Source: Candidatus Saccharibacteria bacterium CG_4_10_14_0_2_um_filter_52_9 (GTDB lineage: Bacteria > Actinomycetota > Acidimicrobiia > Acidimicrobiales > RAAP-2). From it: a stretch of DNA of 64,000 nt. This document shows positions 1 through 64,000 of this stretch, piece by piece (the stretch's first letter is position 1; the number at the start of each line of letters is the position of its first letter). The stretch covers positions 1 to 64,000 of the forward strand of contig CAJCJA010000022.1 in the NCBI GenBank assembly GCA_903970515.1. The letters are read 5' to 3'. The notes below the pieces were generated by a model. The model was not told where the DNA came from, did no database searches, and saw only the letters and a program-made list of their open reading frames with translations. Made by a program: the position numbers and the translations under genes.

Positions 1-780
1 ACGTTCATCGATCCCGGTCAGTCGAATTACTCCTGGAACGGTGACACCGTCGATGGCGGCGTGGGCACGATCACCTACAGCGCACCGGGCAACTTCCCCG
101 CGGGCTTGAGCTTCAACACCGCGACGGGTGCCGTCACAGGCACGCCAGCGGCGAACGTTGCTGACACGCAAGTGGACGTCTTCGCGACGGACAGTCTTGG
201 TGCCGTTGTCGAACACACGTACAACTTCATCGTGGGCGTGCCATTGTTCTTTACTTCAACGGCTGACCCCACGTTCATCGATCCCGGTCAGTCGAATTAC
301 TCCTGGAACGGTGACACCGTCGATGGCGGCGTGGGCACGATCACCTACAGCGCACCGGGCAACTTCCCCGCGGGCTTGAGCTTCAACACCGCGACGGGCG
401 CCGTCACGGGCACGCCAGCGGCGAACGTGGCTGACACGCAAGTGGACGTCTTCGCGACCGACACCCTCGGCGCGGTCATCGAACACACGTACAACTTCAT
501 CGTGGGCGTGCCGCTTGCCTTCATCTCGGCGACTAATCCGACCACGATCGACCCGGGCCAGGCGAATTACTCCTGGAACGGTGACACCGCAACGGGTGGC
601 GTAGGGACGATCACCTACAGTGCGCCGGGTAACTTCCCCGCGGGCTTGTCATTCAACACGACGACGGGTGCGGTAACTGGTAGCCCAAGCGCGACCGACA
701 CTGACTCACAGGTCAACGTCTTCGCCGTCGACAGTTTGGGTGCCGTCATTGAGCACACCTACAGCTTCATCGTGGGCGCA
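1..780 (+). repeat. Tandem 270-bp coding repeats
   Basis: Three head-to-tail 270-bp units (1-270, 271-540, 541-about 780) encode Ig-like modules. The first two are almost identical in DNA, differing at a few third positions and at the 3' edge (near 190-265 against 460-530), while the third is clearly diverged. This points to recent duplication or ongoing homogenisation of the first two units. Confidence 0.9.
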
Positions 781-1425
781 CCGCTCGCTATCGGCACGGG
801 CACACCACCTGCGCTCAGTGATGGCGTGGGTACCTACTCGTTTGGTGGTGCTGAAGCGACCGGTGGTAGCGGAACCGACACCTACGCGTTGACGGGTACG
901 CTCCCCGCGGGCCTCACCCTCAACACGACGTCTGGTCTGATTTCGCAACTCGGTTCGTCAAGCACGACCTCGAGCGCGACGACCCAGACCTTCACCGTGA
1001 CCGTAACCGACGCCCTCGGCGCAACGTCGAGTGGTCAGTTCACCATCACGGCGACGCCACCCGTCGTTGTTCCGAGCCCTCCGGCTCCGGCAGCGACCAC
1101 GCCAGCGCCCGTGGTGACCACCACGACCATTCCGCCAGTGACTCCCGCCGCCATCGTGCCCGTGAATCCTCGCGCGTTCGATGTAGTGGGCAAGGTCATC
1201 ACACCCGGAACCACCAAGTTGACGATCGCGGGAGTTGGCTTCTTCGGTCAACCCACGATCACGAGTAATGAGAAGGGGACCAAGGCCGTTGTCTCGCACG
1301 ACACTGGTAGTTCACTCACCGTCGTCGTGACGATGCCCAAGGGCTCATCTACGGGCGAGCACACCTTCACGGTCGTGTTCGCGAATGGCAAGTCGTTCAA
1401 GGTCAACTACAGCGTCATCGCATAG
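1..1425 (+). CDS. Secreted Ig-like repeat protein, 5' partial
   Basis: The reading frame is open from base 1, so the true start lies outside the window; 474 residues are visible. They form three 90-residue Ig-like (He_PIG/cadherin-like) units of 270 bp starting at about 1, 271 and 541, each with the core GTITYSAPGNFPAGLSFNT, then a fourth divergent unit from about 811. A Pro/Thr/Val-rich linker (about 1060-1160) leads to an 80-residue C-terminal beta-rich domain. Such repeats are typical of extracellular or cell-wall-attached adhesive proteins; no LPXTG motif or terminal membrane anchor is visible. A strong hairpin follows the stop. The fold is clear but the ligand is unknown. It shares its style with the protein at 3517-6171. 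Confidence 0.85.
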   Translation, partial: TFIDPGQSNYSWNGDTVDGGVGTITYSAPGNFPAGLSFNTATGAVTGTPAANVADTQVDVFATDSLGAVVEHTYNFIVGVPLFFTSTADPTFIDPGQSNYSWNGDTVDGGVGTITYSAPGNFPAGLSFNTATGAVTGTPAANVADTQVDVFATDTLGAVIEHTYNFIVGVPLAFISATNPTTIDPGQANYSWNGDTATGGVGTITYSAPGNFPAGLSFNTTTGAVTGSPSATDTDSQVNVFAVDSLGAVIEHTYSFIVGAPLAIGTGTPPALSDGVGTYSFGGAEATGGSGTDTYALTGTLPAGLTLNTTSGLISQLGSSSTTSSATTQTFTVTVTDALGATSSGQFTITATPPVVVPSPPAPAATTPAPVVTTTTIPPVTPAAIVPVNPRAFDVVGKVITPGTTKLTIAGVGFFGQPTITSNEKGTKAVVSHDTGSSLTVVVTMPKGSSTGEHTFTVVFANGKSFKVNYSVIA

Positions 1426-1431
1426 TCGTTG

Positions 1432-1482
1432 GTCACTTCCTCCTGCGCGTCTCTCGCAACGAGACGCGCAGGAGGAAGTGAC
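1432..1482. terminator. Perfect 22-bp stem hairpin after the Ig-like gene
   Basis: Bases 1432-1453 are exactly complementary to 1461-1482, with a 7-nt loop (TCGCAAC). The hairpin starts 6 bp after the stop codon. No U-tract follows, so if it is a terminator it is of the tail-less type common in actinobacteria. It could also protect the mRNA 3' end. Confidence 0.65.
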
Positions 1483-1699
1483 TGCTCCTTGAGCAAGAAG
1501 TTTGTAAGAAGTACAAGTGGTGTGGTAGCGCCGTCCGAGACCATCGACGTCCGTTGCGCCTTCGTCGGGCGCATAAAGAGCACGCATTACTTGAGTCGGC
1601 GACGCCGCCGCGATCACCACGGGTTCATGGTCTAGCTCCTCCGCCAACTCCAACACCGGCTGAATCGCTGCTGCGCGAACGCAGGGAAGTTGGTGGCGA

Positions 1700-2215
1700 A
1701 TGAAACGACTACTAAGCGCGCTCGTGATCCTGAGCAGCCCCTTCGCCATCGCGAACGTCGCTGGCGCGAGTACGCCGGCCTACGGCGCCTTCGCCAACGC
1801 ACGCTTCGGCGACTGCGCCTTTGCAGCGATCGCGAACTTGACGATTCACGAATACCCCGCCGCCACGATCTCGACGGCGAACGTGCTTGACGCTTGGGGT
1901 TTCAAGGGCGGCCAGCCGTTTCTCGTGTCGCTTGATTTCGTTGAAGACACCGGGTTTGACGGCCATACGGCGACGTTCGAGCAAGTAACGACACTTCCCC
2001 AGATTATTAACGCAGCGAATCATGGCGGCGTGTGGGCGACGTGGTGGAACGGCACGCACGCCGTCGCGATCATCGCGGCGACACCGACGACCGTGACGTT
2101 CGTCAACTCCAACGCAATTCAATTCGGCGAGATTGTCCAGACGATTCCGTGGTCGCTCTGGTGGGGCGATACGGGCAAGGACTGGCACGACTACGGCATC
2201 ACGTGGATGTCGTAG
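1700..2215 (+). CDS. Exported papain-like (C39-like) small protein
   Basis: 171 residues. The N-terminus MKRLLSALVILSSPFAIANV followed by AGAS is a classical Sec signal peptide. The mature part has FGDCAFAAIANL near its start, GTHAVAII in the middle and VNSN shortly after, an order that recalls the Cys-His-Asn/Asp arrangement of papain-fold (C39-like) peptidases or their inactive relatives. No peptide substrate or transporter is next to it. The ATG at 1700 is the only start that keeps the signal peptide. Catalysis is inferred from motif order only; export is well supported. Confidence 0.65.
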   Translation: MKRLLSALVILSSPFAIANVAGASTPAYGAFANARFGDCAFAAIANLTIHEYPAATISTANVLDAWGFKGGQPFLVSLDFVEDTGFDGHTATFEQVTTLPQIINAANHGGVWATWWNGTHAVAIIAATPTTVTFVNSNAIQFGEIVQTIPWSLWWGDTGKDWHDYGITWMS

Positions 2216-2297
2216 CGCACTCCTGGCGACGTGTCTATCTATCGCGCGAGCAACCGTCTTACGAACAACCAATCCAGACAGCACCAAGGAGCACATC

Positions 2298-2915
2298 ATG
2301 AGCATCATCACCATCATCGGTTCAGGAAATATGGCCAGCGCCATTGGCACTCGGGCGGCGAAGCACGGCCACACCGTCGAAGTCATGGGGCGCAATACCA
2401 CCAAGGTGCGGGCTCTGGCCGACCAGATCGGCAACGGAGCAATTGTCGGCCCGTTCGGAGAAACTCCGGCGGGTGACATCGTCATCCTCGCCCTCTTGTA
2501 CTCCGGCGTCCTCGACGTAGTCAGGCACTATGGCAATGCGTTGTCGGGCAAGATACTTGTCGACATCACCAACCCGTTCAACGCCGAAGGCTCAGGACTC
2601 GTGACGACCTCGGGCGACTCGGCGTCCCAGCAGATTGCCGGCGCCGCGCCCAAGGGCACACACGTCGTCAAAGCCTTCAACTCGATCTTCGGTGGAGTCC
2701 TCGCCGAAGATAAGTCAATGGACGCGTTTCTAGCCGGCGACGACGCCGAGGCGAAAGGACGCGTCGCCGAGTTTCTCGAGAGCATGGACATGCGGCCACT
2801 CGACGCAGGTGGGCTCGAAGCGACGTACCTTCTCGAATGGATTGCCATCTTTCTCGTCGACTTGGCGCGCAGCGGTGCAGGCTTCGAGATTGCCCTAGGT
2901 GCCGGCGTCCTCTGA
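2298..2915 (+). CDS. F420-dependent NADP oxidoreductase-like protein
   Basis: 205 residues. The N-terminal Rossmann motif IIGSGNMASAIGTRAAKHGH, followed by an Arg suited to the NADP 2'-phosphate (MGRNTTK), and the later ITNPFN and HVVKAFNSIFGG segments match the F420H2:NADP+ oxidoreductase / NADP-binding (F420_oxidored) family. Members transfer hydride between NADPH and F420 or act as related reductases in the cytoplasm. The ATG at 2298 has AAGGA 8 bases upstream (2286-2290); a longer frame runs back into the previous gene without a ribosome site. The true substrate cannot be fixed from sequence. Confidence 0.8.
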   Translation: MSIITIIGSGNMASAIGTRAAKHGHTVEVMGRNTTKVRALADQIGNGAIVGPFGETPAGDIVILALLYSGVLDVVRHYGNALSGKILVDITNPFNAEGSGLVTTSGDSASQQIAGAAPKGTHVVKAFNSIFGGVLAEDKSMDAFLAGDDAEAKGRVAEFLESMDMRPLDAGGLEATYLLEWIAIFLVDLARSGAGFEIALGAGVL

Positions 2916-3036
2916 AATGTGTAAGCGGCAAAGGAGACTACGACACAGCTCGTACATGGATCAGCACTAGCGCAACGTGAATGCGGCTTTGAGAAAGAAC
3001 ACCACGCCCTACGACGGCGAAAAGGCCCAATTGAAG

Positions 3037-3108
3037 TGCCCCCGCCGGGACTCGAACCCGGGCACATGGCTTCGGAGGCCAATGCTCTATCCGCTGAGCT
3101 ACGGGGGC
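3037..3108 (-). tRNA. tRNA-Arg (anticodon CCG)
   Basis: On the minus strand GCCCCCG (from 3108) pairs with CGGGGGC (3044-3038). The D arm GCTC/GAGC, the anticodon loop CTCCGAA and the T arm CCGGG-TTCGAGT-CCCGG are all present. Anticodon CCG reads CGG (Arg). Discriminator A is at 3037; CCA is not encoded. The top pair of the anticodon stem is a T-T mismatch. Confidence 0.95.
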
Positions 3109-3516
3109 AAGACGTTGAAAACACTGGACCTTTTATTTAGGGGACATTCCCCAACTCCCGGGTCGCCCACCCAGTGCCCATATTTCTGGGTTGGTTGCAA
3201 GAAAACCCCAATGCTTTCCCACTAATTCTAATTGAGCGCGCGTGCCAACTCGTGGGGTCGAGCTCACTATGACCTCCAGTCGGTACCTGCCGCAGGTTGA
3301 CGTCCGTTGAAGGGCAAGGAAACCGAGCATTGCTCACTCGACGATGCCTCTCATCCGTGCCATTGAGTCATCCGTGCCATTGAGAATGGCATGGTATTTG
3401 GTTGCTATATGTGCTAAGTTTCGTGCTGGAGCGAGGATTCTGGACCGCGATGTTCGCCCGCTCCCTCCATAGTTCGTGGATCGAGTCAATCAAGATCCAA
3501 AGGGGAACTATCCGCC
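3109..3516. other. Intergenic region between tRNA-Arg and the propeller gene
   Basis: No convincing gene. It holds a GGGGA/TCCCC mini-hairpin (3138-3150), a 6-bp hairpin ACCCAG/CTGGGT (about 3168-3192) and a 17-bp perfect tandem duplication (3351-3367 and 3368-3384). Promoters for the minus-strand tRNA and the plus-strand gene at 3517 should lie here, but I see no clear pair of boxes. A ribosome site AAAGGGG sits at 3499-3505. Confidence 0.6.
3351..3384. repeat. 17-bp perfect tandem duplication
   Basis: TCATCCGTGCCATTGAG occurs twice without spacer (3351-3367, 3368-3384), about 130 bp upstream of the secreted protein gene. It looks like a simple replication-slippage duplication, or paired half-sites; nothing favours one over the other. 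Confidence 0.8.
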
Positions 3517-6171
3517 ATGCATCTTTCTCTGGCCCCATCACCGAAATTTTCAATGAAGCTTCTGGCTGTCGTCGCACTCGCGATGTCCATCTTCACTAGC
3601 ACCATTGGTTTCGCCGCCTCATCAGGTGCGGCGACTACCCTCACCGTACTACCGGTGTCGGTAGTGATCCTGCAACAGAATTCGTCCACGTTCGCAACGA
3701 CGTTGGACGCTACCGGTTTCACCGGTTCACCGACATTCACCTACGCCGTCACGTCCCCGAATGCTTCGCTGAGCGTGAATACGACGACGGGCGTGATCAC
3801 CTCCAATGGTTCCTTGGCTCTTGGTTCCTACACGATCGCGGGCACGGTGACGGACTCCAATCTCGACACCGGGGCATGGACCTTCACTCTCTTCGTCCAA
3901 GCGCCGTCGATCATCACGACGCCCACCGTCGCACGTACGATCGCGACCGGAAGCTTGGATCAACAGATCTTCACCGACGGTACCTACGTCTGGGTACCCA
4001 ATCTGACCGGTGGCTCCGTCACGCAAATCCTCCAGAGTTCGGGTGCCATTTTGCACACCATTGACTTCACCGCGACGACGCCGGGCTACGCCCCCTCGGG
4101 CATTGCTTCGAACGGCATCAACGTGTGGGTGACGAACTTTGACGGCAACACCGTGGATCGATTCAGCATCGCCCAAGTCAACGAGCAGAGCGCGGTCAAT
4201 TTCCCCTCCACGAATCTCACCTTGGTTTCGACCAACACCAACACCACAGCGCCACCCGTCGCCAATGCTGAACCCAGCGACATCACGTATCACGGCGCGT
4301 ACGTGTGGGTCACGACCCAGGGAGGCATGGCCCTCTTACAAATCAGCGCAACGACGGGTGCGGTGTTGCAAACCATCAGCACCGCCGGTGACCTTTCGAG
4401 CCCGCGGGGCGTGTCCTCCGACGGTACCGACGTGTGGGTCGCCAACCCTGGTTTGGCATTCGGCGGCAACAACAACGATTGCTCCACCGCGTCGGGCGCG
4501 ACGCAATGGAACAACACTGTCAGTGAGATCAATGCGACAACGGGCGCACTCGTGCGGTCGATCACCGTCGGCAACGCATACGTTGCGGGCGTGACGTCGG
4601 GTTCGCAACCTTTCGACATCTCCGCCGACGGGACCGACACCTGGGCCACACTCAAGTGTCAAGACGCCGTCGCCGAAATTAATTCCTCGACCGGCGCCGT
4701 GGTGGGCTACACCCCTCTGCCCACCGGAGCCCTGCCGGAGGGAATCGCCTCGGACGGCACTGACGTGTGGGTCGCTGAATCCGGCCTCGCCCAAGTACAG
4801 GAGCTATTGGCGTCGACTGGCGCCATCATCGGTACCTTCGCACTTCCCGCTGGCGCGAATCCGTGGGGCGTGAGTTACGACGGCACGCACGTGTGGATTT
4901 CCAACTTCACCGCGGCGAGCGTCTCCGAAATCGTCTCGACGCCGGAATTAATACCCACCACGTTGCCACAGGGACAAGTAGGCATCCCCTACAGCCAGAC
5001 CCTCACGGCCGTGGGTGGCGCACCGGGTAGCTACACCATTACTTGCGTCGGCACACCCCCTCCGGGCATCACCGTCACCCCGTCCTCTTCGGGCGTCACC
5101 ATCTTCGGTACGCCCACGACTGGCGGGGTGTACTTGAACGCCGTGAACTGCACCGTGTCCGACTCGACGGGCGTCTATTCGACCGACGTCATCCCCTTGA
5201 CGGTGACGCCACTTCCCGTGGGCGTCTCACCCCTCGCTCCGACCGCCACGACGGCACCGCCTACGAACGTGACGACAACCGGTGCGACACTCAATGGTGC
5301 CGTGAATCCCAATGGCACGGGCGTGAGTTCCGAGAACTTCTGTTACATCGCGGGGATCACCCTCGTTCGCTGTAACGGCGCGACAGTCGTGCCCATCGTG
5401 CCCGCGACGCTGCCGAGTAGTTCGACACCGACGAATCTTTCCGCGATGGTCACCGGGCTCATCACGGGAAGTCCGTACTGCTATCAGATCGAAGCGACCA
5501 ACTCGATTGGCACGTCGTTCAGTACGCCGGTGTGCTTCGCGACGGCGGGCGCCGGGCCGGTGATCACCACGCTTCTGCTCCCGAACGCCATCCAGAACTT
5601 CCCCTACACCACGCCCATCGCCACCGTTGGTGGCACGTCCCCACTGGTCTTCAGCGCGTCTGGACTACCGAAGGGTCTCAGCATCAATACCACGACCGGC
5701 GTCATCTCAGGCACGGCGACGGTCGTGGGCAATTACCAGGTCACCGTAAAGGTCGTCGATGCCCACGGGCTGACTGACTCGAGGATCTACTCGCTCAAGG
5801 TGGTGGTGCCCGTGAATCTCTTGCCCGAGAAGTTGCGCTACATCACCCACTTCGGCGAGAATCTCTCGACACTCAACCCCGTCGACGTGAAAACAATCCA
5901 GCTGGTCGCGACGTTCCTTGCCACGCACAAGCAACTCAACGTGTCACTCGTTGGTTACACCGACCCTCTCGACACGAGCGCTTACAATTTGCTGCTCGGT
6001 GAACGTCGAGCTCAGAGCGTCTCGCTGCAGTTAAAAGCTGACCTTAAGAAGCTGAAGATCCAATACGTGATCACGTCCACCGCGTCAAAGGGCGAACTGC
6101 TTCCCGTCACGCCCGGCCTGTCCAATGCGGCGAGGGCGTCGGACCGACGCGTCACCATCTTCGTGTTTTGA
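3517..6171 (+). CDS. Secreted beta-propeller / Ig-like / OmpA-like domain protein
   Basis: 884 residues. A signal peptide (hydrophobic core MKLLAVVALAMSIF, then ASSGA) is followed by an Ig-like unit (about 40-130). A propeller of roughly 6-7 blades (about 135-475) repeats the pattern GIASDGTDVWVA/GVSYDGTHVWIS as in NHL/YncE/Vgb proteins. Two more Ig/Fn3-like domains follow (about 480-660), a further He_PIG domain (about 680-765), and an OmpA-like C-terminus (about 770-884) with LLGERRAQSVSLQLKADLKK and a final ASDRRVTIFVF. OmpA-like domains bind peptidoglycan, so the protein may be held to the wall while the propeller binds a ligand. The ATG at 3517 has AAAGGGG 11 bases upstream; an inner ATG at 3553 also leaves a signal peptide. 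Confidence 0.85.
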   Translation: MHLSLAPSPKFSMKLLAVVALAMSIFTSTIGFAASSGAATTLTVLPVSVVILQQNSSTFATTLDATGFTGSPTFTYAVTSPNASLSVNTTTGVITSNGSLALGSYTIAGTVTDSNLDTGAWTFTLFVQAPSIITTPTVARTIATGSLDQQIFTDGTYVWVPNLTGGSVTQILQSSGAILHTIDFTATTPGYAPSGIASNGINVWVTNFDGNTVDRFSIAQVNEQSAVNFPSTNLTLVSTNTNTTAPPVANAEPSDITYHGAYVWVTTQGGMALLQISATTGAVLQTISTAGDLSSPRGVSSDGTDVWVANPGLAFGGNNNDCSTASGATQWNNTVSEINATTGALVRSITVGNAYVAGVTSGSQPFDISADGTDTWATLKCQDAVAEINSSTGAVVGYTPLPTGALPEGIASDGTDVWVAESGLAQVQELLASTGAIIGTFALPAGANPWGVSYDGTHVWISNFTAASVSEIVSTPELIPTTLPQGQVGIPYSQTLTAVGGAPGSYTITCVGTPPPGITVTPSSSGVTIFGTPTTGGVYLNAVNCTVSDSTGVYSTDVIPLTVTPLPVGVSPLAPTATTAPPTNVTTTGATLNGAVNPNGTGVSSENFCYIAGITLVRCNGATVVPIVPATLPSSSTPTNLSAMVTGLITGSPYCYQIEATNSIGTSFSTPVCFATAGAGPVITTLLLPNAIQNFPYTTPIATVGGTSPLVFSASGLPKGLSINTTTGVISGTATVVGNYQVTVKVVDAHGLTDSRIYSLKVVVPVNLLPEKLRYITHFGENLSTLNPVDVKTIQLVATFLATHKQLNVSLVGYTDPLDTSAYNLLLGERRAQSVSLQLKADLKKLKIQYVITSTASKGELLPVTPGLSNAARASDRRVTIFVF

Positions 6172-6223
6172 TCGATGAAGCACATTCAATGATGGTCGGA
6201 CTCTAAGAGCAAGTTGCGGTCGA

Positions 6224-6259
6224 GAGCGAATGCGGCGCCACGTAGCGTCGCATTCGCTC
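6224..6259. terminator. Hairpin between convergent genes
   Basis: GAGCGAATGCG (6224-6234) pairs perfectly with CGCATTCGCTC (6249-6259) across a 14-nt loop. It lies 52 bp after the propeller gene and just beyond the end of the opposite-strand LuxR remnant, a natural place for a bidirectional tail-less terminator. Confidence 0.6.
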
Positions 6260-6270
6260 GGCCACTTCAA

Positions 6271-6563
6271 CTACTTCGGTCGAGCGAAACCGTTGCCTAT
6301 CGCGTAGCGCACCGCTTGGGCGCGATCACGAACGGCCGTTTTCGCGAAGATCCGCTTGATGTGCGTCTTCACGGTCGCTGGGCTCAAAAAGAGGCGCTCG
6401 CCGATTTCTTGACTCGAGAGACCTTCACCAATGAGAGTGAGGACCTCGACCTTGCGAGGGGTGAGGTTGTCGGGTGAGGCGTTTCTTCGATGATCGCACT
6501 TTCAAAGGTCAGAGTGAATTGCCGCAACAATCTCGAGTACCGTTCGCCTTCTGCCGACGCCAT
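6271..6563 (-). pseudogene. Frameshifted LuxR-type HTH regulator
   Basis: On the minus strand, 6271-6501 encodes a complete LuxR/NarL HTH: NLTPRKVEVLTLIGEGLSSQ, then EIGERLFLSPATVKTHIKRI and FAKTAVRDRAQAVRYAIGNG. This frame has no start codon and is closed upstream by TGA (6504-6502). A second frame starting at ATG 6563 gives MASAEGERYSRLLRQFTLTF and reaches the HTH region out of phase. The simplest reading is one small regulator gene (about 95 residues) split by a single frameshift near 6480. A sequencing error would give the same picture. Confidence 0.65.
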
Positions 6564-6623
6564 TGAAGCGGGTGGGGCGTGTGACCGATCAGAAATTCAC
6601 TGGACGGCTAGAAGGGATTACCC

Positions 6624-6773
6624 ATGGATCCTCAGGACATGGAAGCCGCCTACGTGACCTTCGTGGCCGAATTGCGCGAAGGTGGTTTCACGACGCCAGT
6701 TGCGGGATGGAGTGCGGAAGTCGTAGCCGCCCACGTGGCGAATCAGTGTCGTCCATGCGTTAAACCACGATGA
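6624..6773 (+). pseudogene. Truncated maleylpyruvate isomerase/DinB-like fragment
   Basis: The ATG at 6624 (GAAGGGA at 6611-6617) opens a 49-residue frame with AELREGGFTTPVAGWSAEVV and AAHVA, matching the N-terminus of mycothiol-dependent maleylpyruvate isomerase/DinB-fold proteins (GW-x4-VVAHVA-x-N). It then stops at 6773. The next frame continues with ALNHDEQLGKFVDG, the expected sequel, for about 30 residues. So a frameshift near 6750 and a 3' truncation are likely, and no functional enzyme remains. Confidence 0.5.
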
Positions 6774-6887
6774 ACAATTGGGAAAATTCGTCGACGGCGA
6801 CCATCGAGTCGTGTATATTTTCGTCCAACTTGAGCGGCGGTCGCTCATCGCAGTAGGTCCTTCGAGGCCACAACATGGGGAGGCAGG

Positions 6888-8474
6888 ATGAGCGAGAGCT
6901 CGGGAGCGCTGTCGTCGGACGAGGGCAAACTAGCCGCCCTCGGTTACAAGCAAGAGCTCAACCGCGGTTGGAGTGGGTTCTCCAACTTCGCGATTTCGCT
7001 CACGATCATTTGCATCTTGAGTGGATGCTTTACGACCTTTGGACAGGCGTGGAACGACGGAGGACCGATCGCGATTTCGATTGGCTGGCCGGTGATCAGT
7101 CTCCTGGTCCTGCTCGTCGGACTTTCGATGGCGGAGCTCGCGTCGAAGTATCCGACCGCGGGAGGCATCTATTACTGGGCGTACAGCCTCGGTGGCGTGC
7201 GCTGGGCGTGGTTCACGGGTTGGTTCAATCTTCTTGGCCTGATCTCCATCGTCGCTGCCGTCGACTACGGTTGCGCGTCGTTCCTTAATTCAGTGCTCGC
7301 CCTCTATGGCGTCAATTTCGGCCTTAACTTCGCAACGACCAACGCGTCGTCGGTCCTGCACCATACGTTTGTCCTGTTCTTCATCATCCTCGCTCTGCAC
7401 AGTGTCATCAACGTCTTCTCCTCGCATCTCGTGGCCCTGCTGAACCGGATCTCGGCGTGGTGGATGCTCGCTGGCGTTGTGGTGATTGTGGGTGTGATGA
7501 TCTTTGGACCTTCGACGCACCAGAGCTTCTCCTGGGTATTCTCGCACCGCATCAACAACAGTGGATTCTCCACCCACCTCTACTGGTTCATGATTCTTCC
7601 GCTGGGTTTCCTTCTCACGATGTACACGTTCACCGGTTACGACGCCTCAGCGCACTTATCGGAGGAGACCCTCGACGCTGAACGCGCCGCACCGCGAGGG
7701 TTATGGACGGCGATCGCCTATTCCGCAGTGGGCGGTTGGGCGTTGCTTCTCGCGATCACGTTCGCGGCGACCCACGTTGGCGCGATCAACGCAGGTGGTG
7801 GTGGCGCCGTACCGATCATCGAGACGGCGCTCAGTACCGGCCTCGCGAAGCTCGTCCTCGACATCTCGACTGTCGGGCAATTGTTCTGCGGCATGGGCTG
7901 CGTCGCCGCCGCCTCGCGCATGGTGTTCGCGTTCTCGCGCGACGGTGCCGTGCCAGGCCACCAGTTGTGGCGAAAACTCAACAAGCACAAGACGCCAACG
8001 TGGGCCGTGTTATTCGTGGTCACCCTTTCGCTCATCATTACGATTCCGGCTCTGTTTGGCAATAAGGCGGGACTGCCAGTTGCGTTCTTTGCGGTCACGT
8101 CAATTACGACGATTGGGCTCTACATCGCCTACATCCTTCCGGTCTTCTTGCGCTGGCGGATGGGTGACAAGTTCGAGCCGGGCGTATGGAACCTCGGCAA
8201 GCACTACAAGTGGATTAACGCCATTGCCATCATCTGGGTCGTGCTGTGCGTGATCATCTTCATTCTGCCGACTTCACCGGCTGCGGTGCCGTGGAAGAGT
8301 GGCTTCAGTTGGGATGACTTCAACTACGCGCCACTCGTCACCATCGCTCTGGCGATCGGCGTCTGGATTGGTTGGATCGCAGGCGCCAAGAACACGTTCA
8401 AGGGTCCGGTGAGGACGGTCGACGACCCGAGCATCGGAACACCAAGCGACCCGGCATTGATGCCGACGGACTGA
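6888..8474 (+). CDS. APC-superfamily amino acid permease
   Basis: 528 residues with about 12-13 hydrophobic segments. The N-terminal signature ALGYKQELNRGWSGFSNFAI, the later FNDGGP-like WNDGGPIAISIGWP and PTAGGIYYWAYSLGG match the amino acid/choline transporter branch of the APC superfamily (TC 2.A.3.4, GABA/amino-acid permeases). It should import an amino acid or amine by cation symport at the cytoplasmic membrane; the substrate cannot be told. AGGCAGG precedes the ATG. It stands upstream of lysA in the same direction, but a 100-bp gap makes co-transcription uncertain. Confidence 0.9.
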   Translation: MSESSGALSSDEGKLAALGYKQELNRGWSGFSNFAISLTIICILSGCFTTFGQAWNDGGPIAISIGWPVISLLVLLVGLSMAELASKYPTAGGIYYWAYSLGGVRWAWFTGWFNLLGLISIVAAVDYGCASFLNSVLALYGVNFGLNFATTNASSVLHHTFVLFFIILALHSVINVFSSHLVALLNRISAWWMLAGVVVIVGVMIFGPSTHQSFSWVFSHRINNSGFSTHLYWFMILPLGFLLTMYTFTGYDASAHLSEETLDAERAAPRGLWTAIAYSAVGGWALLLAITFAATHVGAINAGGGGAVPIIETALSTGLAKLVLDISTVGQLFCGMGCVAAASRMVFAFSRDGAVPGHQLWRKLNKHKTPTWAVLFVVTLSLIITIPALFGNKAGLPVAFFAVTSITTIGLYIAYILPVFLRWRMGDKFEPGVWNLGKHYKWINAIAIIWVVLCVIIFILPTSPAAVPWKSGFSWDDFNYAPLVTIALAIGVWIGWIAGAKNTFKGPVRTVDDPSIGTPSDPALMPTD

Positions 8475-8575
8475 ACGTCCACACAGTGGGAACATGGTGA
8501 GTCGCCTCGAGGGTTGGACGTAAAGGGCACGCTGGAAAACTCCTAGAAGTACGACCAGCATCCTAAGGTTTGCCT

Positions 8576-9844
8576 ATGGCTTCTCCACTGCTCGCGTCAC
8601 TGTTGCCCGACACTGCCGTACTCAGCGACGTCGACGTCAGTGTGGGCGGTGTGTCGATGCGCGAGCTCGTCGCCACCTACGGAACACCACTGTTCGTCTA
8701 TGACGAGGACACCCTGCGATCGCGTTGTCGAGAGGCGAGAGCGGTGTTCGACGACGGCGTTGCCTTCGCTTCCAAGGCTTTTTTGTGTGGGGCGATGGCG
8801 CGTCTGGCGTTCGAAGAAGGTCTCTGCATCGACGTCGCAACTGGCGGCGAGCTCGACATCGTGCTGCGAAGCGGAGTGCCCGCGAGCCGCGTCATCGTGC
8901 ACGGCAACAACAAGTCGCCCGAGGAACTCGAGCACGCGGTAACGCAGAAAGTGCATCGGATCATCATCGACAACTTCGACGAGATCGAACGACTTCGGGC
9001 ACTCGTGAGTTCTTCGCAAAGCGTTGACTGCCTCGTTCGCGTGACGCCCGGCGTTGAAGCCCATACGCACGAGTTCGTGCGCACGGGACAGGAAGACACG
9101 AAGTTTGGCTTCTCGGTCGCGTCGGGTGACGCGCGTCGCGCCATCGCGACGTTGCGCGATGTTCCCGGCGTCACGTTGCACGGCGTGCACTCGCATATTG
9201 GTTCACAGATCTTCGACGCCGAAGGCTTCGCCGAAGAGATCGCCATACTGTCGGACCTGACCAAGGGCGACGGGTTTGACGAGCTGTGCGTAGGCGGCGG
9301 GTTAGGCGTTGCCTACGTCGAAGGGGAGTACGCACCCACGATCCACGAATGGGGCAGCGCGATTCGCGCGGCCGCCGCGAAGGCGGGCTTGGACTCGAAC
9401 GTGCGGCTTCTCGCCGAACCGGGACGCGCCATCGTCGCCCAGGCCGCGCTGACGCTCTATCGAGTGGGCGCTATCAAACCGGTGAGCGCACGGACGTATA
9501 TGGCCGTCGACGGGGGGATGAGCGACAATCCTCGGCCGGTCCTCTACGGATCAGGGTACGAGGCCTTCGACGTGGAGCATCCCATGGCGCCGCGACCAAC
9601 TGCCGTGCGCCTGGTGGGCAAGCACTGCGAGAGCGGCGACGTGCTGATCGACGAGGCGTGGCTTCCCGAAGCGACCCACGTGGGCAGCGTGATCGCGACG
9701 CCGGTCACTGGCGCCTACGGCTACTCCATGGCGTCGAATTACAACCGGGTACCGCGACCAGCGGTGATCTTCGTGAAGGACGGCCACGCGCGCGTCGTCC
9801 TACGCCGCGAGACGTTTGATGATATGGCACGTCTCGAAGTCTGA
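8576..9844 (+). CDS. lysA: Diaminopimelate decarboxylase
   Basis: 422 residues, usual length. It converts meso-diaminopimelate to L-lysine with PLP. The PLP lysine lies in FASKAFLC, the phosphate-binding glycine loop is CVGGGLGVAY, EPGRAIVAQ and the substrate-binding CESGDVL are present, and HSHIGSQI is the barrel histidine motif. The ATG at 8576 is chosen; a TTG six bases upstream also fits. A TAAGGT box at about 8564 sits close to the start, so a leaderless transcript is possible. It heads a run with hom and thrC, i.e. the aspartate-family pathway. Confidence 0.96.
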   Translation: MASPLLASLLPDTAVLSDVDVSVGGVSMRELVATYGTPLFVYDEDTLRSRCREARAVFDDGVAFASKAFLCGAMARLAFEEGLCIDVATGGELDIVLRSGVPASRVIVHGNNKSPEELEHAVTQKVHRIIIDNFDEIERLRALVSSSQSVDCLVRVTPGVEAHTHEFVRTGQEDTKFGFSVASGDARRAIATLRDVPGVTLHGVHSHIGSQIFDAEGFAEEIAILSDLTKGDGFDELCVGGGLGVAYVEGEYAPTIHEWGSAIRAAAAKAGLDSNVRLLAEPGRAIVAQAALTLYRVGAIKPVSARTYMAVDGGMSDNPRPVLYGSGYEAFDVEHPMAPRPTAVRLVGKHCESGDVLIDEAWLPEATHVGSVIATPVTGAYGYSMASNYNRVPRPAVIFVKDGHARVVLRRETFDDMARLEV

Positions 9845-9851
9845 AGTCCGA

Positions 9852-9883
9852 ATTGAACAAGACGTCGGTTAGCCTTGTTCAAT
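9852..9883. promoter_or_regulatory. 10-bp inverted repeat overlapping the hom start
   Basis: ATTGAACAAG (9852-9861) and CTTGTTCAAT (9874-9883) are perfect inverted copies with a 12-bp spacer. The right arm includes the first two bases of the hom ATG (9882). As DNA it could be an operator between lysA and hom; as RNA it would hide the hom start codon in a stem. No classical ribosome site precedes hom. Confidence 0.5.
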
Positions 9884-11183
9884 GAACACGGCGAAAATTC
9901 GCGTTGGCATCATCGGTGCTGGCTTCGTCGGCGGCGCCCTCGTGCAACTCTTGAGTGACGATGCGCGCCACGTAGCGCTGGTGGACGCGGCGATGGCGCC
10001 GCTCGAGGTCGTCGCCGTCGCGGTTCGCGATCCGAAAAAGGTACGTCCCGGCATTGATGCACGGCTGCTCACGAGCGACGCGCTCGCACTGGCGAAGAGT
10101 GACGACATCGACATCCTGGTCGAACTCGCCGGCGGTATCGATCCAATGCGTGCCTACGTCGAGGCGGCCCTGTCGCGCGGCGTCTCGGTGGTGACGGCCA
10201 ATAAGGCCCTCATGGCCGAGTGCGGCACCGCGCTCGCCCAACTCGCGAATCAAAACGGCGCCGACCTGTTCTACGAAGCGGCGGTCGGCGGCGGGGTGCC
10301 CATCCTTCGTTCGCTGCGCACGTCGCTCGCGGGGGAGCGCATCGAACGCGTCATGGGCATCGTGAACGGGACGACGAACTACATACTCTCCAAGATGACC
10401 GCCGAGGGTTGCGACTACCACTCGGCGCTCGCCGAAGCGAAAGCCCTCGGATTCGCCGAAGCGGACCCGACCGCCGACGTCGAAGCCTTCGACGCCGCGC
10501 AGAAGGTCCAGATCCTCTCGTCACTCGCCTTCGGCACCGAACTTCGCGGCGAACTGATCTCGCGCGAAGGCATCACCGGCGTGCGAGCGGTCGACATTGA
10601 GTACGCGACGCGCGCGGGCTACGTGATCAAGTTGCTCGGCGTCGCCGAGCGCGTGGGCGAGCACGGCATTTCGCGACGCACGCACCCGACCTTGCTCCCG
10701 GCCGAGCATCCCCTCGCGTCGGTGCACGGAGCGATGAATGCGGTCTTCGTCGAGGGCGCGAAGAGTGGACCGTTGATGTGGCTCGGCCAGGGAGCCGGTG
10801 GTGATCCCACCGCGACCGCGGTGTTGGGCGACTTGTTGTACGTCGCGAGAAATAAGGTCAATGGTCGCCACGACGTCCCCTTCAGTGTGGATGATCGCCT
10901 CGTCAGTATTGATTCGGGCGACGTCACGAGCGCCTATTACATCAGCCTTGACGTGCGCGACGAGCCGGGCGTGCTCGCGAGTGTGGCGGGCGTCTTCGGA
11001 CGCAACGACGTCTCGATCCAGTCAATGGAACAATCGGGCATCGCCGACGAAGCGCGCTTGTCGTTTCTCACCCACCGCGCGGTGACGCGAAACGTGCAGG
11101 CGACGATGGACGAGTTGTCCAAGCTCGAGAGCGTCGACTGCATCGGGGCGTGTTTTCCCGTGATCGATGGAGGTGGGTCGTGA
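9882..11183 (+). CDS. hom: Homoserine dehydrogenase
   Basis: 433 residues: an N-terminal NAD(P)-binding fold ([16 protein letters not shown]), the catalytic domain with [30 protein letters not shown] and [14 protein letters not shown], and a C-terminal ACT domain (about 350-425, [20 protein letters not shown]). It reduces aspartate semialdehyde to homoserine, the step shared by threonine and methionine. The ACT domain is the usual site of threonine feedback inhibition. Its last 4 bases overlap the thrC start (GTGA), so translation is probably coupled. Confidence 0.96.
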
Positions 11184-12217
11184 AGGCTTGGAACGGTTTG
11201 ATCAGGGAGTACGCCGAGTGGTTCGACCTGACGGGGGTGAAGGACGTCATCACGCTCCAAGAGGGCAACACGCCATTGCTCTTCGCCGAGCGACTGAGTG
11301 AGCGACTCGACGCGAACGTGTGGTTGAAGTACGAAGGACTCAACCCTTCGGGGTCCTTCAAGGACCGCGGGATGACGATGGCGATCACCAAGGCGGTCGC
11401 CAACGGCGCGAAGACCGTCATCTGCGGATCGACGGGCAACACGTCCGCCGCCGCCGCTGCGTACGCCGCGAAGGCGGGCATGGACTGTGTCGTGCTGGTA
11501 CCCGAAGGAAAGATCGCCATGGGCAAACTCGCTCAGGCGATTGTCTACGGGGCGAACGTGTTCCAAATTCGTGGGAACTTCGACCAGGCCCTCGACCTCG
11601 CTCGTGAACTCACGCAACACCTGCCCATCACGATCGTCAACTCCATCAACCCCGATCGCATCGAAGGACAAAAGACTGGCGCCTTCGAGATCGTCGACGT
11701 GCTCGGCAACGCGCCCGACATCTTGTCGATCCCGGTAGGGAACGCGGGGAACATCACTGCCTATTGGCGGGGATTCACGCAGTACCACTTCGCGGGCCAC
11801 GCGAAAATCCTGCCCAAGATGTGGGGCTTCCAAGCCGCGGGGGCGGCGCCCATCGTGCTCGGTCACCCGGTCGAGAATCCCGAGACGATCGCGACCGCGA
11901 TCCGCATTGGTAACCCCGCGAGCTGGGTGCCCGCACTTGAAGTGATACACGAGTCACTCGGCGACATCCGAGCGGTCACCGACGACGAGATCCTCGACGC
12001 GTATCGTTTCGTCGCCCGTCACGAATCGATCTTCTGCGAACCCGCCTCGGCGGCGTCGGTGGCGGGGATCTTGAAGTTCGGCGTGCCCAAGGGTTCGACG
12101 GTCGTGTGCGTGCTCACCGGCAATGGACTGAAGGATCCCGACACCGCGGTCTCGACGAGTGCGACGCCGCTCGTTGTCGACGCGACGCTGAGTGCGCTCA
12201 TGGCCCAACTGTCATAA
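11180..12217 (+). CDS. thrC: Threonine synthase
   Basis: 345 residues. A PLP enzyme converting O-phosphohomoserine to threonine. The PLP lysine is in [11 protein letters not shown], the phosphate-binding loop is [14 protein letters not shown], and the C-terminus carries [11 protein letters not shown]. The GTG at 11180 is chosen because GGAGG (11169-11173) lies 6 bases upstream and the overlap with hom is the common GTGA type; a longer frame from 11150 lies inside hom. It is the short (class II-like) threonine synthase of actinobacteria. Confidence 0.95.
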
Positions 12218-12232
12218 GGGTTTTCGGGACTC

Positions 12233-12263
12233 TTGACGTAGGACCGGTGACTTCCGCTACACT
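12233..12263 (+). promoter_or_regulatory. Candidate rho promoter
   Basis: TTGACG (12233-12238) and TACACT (12258-12263) are good sigma-70 type boxes, though the 19-bp spacer is 1-2 bp long. It would give a leader of about 105 nt for rho. Long rho leaders are often autoregulated, but no specific structure was identified. Confidence 0.4.
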
Positions 12264-12376
12264 GGAAACGTCGTACGCGTCTGGCCTTCGCCGACGTGCG
12301 GAATTCTTCCCACGACATTTCTTTATTTTCTTCTCCGTTGTGCTGAATTCTTGCGAGCGGCGAGAAAGGAACACCA

Positions 12377-14056
12377 ATGGCTGTAAAGCCCACCCCAGAC
12401 CGCGCGGATCTTGAATCAAAATCACGCGAGGATCTCCAAACCATTGCCAAAGTGACGGGCGTCGAAGTTTCCGCCCGCGCCACCAAAGCAGCCCTTATCG
12501 AGTCGATCATGGGCGAGTCGCCCGCGCCGTCCAGCAGCGATACGCCTTCACGCGCTGTTCGTTCGCGACGCGTCGTCGCGACCCCCGAGGACGACTTCGA
12601 AGACCTCCTCGGTGAGTTCGTCGCCGACGCCTCGAGTGACGCGACGACCAAGACCAATGGCGCCGCTCACGCGTCGTCGAACGGCTCGAGTGGCGAATCG
12701 AACGTTGACGTCGCCGACGTTGATGAGGTCGCTCCCTCGGAGCGCCAGAGCGCACCGCGACAGAACAACCAGAACAACCAGACGCGCGAACGTCAACCGC
12801 GTGACTTCACCAACGAACCCGGTGGACGCAATCGCCGCAATCGCCGCAATCGCAACACCGGGCGCGAACGCTTTGGCGGCGAAGCGATGCCCAACGCCGA
12901 CCAGCCCTACAGTGGCGAGCTCGTCGAGATCGAGGGCCTGTTGGATCTGCGCGACGACGGCTACGGCTTCTTGCGCACCAAGGGTTATCACCCTTCGCCC
13001 AACGACGTCTACGTCTCCATCAACCAAGTTCGCCGTTACCACCTTCGAAAGGGCGACACGATCGTTGGCGGGTTCCGTCCCGCCGCATCCAACGAGAAGT
13101 ACCCGGCGCTGCTTCGCGTCGACAGCGTCGCGGGCATCGATCCCGAGGTCGCTCGACTGCGCCCTCGTTTCGAAGACCTAACCCCGCTGTTCCCCGACGA
13201 GAAGCTCAAGCTCGAGACCAACGAGGGAAAGACCGACCTTACGCCGCGCATCGTCGACCTGTTGTCGCCCATTGGCAAGGGTCAGCGCGGACTCATCGTC
13301 TCGCCGCCCAAGGCCGGTAAGACAACGGTGATGAAGCAGATCGCCCAGTCGATCGAGGCGAACAACCCCGAAGTGCACTTGATGGTGCTGCTCGTTGACG
13401 AGCGTCCCGAAGAGGTGACCGACATCCGACGAAGCGTCAAGGGCGAAGTCATCTCCTCGACCTTCGACCGACCCGCCGAAGAGCACACCCACGTCGCCGA
13501 ACTGTGCATCGAACGCGCGAAGCGCTTGGTCGAACAGGGTCGCGACGTCGTGATCATCCTCGACGGCATCACCCGTCTCGCACGCGCGTACAACCTCGCC
13601 GCCCCCGCGACCGGACGCATCATGTCCGGTGGTGTCGACTCCGGTGCTCTCTATCCGCCCAAGAAGTTCTTCGGTGCGGCGCGCAACATCGAAGAAGGTG
13701 GCTCGCTCACCATCCTCGCGAGCGCGCTGGTCGAAACCGGCTCCAAGATGGATGACGTCATCTTCGAGGAATTCAAGGGAACGGGCAACATGGAGCTCAA
13801 GCTCGACCGTCGCCTCGCCGAACGTCGCCTCTATCCCGCGATTGACGTGAATGGTTCCTCGACCCGACACGAGGAGTTGCTCTTCAGCCGCGACGTCCTG
13901 CCACAGGTGTGGAAACTACGCCGCGTCTTGAACGGCCTCGCGTCCGAGGGCCGTGACGCCGCGGGTCTGGAACTCTTGATCGACAAACTCAAGTCCACGC
14001 GAAGCAACGACGAATTCCTCGCCGAGATCGCCCGTGGCCCCGCACCAACGAGTTGA
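12377..14056 (+). CDS. rho: Transcription termination factor Rho
   Basis: 559 residues, longer than the about 420 of enteric Rho. Order: a SAP-like Rho N-terminal helix domain (1-47); a low-complexity insert (about 48-175) first Ser/Asp-rich, then Asn/Arg-rich ([13 protein letters not shown]); the cold-shock RNA-binding domain (about 178-258, [20 protein letters not shown]); and the ATPase with Walker A SPPKAGKT and Walker [17 protein letters not shown]. The Arg/Asn-rich insert is typical of high-GC actinobacteria and adds RNA affinity. AAAGGA sits before the ATG. Neighbours rpmE and prfA match the usual order. Confidence 0.97.
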
Positions 14057-14095
14057 TTTCCCGCTAATCTAGTCATCCGCTCCAAGGAGAACCTT

Positions 14096-14323
14096 ATGAA
14101 GCCAGATATTCACCCCAAGTACGGCGAAGCGTCCGTGACCTGCTCGTGCGGGAACACCTTCACGACCGAATCAACCAAGTCGGTACTGACCGTCGAGCTT
14201 TGCAACGAGTGCCACCCCTTCTTCACGGGCAAGCAGAAGCTGGTCGACACCGGTGGACGCGTCGAGCGCTTCCAGCGCCGCTACGCCCAAAAGACCAACA
14301 AGAGTCGCGCACCCAAGGCGTAA
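14096..14323 (+). CDS. rpmE: 50S ribosomal protein L31
   Basis: 75 residues. A zinc-binding (C+) L31: the ligands are seen in SCGNTF and LCNECHPF. It sits at the central protuberance of the large subunit. AAGGAGA lies about 6 bases before the ATG. It is placed between rho and prfA as in many actinobacteria. The C+ type is usually replaced by a C- paralogue under zinc starvation; none is seen in this window. Confidence 0.97.
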
Positions 14324-14345
14324 GGCCTAGCGCGCCGCATTACTC

Positions 14346-15425
14346 GTGCGCTCCATCGACGAAACTCTCAACGTCCTTCAAGACGAGCTACGTAGCGTCG
14401 AGACCGCGCTTGCGGAACCCGACGTCGCGAGCGACCTCAATCGACTGCGCGACCTCTCGCGTCGCCACAAGGAACTCGCCGAGATTAACAACGCCTGGAA
14501 CGAGCTGAAGGCGGCCCAATCGGACCTCGACACCGCCAAGGAGATGTTCAACGAGACGAGCGGCGAGGACCGCGAGCAGTGGCGCGAGGAAGTGAACAAC
14601 GCCGAAGCGAAGATCCCCGATCTCGAGATGACGCTCGAGACGTTGTTGCTGCCGCGTGATCCCAACGAAGGTCGCAACGTGATCTTGGAGATTCGCGGCG
14701 CCGAGGGCGGCGAAGAGGCAAATCTGTTCGCGGGCGACCTGGCCGAGATGTACAAGCGATACGCCGCACTGCGCGGATGGAAATTCGAGATCGTCGAAGA
14801 GCGCGAGTCCGAACAGGGCGGACTCGACGAGGCGACGTATCTGATCAAGGGCGAGGACGCATGGGCCCGCCTCGAACACGAAGCGGGCGTGCACCGCGTC
14901 CAGCGCGTGCCCACTACCGAAGCGAAAGGTCGCGTGCACACGTCCTCGGCGACCGTCTCGGTTCTTCCCGAAGCCGAAGAAGTCGACGTCGCGATCGATC
15001 CGAGCGATCTGAAAATCGACGTGTACCGATCGTCGGGCCCCGGGGGACAGAGCGTCAACACGACCGACTCCGCCGTTCGCATCACCCATCTGCCGACCGG
15101 CATCGTCGTCTCAATGCAAGACGAGAAGAGCCAGATCCAAAACCGAGCGAAGGCGCTCATTGTCTTGCGTGCACGGCTCTTGAAGGCAGCCCAGGACACC
15201 CAAGCCAACGAGCTGGGCGACCTCAAACGATCCCAATTGGGAAGTGGCGGACGAAGCGAGAAGATCCGCACGTACAACTTCAAGGAGAACCGCGTCACGG
15301 ATCATCGCATCAACCTGACCAACTACACCTTGGACGCGGTGCTCGCGGGTGATCTCGATCCCTACGTGGACGCCCTGCTCGCCGACAAGCGCGCGCGTCA
15401 GTTGGCCGAGAGTGACGGACGTTAA
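14346..15425 (+). CDS. prfA: Peptide chain release factor 1
   Basis: 359 residues. It recognises UAA/UAG and triggers peptidyl-tRNA hydrolysis. The codon-reading PxT motif appears as RVPTTE (PTT) and the catalytic GGQ as SGPGGQSVNT. It starts at GTG 14346. Its end overlaps the likely prmC start by 14 bases, fitting the pair, since PrmC methylates the GGQ glutamine. Confidence 0.97.
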   Translation: MRSIDETLNVLQDELRSVETALAEPDVASDLNRLRDLSRRHKELAEINNAWNELKAAQSDLDTAKEMFNETSGEDREQWREEVNNAEAKIPDLEMTLETLLLPRDPNEGRNVILEIRGAEGGEEANLFAGDLAEMYKRYAALRGWKFEIVEERESEQGGLDEATYLIKGEDAWARLEHEAGVHRVQRVPTTEAKGRVHTSSATVSVLPEAEEVDVAIDPSDLKIDVYRSSGPGGQSVNTTDSAVRITHLPTGIVVSMQDEKSQIQNRAKALIVLRARLLKAAQDTQANELGDLKRSQLGSGGRSEKIRTYNFKENRVTDHRINLTNYTLDAVLAGDLDPYVDALLADKRARQLAESDGR

Positions 15426-16239
15426 GCGCCAACTGCTCGACGAACTCGTGGCGTCGGGAATTGAACGTCGCGAGGTTCGCTGGATCATCGAGGAGTTCTT
15501 GCGCGATGACTCATCGAGGAGCGTCGCGAACGTGCGAAACGCCGTCGAGCGACGCGTGAACGGAGCGCCGTTGCAGTACGTGCTCGGGCACTGGCCCTTT
15601 CGCGAACTCGACCTCGACGTCGATCCCCGGGCCCTCATCCCTCGCCCCGAGACCGAGGAACTCGTCGGCCTCGCACTCGAGCAACTCGCCTTTGGCAACT
15701 CGAGTACGCCGCTCATGCTCGATCTCGGCTGCGGTACCGGAGCGATTGGTCTGAGCTTGCTGTTCGAACTCCGAGAACGTGGGATTAGGGCACGTCTCGT
15801 CTGCGTCGATGCTTCCAGTGACGCCCTCGATCTCGCGCGCACCAATGCGCGCAAGTACGACCTCACGGCGGTGTCCTTCGTGCGCTCCAATTGGTTCGAC
15901 GACGTTGACGCCACGTTTCGAGGAACGTTTGACGTGATCGCGTCCAATCCTCCCTACGTGAGTGCTCTCGAGATGCTGACCCTCGATCGCGTGCTCGAGT
16001 ACGAGCCACGAGACGCCCTCGTGGCCCCCGACGCCATGGGCGTGGGTGGATTCGCCGACGTCGAACACATCATTCGACACGCTCCGACCTGGCTGTCGCC
16101 ATCAGGAGTTCTCGTACTCGAACACGGTGAAGCACAGCGCGACGCCGTCGCGGCGACGTGTGAGCAAAGTGGCTTTAGTAGTTTTAATCTCTTCGACGAC
16201 GTAAGTGGGAAACCAAGAATGCTCGTGGCTCAACGATGA
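15412..16239 (+). CDS. prmC: Release factor glutamine methyltransferase
   Basis: 275 residues from the GTG at 15412. It transfers methyl from SAM to the glutamine of the GGQ loop of release factors. An N-terminal helical domain (about 1-75) contains the RF-binding segment GAPLQYVLGHWPF. The SAM site is LDLGCGTGAIGLSLL and the catalytic NPPY motif is IASNPPYVS. A longer frame from 15349 lies inside prfA and gives an unrelated N-terminus, so 15412 is preferred. It overlaps tsaC by ATGA. Confidence 0.95.
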   Translation: MTDVKRQLLDELVASGIERREVRWIIEEFLRDDSSRSVANVRNAVERRVNGAPLQYVLGHWPFRELDLDVDPRALIPRPETEELVGLALEQLAFGNSSTPLMLDLGCGTGAIGLSLLFELRERGIRARLVCVDASSDALDLARTNARKYDLTAVSFVRSNWFDDVDATFRGTFDVIASNPPYVSALEMLTLDRVLEYEPRDALVAPDAMGVGGFADVEHIIRHAPTWLSPSGVLVLEHGEAQRDAVAATCEQSGFSSFNLFDDVSGKPRMLVAQR

Positions 16240-16838
16240 CCAAACGTCTCGACGTCGCCGAGACCATCGCGGCGCTCGGACGCGGTGAGGTGGTGGCGGT
16301 GCCCACCGACACCGTGTACGGGCTGGCGGCATCAATCGCGAGCGAGAGTGCGATCACCACGTTGTTCTCCTTGAAACATCGGCCATCGTTCGTGCCACTG
16401 CCCTTGATGGTGGGTTCGCTCACGCAGATCCACGAGCTCGGCGTCGAGCTCAATGAGCGAGCCCAGAGATTGGCGAACGTCTTTTGGCCCGGCGCCCTCA
16501 CCATCGTCATGGCTGCCCCCGAAGAACTCGCTCGACTGATGCGAAGCCCCGAGACGTCAGTGGGTTTTCGTATTCCCGATCACCAGGTCTTGCGCGATTT
16601 GCTCGAGCACAGCGGTCCACTCGCCGTCACGAGTGCGAACGACCACGGCGAGCCGCCGTGTCACACGCTCGAGGAACTTCGCTCGGCGTTCGCGGGACGT
16701 GACGAACTCGCGGGCGTGCTCGACGGGGGTGAATGTCGCGGCGAGGTGTCGACGGTAGTCGACGTCTCGGAACCCGAGTGGCGAGTCATTCGTGAGCGTG
16801 CCATCACGAGCGAGGAACTCGAACAGTATCTCAGTTAG
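16236..16838 (+). CDS. L-threonylcarbamoyladenylate synthase (Sua5/YrdC)
   Basis: 200 residues, a single YrdC domain (TsaC/YwlC type without the C-terminal Sua5 domain). It makes threonylcarbamoyl-AMP from threonine, bicarbonate and ATP for the t6A37 modification of ANN-decoding tRNAs. Motifs: VVAVPTDTVYGLA, the FSLKHRP lysine/arginine segment, FWPGALTIV and LAVTSAND. It ends in a 4-base overlap with the stop of the opposite-strand thiolase-like gene. A tsaC/sua5 symbol would be reasonable. Confidence 0.93.
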   Translation: MTKRLDVAETIAALGRGEVVAVPTDTVYGLAASIASESAITTLFSLKHRPSFVPLPLMVGSLTQIHELGVELNERAQRLANVFWPGALTIVMAAPEELARLMRSPETSVGFRIPDHQVLRDLLEHSGPLAVTSANDHGEPPCHTLEELRSAFAGRDELAGVLDGGECRGEVSTVVDVSEPEWRVIRERAITSEELEQYLS

Positions 16839-18328
16839 AAGAACAACTCGCCGTCGCGCACTTCGCCGGGTCGACCAATGATCTCCTCGCTCTCGGCGAT
16901 GCGCATCAGTGCGGGGTCCTCGCTGTGGCACCAGGTTCGCACGTCGCGGGCGTCTCTCGCGCAGGCGACGAGTCGACGCGGTCCTTCGCGGTCGTGACTC
17001 ACCGTGTAACTCTCGATTCGGACGTTGCCTTGGAGTTGGGCGAATGCGCATTTTGGTGTCGCGTCGACCTCCGATTGCGCGTCGTGGTGTTGGAATCCTT
17101 TTTCTGGAGGCGACGTGGCGTACAACCCCCAGGAGTGTTTCGTCGAGAACCACCCGAGACCGGTCACGAGTGCGTGAGACCCGGGGTCGTGGCGTAACGC
17201 CTCGACGGCACTCGCAATGGCGTGGGTGACGTAGTTGTTCCCCGGGCCACCACCGAAAGTGAGCCCTCCGGTGAGCGTGGGGATACGCGACGGGTCAAAG
17301 GCGTCGATACCGAGTACGTCACACGCACTCTGCACGACGGTCGGAAAGCAACTGTAGAGATCAATGTGCGCGAGCGTGTCTTCGCGTAGCCCGAAATTCT
17401 CCAACGCGCGCCACAGGGCGCGCATCGCGGGCGAGTCGTCGAGTTGGGGGCGCTCGGAGATGTACCAGTGGTCGTTCGCGTCGGCGCCACACTGGGGAAA
17501 GACCATTGATTCGCGCGCGACGCCCAGTTGTGTCGCGTGCTCGAAGCTCGTCATGATGTAGGCGGCACCCATGTCGACGGGAAGATTCGCGACGAGCAAC
17601 TTCGTATAGGGATACGAGACCATTCGATTCGCGCTGCTCGGCGTGGCAATGAACTCGCCACTGGGCTCGCTCGGGAGCCATGCGTAGGGATTCGTCGCGG
17701 CGACCTGGGCGAAATTGTGCCACAAGGTGCCCAGGCGCTCTCGTTGGGTGTCGAGGGTCCAACCGAGGCGCGCGCGTCGCGCGTTCTCAAAGAGCGGGTA
17801 CACGTTGACGGGAAGCGTGAGTCCTTGGTCGTATTCATCTTTCGTGAAGGGAATGCGCTCCTCCTCGAGTGAGGTGGGCGCGGGCACCGATGCTTCTTGT
17901 AGTGTCCACTGCACTTTTTTCCCCTCGCGTCGAGCGAGCGATCGTGCGTACATTGCTTCGGCGCCCACGACGCCGATCGTCGTCAGTTCACCTCGTTGGA
18001 TTCGACGTGCGGACTCGTGGACGAGCTTTTGGGGAAGATTCCCACCCGTCGGCGTAAGTCGCGTCACGACGTCTTTCAGCGAGAGTCGCTCGGCGACGAG
18101 TAGCGCGGGGTCCCTCGGGTGCCACGTGAAGGACCCAATCGCGACGAGCTCATCGAGAGCATCGATGGCGCGAGGACCCGTGCCAGTATCGACGCTCGCA
18201 CGCTCGAGGGCATCGCGCATCAGATCGAGTGGCTCCGCTCGAGCGTCGTAGGTCTCGTTCGACGTTGCGCGCTGCGTAATTTGTCCGACGCCGATGATGA
18301 CGGGGGTGCGGGGCTCGACGCTCACCAT
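16835..18328 (-). CDS. Thiolase-like acetyl-CoA acetyltransferase family protein
   Basis: 497 residues. The frame opens with PVIIGVGQITQRA and has the thiolase-fold features GVVGAEAMYARSLARREGK, GADANDHWYISER, DLYSCFPTVVQSACDVLG and LTFGGGPGNNYVTHAIASAV. These match the actinobacterial acetyl-CoA acetyltransferase/SCP2-thiolase-like family, thought to act on CoA thioesters in lipid or steroid metabolism. The C-terminal 90 residues form an extra OB-like domain, common in this branch. It is divergent from rpiB (about 50 bp between starts) and convergent with tsaC. The exact substrate is unknown. Confidence 0.85.
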   Translation of the reverse strand: MVSVEPRTPVIIGVGQITQRATSNETYDARAEPLDLMRDALERASVDTGTGPRAIDALDELVAIGSFTWHPRDPALLVAERLSLKDVVTRLTPTGGNLPQKLVHESARRIQRGELTTIGVVGAEAMYARSLARREGKKVQWTLQEASVPAPTSLEEERIPFTKDEYDQGLTLPVNVYPLFENARRARLGWTLDTQRERLGTLWHNFAQVAATNPYAWLPSEPSGEFIATPSSANRMVSYPYTKLLVANLPVDMGAAYIMTSFEHATQLGVARESMVFPQCGADANDHWYISERPQLDDSPAMRALWRALENFGLREDTLAHIDLYSCFPTVVQSACDVLGIDAFDPSRIPTLTGGLTFGGGPGNNYVTHAIASAVEALRHDPGSHALVTGLGWFSTKHSWGLYATSPPEKGFQHHDAQSEVDATPKCAFAQLQGNVRIESYTVSHDREGPRRLVACARDARDVRTWCHSEDPALMRIAESEEIIGRPGEVRDGELFF

Positions 18329-18380
18329 AGAAGTATGGCCGAGTCAGGTCATCGAAGAAGTCGGCGGTAGGGTGGACACA

Positions 18381-18842
18381 ATGCGGATCGCCCTTGGTTC
18401 AGACCACGCGGGATATGACCTCAAGGCCCTGTTGGCGTCAACGCTGCAGGGTTGGGGCTACGACGTACTCGACGTGGGCACGACCAACGCGACGGACTCG
18501 GTCGACTATCCGGACTTCGGTGAAGCGGTCGGACGTGCCGTGGTGGGCGGATCGGCGGACCTGGGTGTCGCCGTGTGCGGCTCGGGCGTGGGTGTCTCGA
18601 TCGCGGCGAACAAAGTGCCCGGAGTGCGCGCCGCACTCGTGCACGACGCGACGTCCGCGCACCTCGCGCGCGAGCACAATCACGCGAATGTCTTGTGCCT
18701 CGGGGCGCGATTAATCGGCGCACCGGTCGCCCTCGACGCTCTTGACGCGTGGCTTCGTGCCTCGCCCGGTGAGGGACGTCACCTCACGCGTATCGCCAAG
18801 CTCGGTGTGCTCGATGCGCAGCTGAGCCAATCAGAAAGGTAA
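18381..18842 (+). CDS. rpiB: Ribose-5-phosphate isomerase B
   Basis: 153 residues from ATG 18381; a GTG three codons upstream also fits. It interconverts ribose 5-phosphate and ribulose 5-phosphate in the pentose phosphate pathway. Motifs: GSDHAGYDLK, the catalytic cysteine in VAVCGSGVGVS, the anion-binding NKVPGVRAAL, and AREHNHANVLCLGAR. Length is normal. It lies 6 bp before glyA and is probably co-transcribed. Confidence 0.95.
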   Translation: MRIALGSDHAGYDLKALLASTLQGWGYDVLDVGTTNATDSVDYPDFGEAVGRAVVGGSADLGVAVCGSGVGVSIAANKVPGVRAALVHDATSAHLAREHNHANVLCLGARLIGAPVALDALDAWLRASPGEGRHLTRIAKLGVLDAQLSQSER

Positions 18843-18848
18843 CTCGAG

Positions 18849-20138
18849 TTGAGTTCATCGCCCTTTGACAACTGGATCACCCACGACGACGAAGTGACGT
18901 CGCTGCTGCAACAAGAGTGGGAACGCCAGACCTCGACGCTGCAACTGATTGCGAGTGAGAACTTCACGTCGCCGGCGGTGATGGCGGCGACTGGTTCAAT
19001 CCTCACCAACAAGTACTCGGAGGGCTATCCGGGTCGTCGCTACTACGGAGGAAACCAGATCGTCGACCAGGTTGAGGATCTGGCGCGACGTCGCCTGACC
19101 GCGCTGTTCGGCGCGGACCACGCGAACGTGCAACCCCACAGTGGCGCCAACGCCAACGTTGCGGTGTACCAGGCGTTATTGAATGTCGGCGACACGATTC
19201 TCGCCATGCGCTTGGACCAAGGAGGACACCTCACCCACGGGTCGCCCGCATCGATCACTTCCAAGTATTGGCACTTCGTTTCCTACGGCGTGACGCCACG
19301 CAACGACGACCCTTCGACGCCGGGCGAGCTCATTGACTTCGACAATGTTCGCGCGCTCGCTCTCGAGCACCGGCCCAAGCTGATCGTTGCGGGAGCGACG
19401 GCCTATTCCCGGCGCATCGACCCGGAGCCGTTTCGAGAGATCGCCGACGAAGTGGGTGCGATATTGATGTTCGACTCGGCGCACGTGGCGGGACTCATCG
19501 CCGGGGGTTCACACCCGAACCCGGTGCCCTACGCCGACGTGGTGACCCTCACCACCCACAAGACGTTGCGGGGTCCACGCGGTGGCGCGATTCTCTGCCG
19601 CGAGGAAATCGCGAAGAAAATTGACTCGGCAGTCTTTCCCGGACAACAAGGTGGTCCGCTGGAGAACGCGATCGCGGCGAAGGCCGTGGCGTTCAAGGAG
19701 GCGTCGGTGTCGTCCTTCCCGATCTACACCGATCAGATCGTGCGTAACTCGGTCGCTTTTGCTTCCGCGCTTGCTGGCGAGGGACTTCGCGTCGTCTCTG
19801 GGGGTACGGAGAATCATTTGGTGCTCGTGGACCTTAGAGAATTCGACGCGGAACTGACGGGCAAAGAGGCCCAGGAGGTCCTCGATCGCGCGGGCATCAC
19901 GACCAGTCGCAACACGATCCCCAACGACCCGCGAAGCCCTTTCGTCACTTCGGGGGTGCGCCTTGGCACCGCCGCCGAGACCACGGCCGGGATGAAGGAG
20001 GAGCAATTCACACAAATTGCTTCTTTGATCGCGCGGGCTCTTCGAGAGCGCGCCGATGATTCGAGCATCGGCGCGGTGCGCAGCGACGTCGCGATGCTGT
20101 GTCACGACTTCAACCCGTACGTAGGCTTTACGAAGTAG
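18849..20138 (+). CDS. glyA: Serine hydroxymethyltransferase
   Basis: 429 residues from TTG 18849, with AAAGG 8 bases upstream. It interconverts serine and glycine while loading tetrahydrofolate with a one-carbon unit. The PLP lysine is in [40 protein letters not shown] and the C-terminal substrate arginine region [15 protein letters not shown] are all present. It is followed after 3 bp by wecA. Confidence 0.97.
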
Positions 20139-20141
20139 TTC

Positions 20142-21284
20142 ATGAGCAACATCGCGTCGTACATCGTGGTCGCGGTCGTGGGACTGCTCGTCACGTTGCT
20201 CGCGAACAAGCCCGCTCGGATCATCTCGCTTCGCGTTGGCTATACGGCCCAGCCCGACGAGCGCAAGGTGCACGAGACCCCCACCCCCTACGGCGGTGGG
20301 GCGGCGATGTTCGTAGGATTCTGCGTCGCCTTGATCTTCGCCGTCGCGGTGCCGTCGTTGCGCGCGATCATCACGTCGTCGCACGAGATGCTGGGCGTAC
20401 TGCTCGCGGCGATGGTGATCTTCGTCGTCGGGCTCATCGACGACTTTCGAGAGATGAGCGCCCCCGCGAAGGTGGCTGGTCAGGTACTCGCGGCGACGAT
20501 CCTCTACTTCAGCGGATGCACCATGTACCAGTTGAAGCTACCCTTCGCCGGATTCATCGTCCTTGGACCGTCGATCCTGCCGATCATCACCGCGATCTGG
20601 GTCTTCGCGCTTTGTAACGCCGTCAACCTGATCGACGGACTCGACGGTCTGGCGGGCGGCATTGTCGCGATCGCGTCGGGGACGCTGTGCGTCTACGGAC
20701 TTCGATTGGAGGACCTTGGTCTGTTGCCGACGACCAACGTGGGTCCGTTGATCGCGGCCTTGACGTGTGGGATTTCACTCGGATTCCTGCGCGACAACTT
20801 CTATCCCGCCAAGCTCTTCATGGGCGACGCGGGCTCGCTGATGCTCGGACTCTTGATGAGCGCCTCGACCATGGTCATTGGTGGACGCACGCCGCCCGCG
20901 AGCGGTCAGACGTTCTTCTTCTTCGCGCCGCTGCTGATTCCCGTCTTCATCTTGGGGGTGCCGCTGCTCGACGCCATCTGGGCCTTCGTCCGTCGCACGG
21001 CGTCAGGACAGGGTTTTCACACGCCCGACAAGAACCACATCCACCATCGTCTCATGCGTCTCGGTCACGGACACCGGCGCACCGTGATCATCTTGTGGTT
21101 GTGGACGGTGTTGTTGTGCGGTTTCGTGCTCGCGCCGATCTTCGACGCGAAGGTGAACGTGTTCATCCCCCTCGGGGTGGCCCTGATGCTGATCGGACTC
21201 TTCACCTGGTCGAGTCCACTCCTCAATCGACGCGAGGGACGTCGTGAGGTTCCTGCGCCCCCGGCGCCGCGCGTGCGTCAATGA
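20142..21284 (+). CDS. wecA: Polyprenyl-phosphate GlcNAc-1-phosphate transferase
   Basis: 380 residues and about 10-11 membrane segments. Family motifs are VGLIDDFREM, NAVNLIDGLDGLAGG, FMGDAGSLMLG and the WecA-type HIHH motif in PDKNHIHHRLMRLG. It attaches GlcNAc-1-phosphate to undecaprenyl/decaprenyl phosphate, the first step of arabinogalactan-linker or other wall glycan assembly. In mycobacteria the orthologue (rfe/wecA) also stands just before the atp operon. It overlaps the next gene by 4 bases (ATGA). Confidence 0.93.
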   Translation: MSNIASYIVVAVVGLLVTLLANKPARIISLRVGYTAQPDERKVHETPTPYGGGAAMFVGFCVALIFAVAVPSLRAIITSSHEMLGVLLAAMVIFVVGLIDDFREMSAPAKVAGQVLAATILYFSGCTMYQLKLPFAGFIVLGPSILPIITAIWVFALCNAVNLIDGLDGLAGGIVAIASGTLCVYGLRLEDLGLLPTTNVGPLIAALTCGISLGFLRDNFYPAKLFMGDAGSLMLGLLMSASTMVIGGRTPPASGQTFFFFAPLLIPVFILGVPLLDAIWAFVRRTASGQGFHTPDKNHIHHRLMRLGHGHRRTVIILWLWTVLLCGFVLAPIFDAKVNVFIPLGVALMLIGLFTWSSPLLNRREGRREVPAPPAPRVRQ

Positions 21285-21529
21285 GTGCGTCACCCGAGCC
21301 CACCTCGCCCGCATCGAAGGAAAGTCCTGATGGCTCGCCGCTTCCGGGCGTCGCGGCGTTCGCCGTCATGGGAACCACGATCGCGAGTTGTCTCGCGGTG
21401 GGCGTCGTGTTGGGTCTGTGGGTCGACCACGAGCTGGGCAGCGCTCCAGCGGGTCTGTTAATAGGGATAGTGTTGGGAACGGTCGCCGCCGTGGTGAGCG
21501 TTGTCAAGCAAGTCCGGCGTTTCCTCTAG
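21281..21529 (+). CDS. AtpZ/AtpI-like small membrane protein
   Basis: 82 residues. A Pro/Ser-rich cytosolic N-terminus (1-25), then two transmembrane helices separated by the short loop HELGSAP, the layout of AtpZ/ATP synthase-associated proteins (Pfam ATPase_gene1). These are proposed to help c-ring assembly or Mg2+ supply. Its position between wecA and atpI supports the call. It overlaps wecA by ATGA. Confidence 0.7.
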   Translation: MSASPEPTSPASKESPDGSPLPGVAAFAVMGTTIASCLAVGVVLGLWVDHELGSAPAGLLIGIVLGTVAAVVSVVKQVRRFL

Positions 21530-21536
21530 AAACCCA

Positions 21537-21950
21537 GTGCTCGTGCTCGAAAATCTTCCCCCCGATACCCTCCCGCGCCTCTTGCGTAGGACCACACTTT
21601 CAGCGATTTTGGTGGGTTTGGTCGGATTCGTCGTCGCACTCCTGGTCGCGACACCCTTGAGTGCCCTGGGCGTCGTCGTGGGCGTCGCGCTCGCGGTCGC
21701 GAATTTGCGATTCCTCGACCGCCAGGCCGCGCGCGTGGAGCTCAAGGGTGAGCAAAGCACCAAGGCGGTACGCCGACAACTTGGCGGCGGCACCACCCTT
21801 CGATTGGCGATCGTGACGGTCGTGATCATTGGTTTCGTGGTGCTGAACGCCCCCTTGGGAATCGGTATTGTGGCAGGGCTTGTGCTTTATCAGATTGTCT
21901 TTGTCATGAACGTCATGCGGGTAGTAGCGAGTCAAGGGGGACTGCAGTGA
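21537..21950 (+). CDS. atpI: ATP synthase protein I (AtpI)-like
   Basis: About 137 residues with four hydrophobic helices in two pairs (about 20-60 and 90-130), as in the ATP_synt_I family. AtpI assists c-ring assembly. The start is uncertain: GTG 21537 begins 8 bp after the previous stop and gives VLVLENLPPDTLPRLLRR; a TTG at 21501 overlaps the upstream gene. It ends in a GTGA overlap with atpB, which confirms it as part of the operon. Confidence 0.75.
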   Translation: MLVLENLPPDTLPRLLRRTTLSAILVGLVGFVVALLVATPLSALGVVVGVALAVANLRFLDRQAARVELKGEQSTKAVRRQLGGGTTLRLAIVTVVIIGFVVLNAPLGIGIVAGLVLYQIVFVMNVMRVVASQGGLQ

Positions 21951-22720
21951 AGACGCTGTACGCCGCGAAGACGATATCGGTGGGGGTGCACCCAGAGTTG
22001 CACCTCGCGGGGCTCACCATCGATACCGACATCGTCACCTCGACGCTTCTCGCGGCCGCCATCTTCCTTTTCCTCGGTTTTCGAATGCGCGCCAAGATCA
22101 CGAGCGGCGTGCCGAGCAAGATCCAGATCTTCTGGGAGTTCATCTACGAGCAGGTCCGCGACCTCGCCGAGTCCGCAATGGGTCCCAAGGGTCGTCGATT
22201 CGTCCCTATCGGCGTGACGGTACTTCTCTTCATCCTCATCTGTAACTGGATCGGCTTCATTCCTTCGGCGATGCACCCGGGATCGTCCGGCGAGATCCTT
22301 CCCGCACCGACGAGTGACGTGAACTTGCCCCTCGCCATGGCGCTGCTCGTGATTGGCTGGGTGCACATCGAGTCCTTCCGCGCCCGGGGATTTCGCGGGT
22401 ACTTTAACCACTACCGCCAGCCCTACACCGCACTCGCGCCCATCAACGTGATCGAAGAGATCACCAAGCCCATCACCTTGACGTTTCGACTCTTCGGGAA
22501 CCTGTTCTCGGGCGGTCTCATGATCCTCGTCATGACGACGCTGCTACCCATCTACGTCGTGCCCTTCGGTGAGATTCTCTGGAAGCCGTTCGACCTCTTT
22601 ATTGGGGCAATTCAGGCCTACATCTTCATGTTGCTGACGATTCTGTACTTCACATTCGCCACCAGCAACGAAGACCACGACGAGTCAGCGCACGTCGCGC
22701 TGCAAGAAGCCTCACACTAA
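21947..22720 (+). CDS. atpB: ATP synthase subunit a
   Basis: 257 residues, with five or six membrane helices. It forms the proton half-channels of Fo beside the c-ring. The essential arginine is in [15 protein letters not shown], the conserved aSer/aAsn helix precedes it, and the late [13 protein letters not shown] helix is typical. The start is GTG 21947, overlapping atpI by four bases. Confidence 0.96.
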
Positions 22721-22742
22721 CCAACCCAGGAGGAAATTAATA

Positions 22743-23003
22743 ATGGCTCATACAATTGAATCGGCAGTCGCAATCGCCGGTGCCCTCGTCGGTGGCGGAC
22801 TGGCCCTCGGTGGCGGTGCCATTGGCGCCGCCATTGGTGACGGCCTCGCCGGTAGCCAGACGATCGCCGCAATCGCGCGCCAGCCCGAGATCGAGAATAA
22901 GGCTCGTCAGTACTTCTTCTTGACGGTCGGCTTGGTCGAAGCGATGTACTTCATCAACCTGTTGTTCATGGTTGTGTTCGTCTACGTCTTCTCGAAGCAA
23001 TAG
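22743..23003 (+). CDS. atpE: ATP synthase subunit c
   Basis: 86 residues forming a two-helix hairpin. Helix 1 carries the Gly-rich packing motif [18 protein letters not shown], the polar loop is ARQPE, and the proton-binding glutamate lies in [10 protein letters not shown]. The residue after it is Ala rather than Ser/Thr, and no Gln is seen at the matching site of helix 1, so it looks H+- rather than Na+-specific. A very strong ribosome site (AGGAGG at 22729-22734) suits the high copy number of c. Confidence 0.97.
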
Positions 23004-23010
23004 TCAACGT

Positions 23011-23030
23011 CGCGAGTCACGCGACTCGCG
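23011..23030. promoter_or_regulatory. Hairpin between atpE and atpF
   Basis: CGCGAGTC (23011-23018) pairs perfectly with GACTCGCG (23023-23030) around an ACGC tetraloop, 8 bp after the atpE stop. There is no U-tract. In an operon that needs many c subunits per complex, such a stem may protect the upstream atpE end or attenuate read-through; both are inference. Confidence 0.55.
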
Positions 23031-23066
23031 CACGACTCTCGATCATCAGATAAAGAGGTCACCGAT

Positions 23067-23588
23067 ATGAGTACTGGATCAATATTTCTCCTCCCGAACG
23101 GGACGTTCTTCGTCGAACTTCTCGTCGTCGTGATTATTTTGTGGCTCGCCACGAAGTACATCCTGCCGCCGCTTAACAAGGCGATGGAAACTCGTCAGGA
23201 GAAGATCCGTAGCTCCCTCGAGGCGGCGGACCAGGCTCGCGTCGAAGCCGAAGCCGCGGGCGAGGAGCGTGCCAAGGTGATCGCCGCGGCGCGCGACCAA
23301 GCGCGCGACATCGTCGCCGTAGCGCAAGCGACCGCGGATCAGGTGAAGGCCGAAGCCGCCGGTCGAGGACAACTCGAATACGACCGTATCGTCGCCAACG
23401 CCCAGAACGAGGTCGCGACCGCTCGTCAGCGTGCGATCGACGAGGCGTCCGCGAAGATCGGCGAGATCGTCTTCGAACTGGTCGCCAAGATCGTCGGACG
23501 CGAGGTCGACCAGAACGCGCACCAGGACCTCGTCCGCGAGGCGGTCGTCGCGCTCAACGCCGAGGCGCAGCGAGAGGCGAACCTCTAA
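23067..23588 (+). CDS. atpF: ATP synthase subunit b
   Basis: 173 residues. One N-terminal membrane helix (about 12-32, FFVELLVVVIILWLATKY) is followed by a long Ala/Glu/Arg-rich coiled coil, the peripheral stalk. The C-terminus AKIVGREVDQNAHQDLVREA contacts delta. Length is normal, and it is not fused to delta, unlike in mycobacteria. It is separated from atpH by 2 bp. Confidence 0.95.
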   Translation: MSTGSIFLLPNGTFFVELLVVVIILWLATKYILPPLNKAMETRQEKIRSSLEAADQARVEAEAAGEERAKVIAAARDQARDIVAVAQATADQVKAEAAGRGQLEYDRIVANAQNEVATARQRAIDEASAKIGEIVFELVAKIVGREVDQNAHQDLVREAVVALNAEAQREANL

Positions 23589-23590
23589 TC

Positions 23591-24502
23591 ATGCTGCCCA
23601 AGCTCGAAGGTTACGCCGCGGCCCTTTTGGGCGCACTGGAGAAGACCGTCCTCGTGACGGTCGCTTCGGACCTGGCGGCCCTCGAGCAAACGGTTCTCGC
23701 GCGTGCTGACCTTCGCGCCGTGCTGAGCGACACGTCCATTGGCGGCGTCGCGCGCGGACAGGTGCTTCACGATCTGCTGCAGGGCAAGGTGCACGACGTG
23801 TCACTTCGCTTGGCGGTGTTCGCGGCGACGAACGTGCCCGCCCAAGAAGTGGATCACGCAATCGCGGAGTTGGCCGTGGTCGCGCGCGTGCAAGCGGACA
23901 CCGGCACGTTTGTGCAGGAAAATCTTGGTCTTCTCTCGGCACGCCGGCGCGTCGGGGGCTACGCCGATGCGTTGTTGGAGGATCTCGACACGTCGAACTT
24001 CACGCAGATCGAAGAAGAACTCTTTCGCTGGGCGCGCACGATCGAAGCCAGCGAGGACCTACGACGATTGTTGTTGGATCGTGACGCGCCGCTCGAATCA
24101 CGCCTCGGCACCGTGGACCAGCTCTTGGGCGCCAAAGTGAATCCGATCACCCTTCGACTGAGCCGCTACGTCATCGAGGGTGGACGTCCACGCGACGTCG
24201 TGGGGACGTTGGACTTCCTCGTTGACTACGTCGCGCGGGCGCGCGACTGGCGCGTGGCGCGCGTGCACACCGCGCGAGCTTTGGACGCAGAGAGCCAGGC
24301 GCAACTCGTTGGTTCTCTGCGCACCTTGACGGGCAAGAGCGTCGAACTACAAATCGCTGAACAACCCGAACTTCTCGGCGGCGTGCTCGTCGAGGTGGGC
24401 GATCTTCGTCTCGACGCGACGACGCGCGGGCGCCTGGGTGAACTGCACGATGCCGTCGCGTCGGGACATTTTTTTGAATCCGCATTGAATCGAAATGACT
24501 AA
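23591..24502 (+). CDS. atpH: ATP synthase subunit delta with duplicated N-terminal domain
   Basis: 303 residues against about 180 in most bacteria. Two helical OSCP-type N-terminal domains stand in tandem: copy A about 7-108 (GYAAALLGALEKTVL) and copy B about 123-225 (GYADALLEDLDTSNF, then VNPITLRLSRYVIEGGRPRD). They are followed by a canonical delta C-terminal domain (about 226-303, LLGGVLVEVGDLRLDATTRG). Delta joins the b stalk to the top of F1. Mycobacterial b-delta fusion proteins are known to carry a comparable extra delta-like segment; here the same extension exists without fusion to b. Delta identity is sure; the duplication is my reading of the repeat pattern. Confidence 0.92.
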   Translation: MLPKLEGYAAALLGALEKTVLVTVASDLAALEQTVLARADLRAVLSDTSIGGVARGQVLHDLLQGKVHDVSLRLAVFAATNVPAQEVDHAIAELAVVARVQADTGTFVQENLGLLSARRRVGGYADALLEDLDTSNFTQIEEELFRWARTIEASEDLRRLLLDRDAPLESRLGTVDQLLGAKVNPITLRLSRYVIEGGRPRDVVGTLDFLVDYVARARDWRVARVHTARALDAESQAQLVGSLRTLTGKSVELQIAEQPELLGGVLVEVGDLRLDATTRGRLGELHDAVASGHFFESALNRND

Positions 24503-24518
24503 GTAAAAGGAAGTTGTG

Positions 24519-26036
<1,518 letters not shown>

Positions 26037-26069
26037 TTCGAGCGACGAAGCAGCGAGGAGGGAGCGACC

Positions 26070-28404
<2,335 letters not shown>

Positions 28405-28407
28405 ACC

Positions 28408-28839
28408 ATGACGACGTTGTTGGTAGAGATCGTGACTCCCGAGGCCGCGTTGTGGTCCGGACCCGCGACGGCGCTCATCGCGCGATCGTCGGTCGGCGAC
28501 TTCACGATCCTGCCCCAGCACACGTCCACGGTGGGCGACCTCGTGCCCGGCATCGTGCGCGTCGATACCAGCGAGGGTGAAGTGTCCTTCTGCGTGCACG
28601 GTGGGTACTTCCAAGTCACTCCCGATGGTGCCGACGGCGTCACGCGCGCGACCGTGCTCGCGGGCATCGCTGAACTCACAAGCGAGATCGACGTCGCGCG
28701 TGCTCACGCGGCGAAGGACGCGGCGCAAGAAGAACTCAATGCGGCACAACGCAGCGACGCGACGGACGCTTCGGCGTTGGCGCTCGCCCGCGACGCACTC
28801 GCGCGCGCCGAACTGCGGCTCAGCGTCAGCGAGAAGTAG
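28408..28839 (+). CDS. atpC: ATP synthase subunit epsilon
   Basis: 143 residues. The N-terminal beta-sandwich (about 1-85, LLVEIVTPEAALWSGPATAL, then VGDFTILPQHTSTVGDLVPG) contacts gamma and the c-ring. A C-terminal helical pair (about 88-143, AKDAAQEELNAAQ) can inhibit ATP hydrolysis. It is the last gene of the operon; the stop is 2 bp from the stop of the opposite CBS gene, so no room exists for a separate terminator. Confidence 0.95.
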   Translation: MTTLLVEIVTPEAALWSGPATALIARSSVGDFTILPQHTSTVGDLVPGIVRVDTSEGEVSFCVHGGYFQVTPDGADGVTRATVLAGIAELTSEIDVARAHAAKDAAQEELNAAQRSDATDASALALARDALARAELRLSVSEK

Positions 28840-28841
28840 GC

Positions 28842-29273
28842 CTAGCGCGCCGACACGTAGTCGAGGAGCTCCTTCTTCTCGTGTTCGAGTTCATCCAGAC
28901 GCGCCTTGACGACGTCGCCAATGGAAATGAGACCTCGAAGCTGTCCCTCGACGAGCACCGGGATGTGGCGGATGCGATGCGAGGTCATGAGCCCCATCAA
29001 CTCCGTGACTGAGGTGTCCTCGCGACACGTGGTGACGTCGTGGCTCATGAGCGAAGCGACCTTGAGTTCGAGCACGTGTTCGCCGTTGCTCGCGAGGGCG
29101 CGCACGACGTCGCGTTCCGAGAACATGCCCTCGACGGGCGACGCGCTGCTCGTTACGACGAGTGCGCCGATGCCGCGTTCGCGCAACATCGCGACCGCGT
29201 CGGCGACGCTGCGCTCTCCACTGATCGTCGCGACGTCGCGACCTTTGACTTCCAGAATGTTGGCGACGAGCAT
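28842..29273 (-). CDS. Two-CBS-domain protein
   Basis: 143 residues from the ATG at 29273, which has AGGAGG 5 bases upstream; the longer frame from 29390 lacks a ribosome site. Two CBS units (about 8-65 and 75-133) carry VADAVAMLRERGIGALVVTS with FSERDVVRAL, and VTELMGLMTSHRIRHIPVLV with ISIGDVVKARL. Stand-alone CBS pairs bind adenine nucleotides or SAM and act as energy sensors. Its convergence on the atp operon may be chance. Confidence 0.9.
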   Translation of the reverse strand: MLVANILEVKGRDVATISGERSVADAVAMLRERGIGALVVTSSASPVEGMFSERDVVRALASNGEHVLELKVASLMSHDVTTCREDTSVTELMGLMTSHRIRHIPVLVEGQLRGLISIGDVVKARLDELEHEKKELLDYVSAR

Positions 29274-29425
29274 GGTGCCTCCTACAGGGTCAGTCGAGTC
29301 CACGTGGGCTCTAGTCGTGACCTTAAATCCGCGGGGCGCAGGTTGCGGCCCTCGTCGAACATCGCACGAGGGCAGAAGTAGTGCAATCACAAGACGTTAC
29401 GACGTGACGCATGTGAACTTTAAAA

Positions 29426-30466
29426 CTAGAAGCCGGTGGTGGTGAACTCTTGGAGCTTGTCGTGGCGGTGGAACGTCTCAATCGTGCGCACCGTACCCGA
29501 GCGTGAACGCACCACGAGCGACTGGGTCGTCGCCCCGAAGTCGTAGAAACGAACGCCCCGAAGGAAGTCACCGTCGGTGATGGCGGTCGCCGAGAAGAAG
29601 CAGTTGTCGCTCGCGACCAGGTCGTCGGTCGTCAGCACGCGCGAGAAGTCATAGCCCAGGCTCTCGGCGTAGCGCTGCTCTTCGGCGTCGCGCGGGTGCA
29701 GGATTCCTTGGATCTCACCGCCGAGTCCCTTGAGCGCGGCGGCGGCGATAACGCCTTCGGGGGTGCCCCCGATGCCAAAGAGCACGTCCGCACCCGAGTT
29801 CGGCCAACCCGTCGCAATTGCGCCCGCGACGTCGCCATCGGAGATCGACAGCACGCGCGCGCCGGCTTCGCGGACCTCTTCGACGAGGCTGTCGTGACGT
29901 GGACGATCAAGGATGACGACACCGAGTTCTTGTACTGGTTTCTTCAGACGAGCGGAGAGCTCGCGAAGGTTGTCCGTCGCCGAGGCGTTGATGTCGACGC
30001 TTCCTCGACCGCGCGGACCAACGGCGACCTTCTTCATATAGACGCACGGTCCCGGGTTGAACATCGAACCTCGTTCGGAGAGCGCGATCACCGAGAGCGC
30101 GCCATTGCGACCCGCCGCGGTGAGCGTCGTGCCGTCGACGGGATCGACCGCGACGTCCACCAGCGGTGGACGACCGTCACCGATTCGCTCACCGTTATAG
30201 AGCATGGGCGCTTCGTCCTTCTCACCTTCGCCAATGACGACGATGCCGTCCATCGCGATGGCACCGAGGACAAAGCGCATCGCGTCGACGGCCGCGCCGT
30301 CGGCGGCGTTCTTGTCGCCACGACCCGCCCAACGAGCCGCCGCGATCGCTGCGGCCTCGGTGACCCTGATCATTTCGAGAGCGATGTTGCGATCGGGCCT
30401 GGACGGTGGCTGCACGCGAACAGCGTACTCGTGAAAGTCTCGAAAAACCTTGGTCGTACGTGTCAT
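29426..30466 (-). CDS. glpX: Fructose-1,6-bisphosphatase class II
   Basis: 346 residues if started at ATG 30466. It hydrolyses fructose 1,6-bisphosphate in gluconeogenesis; this class II enzyme is the main actinobacterial type. Metal and substrate motifs are [56 protein letters not shown] and [16 protein letters not shown]. The core begins at about residue 26 ([20 protein letters not shown]), so a GTG at 30415 is a possible later start and would leave more promoter space before the divergent murA. Confidence 0.94.
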
Positions 30467-30493
30467 CGCGTCGATTCCGGCAATACTTGAGAG

Positions 30494-31759
30494 GTGAGTT
30501 CTCTCGTCGTGAAGCCGGTCGGTCCACTCGCCGGTGAGGTACTTGCCTTCGGGGCGAAGAATGCGGTGCTCAAACAGATGGCCGCCTGCTTGCTCGCGAC
30601 CGGGGAACATCATTTGTCGAACGTTCCCGACATCACCGACGTCGGCGTGATGGCCGAGTTGCTCGGCGCCCTCGGTTGCGTGGTGCGCTGGCCCGTCGAG
30701 CACGAGCTCGTCATCGTCGTGCCCGAGGTGAAGGACCTACGTCCCATCGCACCCGCACACCTCTTTGAAGCCATGCGCGCGTCAATCGTCGTCCTCGGCC
30801 CTTTGCTCGCACGTTGCGGAGAGGCGAACATGGCGTTGCCGGGCGGGGACGACTTCGGTCAGCGCCCCATCAATTTCCATACCGACGGACTCAGCGCGAT
30901 GGGCGCCACATTCCACAACGACCGCTCATCAATTCACGCGACCCTCGCGCGCCCACGGCTCTACGCGACGCGTATCACGCTCGAGTACCCCAGCCACACG
31001 GCGACCGACAACCTGATGATGGCGTGCGTCCTCGCCGACGGCCGCTCGGTCATCGACAACGCGGCGCGCGAACCCGAAGTGGAGGACCTCGGTCGCCAAC
31101 TCATCGCGATGGGCGCCCGGATTGAGGGATTGGGTACGTCGCGGCTCACCATTGACGGGGTGAGCGAGCTTCGCCCCGCGTCGCATCGCGTGGTCACCGA
31201 CCGAGTGGTGTCGGCGACGTATTTAGCCTCCGGGCTCATCACGGGTGGCGAGGTGCGGGTACTCGACGCGCGACCCGAGCACATGGAGATGTTGCTCCGC
31301 AAGATCGAGGCCATGGGTGGGCGCATCGACAAAGACGCTGAGGGCATCCTCGTGGGCGGTCCGACGCGCCTGAGCGCCTGTGACGTGGCGACCTTGCCCT
31401 ACCCGGGGGTCGCGACGGACTACAAACCGCTCATCACCGCGATGCTGAGCGTCGCGAGTGGCGTCTCGGTCGTCACCGAGAATCTCTTCGTGGGACGCTT
31501 TCGTTACGTGGATGAACTCGTGCGCTTGGGCGCGAGTATCACGACCGAGGGGCACCACGCGATGATCCGCGGTGTCGCGTCCCTGCAGGGAACGAGCGTG
31601 CGCGGCACCGACATTCGAGCGGCCGCCGCACTCGTGCTGGCGGGTCTCGTCGCGACGGGTGAGACGCAAGTAAGCGGCCTCGAGCACCTCGAACGTGGCT
31701 ACGACGATTTCATTGGGCGCCTGCAGAGTCTCGGCGCCGCCGTCGAGAAGTTCTCGTGA
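30494..31759 (+). CDS. murA: UDP-GlcNAc 1-carboxyvinyltransferase, Cys-to-Asp type
   Basis: 421 residues from GTG 30494. It transfers enolpyruvate from PEP to UDP-GlcNAc, the first committed step of peptidoglycan synthesis. Motifs: the substrate lysine in GAKNAVLKQM, IDNAAREPEVEDL, and RASIVVLGPLLAR. The loop that holds the fosfomycin-reactive cysteine in E. coli (GGCTIG) reads GGDDFG here, i.e. Cys to Asp as in mycobacteria. Gene order near atp and glpX is conserved in actinobacteria. It overlaps meaB by GTGA. Confidence 0.94.
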   Translation: MSSLVVKPVGPLAGEVLAFGAKNAVLKQMAACLLATGEHHLSNVPDITDVGVMAELLGALGCVVRWPVEHELVIVVPEVKDLRPIAPAHLFEAMRASIVVLGPLLARCGEANMALPGGDDFGQRPINFHTDGLSAMGATFHNDRSSIHATLARPRLYATRITLEYPSHTATDNLMMACVLADGRSVIDNAAREPEVEDLGRQLIAMGARIEGLGTSRLTIDGVSELRPASHRVVTDRVVSATYLASGLITGGEVRVLDARPEHMEMLLRKIEAMGGRIDKDAEGILVGGPTRLSACDVATLPYPGVATDYKPLITAMLSVASGVSVVTENLFVGRFRYVDELVRLGASITTEGHHAMIRGVASLQGTSVRGTDIRAAAALVLAGLVATGETQVSGLEHLERGYDDFIGRLQSLGAAVEKFS

Positions 31760-32715
31760 TCGCGCGCGATCCGAGTGAACTCTTCGAACTCGCGAACAAG
31801 GGTTCACGAACCGCACTCGCGCGACTCTTGACCTACGTCGAATCCGGCGGGACTTCGCACCTCGACACCGCCGCCCTCGCGTATCGCACGCCGTCGCCCT
31901 ACGTCGTAGGGATCACGGGCCCTCCGGGCGGCGGCAAGTCGACTCTCACCGACCGCTTGATCACGACGAGCCTCGAGGCGGGATCCTTCGACGGCGATGA
32001 ATCCTTCGACCAGGTCGGGGTGCTCTGCGTCGACCCGAGTTCGCCCTTCAGCGGCGGCGCAATCCTCGGGGACCGCATCCGCATGCAGGACCACGCGACC
32101 AACGAGCACGTGTTCATTCGCTCCATGGCGACGCGTGGGCACCTAGGAGGACTGTCGCTCGCGGTGCCCGACGCGCTGCGCGTGCTCGGAGCGTCCGGGT
32201 TCCGCCTCGCCATCGTCGAGACGGTGGGGGTTGGTCAGATGGAAGTCGACATCGCCTCTGCCGCCGACACGACCGTCGTCGTGACGAACCCCGGGTGGGG
32301 CGATTCCATGCAGGCGAGCAAGGCGGGGTTGTTGGAGGTGGCGGACATCTTCGTCATCAACAAGTCCGAGCGTCCCGGGGTTCGCGAGACGCGTCGCGAT
32401 CTCGAACAGATGTTGGATCTGGGCGAGCACAAGTGGCGCCCGGTGATCGTCGAGACGACCGCGACGAGTGGTGTCGGCACTGAGGCGTTGTGGGACGCGA
32501 TCATCGAACACCGTCGCTTCGTGCTCGCCGAAGACTACGACGCGCTCCAGCGTGCACGTCTTCGCGTGGCGCTGGACCAGGTGCTCGCGGCGATGTTGCG
32601 GGCGAAGGTGGGCGACCTCGCGAGAGGCGAGTCCTACGACACGCAGATAGAGCGACTGCTCGCGGGTACGACTGATCCGTACCACGCGGCAGAGGTGTTG
32701 CTCTCCCCATCATGA
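31756..32715 (+). CDS. meaB: MeaB/ArgK-type G-protein chaperone
   Basis: 319 residues. The P-loop is GPPGGGKSTLTDRL; the family segment VDPSSPFSGGAILGDRIRM, the switch VETVGVGQMEVDIASAADT and the NKSE base-recognition motif (VINKSERPGV) all match MeaB. Members protect and reload adenosylcobalamin-dependent methylmalonyl-CoA mutase or related mutases. No mutase is in this window. It is coupled to murA upstream and overlaps the following membrane protein by ATGA. Confidence 0.92.
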   Translation: MIARDPSELFELANKGSRTALARLLTYVESGGTSHLDTAALAYRTPSPYVVGITGPPGGGKSTLTDRLITTSLEAGSFDGDESFDQVGVLCVDPSSPFSGGAILGDRIRMQDHATNEHVFIRSMATRGHLGGLSLAVPDALRVLGASGFRLAIVETVGVGQMEVDIASAADTTVVVTNPGWGDSMQASKAGLLEVADIFVINKSERPGVRETRRDLEQMLDLGEHKWRPVIVETTATSGVGTEALWDAIIEHRRFVLAEDYDALQRARLRVALDQVLAAMLRAKVGDLARGESYDTQIERLLAGTTDPYHAAEVLLSPS

Positions 32716-33164
32716 TCGCGACCTCGACCGCCTACGACCTCGTTTTCTTGGTGCACATCCTGGCGGGAATCGCGACGTTGGTGGTGTTCATCGTCATGCG
32801 TGTCGCCGCGATGGCGGTGGCGCGAGGGGCGAGTTCCGACGTCCAGCGCGCGCGTTTCCCGAGTCGGCGTAATTGGGCGGCGAGGGTGCTCCACGTACTA
32901 CCGATCACCGGGCTCATCATGTCCTGGAGCGGTGATAGTTCGGTGTCGCTCACGCGCCCGTGGATCGTCGTGGGCCTCGTGTGCTATCTCGCGGCGGCGG
33001 GTCACCTCGAGGCGCGCACGCTACCCCTCGAGACATCGCTCGCCGAGGTGATTCAACACGACGGCGTGGCCTCACCTGCTCGGGGGCGAAAGTTGGTGCT
33101 GTCGATCGACGTGCTCCTCGCCCTCGTGGGGGTCGCTTTCATCTCGATGCTCGTCCAGTACTAG
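32712..33164 (+). CDS. Four-helix membrane protein
   Basis: 150 residues with four predicted membrane helices (about 8-30, 58-76, 84-102, 128-148). His 16 in helix 1 (VFLVHILAG) and further His residues are reminiscent of DUF2269/CopD-like membrane proteins, but no signature is decisive. It is translationally coupled to meaB. Function unknown. Confidence 0.75.
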   Translation: MIATSTAYDLVFLVHILAGIATLVVFIVMRVAAMAVARGASSDVQRARFPSRRNWAARVLHVLPITGLIMSWSGDSSVSLTRPWIVVGLVCYLAAAGHLEARTLPLETSLAEVIQHDGVASPARGRKLVLSIDVLLALVGVAFISMLVQY

Positions 33165-33175
33165 GAGCGTCGCGT

Positions 33176-34432
33176 TTAGAGAAAGCTGGCGCGTCCGACC
33201 ATGCCCGCGGCGACCGTGGCGTTGGTGACGTCGTCGATGAGAACGAAACTGCCAGTGACGCGATTATCGAGATAGTCATCGACCACGATCGGGTCGGCCG
33301 TCTGTAGTCGCACGATGCCGATCTCGTTCGTGCTGAGACTCGACGCCTCGTCGGTGTGGAGCGTCGCGACGTCGACGACGCCTGACAACTCGGTGACGCG
33401 AACTGGCGTGACCCGCGTCGTGTGCTTGAGGCGCAGACGCTGTCCCACCTTGAGCGAGTTCTCGCCGAACCAGCAAAGGGTCGCGGTGAAGTCCTTGGTC
33501 ACCTTGGGTAGCGGAGCGGTCGTGATCAGGTCACCACGACCCGCGTCGGTCTCGGCGACGAGATCGACGTCGATCGAAAGTCCGGTTGTCGCGCGTTCGA
33601 TGGCGCCCGAACCGGCGTGCACGCCCTTCACCGTCGTTTCGATGTTCGCGGGCAACAACGTGACGACGTCGCCCACCGAGAGCGTCGCCCCGTTGAGCAT
33701 GCCCGCGTACGTGCGGCCGCCACCGGGCTGGCGCAGGACCCACTGGATGGGCAATCGCGCGCCGTGATTGGTCGTCGTCCACGAACCGGCGTCCGAGGTC
33801 TCGAGGGCACTGAGGACGGTCGGTCCCTCGTACCACGGGGTGTTGGTCGAGGACTCGACGACGTTGTCACCCAAGAGCGCCGAGACCGGGATGCACGTGA
33901 CGTGCTCGAAGCCCAGCTCGTGCGCGAGGGTCTCGACTTCATCGACGATCGAGCGATAGGCGCTCTCGGACCAGTTGACCTCGTCCATCTTGTTCACGGC
34001 GACGACGATCGTTCGCACACCGAGCAGCGCCGCGATCACGAGGTGGCGTCGCGATTGTTCCTTGAGACCGTGAGCGACGTTGAGCACCACGAGGGCGAGG
34101 TCCGCGGTGGATGCCCCCGTCGCCATGTTGCGCGTGTACTGCACGTGTCCGGGGCAGTCGGCGATGATGAATTTGCGCGACGGCGTCGTCGCGTAGCGGT
34201 ACGCCACGTCGATGGTGATGCCCTGCTCTCGTTCGGCGCGAAGTCCGTCAGTCACGAAACTGAGATCGAGGTCGCCGACGCCGCGTTTCTCCGACGCCGC
34301 GGCGACGGCGTCGAGTTGGTCGTCGAAGAGCTGTCGCGTGTCGACGAGGATCCGTCCAATGAGCGTCGATTTACCGTCGTCGACCGATCCCACGGTCGCG
34401 AGGCGCAGCAAATCCTTGTGGGCCAATTTCAT
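33176..34432 (-). CDS. cysN: Sulfate adenylyltransferase subunit 1 (GTPase)
   Basis: 418 residues. An EF-Tu-like GTPase that drives APS formation by CysD. G motifs: GSVDDGKSTLIGRIL, ADCPGHVQYTRNMATGAS, and NKMDEVNW. Two beta-barrel domains follow. It is the short form without a fused CysC kinase, so no PAPS-making activity is encoded here, consistent with the APS-reductase type CysH opposite. It starts directly after the cysD stop (TAGATG). Confidence 0.95.
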   Translation of the reverse strand: MKLAHKDLLRLATVGSVDDGKSTLIGRILVDTRQLFDDQLDAVAAASEKRGVGDLDLSFVTDGLRAEREQGITIDVAYRYATTPSRKFIIADCPGHVQYTRNMATGASTADLALVVLNVAHGLKEQSRRHLVIAALLGVRTIVVAVNKMDEVNWSESAYRSIVDEVETLAHELGFEHVTCIPVSALLGDNVVESSTNTPWYEGPTVLSALETSDAGSWTTTNHGARLPIQWVLRQPGGGRTYAGMLNGATLSVGDVVTLLPANIETTVKGVHAGSGAIERATTGLSIDVDLVAETDAGRGDLITTAPLPKVTKDFTATLCWFGENSLKVGQRLRLKHTTRVTPVRVTELSGVVDVATLHTDEASSLSTNEIGIVRLQTADPIVVDDYLDNRVTGSFVLIDDVTNATVAAGMVGRASFL

Positions 34433-35356
34433 CTAGAAGTAGCCCTCGCGCTTGCGATCCTCCATCGCCGTCTCGCTGAAGCGGTCGTCCGCGCGCGTGG
34501 CGCCTCGTTCGGACACGTTGGCGAGGGCGACCTCGTCGATGATCGCGGCGAGCGTCGAGGCGTTCGAGAGCACGGCCCCCGTACAGTTGGCGTCACCGAC
34601 CGTGCGAAAGCGCACCTTGAGTCGTTCGATCTTCTCGTTCGCGTCAGGGCGCACGAAGGGACCCACGGCGAGCCACATGTTGTCGCGCAAGACGACGTCG
34701 CGCTCGTGAGCGAAGTAGATCGACGGCAGTTCCATCTCCTCGCGTTCGATGTACTGCCAGACGTCGAGTTCGGTCCAGTCCGACAGCGGGAAGGCGCGTA
34801 GGTGTTCGCCGGTGTTAACCTTGCCCTGGTAGAGCTGCCACAGCTCGGGACGCTGTTGACGCGGATCCCATTGTCCGAAGGCGTCGCGGAACGACAAGAT
34901 GCGTTCCTTCGCCCGCGCCTTGTCCTCATCGCGTCGCGCACCACCGAAGGCGGCGTCGAAATTGTGTTCGTTGATCGCGTCAAGCAGCGTGACAGTCTGG
35001 AGGCGGTTGCGCAGCCCGAGCGGACCCGGATCGGCGACCTTACCTTCGTCAATGGAGTCTTGGACTTTGGCGACAATGAGCCGGGCGCCCGCTTTCTTTG
35101 CCGCGCGGTCGCGGTACTCGAGTACTTCGGGGAAGTTCTGGCCGGTGTCGATGTGCATTACCGGAAAAGGAAGGTGCTGAGGAGCGAAGGCCTTGGTGGC
35201 GAGGTGCAGCAAGACCGCGGAGTCCTTACCCCCGGAAAAGAGCAGGACGGGTCGCTCGCATTCGGCAACGACTTCTCGCAAGATGAAGATCGCGTGCGAT
35301 TCGAGGAGATCTAGATGATCGGTCATAAAGTGAGTTTGCACTGCGTCGGTTCTCAT
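34433..35356 (-). CDS. cysD: Sulfate adenylyltransferase subunit 2
   Basis: 307 residues. It adenylates sulfate to APS (PP-loop ATPase fold: LLFSGGKDSAVLLHLA). FPVMHIDTGQNFPEVLEYRD and the C-terminal RKREGYF are family marks. Two starts are possible: ATG 35356 and ATG 35326 (MTDHLDLLESHAIF, the usual family start). Neither has a good ribosome site, so a leaderless transcript is likely. Divergent from cysH. Confidence 0.95.
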   Translation of the reverse strand: MRTDAVQTHFMTDHLDLLESHAIFILREVVAECERPVLLFSGGKDSAVLLHLATKAFAPQHLPFPVMHIDTGQNFPEVLEYRDRAAKKAGARLIVAKVQDSIDEGKVADPGPLGLRNRLQTVTLLDAINEHNFDAAFGGARRDEDKARAKERILSFRDAFGQWDPRQQRPELWQLYQGKVNTGEHLRAFPLSDWTELDVWQYIEREEMELPSIYFAHERDVVLRDNMWLAVGPFVRPDANEKIERLKVRFRTVGDANCTGAVLSNASTLAAIIDEVALANVSERGATRADDRFSETAMEDRKREGYF

Positions 35357-35365
35357 GGGGAATCA

Positions 35366-35385
35366 CTAGTCTAGTAATTCTAGTA
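35366..35385. promoter_or_regulatory. CTAG-rich operator candidate in the cysD-cysH divergent promoter
   Basis: Three CTAG tetramers occur within 18 bp (35366, 35371, 35380), the last two forming the near-palindrome CTAGTAATTCTAG (35371-35383). CTAG is rare in GC-rich DNA. A TTGACA lies at 35392-35397 toward cysH without a clear partner box. The site could bind a sulfur-responsive regulator serving both operons; the regulator is not in the window. Confidence 0.45.
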
Positions 35386-35417
35386 AAAGCCTTGACAATG
35401 TTAGGCTTGGAGCCCAA

Positions 35418-36092
35418 ATGTCCATGAATATCGCCACTCCCACGATCGAAGAACTCGACGTCCAAAACGTCACTTTTGAGCGTTCGACGCCCCTCGAGAT
35501 ACTGGAGTGGACCTTCGCACACTATGGCGACGACGTCGCGATGGCGTGCTCCTTCGAGGACGTGGCGCTCTTGCACATGGTCCACTCGCTTCGCCCGCGT
35601 ACCGAGATCATCTTCTTGGACACGGGGGGTCACTTCCCCGAGACGCTCGAATTCGCCTCTCGCATCGAGCGCGAGTGGGACCTCAACCTCACTCGCACGC
35701 ACCCAGGGCCCGAGGCGGACGAGTGGCCGTGCGGTACGGAGCGATGCTGTGAATTGCGAAAGGTCGAGCCCCTGTCGCGTGCCGTGAAGGGAAAGGCCGC
35801 GTGGATCACGTCGGTCAAGCGCTCCGACGCAGCGACGAGAGCGTCGATGAAGATCATTGGTTGGGACGAGAAGTTCGCGCTGGTGAAGGTGAATCCCCTC
35901 GCGACGTGGAGCGATGATGACGTCGCGTACTACTTGACGTCGAATGGTTTGCCTGAGCACCCGCTCTGGGCGCAGGGTTACGCCTCGATCGGATGTGCGC
36001 CGGTGACGATCAAGCCCGTCGAAGGTGGCGACCGCCGCTCGGGTCGTTGGGCCGGTGCCGACAAGGAGGAGTGCGGTCTCCACGAGGCCTAA
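35418..36092 (+). CDS. cysH: APS reductase-like CysH missing one Fe-S cysteine
   Basis: 224 residues. It reduces adenylylsulfate to sulfite using a catalytic C-terminal cysteine (KEECGLH). Family marks are ACSFEDVALLHMV, FLDTGGHFPETLEF, the Cys-Cys pair in TERCCELRKVEPL, and YASIGCAPVT. In APS reductases the last motif is SIGCxPCT, and the two cysteines plus the Cys-Cys pair hold a [4Fe-4S] cluster. Here the second is Val (GTG codon at about 36012). The rest is intact. ATG 35418 or 35424 may start translation. Function is likely but its cofactor state is open. Confidence 0.92.
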   Translation: MSMNIATPTIEELDVQNVTFERSTPLEILEWTFAHYGDDVAMACSFEDVALLHMVHSLRPRTEIIFLDTGGHFPETLEFASRIEREWDLNLTRTHPGPEADEWPCGTERCCELRKVEPLSRAVKGKAAWITSVKRSDAATRASMKIIGWDEKFALVKVNPLATWSDDDVAYYLTSNGLPEHPLWAQGYASIGCAPVTIKPVEGGDRRSGRWAGADKEECGLHEA

Positions 36093-36127
36093 CTTCGAAT
36101 ATCCACCAAAATAAAGGGTTTTCGAAG
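36093..36127. terminator. 7-bp hairpin after cysH
   Basis: CTTCGAA (36093-36099) pairs with TTCGAAG (36121-36127) across an A/T-rich 21-nt loop, starting directly after the cysH stop. It is weak for a terminator and has no U-tract. It may equally be an operator for the next gene. Confidence 0.35.
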
Positions 36128-36172
36128 TACGGTTGACCTCAATGTTTGCGTGCCCGTCAAGGATTTGATCAG

Positions 36173-36925
36173 GTGCTGCTAATCGTCCTCGCTCTTTTGT
36201 GGGTGGCGATACTGATTCCCATCGCTGTACGACGACTTCGCGACGACAACACCGAGCGCTCCATCGAATCGTTTCACGCCGAACGCGACGTCTTGAGCCG
36301 CCAAGAATTGGCGCATTCACCTCCCGCGTTCGACGATCGACCCGCGGTGCGACATCCCGACGAGTACGAACCCGTCGGACGACCACGTTTGACCGTCGTT
36401 CACGACGAAGACACCTATGGTTCGATCGAGGCACGCAGTACGTGGGACGAATGGAATCAGAGTTACAACTACGACCGCGACGTTCGTGCACCAAAGCGCG
36501 AAGAGATGAATCGTTACGCGGCGGCGTACGCATCGGTACCGGGCGAGCGCTTCAGCGCCGGATTCGACCCCCCGTACTACGAACGAGTTTCGATGAAGGT
36601 TCGTCGACGCAGGATCATGGTCGCGCTCTTCGTGATCGGCGCCCTTTTCACTGGACTAAATGTCGTGACGAAGTCGGGCGTCTTGGAAGATGCCGCCATC
36701 GCGGCGTGGCTCGCACTCGCGGCGTTTTTCGCTCTCGCGCTGGTGGCCCTGGGCCTTGGGTACTTGAGTCCGCCCACCCTGTTGTCGGGTAGGGCGCACG
36801 AGTACGACGACGCACCGATCGCCCCGTTGTACCCCGCAACGTACGGGGATTACGAAGAACGCTACGAAACTCAAGGCGTTCCCTCGTGGCCCCGCGAATC
36901 ACTCCCTCGCCGAGCCTTAGGATAA
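36173..36925 (+). CDS. Membrane protein of unknown function
   Basis: About 250 residues. One N-terminal membrane helix (VLLIVLALLWVAILIPIAV), a charged cytosolic region of about 120 residues rich in Arg/Glu/Asp/Tyr, then two adjacent helices (about 150-195) and an acidic, Tyr/Pro-rich tail. GTG 36173 has AAGGA about 10 bases upstream; a TTG at 36146 adds nine residues. I do not recognise the family. The layout is common among actinobacterial divisome/envelope accessory proteins, but that is only an analogy. Confidence 0.7.
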   Translation: MLLIVLALLWVAILIPIAVRRLRDDNTERSIESFHAERDVLSRQELAHSPPAFDDRPAVRHPDEYEPVGRPRLTVVHDEDTYGSIEARSTWDEWNQSYNYDRDVRAPKREEMNRYAAAYASVPGERFSAGFDPPYYERVSMKVRRRRIMVALFVIGALFTGLNVVTKSGVLEDAAIAAWLALAAFFALALVALGLGYLSPPTLLSGRAHEYDDAPIAPLYPATYGDYEERYETQGVPSWPRESLPRRALG

Positions 36926-36940
36926 TGTTGGTACTCCTTC

Positions 36941-37013
36941 GGGGGTGTAGCTCAATTGGTAGAGCGCTACGTTCGCAATGTAGAGGCAGTGGGTTCGAAT
37001 CCCATCACCTCCA
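36941..37013 (+). tRNA. tRNA-Ala (anticodon CGC)
   Basis: GGGGGTG (36941-36947) pairs with CACCTCC (37006-37012). D arm GCTC/GAGC, anticodon loop TTCGCAA and T arm GTGGG-TTCGAAT-CCCAT are clear. Anticodon CGC reads GCG. Discriminator A is at 37013 and is followed by CCG, so CCA is not fully encoded. Its 3' end is duplicated at 38628-38649. Confidence 0.96.
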
Positions 37014-37015
37014 CC
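36994..37015. mobile_element. attL-like core in tRNA-Ala 3' end
   Basis: A 22-bp sequence beginning TTCGAATCCCATCACC, spanning the T loop to two bases past the tRNA, recurs exactly at 38628-38649. Duplication of a tRNA 3' end is the classic footprint of tyrosine-integrase insertion. Confidence 0.75.
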
Positions 37016-37023
37016 GAGGCCAC

Positions 37024-37085
37024 TTTGGGACACGGGTGGTGAGTCTTTACACCATTTTGGAACACAGGTGGTGAGACTTTGCACA
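37024..37085. repeat. 30-bp imperfect tandem repeats at the island left end
   Basis: 37024-37053 and 37056-37085 are about 25/30 identical, sharing ACACxGGTGGTGAG and ACTTT/TCTTT blocks with period 32. They may be binding sites for a recombination or transposition protein, or paired relics of an insertion-sequence end. Confidence 0.7.
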
Positions 37086-37131
37086 GAAAAAAGGACTGAA
37101 CACGTTTCGGGAAATTGGGCTTCCCCTAGCG

Positions 37132-37665
37132 TCAGTGTTCGATCCCGCGATCGTCACGGTCCTTCATGCGTGAGCGCTCGAGGACCTGACGGAGTATCGG
37201 GAGGACCGCGCGATCTTTCTCACGGCCGGCCGCTTCTTTAGAACGAATGACATCGGCGAGTGCCGCGACCGAGATGGTCACGCTGTCGGTGATCTGCTCG
37301 CGAGTGGCTGATCGACGCAGGTCGTCGTAGCCTCGCGTGCCGTCAGGTAGAAGGGCGATGTCCAGATAGCCGTGCTTTGTCACGAAGGTCCAAGTCGTAC
37401 CTTGTTCGAATGTTCGCTCATCGAGTTCGATTGCTAGTGGTTCTTCCATGTCTGGGACTCGAAGCTTGGCTTCAAGTTCTGTCAGCGCCGCCGCGAGTCT
37501 CGTGAAGTTCTCCTTGGTCCGTGCGGGAGTGACGTCAACGTCACGGGTGACGTAAGGGGATCCGCGCAGCTCAGCAGCCAGTCCGCCGATGACGACGTAG
37601 AGAACTTTGTGACGTTCGAGTACTTCGAGGATTTCGTCCGGTCGATAGGGAACGAAATCAGTCAT
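37132..37665 (-). CDS. AbiEii-like nucleotidyltransferase (toxin candidate)
   Basis: 177 residues from ATG 37665. The N-terminal half has the minimal nucleotidyltransferase pattern GGLAAELRGSPYVTRDVDV, i.e. GG-x-RxTxDxD, with a later Asp in HGYLDIALL. Members of this superfamily paired with an XRE protein act as toxins that modify tRNA or proteins, in AbiE/MenAT-like systems. It overlaps the upstream XRE gene by 8 bases, so the two are co-expressed. A phage-defence role is inference. Confidence 0.75.
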   Translation of the reverse strand: MTDFVPYRPDEILEVLERHKVLYVVIGGLAAELRGSPYVTRDVDVTPARTKENFTRLAAALTELEAKLRVPDMEEPLAIELDERTFEQGTTWTFVTKHGYLDIALLPDGTRGYDDLRRSATREQITDSVTISVAALADVIRSKEAAGREKDRAVLPILRQVLERSRMKDRDDRGIEH

Positions 37666-37981
37666 GGTGGCTCGTCGTTCGTTGCGCACGGCGATCGTGG
37701 AAGCGTACGCGAGTCAAGAGATCGGCAAAACGTTCAGCCGACGTCATTTGGAGATGGTGATCGATGATGGTCACGTTCGAATCATCGAACTTGGACATGA
37801 AAAACGTGAGTTCCAAACCACACGCGCGAACGACCTCGCGCACGGTCTCGATACTTGGCGACACGTCATTGCGTTCCCATCGCGCAATCACGGACTGAGA
37901 TTTGTCGAGGCGTTCACCCAATTCGGCTTGGGTCAGACCAGCCCTCAGCCGAGCCTCTTTGATCAGGTCTCCACTCACCAT
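37658..37981 (-). CDS. XRE-family HTH protein (antitoxin candidate)
   Basis: 107 residues from ATG 37981. An HTH_3 domain (about 5-62): IKEARLRAGLTQAELGERLD, then KSQSVIARWERNDVSPSIET. The C-terminal 40 residues are charged. The order antitoxin then toxin with overlap, and a perfect palindrome just upstream, are the usual pattern for an autoregulated toxin-antitoxin operon. A longer frame to 38038 would run through the operator, so 37981 is preferred. Confidence 0.82.
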   Translation of the reverse strand: MVSGDLIKEARLRAGLTQAELGERLDKSQSVIARWERNDVSPSIETVREVVRACGLELTFFMSKFDDSNVTIIDHHLQMTSAERFADLLTRVRFHDRRAQRTTSHHD

Positions 37982-37991
37982 GTGATCAATA

Positions 37992-38009
37992 TAGTACAAA
38001 TATGTACTA
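37992..38009. promoter_or_regulatory. Palindromic operator of the XRE/NTase pair
   Basis: TAGTACA (37992-37998) and TGTACTA (38003-38009) are perfect inverted copies with a 4-bp centre. The site lies 11 bp before the XRE start and overlaps A/T-rich DNA (CTATATT on the minus strand) that could be its -10 box. XRE antitoxins usually bind such sites. Confidence 0.7.
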
Positions 38010-38627
38010 AGCAAACTCTGGGGGAGCGCTACCGTCATCTCTCACCCAACGGTCGCACCCGTGGTCCTTTCGCGCCTTCGATGAATTCGCCGACACGCCA
38101 AGCTTCTTACCAGGGACTTTCGCCTATGGCCCCCTGGGTAGGTGCGCTCAGCCCTTGAAGCCGCCGACCCGGGGTCCATCGAGCGTTTGACTCGGGGGAG
38201 CTAAAGCACCGTATAGAAATCCATCAAGTATCGACCCCCTATTGCTGACCGAGTGGAGGTCACGAATCGGTCATTGGTCCCCCGGTTCCACGCACTGGAG
38301 GAACCCGAAAAGTTCAAGTTCAGCTTGACGAGCGCCGCGAAAGTCGCACCGGACTTCCATTTGTATGGCCGAAACGAGATGACTTTGCCCGAACGGGGGA
38401 CAAGAACGGGTGGCGCTTTCACCCACTGATCGGGCTCGAGATACGACGCGATGCCTTGGCTTCTCCTTCTTGATGCCAAGCAACCAAGTAACTATGAAGT
38501 GCTGCTATGGCTCGCGCGGCGACAAGATTGGTTGAGTGTACCATTGCGATTGGGTCGCCGCCCTTGGCGTAATGCTTAGGCGTCATCGAAATTCGAAATC
38601 AGTTGCCTAAAGGCTTCCAAGGTTCCT

Positions 38628-38649
38628 TTCGAATCCCATCACCTCCACC
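38628..38649. mobile_element. attR-like copy of the tRNA-Ala 3' end
   Basis: An exact 22-bp copy of 36994-37015, without the rest of a tRNA. It marks the right border of the island, about 100 bp before the RibD-like gene. Confidence 0.75.
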
Positions 38650-38747
38650 CTGGGACCTTTCCTCCGCCTTTCTCCGCATCCATCGGAAAGTTCTAAATAG
38701 TATTGTCTTGAAACTTGTCCGTTGTTTCGTCGTTAAGAGGGGATCGA

Positions 38748-39392
38748 ATGACGCAGGTAGTCCGTGTCCACAATTTCATGGTAACGAGCGACGGCTACGG
38801 CTCCGGTGAGGGCCAGAGTCTTGAGCACCCCTTTGGTCACGCAAATCCTGCCGAACTGTTTTCGTGGGCGGGTGCGACGGCGCACTGGGTCAATCGCACT
38901 GATCCGGGGGGAACGTACGGGTTTGATGACTACTGCACGCGCGATTTCACCCGCAACATCGGCGCCGAGATCATGGGGCGCAATAAGTTTGGGCCTCAGC
39001 GTGGACCATGGGAAAACTATGACTGGGAAGGGTGGTGGGGTGACGACACCCCGTTCCATACGCCAGTGTTCGTTCTCACGCATCACGTGCGCCCTTCAAT
39101 AACGCTGGGGGACACCACATTTCATTTTCTCGATGCGTCGCCGCAGGAAGCATTGGCCCAAGCGTTCGAGGCGGCCGACGGAAAGGACGTGCGCATTGGT
39201 GGCGGCGTCGCCACGCTGCGCGAGTTTCTCGACGCCGACCTGATCGATCAGATGCACTTCGCGGTTGCGCCCATCGAATTAGGTCGCGGCGAAAGAGTAT
39301 GGAACAGTCCCGACGATCTGGTCGACCGTTTCTACCTGGAGAAGATACCGAGCCCGAGTGGCGTTACTCATCTTTTCTTTTGGCGTCGCTAA
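38748..39392 (+). CDS. RibD C-terminal/dihydrofolate reductase-like protein
   Basis: 214 residues from ATG 38748, with AGAGGGGA 4 bases upstream. Features: VVRVHNFMVTSDGYGSGEG at the N-terminus, GAEIMGRNKFG, PVFVLTHHVRPSI, VRIGGGVATLREFLDADLID and a C-terminal THLFFWRR. These match the RibD_C/DHFR-like family, NADPH-dependent reductases of unknown substrate that are common in actinobacterial accessory regions. It lies just outside the island. Confidence 0.88.
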   Translation: MTQVVRVHNFMVTSDGYGSGEGQSLEHPFGHANPAELFSWAGATAHWVNRTDPGGTYGFDDYCTRDFTRNIGAEIMGRNKFGPQRGPWENYDWEGWWGDDTPFHTPVFVLTHHVRPSITLGDTTFHFLDASPQEALAQAFEAADGKDVRIGGGVATLREFLDADLIDQMHFAVAPIELGRGERVWNSPDDLVDRFYLEKIPSPSGVTHLFFWRR

Positions 39393-39604
39393 CGCTCAAG
39401 AAGGCGCAGCTCTCTGCATTCATGTGCGTCATCAACGTAACGTTGCATGAGCGAATCGGCCGCCTGACCGGCGATTCGACTCCGTCGGACTCGTCGGAAT
39501 TCGACCGACGCTTCTCTTCGATCATCCAACGGATCTCCGGGCCAGCGTCCCAGCCTCGAATCCGTCTCACTGCGGTTTTTTGTTGAGGTGAATGCACGAC
39601 CTAG

Positions 39605-39667
39605 TTGACACGGACTCGGCGGCGCGATATATTCAACTCATTAGTTTATTAACGTACTGGTTGAATA
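39605..39667 (+). promoter_or_regulatory. Promoter and inverted-repeat operator of the ArsR-SRPBCC pair
   Basis: TTGACA (39605-39610), a 17-bp spacer and TATATT (39628-39633) make a near-consensus sigma-70 promoter. An 8-bp inverted repeat, TATTCAAC (39630-39637) and GTTGAATA (39660-39667), overlaps the -10 box and ends 3 bp before the start codon. This fits autorepression by the ArsR-fold protein encoded next. Confidence 0.7.
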
Positions 39668-39670
39668 ACA

Positions 39671-40018
39671 ATGCCCGCTGACTCATTGACCCTCACTTTT
39701 GCGGCTCTGGCCGATCCGACTCGCCGCGCGATTCTGGTTCGACTGGCGAAGAGTCAAGCAACGGTAAACGAAATTGCCGAGCCATTCGTGATGAGTCTCC
39801 AAGCCGTCTCGAAGCACCTCAAGGTCCTCGAAGCGGCCGGGTTGATTTCTCGGGGACGCGACGCGCAGTATCGACCCTGCCGATTTGAACCTGCACCATT
39901 GGAAGCGGCAACAGACTGGATTACGAGGAACCAACAGACCTGGACCGAGCGATTCGACCGACTTGAGCAACACCTCAATCAATTAACCAATGAAAATGAC
40001 AAGGAGAAGAAAGAATGA
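39671..40018 (+). CDS. ArsR-family HTH regulator (SRPBCC-associated)
   Basis: 115 residues. Winged helix: FAALADPTRRAILVRLAKSQ, VNEIAEPFVMSLQAVSKHLK, VLEAAGLISRGRDAQYRPCR. No metal-binding Cys motif, so it belongs to the ArsR branch that is paired with SRPBCC/AHSA1 proteins rather than metal sensors. It overlaps the next gene by ATGA. Confidence 0.9.
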   Translation: MPADSLTLTFAALADPTRRAILVRLAKSQATVNEIAEPFVMSLQAVSKHLKVLEAAGLISRGRDAQYRPCRFEPAPLEAATDWITRNQQTWTERFDRLEQHLNQLTNENDKEKKE

Positions 40019-40464
40019 CTGAAGCATCAATGGAGTTGGGCGAGTTCACTATTACCCGGATCTTCAAGGCGCGACCCGAAATCTTGTTCGAGTGCATGAC
40101 GACGCCCTCGCACCTGACCCACTTTTGGGGGCCAATCGGGGTTAGCACGCCACTCGACGGCATCATCGTGGAACCCAAGCCCGGCGGAAGATTTGAGACA
40201 CTGATGATCAACGATCAAACGGGCGATAAGTATCCGATGCGTGGCGTGTTCGTGGAGTTTGACCCGCCACGAAAGTTCTCCTTTACCGAAGCCGGTGTGG
40301 AGGGCGGCATGACTACCTCGATTGTCTTCAACGACCTTGGTGATGGACGTACCGAAACCGTCACGCACCAGACCAACGTGCCGCCGATGATGATGGGCCC
40401 CGAAGCTCGTGAGGGTCTCGAGAGCAGCTTCGTAAAAATGGATGCCTATTTGGCAAGTCTGTGA
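40015..40464 (+). CDS. SRPBCC/AHSA1-domain protein
   Basis: 149 residues. A START-like fold: FTITRIFKARPEILFECMTT, HLTHFWGPIGVST, GGRFETLMI, MRGVFVEFDPPRKFSFTEAG. Such proteins bind a hydrophobic ligand in a deep pocket. Coupling to an ArsR regulator is very frequent and suggests the ligand or the protein is part of the same response. The ligand is unknown. Confidence 0.9.
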   Translation: MTEASMELGEFTITRIFKARPEILFECMTTPSHLTHFWGPIGVSTPLDGIIVEPKPGGRFETLMINDQTGDKYPMRGVFVEFDPPRKFSFTEAGVEGGMTTSIVFNDLGDGRTETVTHQTNVPPMMMGPEAREGLESSFVKMDAYLASL

Positions 40465-40697
40465 CGCGGCGTCGGGATCGATGAGGTTCTGCTGTGGACC
40501 AGTGTCCCTTGAGATCTTCGAAACCTGTGCGTTGGCCTTCGCATCATTGGGGAAGTCGCACGGTCGAGACTGAGGCTCTGACGAGGCACTTCGCATATTC
40601 GAGTCCTTGACGAGACGAAGCGCCACTGCTAGTTTGCCCACCACAGATAGGGCATAAGGAGTGTCCCGCTCTGTTCAAACGAAAGCGGGTAACGATC

Positions 40698-41315
40698 ATG
40701 TCCTCGGTACGGAAACTCTCCGACGGAGCTCGGCTTCAGCGCGAACGCGCACGAACAAGCAGATGGGGCGCACGCGTGGGAAGCGCCGTCACACTGGGAA
40801 CGCTGATCGGTGCCACGTTGATGGCGTCACCAGCGGGCGCCTCGTCGATCGGTAAGTTCACCCTGAGCGGTGAGGTCGTCGCCAGTGTCACGACCAGTTC
40901 GGAGTTCAATAATCAAGAGAGTCTCGGTGGAACCTTGGTCACCGTGCCAGTCCACGGTTGCCAAGTGGGACAGCAGGGTACGAACTCGGACCACATCAAC
41001 ATCCCCGACGGCAAGTTTGTGGTCGATGGTAAGTCGGTAAAGGCCTTGGCAATTGCATTCGACATACCGACTGACGGCAAGACCGACACCATTACTGCGA
41101 CGAGCGACCAAATGGAATTCGGATTGGATGTTGGCAAACTGACGTACGCGTGGTTGGCTGCATCGGGCACCATCACTACCAAAGCGAATGGTCAAAGTGG
41201 TTCGTTCAATGTGACGCTTGAACCGCTCAAGGTCAATGGCTCCTACGGATCGAACAGTGAGCGATCGTCGGTGCAGGCCGTTGGATCGTGGTCCAAGTGC
41301 ACGCCGTGGCCATAG
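40698..41315 (+). CDS. Secreted protein of unknown function
   Basis: 205 residues. A twin-basic, Arg-rich N-region and hydrophobic core GSAVTLGTLIGATLMASPAG followed by AS give a signal peptide of about 50 residues. The mature part is beta-rich and Thr/Ser-rich, with two cysteines (in VHGCQVG and SKCTPWP) that may form a disulfide. I do not recognise the family. It lies alone between the SRPBCC gene and the arsenic cluster. Confidence 0.75.
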   Translation: MSSVRKLSDGARLQRERARTSRWGARVGSAVTLGTLIGATLMASPAGASSIGKFTLSGEVVASVTTSSEFNNQESLGGTLVTVPVHGCQVGQQGTNSDHINIPDGKFVVDGKSVKALAIAFDIPTDGKTDTITATSDQMEFGLDVGKLTYAWLAASGTITTKANGQSGSFNVTLEPLKVNGSYGSNSERSSVQAVGSWSKCTPWP

Positions 41316-41334
41316 TTCGTCCCTGACGAGCGAT

Positions 41335-41420
41335 CCCTTCGCCGTCGTGAGTCTGCGAAGGGCCACGCTCGCTGCTCTTGGCGAACAATAGAACGCCGTC
41401 GCTCGCCCTAGGGAGCGAGC
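41335..41420. terminator. Hairpins between convergent genes
   Basis: CCCTTCG (41335-41341) pairs with CGAAGGG (41356-41362), and GCTCGC (41401-41406) pairs with GCGAGC (41415-41420). They fill the space between the secreted-protein gene and the minus-strand arsC and are probable tail-less terminators, one per direction. Confidence 0.5.
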
Positions 41421-41426
41421 ATTGGT

Positions 41427-41837
41427 TCAGGTGGAGACGCCGAGTTCGAGTAGCAGGGCACGAACCCGGCGGTCGATCTCATCAATAATTGGACGCACTT
41501 CTTCGACAGGCTTTCCGGCGGGATCGTCGAGTTCCCAGTCGACGTACTTTTTACCGGGAAAGTATGGGCAGGTGTCCCCGCATCCCATGGTCACGACCAC
41601 GTCCGCCTCGCGGGCCATTGCGTCAGTGAGCGGTTTCGGGAATTCCTTTACCGTGTCCAGGCCGCGCTCGTGCAAGATGCTGACGACGGCGGGGTTGAGT
41701 TCCCTTCCTGGTTCGGAGCCCGCCGACTCGACGTGTACGCGGCCCTCGGCGTAGTGATCCATCAGGATGCGAGCCGCCATGCTCCGACCGGCATTATGCA
41801 CGCAGAGGAAAAGGACTGTGGGGGTGTTGTCGTTCAC
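41427..41837 (-). CDS. arsC: Arsenate reductase (LMW-PTPase type)
   Basis: 136 residues. The CX5R loop is CVHNAGRS (Cys12, Arg18), and the redox relay cysteines are in MGCGDTCPYFPG (Cys86, Cys90), the three-cysteine arrangement of thioredoxin/mycoredoxin-coupled ArsC. It reduces arsenate to arsenite. It is the last gene of a minus-strand run; the aquaporin upstream could let arsenite leave the cell. Confidence 0.94.
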   Translation of the reverse strand: MNDNTPTVLFLCVHNAGRSMAARILMDHYAEGRVHVESAGSEPGRELNPAVVSILHERGLDTVKEFPKPLTDAMAREADVVVTMGCGDTCPYFPGKKYVDWELDDPAGKPVEEVRPIIDEIDRRVRALLLELGVST

Positions 41838-42559
41838 CGTGGTCCCTTCGCGGCGTCGTGGGCCATGAGGATATTCGCGGCTTCGGCGTGGGTGATGCCT
41901 GGATAGAGGAACTTGAGGATAAGGACTGCGGCGAGACCACCGAGGAGTTGGGCTCCGACGAAACTAGGGACCGACGATGGCGCGATCCCAGAGAACGTGT
42001 TGGAGAATATTCGACCAACGCTGATCGCGGGATTGGCGAAACTTGTTGAACTGGTAAAGAAGTACGCCGCCGCGATGTACGCGCCAATCGCCGCAGGTGC
42101 GCCGCTCGATCGTCCGCTTCGGGCCAACGCGAAAATCACGAGCAGCAGTCCGAGCGTCGCGACTACTTCGGAGAGGAAGTGACCGGCACTTGCTCGATGG
42201 TGGGTCGAGATCGATATGGCTCGTGCGCCAAACATCAGATTGGCGATGACCGCGCCGACGACACAACCGAGCACCTGTGCAGGGATATAGAGACAGACCG
42301 TGACCCAACGGATACCGCCGAACACGGCATCGACAATCGACACCACGGGATTGAGGTGCGCGCCCGAAACTGGTCCGAACATCAAGATGATGGCGAAGAG
42401 TCCCGCGCCCGTCGCGACGGCGTTCTCGAAAAGCTCTAGGCCGGGATTTCCGGGTGACAAGCGTTGGGCCGCGATGCCCGAGCCAATGACGACGGCGGCG
42501 AGAAACGCGCTGCCGAGGCACTCGGCACTGACTCGACGCCAAAGCGTCACGCCGTCCAC
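41834..42559 (-). CDS. Aquaporin-family channel in ars operon
   Basis: 241 residues and six membrane helices. The two NPA-type motifs are NPVVS (in SGAHLNPVV) and NPAISVGR, the second with the conserved Arg. MIP channels beside ArsC (AqpS type) pass arsenite down its gradient and replace an ArsB/Acr3 pump; none is seen here. It overlaps arsC by four bases. Confidence 0.92.
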   Translation of the reverse strand: MDGVTLWRRVSAECLGSAFLAAVVIGSGIAAQRLSPGNPGLELFENAVATGAGLFAIILMFGPVSGAHLNPVVSIVDAVFGGIRWVTVCLYIPAQVLGCVVGAVIANLMFGARAISISTHHRASAGHFLSEVVATLGLLLVIFALARSGRSSGAPAAIGAYIAAAYFFTSSTSFANPAISVGRIFSNTFSGIAPSSVPSFVGAQLLGGLAAVLILKFLYPGITHAEAANILMAHDAAKGPR

Positions 42560-42581
42560 GTCAGTCCTTCAGTCCTGTTCG

Positions 42582-43046
42582 TCAACAGCACGCGGCGCTC
42601 TCGCTGGCACTCGAGTTACAGCACCCATTGGCGCCGACGGGATTGATCACGGCCGACTCCTCGGCAGGAGCGTCGGCGAGGACGGTGTAGACCTCCCACG
42701 GGGCACCATTGGGATCATGCACCCACACCTTGTCCTGCACCGCGTAACAACACGTTGTCGATTCCTCCAACGTGGTCGCGAGTCCTTCACCAGCGAGACG
42801 CGCGGTTGCCGCCATGACTTCCTCGGACGTCGAGACTTCGACGCCGAGGTGGTTGAGCGCGCTTGCGGTGCCGTGTCCGCGTGACGTCTCGTCTTCGATC
42901 AAGACGAGCTTGAGTGGCGGGTCCGCGATGGCGAAATTGGCATAGCCCGCGCGGCGCTTCGCCGGCTCGGCGCCAAAGAGCTTGGAGTAAAAGGTGACTG
43001 CTTCATCAATGTTTGACACATTGAGGGCTAATTGAACTCGTGACAC
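42582..43046 (-). CDS. arsI: ArsI/CadI-type glyoxalase-fold protein
   Basis: 154 residues from GTG 43046 with AGGAGG close upstream. Vicinal-oxygen-chelate fold: Gln5, His66 (LNHLGVEV) and Glu118 (PWEVYTVLAD) match the metal ligands described for ArsI, and Cys99-Cys100 (STTCCYAV) match its trivalent-arsenical pair. ArsI is a C-As lyase that demethylates MAs(III). The tail has two more Cys pairs (NGCCNS and AACC-end). CadI is the alternative name for close homologues, so substrate is not certain. Confidence 0.88.
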   Translation of the reverse strand: MSRVQLALNVSNIDEAVTFYSKLFGAEPAKRRAGYANFAIADPPLKLVLIEDETSRGHGTASALNHLGVEVSTSEEVMAATARLAGEGLATTLEESTTCCYAVQDKVWVHDPNGAPWEVYTVLADAPAEESAVINPVGANGCCNSSASESAACC

Positions 43047-43060
43047 GGAAGCCTCCTGGT

Positions 43061-43116
43061 ATATTGACGAACATCAATGCATTGAGTATTATCGATGCAT
43101 TGATGTTTGTCAATAT
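43061..43116. promoter_or_regulatory. 56-bp inverted-repeat ars operator
   Basis: 43061-43084 and 43093-43116 are inverted copies, matching at 22 of 24 positions around an 8-bp A/T centre. Each arm contains an ArsR-type box (ATCAATGCATTGA at about 43073, and the mirror at about 43094). It separates arsI (minus) from arsR (plus), so one regulator can shut both directions. Confidence 0.8.
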
Positions 43117-43128
43117 TAAAGGCGGACG

Positions 43129-43479
43129 ATGAGTGCGACTCGGAGAATGATTGAAGTCCGCGACACCGACCAGTGTTGTCCCTCGGTGCTGGCGGCGCCA
43201 ATGGATGCTATCGACGCGGACAGGCTCGCGGTCGAGTTCGCTGCGTTGGCCGACCCAGTCAGACTGCGAATTCTGAGCATCTTGGCTGATTCGCGAGCGG
43301 GCGAAGTCTGCGTGTGCGACCTGGTGTCACCCCTCGAGAAGAGTCAGCCCACAATTTCTCATCATCTCAAGATCCTGAGTGACGCCGGTCTCGTTCATGG
43401 CGAACGTCGCAGTAAGTGGGTGTGGTATTCGCTTGATCGTGATCGACTCGCGCAACTTCGGAGCTCTCTTGACGCCTAG
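43129..43479 (+). CDS. arsR: Arsenic-responsive ArsR repressor
   Basis: 116 residues. Winged helix FAALADPVRLRILSILADSR with VCVCDLVSPLEKSQPTISHH. Candidate As(III) ligands are Cys61 and Cys63 in EVCVCDL plus the N-terminal Cys16-Cys17 pair (TDQCCPSV). Arsenite binding would release the divergent operator. AAAGG precedes the ATG by 5-6 bases. Confidence 0.93.
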   Translation: MSATRRMIEVRDTDQCCPSVLAAPMDAIDADRLAVEFAALADPVRLRILSILADSRAGEVCVCDLVSPLEKSQPTISHHLKILSDAGLVHGERRSKWVWYSLDRDRLAQLRSSLDA

Positions 43480-43588
43480 TTGACCACGTGCGCAACCGAC
43501 CACAAGTTTCCTTGTCGGCGGCGTACGGCCATCGCGCAACGGTCAATCGGGGATTCGAGTTTCATCGCGCTTCGCCATCTCCCTTTAG

Positions 43589-43729
43589 CTGCGCTCCAGC
43601 GACCGTGAAGAATACATTGCATTTTGCTATTCGATTTCTGAGGCGTACCGTCGCCTTCCACAGACCGTTGTGGAAACAGCTGGCTTGGAAGAGGCGACGC
43701 GCGCCCTCGCGCAAGAAGAACCGTGGTGA
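43589..43729 (+). pseudogene. Antitoxin-like gene remnant
   Basis: The frame ending at TGA 43727-43729 reads SSDREEYIAFCYSISEAYRR, then LPQTVVETAGLEEATRALAQ and EEPW. It has the length and position of an antitoxin C-terminus before a MazF-type gene. An in-frame TAG (43586-43588) and no ATG/GTG start before the first conserved residues suggest it is broken. The family is not certain. Confidence 0.45.
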
Positions 43730-44038
43730 GTATTCCCCGGTCAGGGCGAGATCTGGTGGGCTGAGGTCGAGGCGATGTGACGACCAGTCTTGATTATTAC
43801 TCGTTGCGAAGCGATCAGCGTCCTCAGCGGAATCGTCATCGCGCCAGTGACGCGGACCATTCGTTCGATCCCTACTGAGATTCCATTGGGAGGCGAAGAG
43901 GGCCTCACTACGATATGCGTTGCTTCCTTTGACAACTTGCAACGAAAACTGCGAAAAGCGTTGACGACAAGAATTGGTGACCTCGGGAGTCGTCGTGACG
44001 AGATTTGTGTCGCAGTACGAGCAATGACGGATTGCTGA
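43726..44038 (+). pseudogene. MazF/PemK-type toxin, disrupted
   Basis: GTG 43726 (overlapping the antitoxin stop) begins VSIPR, after which one extra base shifts the frame to QGEIWWAEVEAM. An in-frame TGA follows at 43778-43780, and the frame continues with RPVLIITRCEAISVLSGIVI, APVTRTIRSIPTEIPLGGEE and TRIGDLGSRRDEICVAVRAM. That is a full MazF-family body (GEIWW, RPVLIIT, APVTRTIR, TEIPL). Two lesions in the first 20 codons mean no intact mRNA endonuclease is made, unless a TTG at 43790 gives an N-terminally cut protein. Confidence 0.75.
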
Positions 44039-44090
44039 ATGCCAAACGAGCCAACTAGAGTTGGCGAAAATTCGAAAGCGAGGAGTCAAA

Positions 44091-44342
44091 ATGAAAACAA
44101 TGACGTGTTCGCAGCTTGGTGGTCCGTGCGACGCCACGCATCAAGGCGACACCGCTGATGACGTCATCAAAGCTCAAGACGCACATCTGAAGGAGCGTGT
44201 CGCGAGTGGTGACACAACGCACGAGAAGGCATTGAAGGAAATGAAAGGACGCTGGAAGAATCCCCTCTCAGGAATGTCCTGGTACCGCAACACGAAGAAG
44301 GAATTCGCCTCGCTCCCCGAAGACGACTCACCTACGCTGTAG
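44091..44342 (+). CDS. DUF1059-like small protein
   Basis: 83 residues from ATG 44091 with AGGAG 6 bases upstream. MKTMTCSQLGGPCDATHQGD followed by a helix with His (DAHLKERV) resembles the DUF1059 pattern of small soluble proteins with two N-terminal cysteines. Function unknown. Its end overlaps the convergent gene by 11 bases. Confidence 0.65.
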   Translation: MKTMTCSQLGGPCDATHQGDTADDVIKAQDAHLKERVASGDTTHEKALKEMKGRWKNPLSGMSWYRNTKKEFASLPEDDSPTL

Positions 44343-45318
44343 AGTCTCCGAATCGACGCAACAGCGAATGACGTATCGCGGGTCGACTCCCGAAGCTGAG
44401 CAGTAGGGACGCTTCGCGGGTTGATCGTTCGCCAACGTCACCTCGCAACACCGAAGAACTCCCTCGATGCACGCATAACGCGTGCGCCGCGCGCACCGCG
44501 AACTCGCTCGCCCGGGCCCTCGCTTCGGGCATCGAGGATGCTTCCGCCAAGTCGAGTTCGTCACGACACGATCGCAGTTCGTCGCGCATCGCGGTGTCGC
44601 CCAGGAGCTCACAACACCGCCGGGCGACGCCCAGCGCCAGTGAACCATTGAGTCGAAGGCGATCGCCGGTCTCGCTTTGCGGGTCGTAACTAGCCTCGCC
44701 AATGACGTGCTCGGTGCCCATCTCTAAGTCCGTGAAGTGCAGTCGTACGCTGTTGGTGGCGTCAATTGCCGTCAGGTGCTGGGGAATCGCGGCGAGACCC
44801 GGTTGCTCTCGGGCGGCGAGTTGGAGATTCACCACGGTCTGTTCGGGTGTGCGGGCGGCGACGAACAGGGTGTCGACCATGCCCCACCCGCTGACCCACG
44901 GGGCTTCACCGTTGAGTCGCCACCCATTCGATGTGGCGCGAGCGCTGAGGCGCGCGGGCCCCGGGAGTAGTCCGCCGAGCGCGACGCCTCCTCTGACGGT
45001 GCCACGGATGATACCGGCGCGCTGATCGCGGATGAAGGCCGGTGCGTTCGGATCGAGGCACGCAGCCAAGAGACGAAGGTGTTGGATCAAGACGAAGGTC
45101 GTCGAGAGACACGACATGGCGAGGCGCTCGACCACGTCGAAGAGTTCGCTCGCGCCCAGTTCGAGACCTCCTTCGTCGAGCGGCGCGAATGCGCCGTAGA
45201 GTCCGAGCGCGGCGAGGTCATCGAAGTGTGCTGTGGGAATGACACCGCTCAGGTCGACGTCGCGCGCATCGTCCTCGAGTCGTCGACAGAGTACGTGGAA
45301 GGCATCCTCAAACGTCAT
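44332..45318 (-). CDS. Acyl-CoA dehydrogenase-like protein
   Basis: 328 residues from ATG 45318. It follows the acyl-CoA dehydrogenase plan: an N-terminal helical domain (FDDLAALGLYGAFAPLDEGG), a mid beta-domain (ATSNGWRLNGEAPWVSGWGM, DLEMGTEHVIGE) and a C-terminal helical bundle. The last helical part is shorter than usual (family about 380), and the usual catalytic Glu region is not obvious, so it may act as a flavin monooxygenase-like or desulfurisation-type relative. It lies 7 bp after a TetR gene and is probably under its control. Confidence 0.7.
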   Translation of the reverse strand: MTFEDAFHVLCRRLEDDARDVDLSGVIPTAHFDDLAALGLYGAFAPLDEGGLELGASELFDVVERLAMSCLSTTFVLIQHLRLLAACLDPNAPAFIRDQRAGIIRGTVRGGVALGGLLPGPARLSARATSNGWRLNGEAPWVSGWGMVDTLFVAARTPEQTVVNLQLAAREQPGLAAIPQHLTAIDATNSVRLHFTDLEMGTEHVIGEASYDPQSETGDRLRLNGSLALGVARRCCELLGDTAMRDELRSCRDELDLAEASSMPEARARASEFAVRAAHALCVHRGSSSVLRGDVGERSTREASLLLSFGSRPAIRHSLLRRFGDSTA

Positions 45319-45325
45319 CGCGGTC

Positions 45326-45880
45326 TCACGTAACGAGTCGGCGCAGTTGCGTCGCGACGGTGTCGAGGGGCGTGACGCTGCGCTCACTTCGACAGAGGAT
45401 AAGTGCGCCCTCGAGAGCGGCGAGCGTCACGACGGCGAGTGGTGACGCACGATCGGGGTCAGTGCCCACCGCGACGAATTGTTCTTGCAGCAGTGATGAC
45501 CACGAGCGAAAGATGACTGCGGCCGCGTCGATGAGCGATTCGCTCTCGGGGTCGGCGTCGATGGCGACGCCCGCAATCGCGCAGCCGCGTGCACCGTTCG
45601 AACTGACGACGACGCTTCGCCAGAGGGCGATGAAGTGCTCGAGGACGTCGAGCGGCGTCGTCGCGACGACTCGGCGTTGGTACTCGAGGACACGTTGTGA
45701 GGTGAGTTGCATCGCCTCTTCGGTGAGCTGACGCTTGCCGTCGGGGAAGTGGTGGTAGATCGATCCCCGCGGGGCGCCACTCTCTTCGAGCACGAGCGAA
45801 AACGAGGTCGCGCTGGCGCCGCGAGCGCTGATCAGCGCAGCGGCACTCTCAACCATGTGGACGCGACTGTCGTTGTGCAC
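45326..45880 (-). CDS. TetR-family repressor
   Basis: 184 residues from GTG 45880, preceded by AAGGAG; an upstream TTG (45895) is also in frame but falls in the operator. The N-terminal HTH reads ESAAALISARGASATSFSLV and PRGSIYHHFPDGKRQLTEEA, and the C-terminal ligand domain resembles the LmrA/YxaF-like group. It is divergent from the tautomerase gene, with two palindromes between them. Confidence 0.9.
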   Translation of the reverse strand: MHNDSRVHMVESAAALISARGASATSFSLVLEESGAPRGSIYHHFPDGKRQLTEEAMQLTSQRVLEYQRRVVATTPLDVLEHFIALWRSVVVSSNGARGCAIAGVAIDADPESESLIDAAAVIFRSWSSLLQEQFVAVGTDPDRASPLAVVTLAALEGALILCRSERSVTPLDTVATQLRRLVT

Positions 45881-45894
45881 TTGTCTCCTTGACA

Positions 45895-45944
45895 ATGACG
45901 GTCGTCATAGATTACGGTGACCTTAGAACTATGATGACTGTCAT
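45895..45944. promoter_or_regulatory. Two TetR-type palindromes
   Basis: ATGACGGTCGTCAT (45895-45908) is a perfect 6-2-6 palindrome; ATGACTGTCAT (45934-45944) is a perfect 5-1-5 palindrome with the same half-site. They lie in the 85-bp divergent promoter region and probably bind the TetR protein to control both directions. Confidence 0.75.
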
Positions 45945-45965
45945 AATAGTGAAGGGGAAAATACC

Positions 45966-46397
45966 ATGCCGATGATCGATATTTACGCGACGACGGGACT
46001 GTTTCCTGACAAGCCCACCCTGACGCAGGAACTCGCCAATGCCGTGATGCGCTGGGAAAGAGTGCCGCCCATATCGCTGTTTTCCAAGAACACCGCGGCA
46101 TTCGTGCATGAGTTGCCCATCGGCTCGATATCGAACGCCGCCGGTGACGGGGACTACGTGCGCGTCCAGGTGCTCACGCCGGTCGGCGTACTCGACCGCG
46201 AAAAGCAACTCGGCGTCGTCAAGGAGCTCACCGAGATCGTCGCCCAGGCGGCGGGCGATCCCTCGTTGGCATCGCGAACGTGGGTTCTCATCACCGAGTC
46301 ACCTGAGGGCGGTTGGGGAATTGGCGGTCACGCGTTCCTCGGCATCGAGATCGCCCAGGCGGCGCGCGAGGAACTCTCGAAAGGAGCCTCCTCCTGA
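45966..46397 (+). CDS. Tautomerase-superfamily protein
   Basis: 143 residues. MPMIDIYATTG places Pro at position 2, which becomes the catalytic N-terminal proline once Met is removed. Length, and the two beta-alpha-beta halves with RVQVLTPVGVLDREKQ and ITESPEGGWGIGGHAF, fit a 4-oxalocrotonate-tautomerase fold protein. AAGGGGA precedes the ATG. Probably part of the TetR regulon; substrate unknown. Confidence 0.8.
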   Translation: MPMIDIYATTGLFPDKPTLTQELANAVMRWERVPPISLFSKNTAAFVHELPIGSISNAAGDGDYVRVQVLTPVGVLDREKQLGVVKELTEIVAQAAGDPSLASRTWVLITESPEGGWGIGGHAFLGIEIAQAAREELSKGASS

Positions 46398-46431
46398 GCC
46401 ACTCGAACATGAGAAATGGCATGATGGCATC

Positions 46432-46809
46432 GTGGCGAGAGCGACGACGAAGGTTCTAGAAAAACTGCAGGCCTACGCGCGTAGTTTGCCCGAAGTCACC
46501 GAGCGACTTAGTCACGGTGCTCCGACGTTCTTCGTTCGCGGTAAGAAGAGTTTCTTGATGACGTTCCCCTATGGTCATCACGACGCACATTTTCCTCAAG
46601 CGTGGTGCGCGTGTGAGCCGATATTGCGCGAACACCTTATGAAGGAGCAACCGACGGTGTTCTTCGTGCCGCCCTACGTCGGTTACCGCGGTTGGGTTGG
46701 GATTCGACTTGACGTCGCCTCGTCATACGACGAACTCACCGAGGTGCTCGATAACGCGTATCGATTGATCGCGCCATCGTCACTCGTCGCGAAGATGTCG
46801 ACGTCCTGA
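46432..46809 (+). CDS. MmcQ/YjbR-family protein
   Basis: 125 residues from GTG 46432. The pattern SLPEVTERLSHGAPTFFVRG, KKSFLMTFPYGHHDAHFPQA and FVPPYVGYRGWVGIRLDVAS matches the MmcQ/YjbR (DUF419) family, a CyaY-like fold whose members bind DNA or act as small cytosolic proteins of unknown role. It is 34 bp after the tautomerase gene and may be co-transcribed. Confidence 0.85.
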   Translation: MARATTKVLEKLQAYARSLPEVTERLSHGAPTFFVRGKKSFLMTFPYGHHDAHFPQAWCACEPILREHLMKEQPTVFFVPPYVGYRGWVGIRLDVASSYDELTEVLDNAYRLIAPSSLVAKMSTS

Positions 46810-46869
46810 CGGCCACTCCATCCTCCATTGATTTATGTCGTTGGCTCAATCTGGCGCGTCGTCACGTGA

Positions 46870-47403
46870 TCACCACGCGGCGGCATCGATGAAGTCAGAC
46901 GCCGGACGAGCGAGCCATTGGACGATGCGCATCGCCAGCGCCATGTCAATTGCGAACTTTGCCGTGCGCAACCCGGTGAGCTGGTGGGTGGTGCAATGCA
47001 ACTCCTTGGCGACTTGCTGCCAGGTGAGCCCCTCCTCCTGCCTCGTCGCATTGAGGACCTCGTAGAGATGAAGCAGATTCCAACGGGGCCGTTGGGCGTC
47101 GCTCGCCGGGGGCAGCGGGACACCCGCGTCTTTCGACGCCCCCTTCAAGAAGCTCTCCGGAGTGCGATCGAGCCATCGCAAGATGAAGAGGGCGTGCTGG
47201 CACGAGGTTGCTCCTCGGTCGCCAAGGAACTTGAGGGTCGACGCGCTGATCGGATGGTCCCCCCGCTGGGCGTTGAGCGCAGAGGACATCTCCCATATTT
47301 GGGAGGCCGCGCCCTGCCATGAGAGGTTGCGTTCGGTGCGCTGTTGGTCGAGCGCCTCGAAGAGCGCAGCCGCGTCGAAGGCAACGAAGCGTCGCGACGT
47401 CAT
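46870..47403 (-). CDS. Unknown protein with duplicated HTH-like unit
   Basis: 177 residues. Two similar helical units occur: unit 1 (about 10-85) FDAAALFEALDQQRTERNLS plus ALFILRWLDRTPESFL, and unit 2 (about 108-175) WNLLHLYEVLNATRQEEGLT plus ALAMRIVQWLARPASDFI. Each follows L-x2-AL-x3-R-x3-LSW, A-x2-I/L, then AL-x-I-x2-WL-x-RP-x2-F, as in tandem XRE-like HTHs. A DNA-binding role is plausible but no family is recognised. CAGGAGAG lies immediately before the ATG. Confidence 0.75.
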   Translation of the reverse strand: MTSRRFVAFDAAALFEALDQQRTERNLSWQGAASQIWEMSSALNAQRGDHPISASTLKFLGDRGATSCQHALFILRWLDRTPESFLKGASKDAGVPLPPASDAQRPRWNLLHLYEVLNATRQEEGLTWQQVAKELHCTTHQLTGLRTAKFAIDMALAMRIVQWLARPASDFIDAAAW

Positions 47404-47926
47404 CTCTCCTGATGAAGCGGCTGTTGCACGTGCCGTCCTCTGCTCGGATACTTCAGGGGGTTTTTTCTAGGCCCGATCTCTGTGGAAAAGATGCGAATTA
47501 CTCGTTGATTAGTGGGGCCATCGAAAAAAAAATAGTGGATAAGTCCCTTTTGTATTGGGCAAAAGTGTCTGATTTCGGAAATTTCGGTGACGCGCGGGTG
47601 CGAACTCTGGCACAGTAATCCTCGTAGTTCACGTAGCACCTGTTGACGATCGATGGAACCGCAAGGGGAAGTTGACGGAGAGTGAAGGGACCTCGCAAGG
47701 GGGACGGAAGCTTTCAGCGGGCAGCGGAGTTCGGTCCGCGGTTCGTACAGACGGATGACGTGGAGTACCTGCCGTTTCACGCTGGCCTGTCCGACACGGG
47801 TCAGTGCGGGACGTGCCTTCGGGAACCCCGAGGGGCTGGCGAGCTTGCTCACTGGTCACTCGGGGTTTTCGGCTGTCTGGACCCCGTGTTGACTCATCGT
47901 GACAAGGAAACCTTGAGGGAGATGAA
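47404..47926. other. 523-bp intergenic region
   Basis: It separates the minus-strand HTH-like gene from the plus-strand VOC gene. 47455-47560 is A/T-rich, with T6 and A9 tracts, and should hold the minus-strand promoter. From about 47640 it becomes GC-rich; an 82-codon frame (47682-47930) has no recognisable protein features. A 9-bp hairpin with an inner stem lies at 47824-47867. Confidence 0.55.
47824..47867 (+). promoter_or_regulatory. Structured leader element upstream of the VOC gene
   Basis: AACCCCGAG (47824-47832) pairs perfectly with CTCGGGGTT (47859-47867), and within its 26-nt loop GAGC/GCTC (about 47841-47850) can form a second stem. TT follows the outer stem. It lies 59 bp before the VOC start and may be an attenuator or terminator-like leader structure. 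Confidence 0.4.
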
Positions 47927-48289
47927 GTGAATTTCTTGCGAGTGCTGGTGGACGATGTCGATGACGCGATTGAGGACATGGCGTCGATCGGTTTCGAGCT
48001 TGACGAACGATGGGGTCCGCCATTCGCCATCGTGAAAAAGAGCGAGCTAGAAGTGTGGCTCTCGGGACCCAATTCCACCGGGGCGCAGGCCGTTCGTGAC
48101 TTTGACGCCGCGACGCGAGCAAGGGCTTCGACGCATCTCGTCCAGGTCGTCGACGATCTAGCTCGCGACGTCCAAGAGCTTGGCGCGAAGGGATGGATGC
48201 CGGTAGGCGACGAAGTCAGTGGGCCCGGTGGGGCGCAACGACTCCTATCCAAGAACGGCATGTTCGTGGAGTTGTTTCAACCCAAGTAG
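47927..48289 (+). CDS. VOC (glyoxalase-fold) protein
   Basis: 120 residues from GTG 47927, with GAGGGAGA about 4 bases upstream. A single vicinal-oxygen-chelate domain: FLRVLVDDVDDAIEDMASIG and a closing SKNGMFVELFQP with the metal Glu position. The first His ligand is not seen, so it may bind rather than transform a ligand (bleomycin-resistance-like). Function unknown. Confidence 0.78.
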   Translation: MNFLRVLVDDVDDAIEDMASIGFELDERWGPPFAIVKKSELEVWLSGPNSTGAQAVRDFDAATRARASTHLVQVVDDLARDVQELGAKGWMPVGDEVSGPGGAQRLLSKNGMFVELFQPK

Positions 48290-48355
48290 CTGCTGATCGT
48301 GCCGTCGAGGTCCCATGCCCCGAGAAGTCGCGCGACGTACGACCAAGGAGCAAAG

Positions 48356-49057
48356 TCAAAAGAGGGACTGGTTCTCCACGCGTTCAATGAGTTCAGGCCC
48401 GTCGTTGCGAACCGAACCTACGGCGTTGTCCACACCATGGTGCGCGAGGGTGCCCACCGGTGCGGGTGAGAGCAGCAACGCCCGCTCGTCGGGTCCGAAG
48501 TCCTTGACGTTGAGCCACGTCTCGATGTCGCTCGACTCCAACACGACGGGCATGCGGTCATGAATCTCGTCCATGTCCTTGCTGGGCGTCGTCGTAATCA
48601 CGGTGCAGGTCTTGAGCGCCGTCGCGTCTTCGGCGCTCGGATCCCACCACTGCTCGTACAGCCCCGCGAAGAGCATGAGTTGCCCGTCGGCGCGCGTGAA
48701 GTAATTGGGTTGCTTATTGTGACCAGGGCGGTGGTCCCACTCGTAGAAACCGTCGACCGGAATAACGCAGGGTCGCTTCGCAAAGGCGCTGCGAAACGAA
48801 GGTTTCTCCGCGACCGTCTCCGCGCGAGCGTTGAACAACCGATTGGCGATTGAAGGGTCCTTCGCCCAACTGGGCAGTAGTCCCCAGCGATACGAATCAA
48901 GTACGCGCCCGCGCTCGAGGCTGAGCGCGAAGAGTCGTCGCTGGGGACCGACGTTCCAGCTCGGGTGGCCTTCGGGTTCGACACCCGCGGCGAGCGTGGC
49001 GTCGAGCAGTTTCGCGAGACGCACGGGGGGCGTGAAGAGGGCGACGCGACCGCACAT
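48356..49057 (-). CDS. SRAP domain (YedK/HMCES-type) abasic-site protein
   Basis: 233 residues from ATG 49057 with AAAGGAG upstream; a longer frame buries the essential cysteine. Cys2 (MCGRVALF) becomes N-terminal and forms a thiazolidine with abasic sites in single-stranded DNA. Other marks are PSWNVGPQ, RWGLLPSWAKD, NARAETVAEKPSFRSAF, GFYEWDH and the His in EIHDRMPVVL. It is a DNA-repair protein, fitting with the mutasome 5 kb away. Confidence 0.94.
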   Translation of the reverse strand: MCGRVALFTPPVRLAKLLDATLAAGVEPEGHPSWNVGPQRRLFALSLERGRVLDSYRWGLLPSWAKDPSIANRLFNARAETVAEKPSFRSAFAKRPCVIPVDGFYEWDHRPGHNKQPNYFTRADGQLMLFAGLYEQWWDPSAEDATALKTCTVITTTPSKDMDEIHDRMPVVLESSDIETWLNVKDFGPDERALLLSPAPVGTLAHHGVDNAVGSVRNDGPELIERVENQSLF

Positions 49058-49280
49058 GGCACTCCTTTCCTGTCTCACGATACGCCGCGGAGCCGTCGTG
49101 TGGCGAGCGGCGACACCACGAGAAGCTCGCCCTAGGTCATTTGGCCTAACGCCAATCAGCCAACATTGCCAAAGACCTTTGCGGGTACTCTGCAAATGCA
49201 GTTGGTTGTCGCCCACCCCGAGCGGCACAACGCAAGTTTTTTTATCTCGGTCACCTCGTGGTCGTGCGAAAAGTAGGTGC

Positions 49281-52200
49281 ATGATGCGGACCTCTCTTCG
49301 TGCGTCAGCCACACTGCTCGTGGCCGTTTCGCTGATTTCGCTGAGCCTTATTAGTGACGCCAACGGGGCAACCACTTCCTCGAGCACGTCGACGAGTTCT
49401 TCGACGTCCCAGGCGCAACTCGCGAGTCAAGGTCAAGACGTCTGTGCCCAAAACGTCCCCGCGGGGATTGCGCACTGCAACTCGATCTTGGGCGTGCAGC
49501 CCGCGGTGCTACCCAACCAAACGGGCGTCGGGATTCCCGCCGTGTCGGTGTTGGGCGACGACGGCGCGTATTCACCTGCGTATCTCCAATCGGCGTACAA
49601 CATTCCCTCCGCGACCCTGGCAGACGGAGGAGGCGCCGGACAGATCGTGGCGGTCATCGGTGCCTACGGCGCGCCCAATCTCATTGGTGACCTCGCGTAT
49701 TTTCGAAGCTTCTTTGGATTGAGCGCGTGTCCCGAGGGCACGGTGTCAACGGCCAACAGGACCTGCAACATCGAAGTCGTCAACGAAGCCGGAGCGACGT
49801 CACCAACGCCCGTTGCGAGTTCCAGTTGGGCGCTTGAACAGTCGATCGACATCGACATGGTGAGTGCGATCTGTCCAAGTTGTCAGATTCTCGTCGTCGA
49901 AGCCACGGACCCCGCCATTGCGGACCTCGGCACTGCGGTCAACACGGCGGTCGCCATGGGAGCGACGTCCGTCTCCAACAGTTACGGCTCGAGCGAATAT
50001 CCCGGCGAAGTGAACGACTCGAATCTCTACTTCAATCATCCGCGCGTCCCGATCGTGGTGGCGTCCGGTGACACCGGCTACGGCGTCGAATTTCCCGCCG
50101 CCTCACCCGACGTAGTAGCGGTCGGTGGCACGTCGCTCGTCCAAAACAGCGCCAATGGCGTGACCGACGGTTCATCGACGGTGTGGGCCGACAGTGCGAG
50201 CGGGTGCAGCGCGTTCGAGCCGAAGCCATCGTGGCAACACGACACGGGTTGCGCCAATCGAACGGATAACGATGTCGCGGCGGATGCCGACCCCGCGACC
50301 GGCGTGTGGACCTACGACACCTATGGCTACGGCGGTCTTCTCAACGTGGGCGGCACCAGCGTTGCGTCGCCCATCGTCGCGGCGATGTACGCGCTCGCGG
50401 GTCCTTCGGATCAGGCCGTGTATCCGGCACAGTACCTCTATGCGAATCAAGACGAACTCACACCCGTGCTCACTGGTGCCGACGGTTCGTGCGCGACGTA
50501 CCTATGTGACGCGTCGGTGAGTCAGGGCAACTACAACGGACCGACGGGCAACGGCACGCCGAGCAAGCCGCCGAACAGTAGTAGCGCCTTCGGCACGACG
50601 TCGGGGACGACGACCCCCACCATTCTTTCGTCACCCACATTGGTGAGCGCCTTGGCGTCAAGCGGCAGCGTGACGTTGACGTGGCGCGCGCCATCGGGTT
50701 CAGGTCCCGTGCCGAGTGGTTACGAGGTCCTCGAGGGCGTCGGAAACCAGGCGCCCGCACCCCCGCCAATCAACCCCAACGAGATCGCGTCGGACACCTA
50801 CGTCGTGAGTGGTCTCACGAACGGCACGAAGTACAACTTCAGCGTCGAGGCGCAAAGCGCCGCCGGCACGTCCGCGCCGTCGAACGTGCTTTCGGCGACG
50901 CCGTCATCGTCGCTAAATGGCGCTCCAAGTGCGCCACTCGACGTGGTCGCGACGCCGGGCAACGCTCAAGCCGTTATCTCTTGGTCGTCACCGGTCAGTG
51001 CAGGCAGCACTCCCATCACGAGCTACACCGCGACCAACCAGGAAGGTTCCTCGTGCGAAAACGTCGTGGGCGTGGGTCCCTCAAACACCTGCACGGTGGG
51101 CGGCCTCACGAACGGACATAGTTACGTCTTTGCGGTCGACGCGACGAACGCGACGGGTACCAGTGCGTTCTCGAGCGCCTCGGCCGCGGTGAGCCCGGGC
51201 GGAATCCCCGCCCCCCCGCTCAACGTCACGGGAGTATCGGGTGATCAAAGCGTCATTGTGAGTTGGGACCCACCACTCTCGAACGGAGGAGGCGCGATCA
51301 CCGGCTACACCGCGTCGGACGGTCCCGCCCACTCCTGTCAACTCGTCGTGAGCGTGGCGGAACCCGATTCGTGCACCATCGCGGGGCTCACCAATGGTGA
51401 CTCGTATCAGTTCAGCGTCACGTCAACGAACGCCGAGGGCACGAGCGCAGCGTCCGCCCCGTCGGCGCCCGTACTCGTCGCGACCGACACTCCCGCCACG
51501 TCGGTGAGCGCTGGTGACGACTTCGCGTGCGCGTTGTTCGCCGGTGGCACCGTCAAGTGCTGGGGTAACAACAACTACGGCCAATTAGGCAACGGTACGC
51601 TCGTCAGTTCGGCGACGCAGGTCCAAGTCCGAGGCGTGGGCGGTGCGACCCAAATCTCCGCGGGTATCGACAGCGCCTGTGCCCTGGTCGCTCGCGGTGC
51701 GGTCAAGTGTTGGGGGGCCAATACGTATTCGCAATTGGGCGACGGCCTGAGCGCGAATTCTTCGACCGCGGTCAACGTGAAGGGGCTGACGGGCGTGCGG
51801 TCACTGACATCGGGATTTCATTTCCGATGCGCTCTCATGGACAGCGGCACGGCACGATGCTGGGGCGAAAACGACAATGGTCAAATTGGTAACGGCACGT
51901 ATATCACCGAGAAGGTGCCAGTCGCCGTGTCGAATCTGCGAGGTGTTTCATCAATCGCCGTCGACGAGGACCACGCCTGCGCAATCCTCGCGAGCGGCAC
52001 CGTTAAGTGTTGGGGAGCCAACTCCTACGGTCAACTCGGCGACGGATCACGTGCGGGGTCACGAGCCCCGGTCACCGTCAAGGGGCTTGGTGCGGTCAAG
52101 GCCATCGGCGTCGGTCTTTCCAATACGTGCGCGATCCTCGCGAGCGGCACCGTCAAGTGCTGGGGCTACAACGGCGACGGCGAGTTGGGCGACGCCACCA

Positions 52201-52568
52201 CCGCCAATTCGTCCAAACCTATGACCGTTGCGGGGATCAGTGACGCGAAGCATCTCGCGGTCGGTGGCTTCAACAGTTGTGCCCAAGTGGCCAACGGTAC
52301 CGTGAGTTGTTGGGGACTCAACAGCGCGACACTGCTAAGTGCCAATTCGACGACGACCGCGGCACCAGCGGCGGCGGCGCTGGATCTTTCTGGCGACTTG
52401 AACATTTCGATTGACTCTGGCTATTCGTGTTCGCTGCTCGAGAACCAAAAGGTCGAGTGCTGGGTCAACGGTGCGCCGACCGTGACCGTGCTCTGGTTCC
52501 CCGACGTCGCGAGTCCAAATGCGCTGAATATCACGACGAATCCCGCTTCTATCGTGCGCAAGCGCTAG
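49281..52568 (+). CDS. Secreted sedolisin-type protease with Fn3 and RCC1 repeats
   Basis: 1095 residues from ATG 49281; the open frame upstream runs through the SRAP gene. Signal peptide (LLVAVSLISLSLISDANGA), then a Ser/Thr-rich stretch, then an S53 catalytic domain (to about 410): Glu/Asp pair in WALEQSIDID, oxyanion Asp in VASGDTGYG, Ser in GGTSVASP. The large activation propeptide usual for the family is missing. Three Fn3 domains follow (about 50620-51485), then six or seven RCC1-type repeats (from about 51490) with the core ACAxxxxGTVKCWGxNxYGQLGxG, each carrying a Cys pair. Extracellular peptidase is likely; the RCC1 propeller probably binds a target. Confidence 0.88.
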   Translation: MMRTSLRASATLLVAVSLISLSLISDANGATTSSSTSTSSSTSQAQLASQGQDVCAQNVPAGIAHCNSILGVQPAVLPNQTGVGIPAVSVLGDDGAYSPAYLQSAYNIPSATLADGGGAGQIVAVIGAYGAPNLIGDLAYFRSFFGLSACPEGTVSTANRTCNIEVVNEAGATSPTPVASSSWALEQSIDIDMVSAICPSCQILVVEATDPAIADLGTAVNTAVAMGATSVSNSYGSSEYPGEVNDSNLYFNHPRVPIVVASGDTGYGVEFPAASPDVVAVGGTSLVQNSANGVTDGSSTVWADSASGCSAFEPKPSWQHDTGCANRTDNDVAADADPATGVWTYDTYGYGGLLNVGGTSVASPIVAAMYALAGPSDQAVYPAQYLYANQDELTPVLTGADGSCATYLCDASVSQGNYNGPTGNGTPSKPPNSSSAFGTTSGTTTPTILSSPTLVSALASSGSVTLTWRAPSGSGPVPSGYEVLEGVGNQAPAPPPINPNEIASDTYVVSGLTNGTKYNFSVEAQSAAGTSAPSNVLSATPSSSLNGAPSAPLDVVATPGNAQAVISWSSPVSAGSTPITSYTATNQEGSSCENVVGVGPSNTCTVGGLTNGHSYVFAVDATNATGTSAFSSASAAVSPGGIPAPPLNVTGVSGDQSVIVSWDPPLSNGGGAITGYTASDGPAHSCQLVVSVAEPDSCTIAGLTNGDSYQFSVTSTNAEGTSAASAPSAPVLVATDTPATSVSAGDDFACALFAGGTVKCWGNNNYGQLGNGTLVSSATQVQVRGVGGATQISAGIDSACALVARGAVKCWGANTYSQLGDGLSANSSTAVNVKGLTGVRSLTSGFHFRCALMDSGTARCWGENDNGQIGNGTYITEKVPVAVSNLRGVSSIAVDEDHACAILASGTVKCWGANSYGQLGDGSRAGSRAPVTVKGLGAVKAIGVGLSNTCAILASGTVKCWGYNGDGELGDATTANSSKPMTVAGISDAKHLAVGGFNSCAQVANGTVSCWGLNSATLLSANSTTTAAPAAAALDLSGDLNISIDSGYSCSLLENQKVECWVNGAPTVTVLWFPDVASPNALNITTNPASIVRKR

Positions 52569-52616
52569 GGAAACAAGGTGTTCACGGCGAAGTACGCGCA
52601 CTCGCGCGAGCGACGC

Positions 52617-53267
52617 TTACGCGACGAAACGTTCGCGATTCGCGATGGTGACGGCTTCTAGCTTCGAGTGAGCACCCATTTTGGTGAGGATGCTGTTGAC
52701 GTGATTGCGGACGGTGCTCGTGGAAATGAAGAGCCTCTCGGACATCGTCGAGGTCGATTCGCCCGCGAGAAGGCATTGCAAGACGTCGCGCTCTCGCGAC
52801 GTAAGAGCGGCACTCGGTGTGGCTTCGGCGGGTTGAAGCGATGCGGCGTGCATGGGGAGTTCGCGGAATTTGACGACGAGGTCACCGTGCGCAGCGTCGC
52901 GAAGCGTGTCGGTGATGTGCTCGAGAGAACTGTCTCTCGTGACGAGTCCCGCGCAACCTTCTTCGAGGACGTGGCGGAGTAGATCGTTGTTCTCGTGTTC
53001 GGTCATCATCAGCACGCTGGTCTCGTTCGCACTGCGAACGATGTATTTCGCCGCTTCGAGACCGTCGCCGTCCGAGAGGCGCTCGTTCATGAGAACGACG
53101 TTCGGTAGTTCACGACGAACGAGGTCGGCGGCCTCAAAGACGCTGTTCACAACGTTGGTGAGTGAAAAGTCGCCCTCGGTCGCGATGTGAGATTGGAGTG
53201 AGTTCACGAACGTGGGGTGGTCATCGACGACCAGAAGGGTAATCATTTCGCTCGTGGAACTACTCAT
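52617..53267 (-). CDS. NarL/LuxR-type regulator with Asn in place of phospho-Asp
   Basis: 216 residues. Receiver-like domain (9-120): acidic pair in VVDDHP, but the phosphoacceptor position reads VVLMNERLSDGDG (Asn, codon AAC) and the conserved Lys is Arg (GLVTRD). C-terminal HTH (about 150-212): LTSRERDVLQCLLAGESTST, LFISTSTVRNHVNSILTKMG and AHSKLEAVTIA. The HTH is very like that of the gene at 62636. It should act without classical phosphorylation. It lies opposite and just after the secreted protease gene. Confidence 0.9.
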   Translation of the reverse strand: MSSSTSEMITLLVVDDHPTFVNSLQSHIATEGDFSLTNVVNSVFEAADLVRRELPNVVLMNERLSDGDGLEAAKYIVRSANETSVLMMTEHENNDLLRHVLEEGCAGLVTRDSSLEHITDTLRDAAHGDLVVKFRELPMHAASLQPAEATPSAALTSRERDVLQCLLAGESTSTMSERLFISTSTVRNHVNSILTKMGAHSKLEAVTIANRERFVA

Positions 53268-53736
53268 TATTGGACGCTAGCGGGGCAAGGTGGATGTGCC
53301 TTGGTCGGGGCTTACGACGAGCCCCAGTACAAAGGGGTTCTGGCGGCTTCTTTGTGACATTCGCGTGACATTTAGTTGGCGCGTTTTGCCGCTGTTTTCC
53401 GTATCGCTGAGAACTTGTGAGGAATCATCGAAAGGATGAAAATGGTGTTGACACCGCCCACGCATTTGATGTGATCGCGGGGAAGCACGATTCGATGGTT
53501 TGAGCGCCGAACGCGTTCGTGGACTCGTCGTGTGGGTGGTGAGTTTTATTTACCTAAAGGTTTCAAACTTCATCAGGTTTTATATCTATGTTGGTCGACC
53601 CGTCACGAATTTTGAGGGTGTTCCGAGCCAATTCAGCTCACCTCTCGCCGCTAAGTCTTTTTCAAAGTTCGGCGGCCTCTTCCTGCGAAGGGGGGCGACG
53701 TCAGAATGCGCCAAAAGGGGGCGAAATCGCCTCGGG
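53268..53736. other. Intergenic region upstream of the mutasome
   Basis: About 470 bp between the divergent NarL-like gene and the mutasome promoter. The stretch 53535-53600 is A/T-rich. I see no gene and no clear RNA structure. The minus-strand gene must have its promoter here. Confidence 0.5.
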
Positions 53737-53781
53737 TTGTCAGGGGCACACCGTATGGCTACTCTTACGAACATATGTTCG
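53737..53781 (+). promoter_or_regulatory. SOS promoter with LexA box
   Basis: TTGTCA (53737-53742), a 17-bp spacer and TACTCT (53760-53765) form a good promoter. The perfect palindrome CGAACATATGTTCG (53768-53781) sits over the expected start point and matches the actinobacterial LexA consensus CGAAC-N4-GTTCG. It should repress imuA'-imuB-dnaE2 until DNA damage. Confidence 0.85.
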
Positions 53782-54434
53782 CTTTTTCTTCCACACGCCC
53801 TACGTTGCCTGAAAATCTGGCAGCCTCACTTCGCCCCCTCACCCTCGCGAAAAGCCGCATGCTGCCCCTTGGCGAGCCCTGGAAGGCATTGGTGCCCGGG
53901 GGTGGACTACGCCGTGGTTCGACCGTGGTCGTCGAAGCGCCGCCGGGACTCGGTGGGTTGAGCTTGGCCCTCAGCCTGCTCACCGCCTCGAGCGCGAACG
54001 GTCACTGGGCCGGCGTGGTGGGGGTGGACGATCCTGGGGTCGTCGCGATGGCGGAGCTCGGGATGGATCTTCGTCGAGTGCTCTTCGTACCTCGTCCGCG
54101 CGGTGCGTGGGCTGAATCCGTGGCGGATCTGCTCGACGGTGTCGATCTCGTGGTGGTGCGTCCGCCCTCGCGCGCGGCGCACGGCGTTGCGCGAAAGTTA
54201 GTGGACCGCGTACGAGAGCGTGGCACGGTGCTGATCGTGTTGAGTGAACCGCACGCTGCGTGGCCGCTCGCTCCCGATGTGTGCTTTGCCATCACCGAGT
54301 CGCGCTGGGCCACGTCCTCGCGACTCGACGCGCGTTATCTCAACGTTCGCGTGAGTGGGCGTGGTGAAGCGGGGCGCGCGAGCGAGCACGTCGTGGTGCT
54401 GCCGAATCGAAAAGGCCGGGCGGCGGCCTCGTAG
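53775..54434 (+). CDS. imuA: ImuA'-like mutasome protein
   Basis: 219 residues from ATG 53775, which lies inside the LexA box, 10 bp after the -10 box, suggesting a nearly leaderless mRNA; TTG 53805 is the alternative. RecA-like fold: PLTLAKSRMLPLGEPWKALV, GGLRRGSTVVVEAPPGLGGL, where the P-loop lysine is absent. ImuA' works with ImuB and DnaE2 in error-prone translesion synthesis. It is directly followed by imuB with no gap. Confidence 0.82.
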   Translation: MFAFSSTRPTLPENLAASLRPLTLAKSRMLPLGEPWKALVPGGGLRRGSTVVVEAPPGLGGLSLALSLLTASSANGHWAGVVGVDDPGVVAMAELGMDLRRVLFVPRPRGAWAESVADLLDGVDLVVVRPPSRAAHGVARKLVDRVRERGTVLIVLSEPHAAWPLAPDVCFAITESRWATSSRLDARYLNVRVSGRGEAGRASEHVVVLPNRKGRAAAS

Positions 54435-55514
54435 ATGGAACGACTTCTCGCGATCTGGGTTGAGGAGTTGTCACGCGAGAAACCTGATGGTTCAACGTTG
54501 CGTGACTCGCTCGCGTTACTCGACGCACTGTGCGTGTTCTGTCCCTTCGCTGAGATCGTGCGACTCGGCCTGTACGTGTTGCCGGTGAGGGGCCCGAGCC
54601 GCTTCTTCGGGGGCGAGGAGAAGGTCATCGCGATGGCGACGGACACCGTGCGCGACGTCACGGGTTACGACGCCCATCTGGGGATCGCCGACGGACTCTT
54701 CTGCGCCGAGCTCGCCGCCCGCGAGCAGCGTGTGCTGGCACCGGGCGCGACGACATCGTTTCGTCGAGCCCAGTCCCTCGAGGTACTCGGACGAAAGGAT
54801 CTCACCACGACGTGTCGGCGTTTGGGGCTGTACACGCTGGGTTCGTTCGCGGACGTGCCCGCGGCGCGAGTGGGGGAGCGTTTTAACCAACACGCGCTCG
54901 AACTGCATCGAGTGGCCCGTGGGGACGTCGCTGAACTGGACGGCCAGCGCGACCTACGTCTCGCCCAGCGACTTCGCGACCTGCGAGGCGAGCGCGAGCC
55001 GGGCAGCGAGCAACTCGGTTTCTTTGGTCAGCGCGGGGCCGGTGATGATCGCGCGTTGGCGGCCGCGCACCGCGTTCGGCGTCGACTGGGCGCCGACGCC
55101 CTGCTCGTCGCGTCGTTGCACGGAGGAAGGGTGCCCGAGGATCGAGCCACGCTCGTGCCGTGGGGCTCGCCGCTCGTGGAGAATCGCGATCGGGCCCCCT
55201 GGCCCGGGCAGATCCGCTCCCCCTCGCCCGCGACGACGTTCCTGCATCCGGTCGCGGTGCAGCTGCGCGACGCGAACGACGCGCCGGTCCTCTTTGACGC
55301 TCGCGGCGTCTTGAGTGGCGAACCCGCGACGCTGCTGCTCACCCACTACGCGCGACGCGCCATTATCTGGCACGCGGGACCCTGGCCCCTCGTCGAGCGG
55401 TGGTGGAGTCGCGGTCGACGTCGTGCGCACCTGCAAGTGGTGCTCGCGCTCGGTGAAGCGGTGTTGCTCGTCGCCGAGTCGGGACGTTGGTGGTTGGTGG
55501 GGCTCTACGACTGA
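54435..55514 (+). CDS. imuB: ImuB-like Y-family polymerase homologue
   Basis: 359 residues, shorter than the about 520 usual for ImuB. It resembles a Y-family polymerase: GPSRFFGGEEKVIAMATDTV and GIADGLFCAELAAREQRVLA (palm-like), LGLYTLGSFADVPAARVGER (thumb) and a shortened C-terminus with TLLLTHYARRAIIWHAGPWP. The catalytic acidic triad of active Y polymerases is missing, as in ImuB generally, where the protein is an adaptor between DnaE2 and the sliding clamp. The dnaE2 ATG overlaps its stop by one base. Confidence 0.85.
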   Translation: MERLLAIWVEELSREKPDGSTLRDSLALLDALCVFCPFAEIVRLGLYVLPVRGPSRFFGGEEKVIAMATDTVRDVTGYDAHLGIADGLFCAELAAREQRVLAPGATTSFRRAQSLEVLGRKDLTTTCRRLGLYTLGSFADVPAARVGERFNQHALELHRVARGDVAELDGQRDLRLAQRLRDLRGEREPGSEQLGFFGQRGAGDDRALAAAHRVRRRLGADALLVASLHGGRVPEDRATLVPWGSPLVENRDRAPWPGQIRSPSPATTFLHPVAVQLRDANDAPVLFDARGVLSGEPATLLLTHYARRAIIWHAGPWPLVERWWSRGRRRAHLQVVLALGEAVLLVAESGRWWLVGLYD

Positions 55515-58500
55515 TGACGACCTACGCGGAACTACACGCGCACTCGGGCTTCAGTTTCCTTGACGGCGCGAGTGACCCCGAAGAGCTCGTGGGTGAGGCG
55601 GCACGTCTCGGACTCTCGGGACTCGCCCTCACCGATCATCACGGCTTTTACGGGGTCGTGCGCTTCTCCGACGCGGCGAGGGCGTGCGGGTTACCCACCA
55701 TCTTTGGCTGTGAGGTGACCCTTGACGGCCTCGACGATCGCGTGGGCGTCGCCGATCCCTCGGGTTCGCACCTAGTGCTGCTGGCGCGTTCGCCCGAGGG
55801 ATATCGTCATCTCGCGACGATGCTCGGCGAAGCGCACCTCGAACGAGGAGAAAAGGGTGCGCCCCGTTTCAGTCTCGAGGACGTCATCGCGCACGCGAAG
55901 GACTGGCTGGTCCTCTCGGGCTGTCGCAAGGGACCCCTCACACGTGCACTGATGGACGAGGGACCCCGCGCGGCGCGTCGTGAGCTCGATCGTCTGGTGG
56001 GCGCCTTCGGTCGCGACGCGTTCGTCGTCGAACTCTGGGATCACGGGAGCCCCGACGACGTGGCGCGCAATGACGTTCTCGCCCAACTGGGGGTCACGTC
56101 GAACGTGGAGGTGGTGGCGACGGGCAACGTGCACTACGCGACGCCCGACGCGTTCGCGAGGGCCAACGTGCTCTCGGCGATTCGCTCGCGCCAGAGTCTC
56201 GACGAGATGCAGGGTTGGCTCAACGCGTCACCACTCGCGCATCTGCGAAGCGACGCCGAGCAACGGCGGCGATTCGCCCGCTGGCCCGGGGTCGTTGACC
56301 GGGCGGGTGAACTCGGCGCGCAACTCGCCTTTGACCTGCGCCTGGTGGCGCCGAACTTACCGAAGTTCCCTACCCCGGCGGGGATGGACGAGCAGTCCTA
56401 TCTCGAGTCTCTCGTGGCGAAGGGCGCGAGTGTGCGCTACGGCACGCGAGAACACGAGCGCGTGCCCGGTGCGTGGCGCCAGATCGATCACGAACTCTCG
56501 GTGATCGGGGCGCTCGGTTTCGCGGGCTACTTCCTTACCGTCTGGGACATCACCGAGTTCTGTCGCCGAGAGAACATCTACTGTCAGGGTCGCGGTTCGG
56601 CGGCGAATTCGGCGGTGTGCTTCTCGCTGGGCATCACCAACGCCGACGCCGTGAAGCTCAATCTGTTCTTCGAGCGATTCTTGTCGCCCGCGCGTGACGG
56701 TCCCCCCGACATCGACGTGGACATCGAGTCGGGCCGACGCGAAGAGGTGATCCAGTACGTGTTTGCGCGCTACGGACGTCGTCACGCGGCCCAGGTCGCG
56801 GCCGTGATCACCTATCGCGCGCGCTCGGCGCTACGTGACGTGGCGCGCGCCTTCGGCTACAGCGAAGATGAGGCGAACGTGTTGCGCGACAGCGTCGATC
56901 GTCACGCCATGACCGCGAAGACCAGCGAGGTGTCCGCGTTGGTGGTGCGCATGGCGAATGAACTCTTGGACCGACCACGACACCTCGGGATCCACTCGGC
57001 GGGCATGGTGCTGTGTGATCGACCGGTCCTCGAAGTCTGTCCGGTCGAGTGGGGACGCATGCCCGGACGAAGCGTCTTGCAGTGGGATAAGGACGACTGC
57101 GCGAGCATTGGTCTCGTGAAGTTCGACCTCCTCGGACTCGGGATGCTCGACGCGTTGCATCGCGCCGTCGACGAGGTGGCGGCCTTTCACGAGACGATCA
57201 TCGAGCTCGGCGCGCTCGAACAAGAAGACGCGGTCTACGACTTGCTCTGCGAGGCTGACACCGTGGGCGTCTTCCAGGTCGAGTCGCGCGCCCAGATGGC
57301 GACGCTGCCGCGCGTGCAGCCGCGATGCTTCTACGACCTCGTGATCGAGGTGGCCCTTATCCGCCCGGGCCCCATTCAGGGCAACGCCGTGAACCCCTAC
57401 ATCCGTCGACGTCGCGGTGACGAACCGGTCACCTATCTGCACCCGCGACTCGAGCCGATTCTCTCGCGCACGCTCGGCGTGCCGCTCTTCCAAGAGCAAC
57501 TCATGGAGATGGCGGTCGCCGTGGCGGGGTTCTCGCCCGCCGAAGCGGACGAACTACGCCAAGCCATGGCTTCGAAGCGATCCGAAGTACGCATGTTGAA
57601 ACTGAAGAGTCGTTTCTATTCGGGCATGGCACAGAACGGCATCGTGGGTGCCGGCGCGGATCACCTCTTCGACGCGCTCGCCGCGTTCGCGAACTTCGGC
57701 TTCCCCGAATCGCACTCGGTGTCCTTCGCGCACCTGGTCTACTGCTCGGCGTGGATCAAGCACCACTATCCCGCCGCGTTCCTCGTCGCGTTGTTGAACG
57801 CGCAACCCCTCGGATTCTGGTCACCCCAGAGTCTGGTCGCCGACGCGAAGCGCCACGGCGTGCGCGTGGCACGTCCCGACGTGAATCGCTCGGGTGCACT
57901 CGCCACGCTCGAGGGATCGCGCGATGATCCCGAGGTGCGCCTCGGGCTCGAATCGCTACGGGGTATTGGTAGTGAGTTGGCGACGCGAATCGCGCAGGGC
58001 GCACCGTGGGAAGGACCCGAGGACTTGGTGCGTCGCGCGGGGGTGCAACAACATCACCTCGAGTCACTCGCCGCCGCGGGAGCACTCGACTGTTTTGGGA
58101 CGAGTCGGCGAGCACAAGCCTGGGCCGCGGGCGCGGCCGCGCAGGCGACACCCGATCGTTTGGCGGGTGTCGTGACCGGACTCGTGGCGCCCGAACTCCC
58201 CACGCCGAGTGAGATGGAGCGCGTCGCCGACGATCTGTGGTCCATGGGGCTCACCACCGAAGCAACGGCGATCGCGCTCGTGCGCGCGTCACTCGACGCG
58301 CGTGGCGTCACGCGTGCGGCGGCGCTGATGAGCGTCGAAGCGACGCGCGTGCACGTGGCAGGCGTGGTGACGCACCGCCAACACCCCGAGACCGCGAACG
58401 GGGCGGTGTTTTTGAATCTGGAGGACGAGACGGGTCACGTGAACGTGATCTTCTCGAAGGGTGCCTGGGCGCGGTGGTCGCCGGTCGCTCGTTCGTCGCC

Positions 58501-58615
58501 GGCCCTCGTGATTCGAGGTTCCCTGCAGCGTGGTCAAGGCACGCTCGCGCTGATGGCCGAGAGCGTCGAAGCCCTCGAGCTCGGGGCGACCGCTCCTTCG
58601 AGGGACTGGCGATAG
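55514..58615 (+). CDS. dnaE2: Error-prone DNA polymerase DnaE2
   Basis: 1033 residues, the shorter DnaE2 class. PHP domain at the start (AELHAHSGFSFLDGASD, LTDHHGFYG), polymerase palm with catalytic aspartates in GPPDIDVDIESGRREE, the GRGSAANSAVCFSLG motif, SHSVSFAHLVYCSAWIK, tandem HhH (about 820-870) and an OB domain (about 930-1010, VHVAGVVTHRQHPE). It carries out damage-induced mutagenesis with ImuA' and ImuB under LexA. Confidence 0.95.
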   Translation: MTTYAELHAHSGFSFLDGASDPEELVGEAARLGLSGLALTDHHGFYGVVRFSDAARACGLPTIFGCEVTLDGLDDRVGVADPSGSHLVLLARSPEGYRHLATMLGEAHLERGEKGAPRFSLEDVIAHAKDWLVLSGCRKGPLTRALMDEGPRAARRELDRLVGAFGRDAFVVELWDHGSPDDVARNDVLAQLGVTSNVEVVATGNVHYATPDAFARANVLSAIRSRQSLDEMQGWLNASPLAHLRSDAEQRRRFARWPGVVDRAGELGAQLAFDLRLVAPNLPKFPTPAGMDEQSYLESLVAKGASVRYGTREHERVPGAWRQIDHELSVIGALGFAGYFLTVWDITEFCRRENIYCQGRGSAANSAVCFSLGITNADAVKLNLFFERFLSPARDGPPDIDVDIESGRREEVIQYVFARYGRRHAAQVAAVITYRARSALRDVARAFGYSEDEANVLRDSVDRHAMTAKTSEVSALVVRMANELLDRPRHLGIHSAGMVLCDRPVLEVCPVEWGRMPGRSVLQWDKDDCASIGLVKFDLLGLGMLDALHRAVDEVAAFHETIIELGALEQEDAVYDLLCEADTVGVFQVESRAQMATLPRVQPRCFYDLVIEVALIRPGPIQGNAVNPYIRRRRGDEPVTYLHPRLEPILSRTLGVPLFQEQLMEMAVAVAGFSPAEADELRQAMASKRSEVRMLKLKSRFYSGMAQNGIVGAGADHLFDALAAFANFGFPESHSVSFAHLVYCSAWIKHHYPAAFLVALLNAQPLGFWSPQSLVADAKRHGVRVARPDVNRSGALATLEGSRDDPEVRLGLESLRGIGSELATRIAQGAPWEGPEDLVRRAGVQQHHLESLAAAGALDCFGTSRRAQAWAAGAAAQATPDRLAGVVTGLVAPELPTPSEMERVADDLWSMGLTTEATAIALVRASLDARGVTRAAALMSVEATRVHVAGVVTHRQHPETANGAVFLNLEDETGHVNVIFSKGAWARWSPVARSSPALVIRGSLQRGQGTLALMAESVEALELGATAPSRDWR

Positions 58616-58666
58616 CCGCGTCGCCTTCGAATAAGAATGGGGAAACGACCGGGGAAAGGAAGCCGC

Positions 58667-59512
58667 GTGGGCGAGCGAGTGGCGAAGATCGCCGTCATTC
58701 AGATGTGCTCGGGCACCGACGTGCACAAGAACGTAGAGATGGCCTGCGCGCTCGTGAGCGACGCGGCCGACCAGGGCGCGACGTACATACAACTGCCCGA
58801 GTACTTCAACTTCTACGGCCCCGCCGCGAAGTTCGCTGACGTACGCGAAACGGTCCCCGGGCCCACGACGACACGACTGGGCGCGATCGCGCACGAGCGA
58901 CACGTCGTCATTCACATTGGCAGCATGCTCGAGGTATCGAGCGATCCCACCAAGTCCTTCAACGCGAGTGTCGTGCTCGACACGAACGGCACGCCGCGCT
59001 ACGTCTATCGAAAGACGCACCTCTTTGATATCGAAGTGCCCGAGAAGATCTCCTACACCGAATCGCGCGCGATACGTGCGGGCGATGACCTCGTCGTCGC
59101 CCCACTCGACGAGTTCAACCTGGGCATGAGCATCTGCTTCGACGTTCGATTTCCCGAACTGTACCGGCACCTCGCGCTGCAGGGCGCGAACGTGTTCGCC
59201 GTGCCCGCGGCATTTTCCGCGGCGACTGGTCCGGCGCATTGGGAGGTCTTGCTGCGAGCAAGGGCGATTGAGAACCACGCCTTCGTGCTGTCGGCGACCC
59301 AAGTGGGCACGACCGCCGAAGGGCTTTCGACCTACGGTCACGCCATGGTGATCGACCCGTGGGGTGAGGTCCTGTGCGAGAGCACCTCAACGAGCGAAGA
59401 AGTGCTCGCGACGACGATCGACCTCGAGGAGGTCGCGACGCGACGATCACAAATCGACGTCTTCGCTCTTCGACGCCCGGACCTCTACGGCGACCTCACG
59501 GGCGCGTCGTAA
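58667..59512 (+). CDS. Nitrilase-superfamily amidohydrolase
   Basis: 281 residues from GTG 58667 with GGAAAGGA upstream. The catalytic triad is visible: Glu in LPEYFNFYG, Lys in YRKTHLFDI, and Cys in SICFDVRFPELYR. The Nit1/Nit2-like branch hydrolyses deaminated glutathione or omega-amides; this one could also clean up similar by-products. It is in the same direction as the mutasome but 50 bp downstream, and need not belong to it. Confidence 0.9.
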   Translation: MGERVAKIAVIQMCSGTDVHKNVEMACALVSDAADQGATYIQLPEYFNFYGPAAKFADVRETVPGPTTTRLGAIAHERHVVIHIGSMLEVSSDPTKSFNASVVLDTNGTPRYVYRKTHLFDIEVPEKISYTESRAIRAGDDLVVAPLDEFNLGMSICFDVRFPELYRHLALQGANVFAVPAAFSAATGPAHWEVLLRARAIENHAFVLSATQVGTTAEGLSTYGHAMVIDPWGEVLCESTSTSEEVLATTIDLEEVATRRSQIDVFALRRPDLYGDLTGAS

Positions 59513-59513
59513 C

Positions 59514-59948
59514 GTGTCGGGCGCGTCGTCACTCGATCACGAAGGATTCGTCATCAGCTCCGAACTGGCACACATCGACTTTGACGCCGTGTACCGCTGG
59601 ATCTCGGTCGAGAGTTATTGGGCGAAGGGTCGAAGCATGGCGACGGTGCGCGCGTCATTCGAACGCTCGCGTCCCTTTGTGGTGCACCGGGGAGATGAAC
59701 AGGTCGCGTGCTGTCGCGTCGTCACCGACGAGGCGACGTTCGCGTGGATCTGTGACGTGTTCGTCGACGAGGCGTTTCGCGCTCGCGGGATTGGCCAGTG
59801 GATGGTGGGCGAGGCGGTCGCCTGGTGCCGCTCCATCGGCCTGAAGCGCGCGATACTGGCGACCCGCGACGCCCACGGGGTCTACGAGAAGTTGGGCTTT
59901 CGGCCTCTCGTGCAACCCGAGCGGTGGATGGAGATCGCCCTTCGTTGA
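59514..59948 (+). CDS. GNAT-family N-acetyltransferase
   Basis: 144 residues from GTG 59514, 1 bp after the nitrilase stop. The acetyl-CoA pyrophosphate loop is VFVDEAFRARGIGQWMVGEA, and the tail YEKLGFRPL is typical. Substrate unknown. Probably co-transcribed with the nitrilase. Confidence 0.87.
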   Translation: MSGASSLDHEGFVISSELAHIDFDAVYRWISVESYWAKGRSMATVRASFERSRPFVVHRGDEQVACCRVVTDEATFAWICDVFVDEAFRARGIGQWMVGEAVAWCRSIGLKRAILATRDAHGVYEKLGFRPLVQPERWMEIALR

Positions 59949-60158
59949 AGCGCTGTTTTTCGCGTGAGTGACGCCAAACCCGCCCAGAGAGTGCACGTGC
60001 GTCGCGGCGGCGGCGATTTCGTCGACGGCTACGATTGGACTACGTCAGTGAGTTCGCAGTGCGTGCCAAGGTATCTGCGACAAGGGCATGATGTGACGTC
60101 ACGGTTTTGGTGCACGACCGAGTTCCAAGGTTTTGAGCGACAACGCGGGAGAAGCAAC

Positions 60159-61190
60159 GTGAGTCCTAACACAGAGGTCCAAGACTCACTGCCCGACTAC
60201 AAGTCGATGCTCTTGAGTTTCGAGGACGCCATTTCGGCGATTGACCTTGACGGCACGATTGTCTATTGGAACAAAGCGGCAGAGCAGCTCTACGGCTTTC
60301 GCGCGTCGGAGGTCATTGGCCACAAAGTTGACGAGAACTATCCGGGCCCCTGGGCTTCCAAACTGGCCTTAAGCGTGCTCGTCTTTGACTCGGGTGAGAA
60401 CGTCGCCGCGATTGAGACATCACGCATGATGAAGTACGGCGCGATGCTCACGGTGTCGGTGCGCTTTTCTCCCATGCGCGGTGAAGACGGACAGTTGATT
60501 GGCCTGTCGGCGGTTTCGCGTGATATCACTAAGTTCCGCGAAGCGGAACTTGCGCGCGCCGACCTCTCGCGACGTCTCTTGAGCCTCGAGGACGAAGTCG
60601 CGAAACAAATCGCGTCCAACATTCACGACGGTGTGCTTCAAGAACTCATCGCGAATTCCCTGCGCCTCAAGATGCTCATGCAGTCCACGGAATTGGCGAG
60701 TGTCGCCAAGCCATTGGAATCCATCGAAGCGTCGATTTCCGAAACCATTCATCAGTTGCGTTCCATCATGTTCGAGGTGGCGCCGTCGGCGCTCGAGTAC
60801 GGAGGGGTCCTCGAGGCACTGGGCGAGCACTTCGATCGGCTCCATGACGTCTCGCTCGACACCGAGTTGATCTTGGAGGACCTGCCGTGCCCGTCGATGT
60901 CCTCGCAAAACGCGTCGACGCTCTACCGCATTGGCAGAGAAGCCATCACCAACGCGCTCAAGCACGCACGCGCGAAGACCATTCGCGTGAGCATCGTTGA
61001 CGCCTACGGGGGATTGCAGATGGTCGTCAGCGACGACGGGATTGGCATGACGCCGCAGCGATCGCAGCGAAGTCACTTCGGGATCCAGACCATGCGCGAC
61101 CGGTCCGAACAAGACGGCGGTCACTTGGAGCTCACGAGCGACTCGGTGTCGGGCACCAAGGTCACCGTGTGGATCCCGCGGTTGGGTTGA
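60159..61190 (+). CDS. PAS-domain histidine kinase, NarX/DesK type
   Basis: 343 residues from GTG 60159 (GGGAGA upstream); a longer frame from 59964 has no support. PAS domain (about 15-130: DLDGTIVYWNKAAEQLYGFR, FSPMRGEDGQLIGLSAVSRD), HisKA_3 with the phospho-His in ASNIHDGVLQEL, and an HATPase domain (EAITNALKHARAKTIRVSI, VSDDGIGMTP). No membrane helix, so it senses a cytosolic signal. It should phosphorylate the NarL-type receivers nearby. Confidence 0.9.
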   Translation: MSPNTEVQDSLPDYKSMLLSFEDAISAIDLDGTIVYWNKAAEQLYGFRASEVIGHKVDENYPGPWASKLALSVLVFDSGENVAAIETSRMMKYGAMLTVSVRFSPMRGEDGQLIGLSAVSRDITKFREAELARADLSRRLLSLEDEVAKQIASNIHDGVLQELIANSLRLKMLMQSTELASVAKPLESIEASISETIHQLRSIMFEVAPSALEYGGVLEALGEHFDRLHDVSLDTELILEDLPCPSMSSQNASTLYRIGREAITNALKHARAKTIRVSIVDAYGGLQMVVSDDGIGMTPQRSQRSHFGIQTMRDRSEQDGGHLELTSDSVSGTKVTVWIPRLG

Positions 61191-61561
61191 TCGACGTGCG
61201 CCTCATCAGGTAGATCGCGAAGCGGGCGCTCGGTACCGGAGATCCTCTGTCCATGTGTCATCGCGCGGCGACCTATGGGGGCGGGCGAGTGTAAAGATTT
61301 CTTACGAATCTGGTCGTCGATATGCGAGGGTCGCCCTCATTCTGTAGCATTTGAACTTCGCTTACCGAGCAGTAAGATTTCATGGTTGTCAGAGGCAAGA
61401 ACTCCGGATCGGCGCGGGTTCGCAGACGAGAGAAAGTGGCTAGGAGCGTTGATGACGACAGCGGTGTGTAGGGGGCGAGGCGCCAAGGTTGTTCGAGCGA
61501 AGGCGTTCGCTGGTTTTGCGAGTGGGCATGACGTGGCATCCGTGGCGAAGGAGTGCGTGTC
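61191..61561. other. Intergenic region before the REC-PAS gene
   Basis: 371 bp. Frames on both strands are open but have no recognisable protein features. A ribosome site AAGGAG is at 61546-61551. No convincing promoter pair was found. Confidence 0.45.
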
Positions 61562-62284
61562 GTGAGTGCCAGTCCTATTCGAATCGTCGTGGCTGACGAC
61601 AGTGAAGCCATGCGCATGGCGATCACCGATCTCTTGAACGCCGCCGAGGACCTCGAGGTAGTGGGTGTCGCCGCCAACGTCACTAAGACGCTCAGTCTCG
61701 TCACGTCGCTGTTGCCCGATCTCGTCGTCACCGACGTGTGGATGCCCGGCGGTGGCGGCGTGGCCGTGTGCAAGGGTGTACGCCTCATGGCGAAGCCACC
61801 TCGTGTCGTGGCGATCTCCGCGTCACTGATTCGAGGGACGAAAGAAGCGGTGCTCGAGGCGGGCGCCAACGCGTTCTTGTTGAAGGACGCCGCCGCCAAG
61901 GATCTCGTCGCGGTCGTGCGCCAAGTAATGAAACAGAATGGTGGGGTCGTTGACGCGATTCGCCAGGAGAATCCGACGCTCGCAGTACGAGTCGTTGACC
62001 GCTTCGGCACGATCTTCGGTTGGGACGCGGGTGCGGAGCTCCTTTACGGTTGGACCGCCGAGGAAGTGGTGGGACAAAAGCTCGATGAGGTGGGCATCGG
62101 ACCAGGCGCACTCGATCTGACGTCTGAAATGATGGAGCAACTCTCATTGGGTCGCACCTGGGAAGCAGATTTCACCGACGTCAAGAAGGATCACGCGAAA
62201 TTCCAAGCACACGGCATCTACGTGCCCGTGATTGCCTTTGGCATCGTCCAGTGCGTCGTCGTGATCAGTTACGAGTCGACCTAG
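61562..62284 (+). CDS. Receiver-PAS protein without DNA-binding domain
   Basis: 240 residues from GTG 61562, 10 bases after AAGGAG. A canonical receiver (about 4-120): VVADDSEAMRMAI, phospho-Asp in LPDLVVTDVWMPGGGG, Lys in AFLLKDAAAKDL. A PAS-like domain (about 140-240) follows: RFGTIFGWDAGAELLYGWTA, then EEVVGQKLDEVG. There is no HTH or enzyme output. It may relay phosphate or pass the PAS signal to the adjacent kinase, whose PAS is similar. Confidence 0.85.
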   Translation: MSASPIRIVVADDSEAMRMAITDLLNAAEDLEVVGVAANVTKTLSLVTSLLPDLVVTDVWMPGGGGVAVCKGVRLMAKPPRVVAISASLIRGTKEAVLEAGANAFLLKDAAAKDLVAVVRQVMKQNGGVVDAIRQENPTLAVRVVDRFGTIFGWDAGAELLYGWTAEEVVGQKLDEVGIGPGALDLTSEMMEQLSLGRTWEADFTDVKKDHAKFQAHGIYVPVIAFGIVQCVVVISYEST

Positions 62285-62635
62285 ACGTTGCGCGAGTCGC
62301 GCTGACGCACGTGTCGTGGCCTCGAACGTGCTGTACTCCCATGATCTGCGCCATGGTGGGGCGACGAATGACGAGACATCTCGCACGCGAGGGCCGGCGT
62401 CGCCTTACATTCGTGGGCGCCCGTTGGATGAATGACCCGAGCGCCCGCCCTCGAATTGCGCGACGCCGTCTGGCCAATCCAATGGCTGCGCAACCTGCAC
62501 TTGAGCGAATTCGTCGCATTTCGACGACGAGAAGTCAGTAAATGGCGCGCGAATGAGCGTTGCGACCGAGAACCAAACTATTTCATTATCCAGTCTTCAA
62601 TTGATTTAAAGTTGTCGGGAAGGACGCAGTGGTTT
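62285..62635. other. Intergenic region before the canonical NarL gene
   Basis: 351 bp. The first 250 bp are GC-rich with open frames but no recognisable product. 62575-62620 is A/T-rich and is a likely promoter area for the next gene. Confidence 0.45.
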
Positions 62636-63322
62636 TTGGACATTAGAGACTCACCAAACACTAGGGAGATCGCTATTAAAGTCGTCATCAACGTCGCTAT
62701 CGTTGACGACCACCTTCTCGTCGCAGAAATGCTGTCCAAGATGGTCGAAGGCGAGTCCGACATGCACTTCGCCGGTACGGCGCACACCGTGGCGGGCGCT
62801 TCTGAACTCGTGGACAAAGAGCGGCCCGACGTCGTCTTGATGGACTACCGGCTCCCCGACGGTACCGGCATTGACGCCGTGAAGAACATTCTCCAGCGCT
62901 GGCCCGAGACGCGCATCGTCATGCTCTCGGGTGATTCGAGTCACGACTTAATGGTTCGCGCCATCGAAGCCGGTTGCGTGGGCATGCTCGCGAAAGACCG
63001 TCCGATGGACGAATTACTTGGCGCCATTCGTTCGGCGTCGAAGGGCGAGTTGGTGTTTCGCGCTGACGAGATGAATAAGTTGCTCTCGTATTTCAAGAAG
63101 AGTCCAACGAGCGACGCCGATGGACTCACGACACGCGAGCTGGAGGTCCTCCAATTGCTCGCCGAAGGTGTGTCCACCGACGGTATCGCCGAGAAACTCT
63201 TCATCTCGATCAATACCGTGCGAAATCACGTCAGCAAGATCTTGATGAAGCTCGGAGCCCATTCAAAATTGGAAGCGGTGGCGATAGCTGCGCGCGACAA
63301 ATTGGTGACGCTGCACCACTAA
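62636..63322 (+). CDS. NarL/FixJ-type response regulator
   Basis: About 228 residues if started at TTG 62636. Receiver: VAIVDDHLLVAEML, phospho-Asp in VVLMDYRLPDGTG, Lys in GMLAKDRP. HTH: LTTRELEVLQLLAEGVSTDG, LFISINTVRNHVSKILMKLG, AHSKLEAVAIA. The start is uncertain: an ATT at 62675 lies 6 bases after AGGGAG (62663-62668) and gives a typical family N-terminus, while no ATG or GTG is near. It is the likely partner of the kinase at 60159. Confidence 0.92.
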   Translation: MDIRDSPNTREIAIKVVINVAIVDDHLLVAEMLSKMVEGESDMHFAGTAHTVAGASELVDKERPDVVLMDYRLPDGTGIDAVKNILQRWPETRIVMLSGDSSHDLMVRAIEAGCVGMLAKDRPMDELLGAIRSASKGELVFRADEMNKLLSYFKKSPTSDADGLTTRELEVLQLLAEGVSTDGIAEKLFISINTVRNHVSKILMKLGAHSKLEAVAIAARDKLVTLHH

Positions 63323-63413
63323 CGAGTACTGAGATCATCAACGTGCGAGCACCGGATGTTATTCGCAATGAACGGTGGACGATGTACTGCGGTGTTCTTG
63401 CGACGTCGGCGCC

Positions 63414-63992
63414 CTAGGTCGACCCGGTCTCTTTGACCAAGCGTCGATCGGGAAGAAACCAAATCACGGCAATCACGACGAACACGCAGTAGGAAAAGTA
63501 TGGACTGACGTAGGCGAGCGGGATCGAGACAATATACAAAACCATCGACGCGGGACCCTTGATGTCCCTTCCGACCACGCGTGCCAAGGCGGTGTCGTTC
63601 GGGTTCGCTCGAAGAATCGCACGACCGAGCGTCGTATACGCGACGCCGGCGCCGAGGCCCACCACGCCGTAGGTCGCGGCGGGGAGGGCTTGGCCATGAT
63701 GGGCACCAACCCACGCCGTCGCAAATGGGATGAGTGAAAGCCAAAACAAGAGTTGCAAGTTGGTCCACATGACGGCCGCGCTAATGTGCTCGGTCGCTCG
63801 AAGTAAGTGGTGGTGATTGACCCAGTAGATGCCCACGAAGGTGAAACTCAACACGTAGACCAAGAGCAGGGGCAACAGGTGCGACACGCTGCTCCACGCG
63901 ACGCTCGCCGGTGCCTTTAGCTCAAAAGCCATAAGGGTGATGATCACCGCGAGGACGCCATCGCTGAAGGATTCGAGTCGATCCGATCCCAT
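63414..63992 (-). CDS. TMEM175-family potassium channel
   Basis: 192 residues and six membrane helices. The first helix holds the family signature RLESFSDGVLAVIITLM (FSDG), the hydrophobic gate motif of bacterial TMEM175 channels; later NHHHLLR is also typical. It forms tetrameric K+-permeable channels. No regulator is adjacent, and it stands alone near the window edge. Confidence 0.92.
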   Translation of the reverse strand: MGSDRLESFSDGVLAVIITLMAFELKAPASVAWSSVSHLLPLLLVYVLSFTFVGIYWVNHHHLLRATEHISAAVMWTNLQLLFWLSLIPFATAWVGAHHGQALPAATYGVVGLGAGVAYTTLGRAILRANPNDTALARVVGRDIKGPASMVLYIVSIPLAYVSPYFSYCVFVVIAVIWFLPDRRLVKETGST

Positions 63993-64000
63993 GACCGCGC

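Follow-up and report, generated by a model that had tools for sequence, protein, structure and literature searches.

What are the additional residues of an unusually long, stand-alone ATP synthase delta subunit, and where did they come from? The atpH gene in the 64,000-nucleotide stretch of DNA analyzed here (the window) encodes a delta subunit of 303 residues; the median short delta, by a simple start-codon rule, has 178 residues in 112 short loci. An initial annotation, made from the sequence alone, held that the OSCP-type N-terminal domain is duplicated in this protein, that the extension exists without fusion to subunit b, and that the arrangement is either an intermediate toward the mycobacterial b-delta fusion or an alternative to it. 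In the M. smegmatis b-delta subunit, as described in an excerpt of Montgomery et al. (PMC8617483), the domain is duplicated, the copies are about 20% identical, and each binds the N-terminus of an alpha subunit. The same excerpt calls b-delta unique to mycobacteria and describes a linking domain of five helices that is joined to helix 1 of the delta domain. On our reading, the two mycobacterial copies would then share a helix.

The gene lies in an atp operon, two bases downstream of atpF, which is read in a different frame, and directly upstream of atpA, which we named by adjacency and profile; atpF was identified by family match. Family searches found one delta gene and one b gene in the genome, the delta gene being the single PF00213 frame, with two matched stretches. 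AtpH is thus unfused and atpF is a gene of its own, just as annotated. The Pfam OSCP family (PF00213) matches AtpH at residues 124–288 with 113.2 bits, well above its cut-off of 22.3, and when the first 119 residues were searched alone the same family matched residues 8–82 (E 4.2e-5, 24.1 bits, cut-off 22.3). Elsewhere in the window, two frames on opposite strands overlap at their 5' ends: 29426–30703 (-), which we take from inspection of its translation to be a GlpX-type fructose bisphosphatase and which is probably over-extended in the mechanical list of open reading frames, and 30494–31759 (+), presumably, on the same kind of inspection, a MurA-type enolpyruvyl transferase. The features of the operon are as follows.

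23067–23588, + strand: atpF, subunit b, its own gene, the genome's only PF00430 match
23591–24502, + strand: atpH, delta subunit of 303 residues with a doubled N-domain (family match and predicted model)
23591–23908, + strand: N1, first six-helix OSCP N-domain, residues 1–106 (profiles, model, structure fit)
23909–23929, + strand: linker between the copies, residues 107–113, the least conserved of five stretches compared
23930–24253, + strand: N2, second six-helix OSCP N-domain, residues 114–221 (Pfam, profiles, model, structure fit)
24254–24433, + strand: delta C-terminal alpha/beta domain, residues 222–281, expected by analogy to bind subunit b (excerpt of PMC6131620)
24434–24499, + strand: C-terminal tail of AtpH, residues 282–303, of low model confidence
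24516–24584, + strand: N-terminal helix region of AtpA, the putative ligand of N1 and N2 (role from an excerpt of PMC8617483)

We compared the two halves by profile, a check proposed along with the annotation. A peptide scan with the query, which reaches close relatives only, matched 53 loci in other MAGs from query residue 1 onward. The window protein and 49 of these 53 loci form a 50-row alignment (A1); L045, L052, L073 and L082 were left out as near-copies, for a broken frame (L073, whose match length is not divisible by three) or for lying at a contig end (L082). Profiles of N1 (residues 1–118), N2 (119–228) and the C-domain were taken from A1. N1 and N2 match each other significantly (hhalign probability 97.7%, E 2.2e-12, 84 ungapped columns, 29% identity), and neither matches the C-domain profile (0.3% and 0.1%). 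Within the window protein itself, N1 and N2 are 27% identical at a register of 116 residues, compared with 4.5–10.2% at eleven alternative offsets in the range 80–125. A single-domain delta profile, built from 65 loci with short deltas in closed frames of less than 215 aa, was scored against all 196 of 196 loci (L001, L002 and L195 repeat the window's genome) and matches N1 at residues 6–95 with an E-value, counted for one protein, of 5.7e-11.

The predicted structure points the same way. The AlphaFold model of AtpH alone has a mean pLDDT of 88.6, with values of 91–98 in ten-residue blocks over residues 1–120, and contains two matching sets of six helices ahead of the alpha/beta C-domain: residues 3–14, 18–37, 39–45, 52–63, 69–81 and 84–104 in N1, and 114–129, 134–153, 155–162, 168–182, 185–197 and 203–221 in N2. 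The extra residues thus adopt, in prediction, the fold of an OSCP N-domain and not that of an unrelated helix bundle. The domain limits first given, 7–108 and 123–225, were nearly right, although the model places them at 1–106 and 114–221. Mycobacterial b-delta chains rank first in a Foldseek search with the model (E 1.8e-10). N1 (1–106) superimposes on residues 179–286 of the M. smegmatis linking domain with Z 14.7–15.1 and an rmsd of 2.1–2.2 Angstrom over 106 residues in three chains, and on the N-domain of E. coli delta (1abv, an NMR structure) with Z 10.8 and an rmsd of 2.7 over 100 residues; the tool warns that helical bundles may frequently give Z values below about 13. A whole-chain fit to M. 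smegmatis b-delta gives an rmsd near 15 Angstrom, and N1 and N2 may be placed differently relative to each other in this model, which comes without PAE. Because the profile match, the single-domain profile match, the 116-residue register and the model agree, we read the N-domain as doubled: AtpH has two complete OSCP/delta N-terminal domains before one C-terminal domain, and so carries in one chain the two delta N-type domains of the mycobacterial-type double alpha clamp. The central claim of the initial annotation, a 303-residue AtpH with a duplicated N-domain, is borne out by profiles, fold and structure fit.

What might such a protein do? Canonical bacterial delta and mitochondrial OSCP (PF00213) have one N-domain, and N2 together with the C-domain of AtpH amounts to a whole canonical delta. 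We propose that AtpH is a peripheral-stalk delta subunit whose alpha-gripping N-domain was duplicated in tandem. Judging from canonical delta, its C-domain would bind the tip of the b dimer and N2 would bind one alpha N-terminal helix in the ordinary way. N1, if it resembles the M. smegmatis linking domain on which we model its grip, would sit beside N2 on the F1 crown and hold the N-terminal helix of a second alpha, and a two-point clamp would replace the one-point clamp. We take the duplication itself to be, most likely, an event within Acidimicrobiales, separate from the one in actinomycetes. To this explanation as a whole, a two-point alpha clamp that arose by duplication within Acidimicrobiales, we assign a probability of roughly 0.62.

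Two other accounts of N1 bear on this proposal. An assembly or gene-calling artefact, in which an upstream open frame was read into atpH, draws on the observation that the stop-to-stop frame extends 126 codons upstream of the ATG, as is common in GC-rich DNA. We give it almost no credence: N1 is homologous to delta by both the short-delta profile and hhalign, and it is kept as protein in the 49 other aligned loci, observations that together refute the artefact. More substantial, though still unlikely in our estimation, is a role for N1 as a spacer in the structure or as an aid to assembly, in which it would pack on N2 or subunit b without binding alpha. N1 as a whole is conserved less than N2 (3.10 versus 3.44 bits). 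Its helix 5 shows variation, at 2.84 bits in a domain whose helices other than helix 1 span 2.83–3.10. Against a mere spacer stand the predicted fold of N1, which is intact, the strong conservation of its helix 1, the highest of any N1 helix at 3.84 bits, and the M. smegmatis counterpart, which binds alpha according to an excerpt of PMC8617483. In OSCP, helix 1 contributes to the site that binds alpha (excerpt of PMC4057687). Since helix 1 is the most conserved but helix 5, which completes this site, is no better conserved than the remainder of the domain, binding of N1 to an alpha N-terminus stays an inference by analogy. In the rows displayed, whether long or short, AtpA keeps its customary N-terminal helix and so gives no sign of co-evolution either way.

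A putative double alpha clamp with two copies of the N-domain invites comparison with the mycobacterial b-delta fusion (NF009961; M. smegmatis 7JG5/7NJK, M. tuberculosis 8J0S, M. abscessus 9VKP), which, like AtpH, has a duplicated OSCP N-domain and one C-domain, and whose fold N1 matches at about 2 Angstrom. The mycobacterial protein is fused to b and its copies lie about 90 residues apart, whereas AtpH is unfused with copies 116 apart; the mycobacterial linking domain has five helices, whereas each copy in the AtpH model has six. AtpH contains no b-domain and scores 69.4 bits against NF009961, below the cut-off of 328, which places it outside that family. Another parallel in architecture is the NCBIfam equivalog NF009967/PRK13430 (271 aa), a stand-alone delta with a separate atpF, two N-domains and one C-domain. 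AtpH falls below its cut-off of 200 as well (137.9 bits), with the best stretch on the second half of the model only, and N1 searched alone aligns not with the first domain of the model but with positions 104–194, its second N-domain. Three further Acidimicrobial proteins (L126, L128 and L129) also stay below the cut-off and match best on the second half only, so that none of the four scored passes. The cut-off is passed by L135, L136, L140 and L143 (the last barely, at 202.1) and by the delta part of the fused L141, and the matches of these proteins span both N-domains.

We then considered how widely the long form is distributed. Delta matches were present in 142 of the 149 genomes of our Acidimicrobiia sample (in two, G053 and G129, partial only). 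Frames below 265 aa are too short to hold N1, and full delta frames of at least 265 aa were fetched and tested. The long form occurs in 16 of the 142 genomes and in four families: all 12 genomes of the window's family (f1), both of f3, and single genomes of f5 and f13. Two loci of the window's family, both from one sister genus (L124 and L125, g3), have deltas of 322 aa by the start-codon rule; their N2 match is split, covering profile positions 1–77 and then, seven residues on, 65–168, which places about 20 extra residues within N2. Four genomes of another family, f17 (G041, G045, G061 and G069, one genus, about 1 Mb each), gave no delta match, and their relatives gave weak ones; incompleteness or fast evolution could account for this gap.

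Beyond the class, a phylum sample of 197 genomes yielded 167 matches, 17 of the matched genomes falling outside the matches listed. Among the matches listed, the long form was verified in at least 22 genomes: three Acidimicrobial, seven of f59, five of f64, two of f71, and one each of f49, f68, f86, f54 and f42. Family f64 is tied to mycobacteria through L141 and the PDB chains, and the other families that we call actinomycete are so labelled from tree position and genome size. Frame length by itself was rejected as a sign of N1, many stop-to-stop frames of at least 280 aa having no N1 match (for example L011, L015, L131 and L175–L179). Of 18 further regions fetched, 17 held a full-length delta frame (265–486 aa), with N1 in 6 and none in 11; the other, L213, is a partial match only. 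The single long delta of f42 (L191, genome G200, spacing 89) stands among other examined f42 members that are short, and its AtpA groups with f54; it may belong to a transferred operon or a contaminating contig.

Fusion to b was scored in 12 long loci from outside Acidimicrobiales, a set without L191 and the loci fetched later. The delta frame lacks a b-domain in nine of them (L135–L140, L143, L147 and L148) and is fused to b in three (L141, L142 and L153). Because nine of 12 are unfused and an NCBIfam family for such proteins, NF009967, already exists, the lack of fusion is ordinary. The annotated extension without fusion is therefore real, but as an alternative architecture it is nothing exceptional; likewise, the survey of AtpH lengths across Actinomycetota finds the long form beyond the window's family, but the unfused form is common there. 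Beyond the Acidimicrobial lineage, then, neither the doubling nor the absence of fusion is new or unusual, and the mycobacterial fusion appears to derive from the unfused long form.

Did the Acidimicrobial and actinomycete forms arise from one duplication or from two? A quick-method AtpA tree of 121 rows, which omits repeats of one genome and 24 loci where no AtpA match lies next to delta, and keeps only five of the close loci, contains 33 long rows and 88 short rows. The two forms require three changes on this tree, two of them forced by starred branches, and 21 Acidimicrobial long rows fall with 23 short rows in one clade (SH-aLRT 100). A single clade of all long AtpA rows is rejected (p-AU 0.006, on quick trees), and a single gain of the long form needs six losses. 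What this test speaks against is an operon inherited in common or transferred as a whole; it does not count against a delta gene that moved alone or an early gain that was later lost in several lineages. The proteins themselves differ in layout, the copies being spaced 112–122 residues apart in 19 of 19 Acidimicrobial rows and 89–96 in all 13 of the other long rows. The N2 profile of their own lineage gives Acidimicrobial N1 domains higher scores than the actinomycete N1 profile does (9 of 9), and so do a 47-row single-domain profile (9 of 9) and, in eight of nine cases, a single-domain profile matched in size at 11 rows. In the reverse direction the outcome is mixed, the actinomycete N2 profile being the best of the others for five of 11 actinomycete N1 domains, and divergence of actinomycete N1 could by itself lower its fit to other N1 domains.

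Trees of the delta domains separate the two forms as well, on short alignments. In the N-domain tree (91 of 175 domains used), actinomycete N1 and N2 fall in a group of 25 rows (90/96) that also takes in three of the four f54/f42 domains, and Acidimicrobial N1 and N2 stand apart from this group. The delta-core tree (68 rows, with a bootstrap that had not settled) has two long clades, one Acidimicrobial and one of actinomycetes with f54/f42 (98/99 and 99/87), and its starred branches force one change only. These alignments leave room for a single ancient duplication behind both the actinomycete and the Acidimicrobiales forms, with N1 later lost from most lineages or with the long delta gene passed between the two groups. 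The AU test on N-domains rejects no clade, whether of all N1 (p 0.22), of Acidimicrobial with actinomycete N1 (p 0.30) or of Acidimicrobial N1 with N2 (p 0.33), the one on delta cores does not reject one clade of all long forms (p 0.45), and the order of the domains is the same in both forms. Such a history would nevertheless demand the six losses on the AtpA tree, and it sits poorly with the difference in spacing, with the profile preferences of Acidimicrobial N1 and with the nesting of both long clades among short forms in the AtpA and delta-core trees. We consider it rather unlikely. A second, independent duplication is favored because of the resemblances of N1, the copy spacing and the separation in the AtpA tree.

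On balance, then, we think it more likely than not that the double alpha clamp has at least two origins in Actinomycetota, one in the actinomycete line and another within Acidimicrobiales. By the same reckoning, the actinomycete clamp would later have been fused to b in mycobacteria, and the Acidimicrobiales clamp would have kept two complete six-helix copies. The Acidimicrobiales form is probably a parallel duplication; the trees, the spacing and the N1 profile preferences all speak against the suggestion that it is an intermediate on the mycobacterial path. We found no paper on an unfused duplicated delta or on an Acidimicrobiia delta among titles and abstract openings of the open-licence literature, and the long delta of Acidimicrobiia, with its probable second independent duplication, looks new.

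The doubled domain is not tied to fusion: among the loci tested, most of those with a doubled domain have no b fused to delta. A second lineage with a double clamp, unfused and in environmental bacteria, would provide a comparison set for the role of such a clamp, be it in stator stiffness, in assembly or in relation to symmetry mismatch. The advantage of binding two alpha subunits similarly is called not clear in the excerpt of Montgomery et al. (PMC8617483). If the double clamp did evolve twice, the stator anchor would be a case of convergent evolution, and there would be a real advantage in holding two alpha subunits equivalently.
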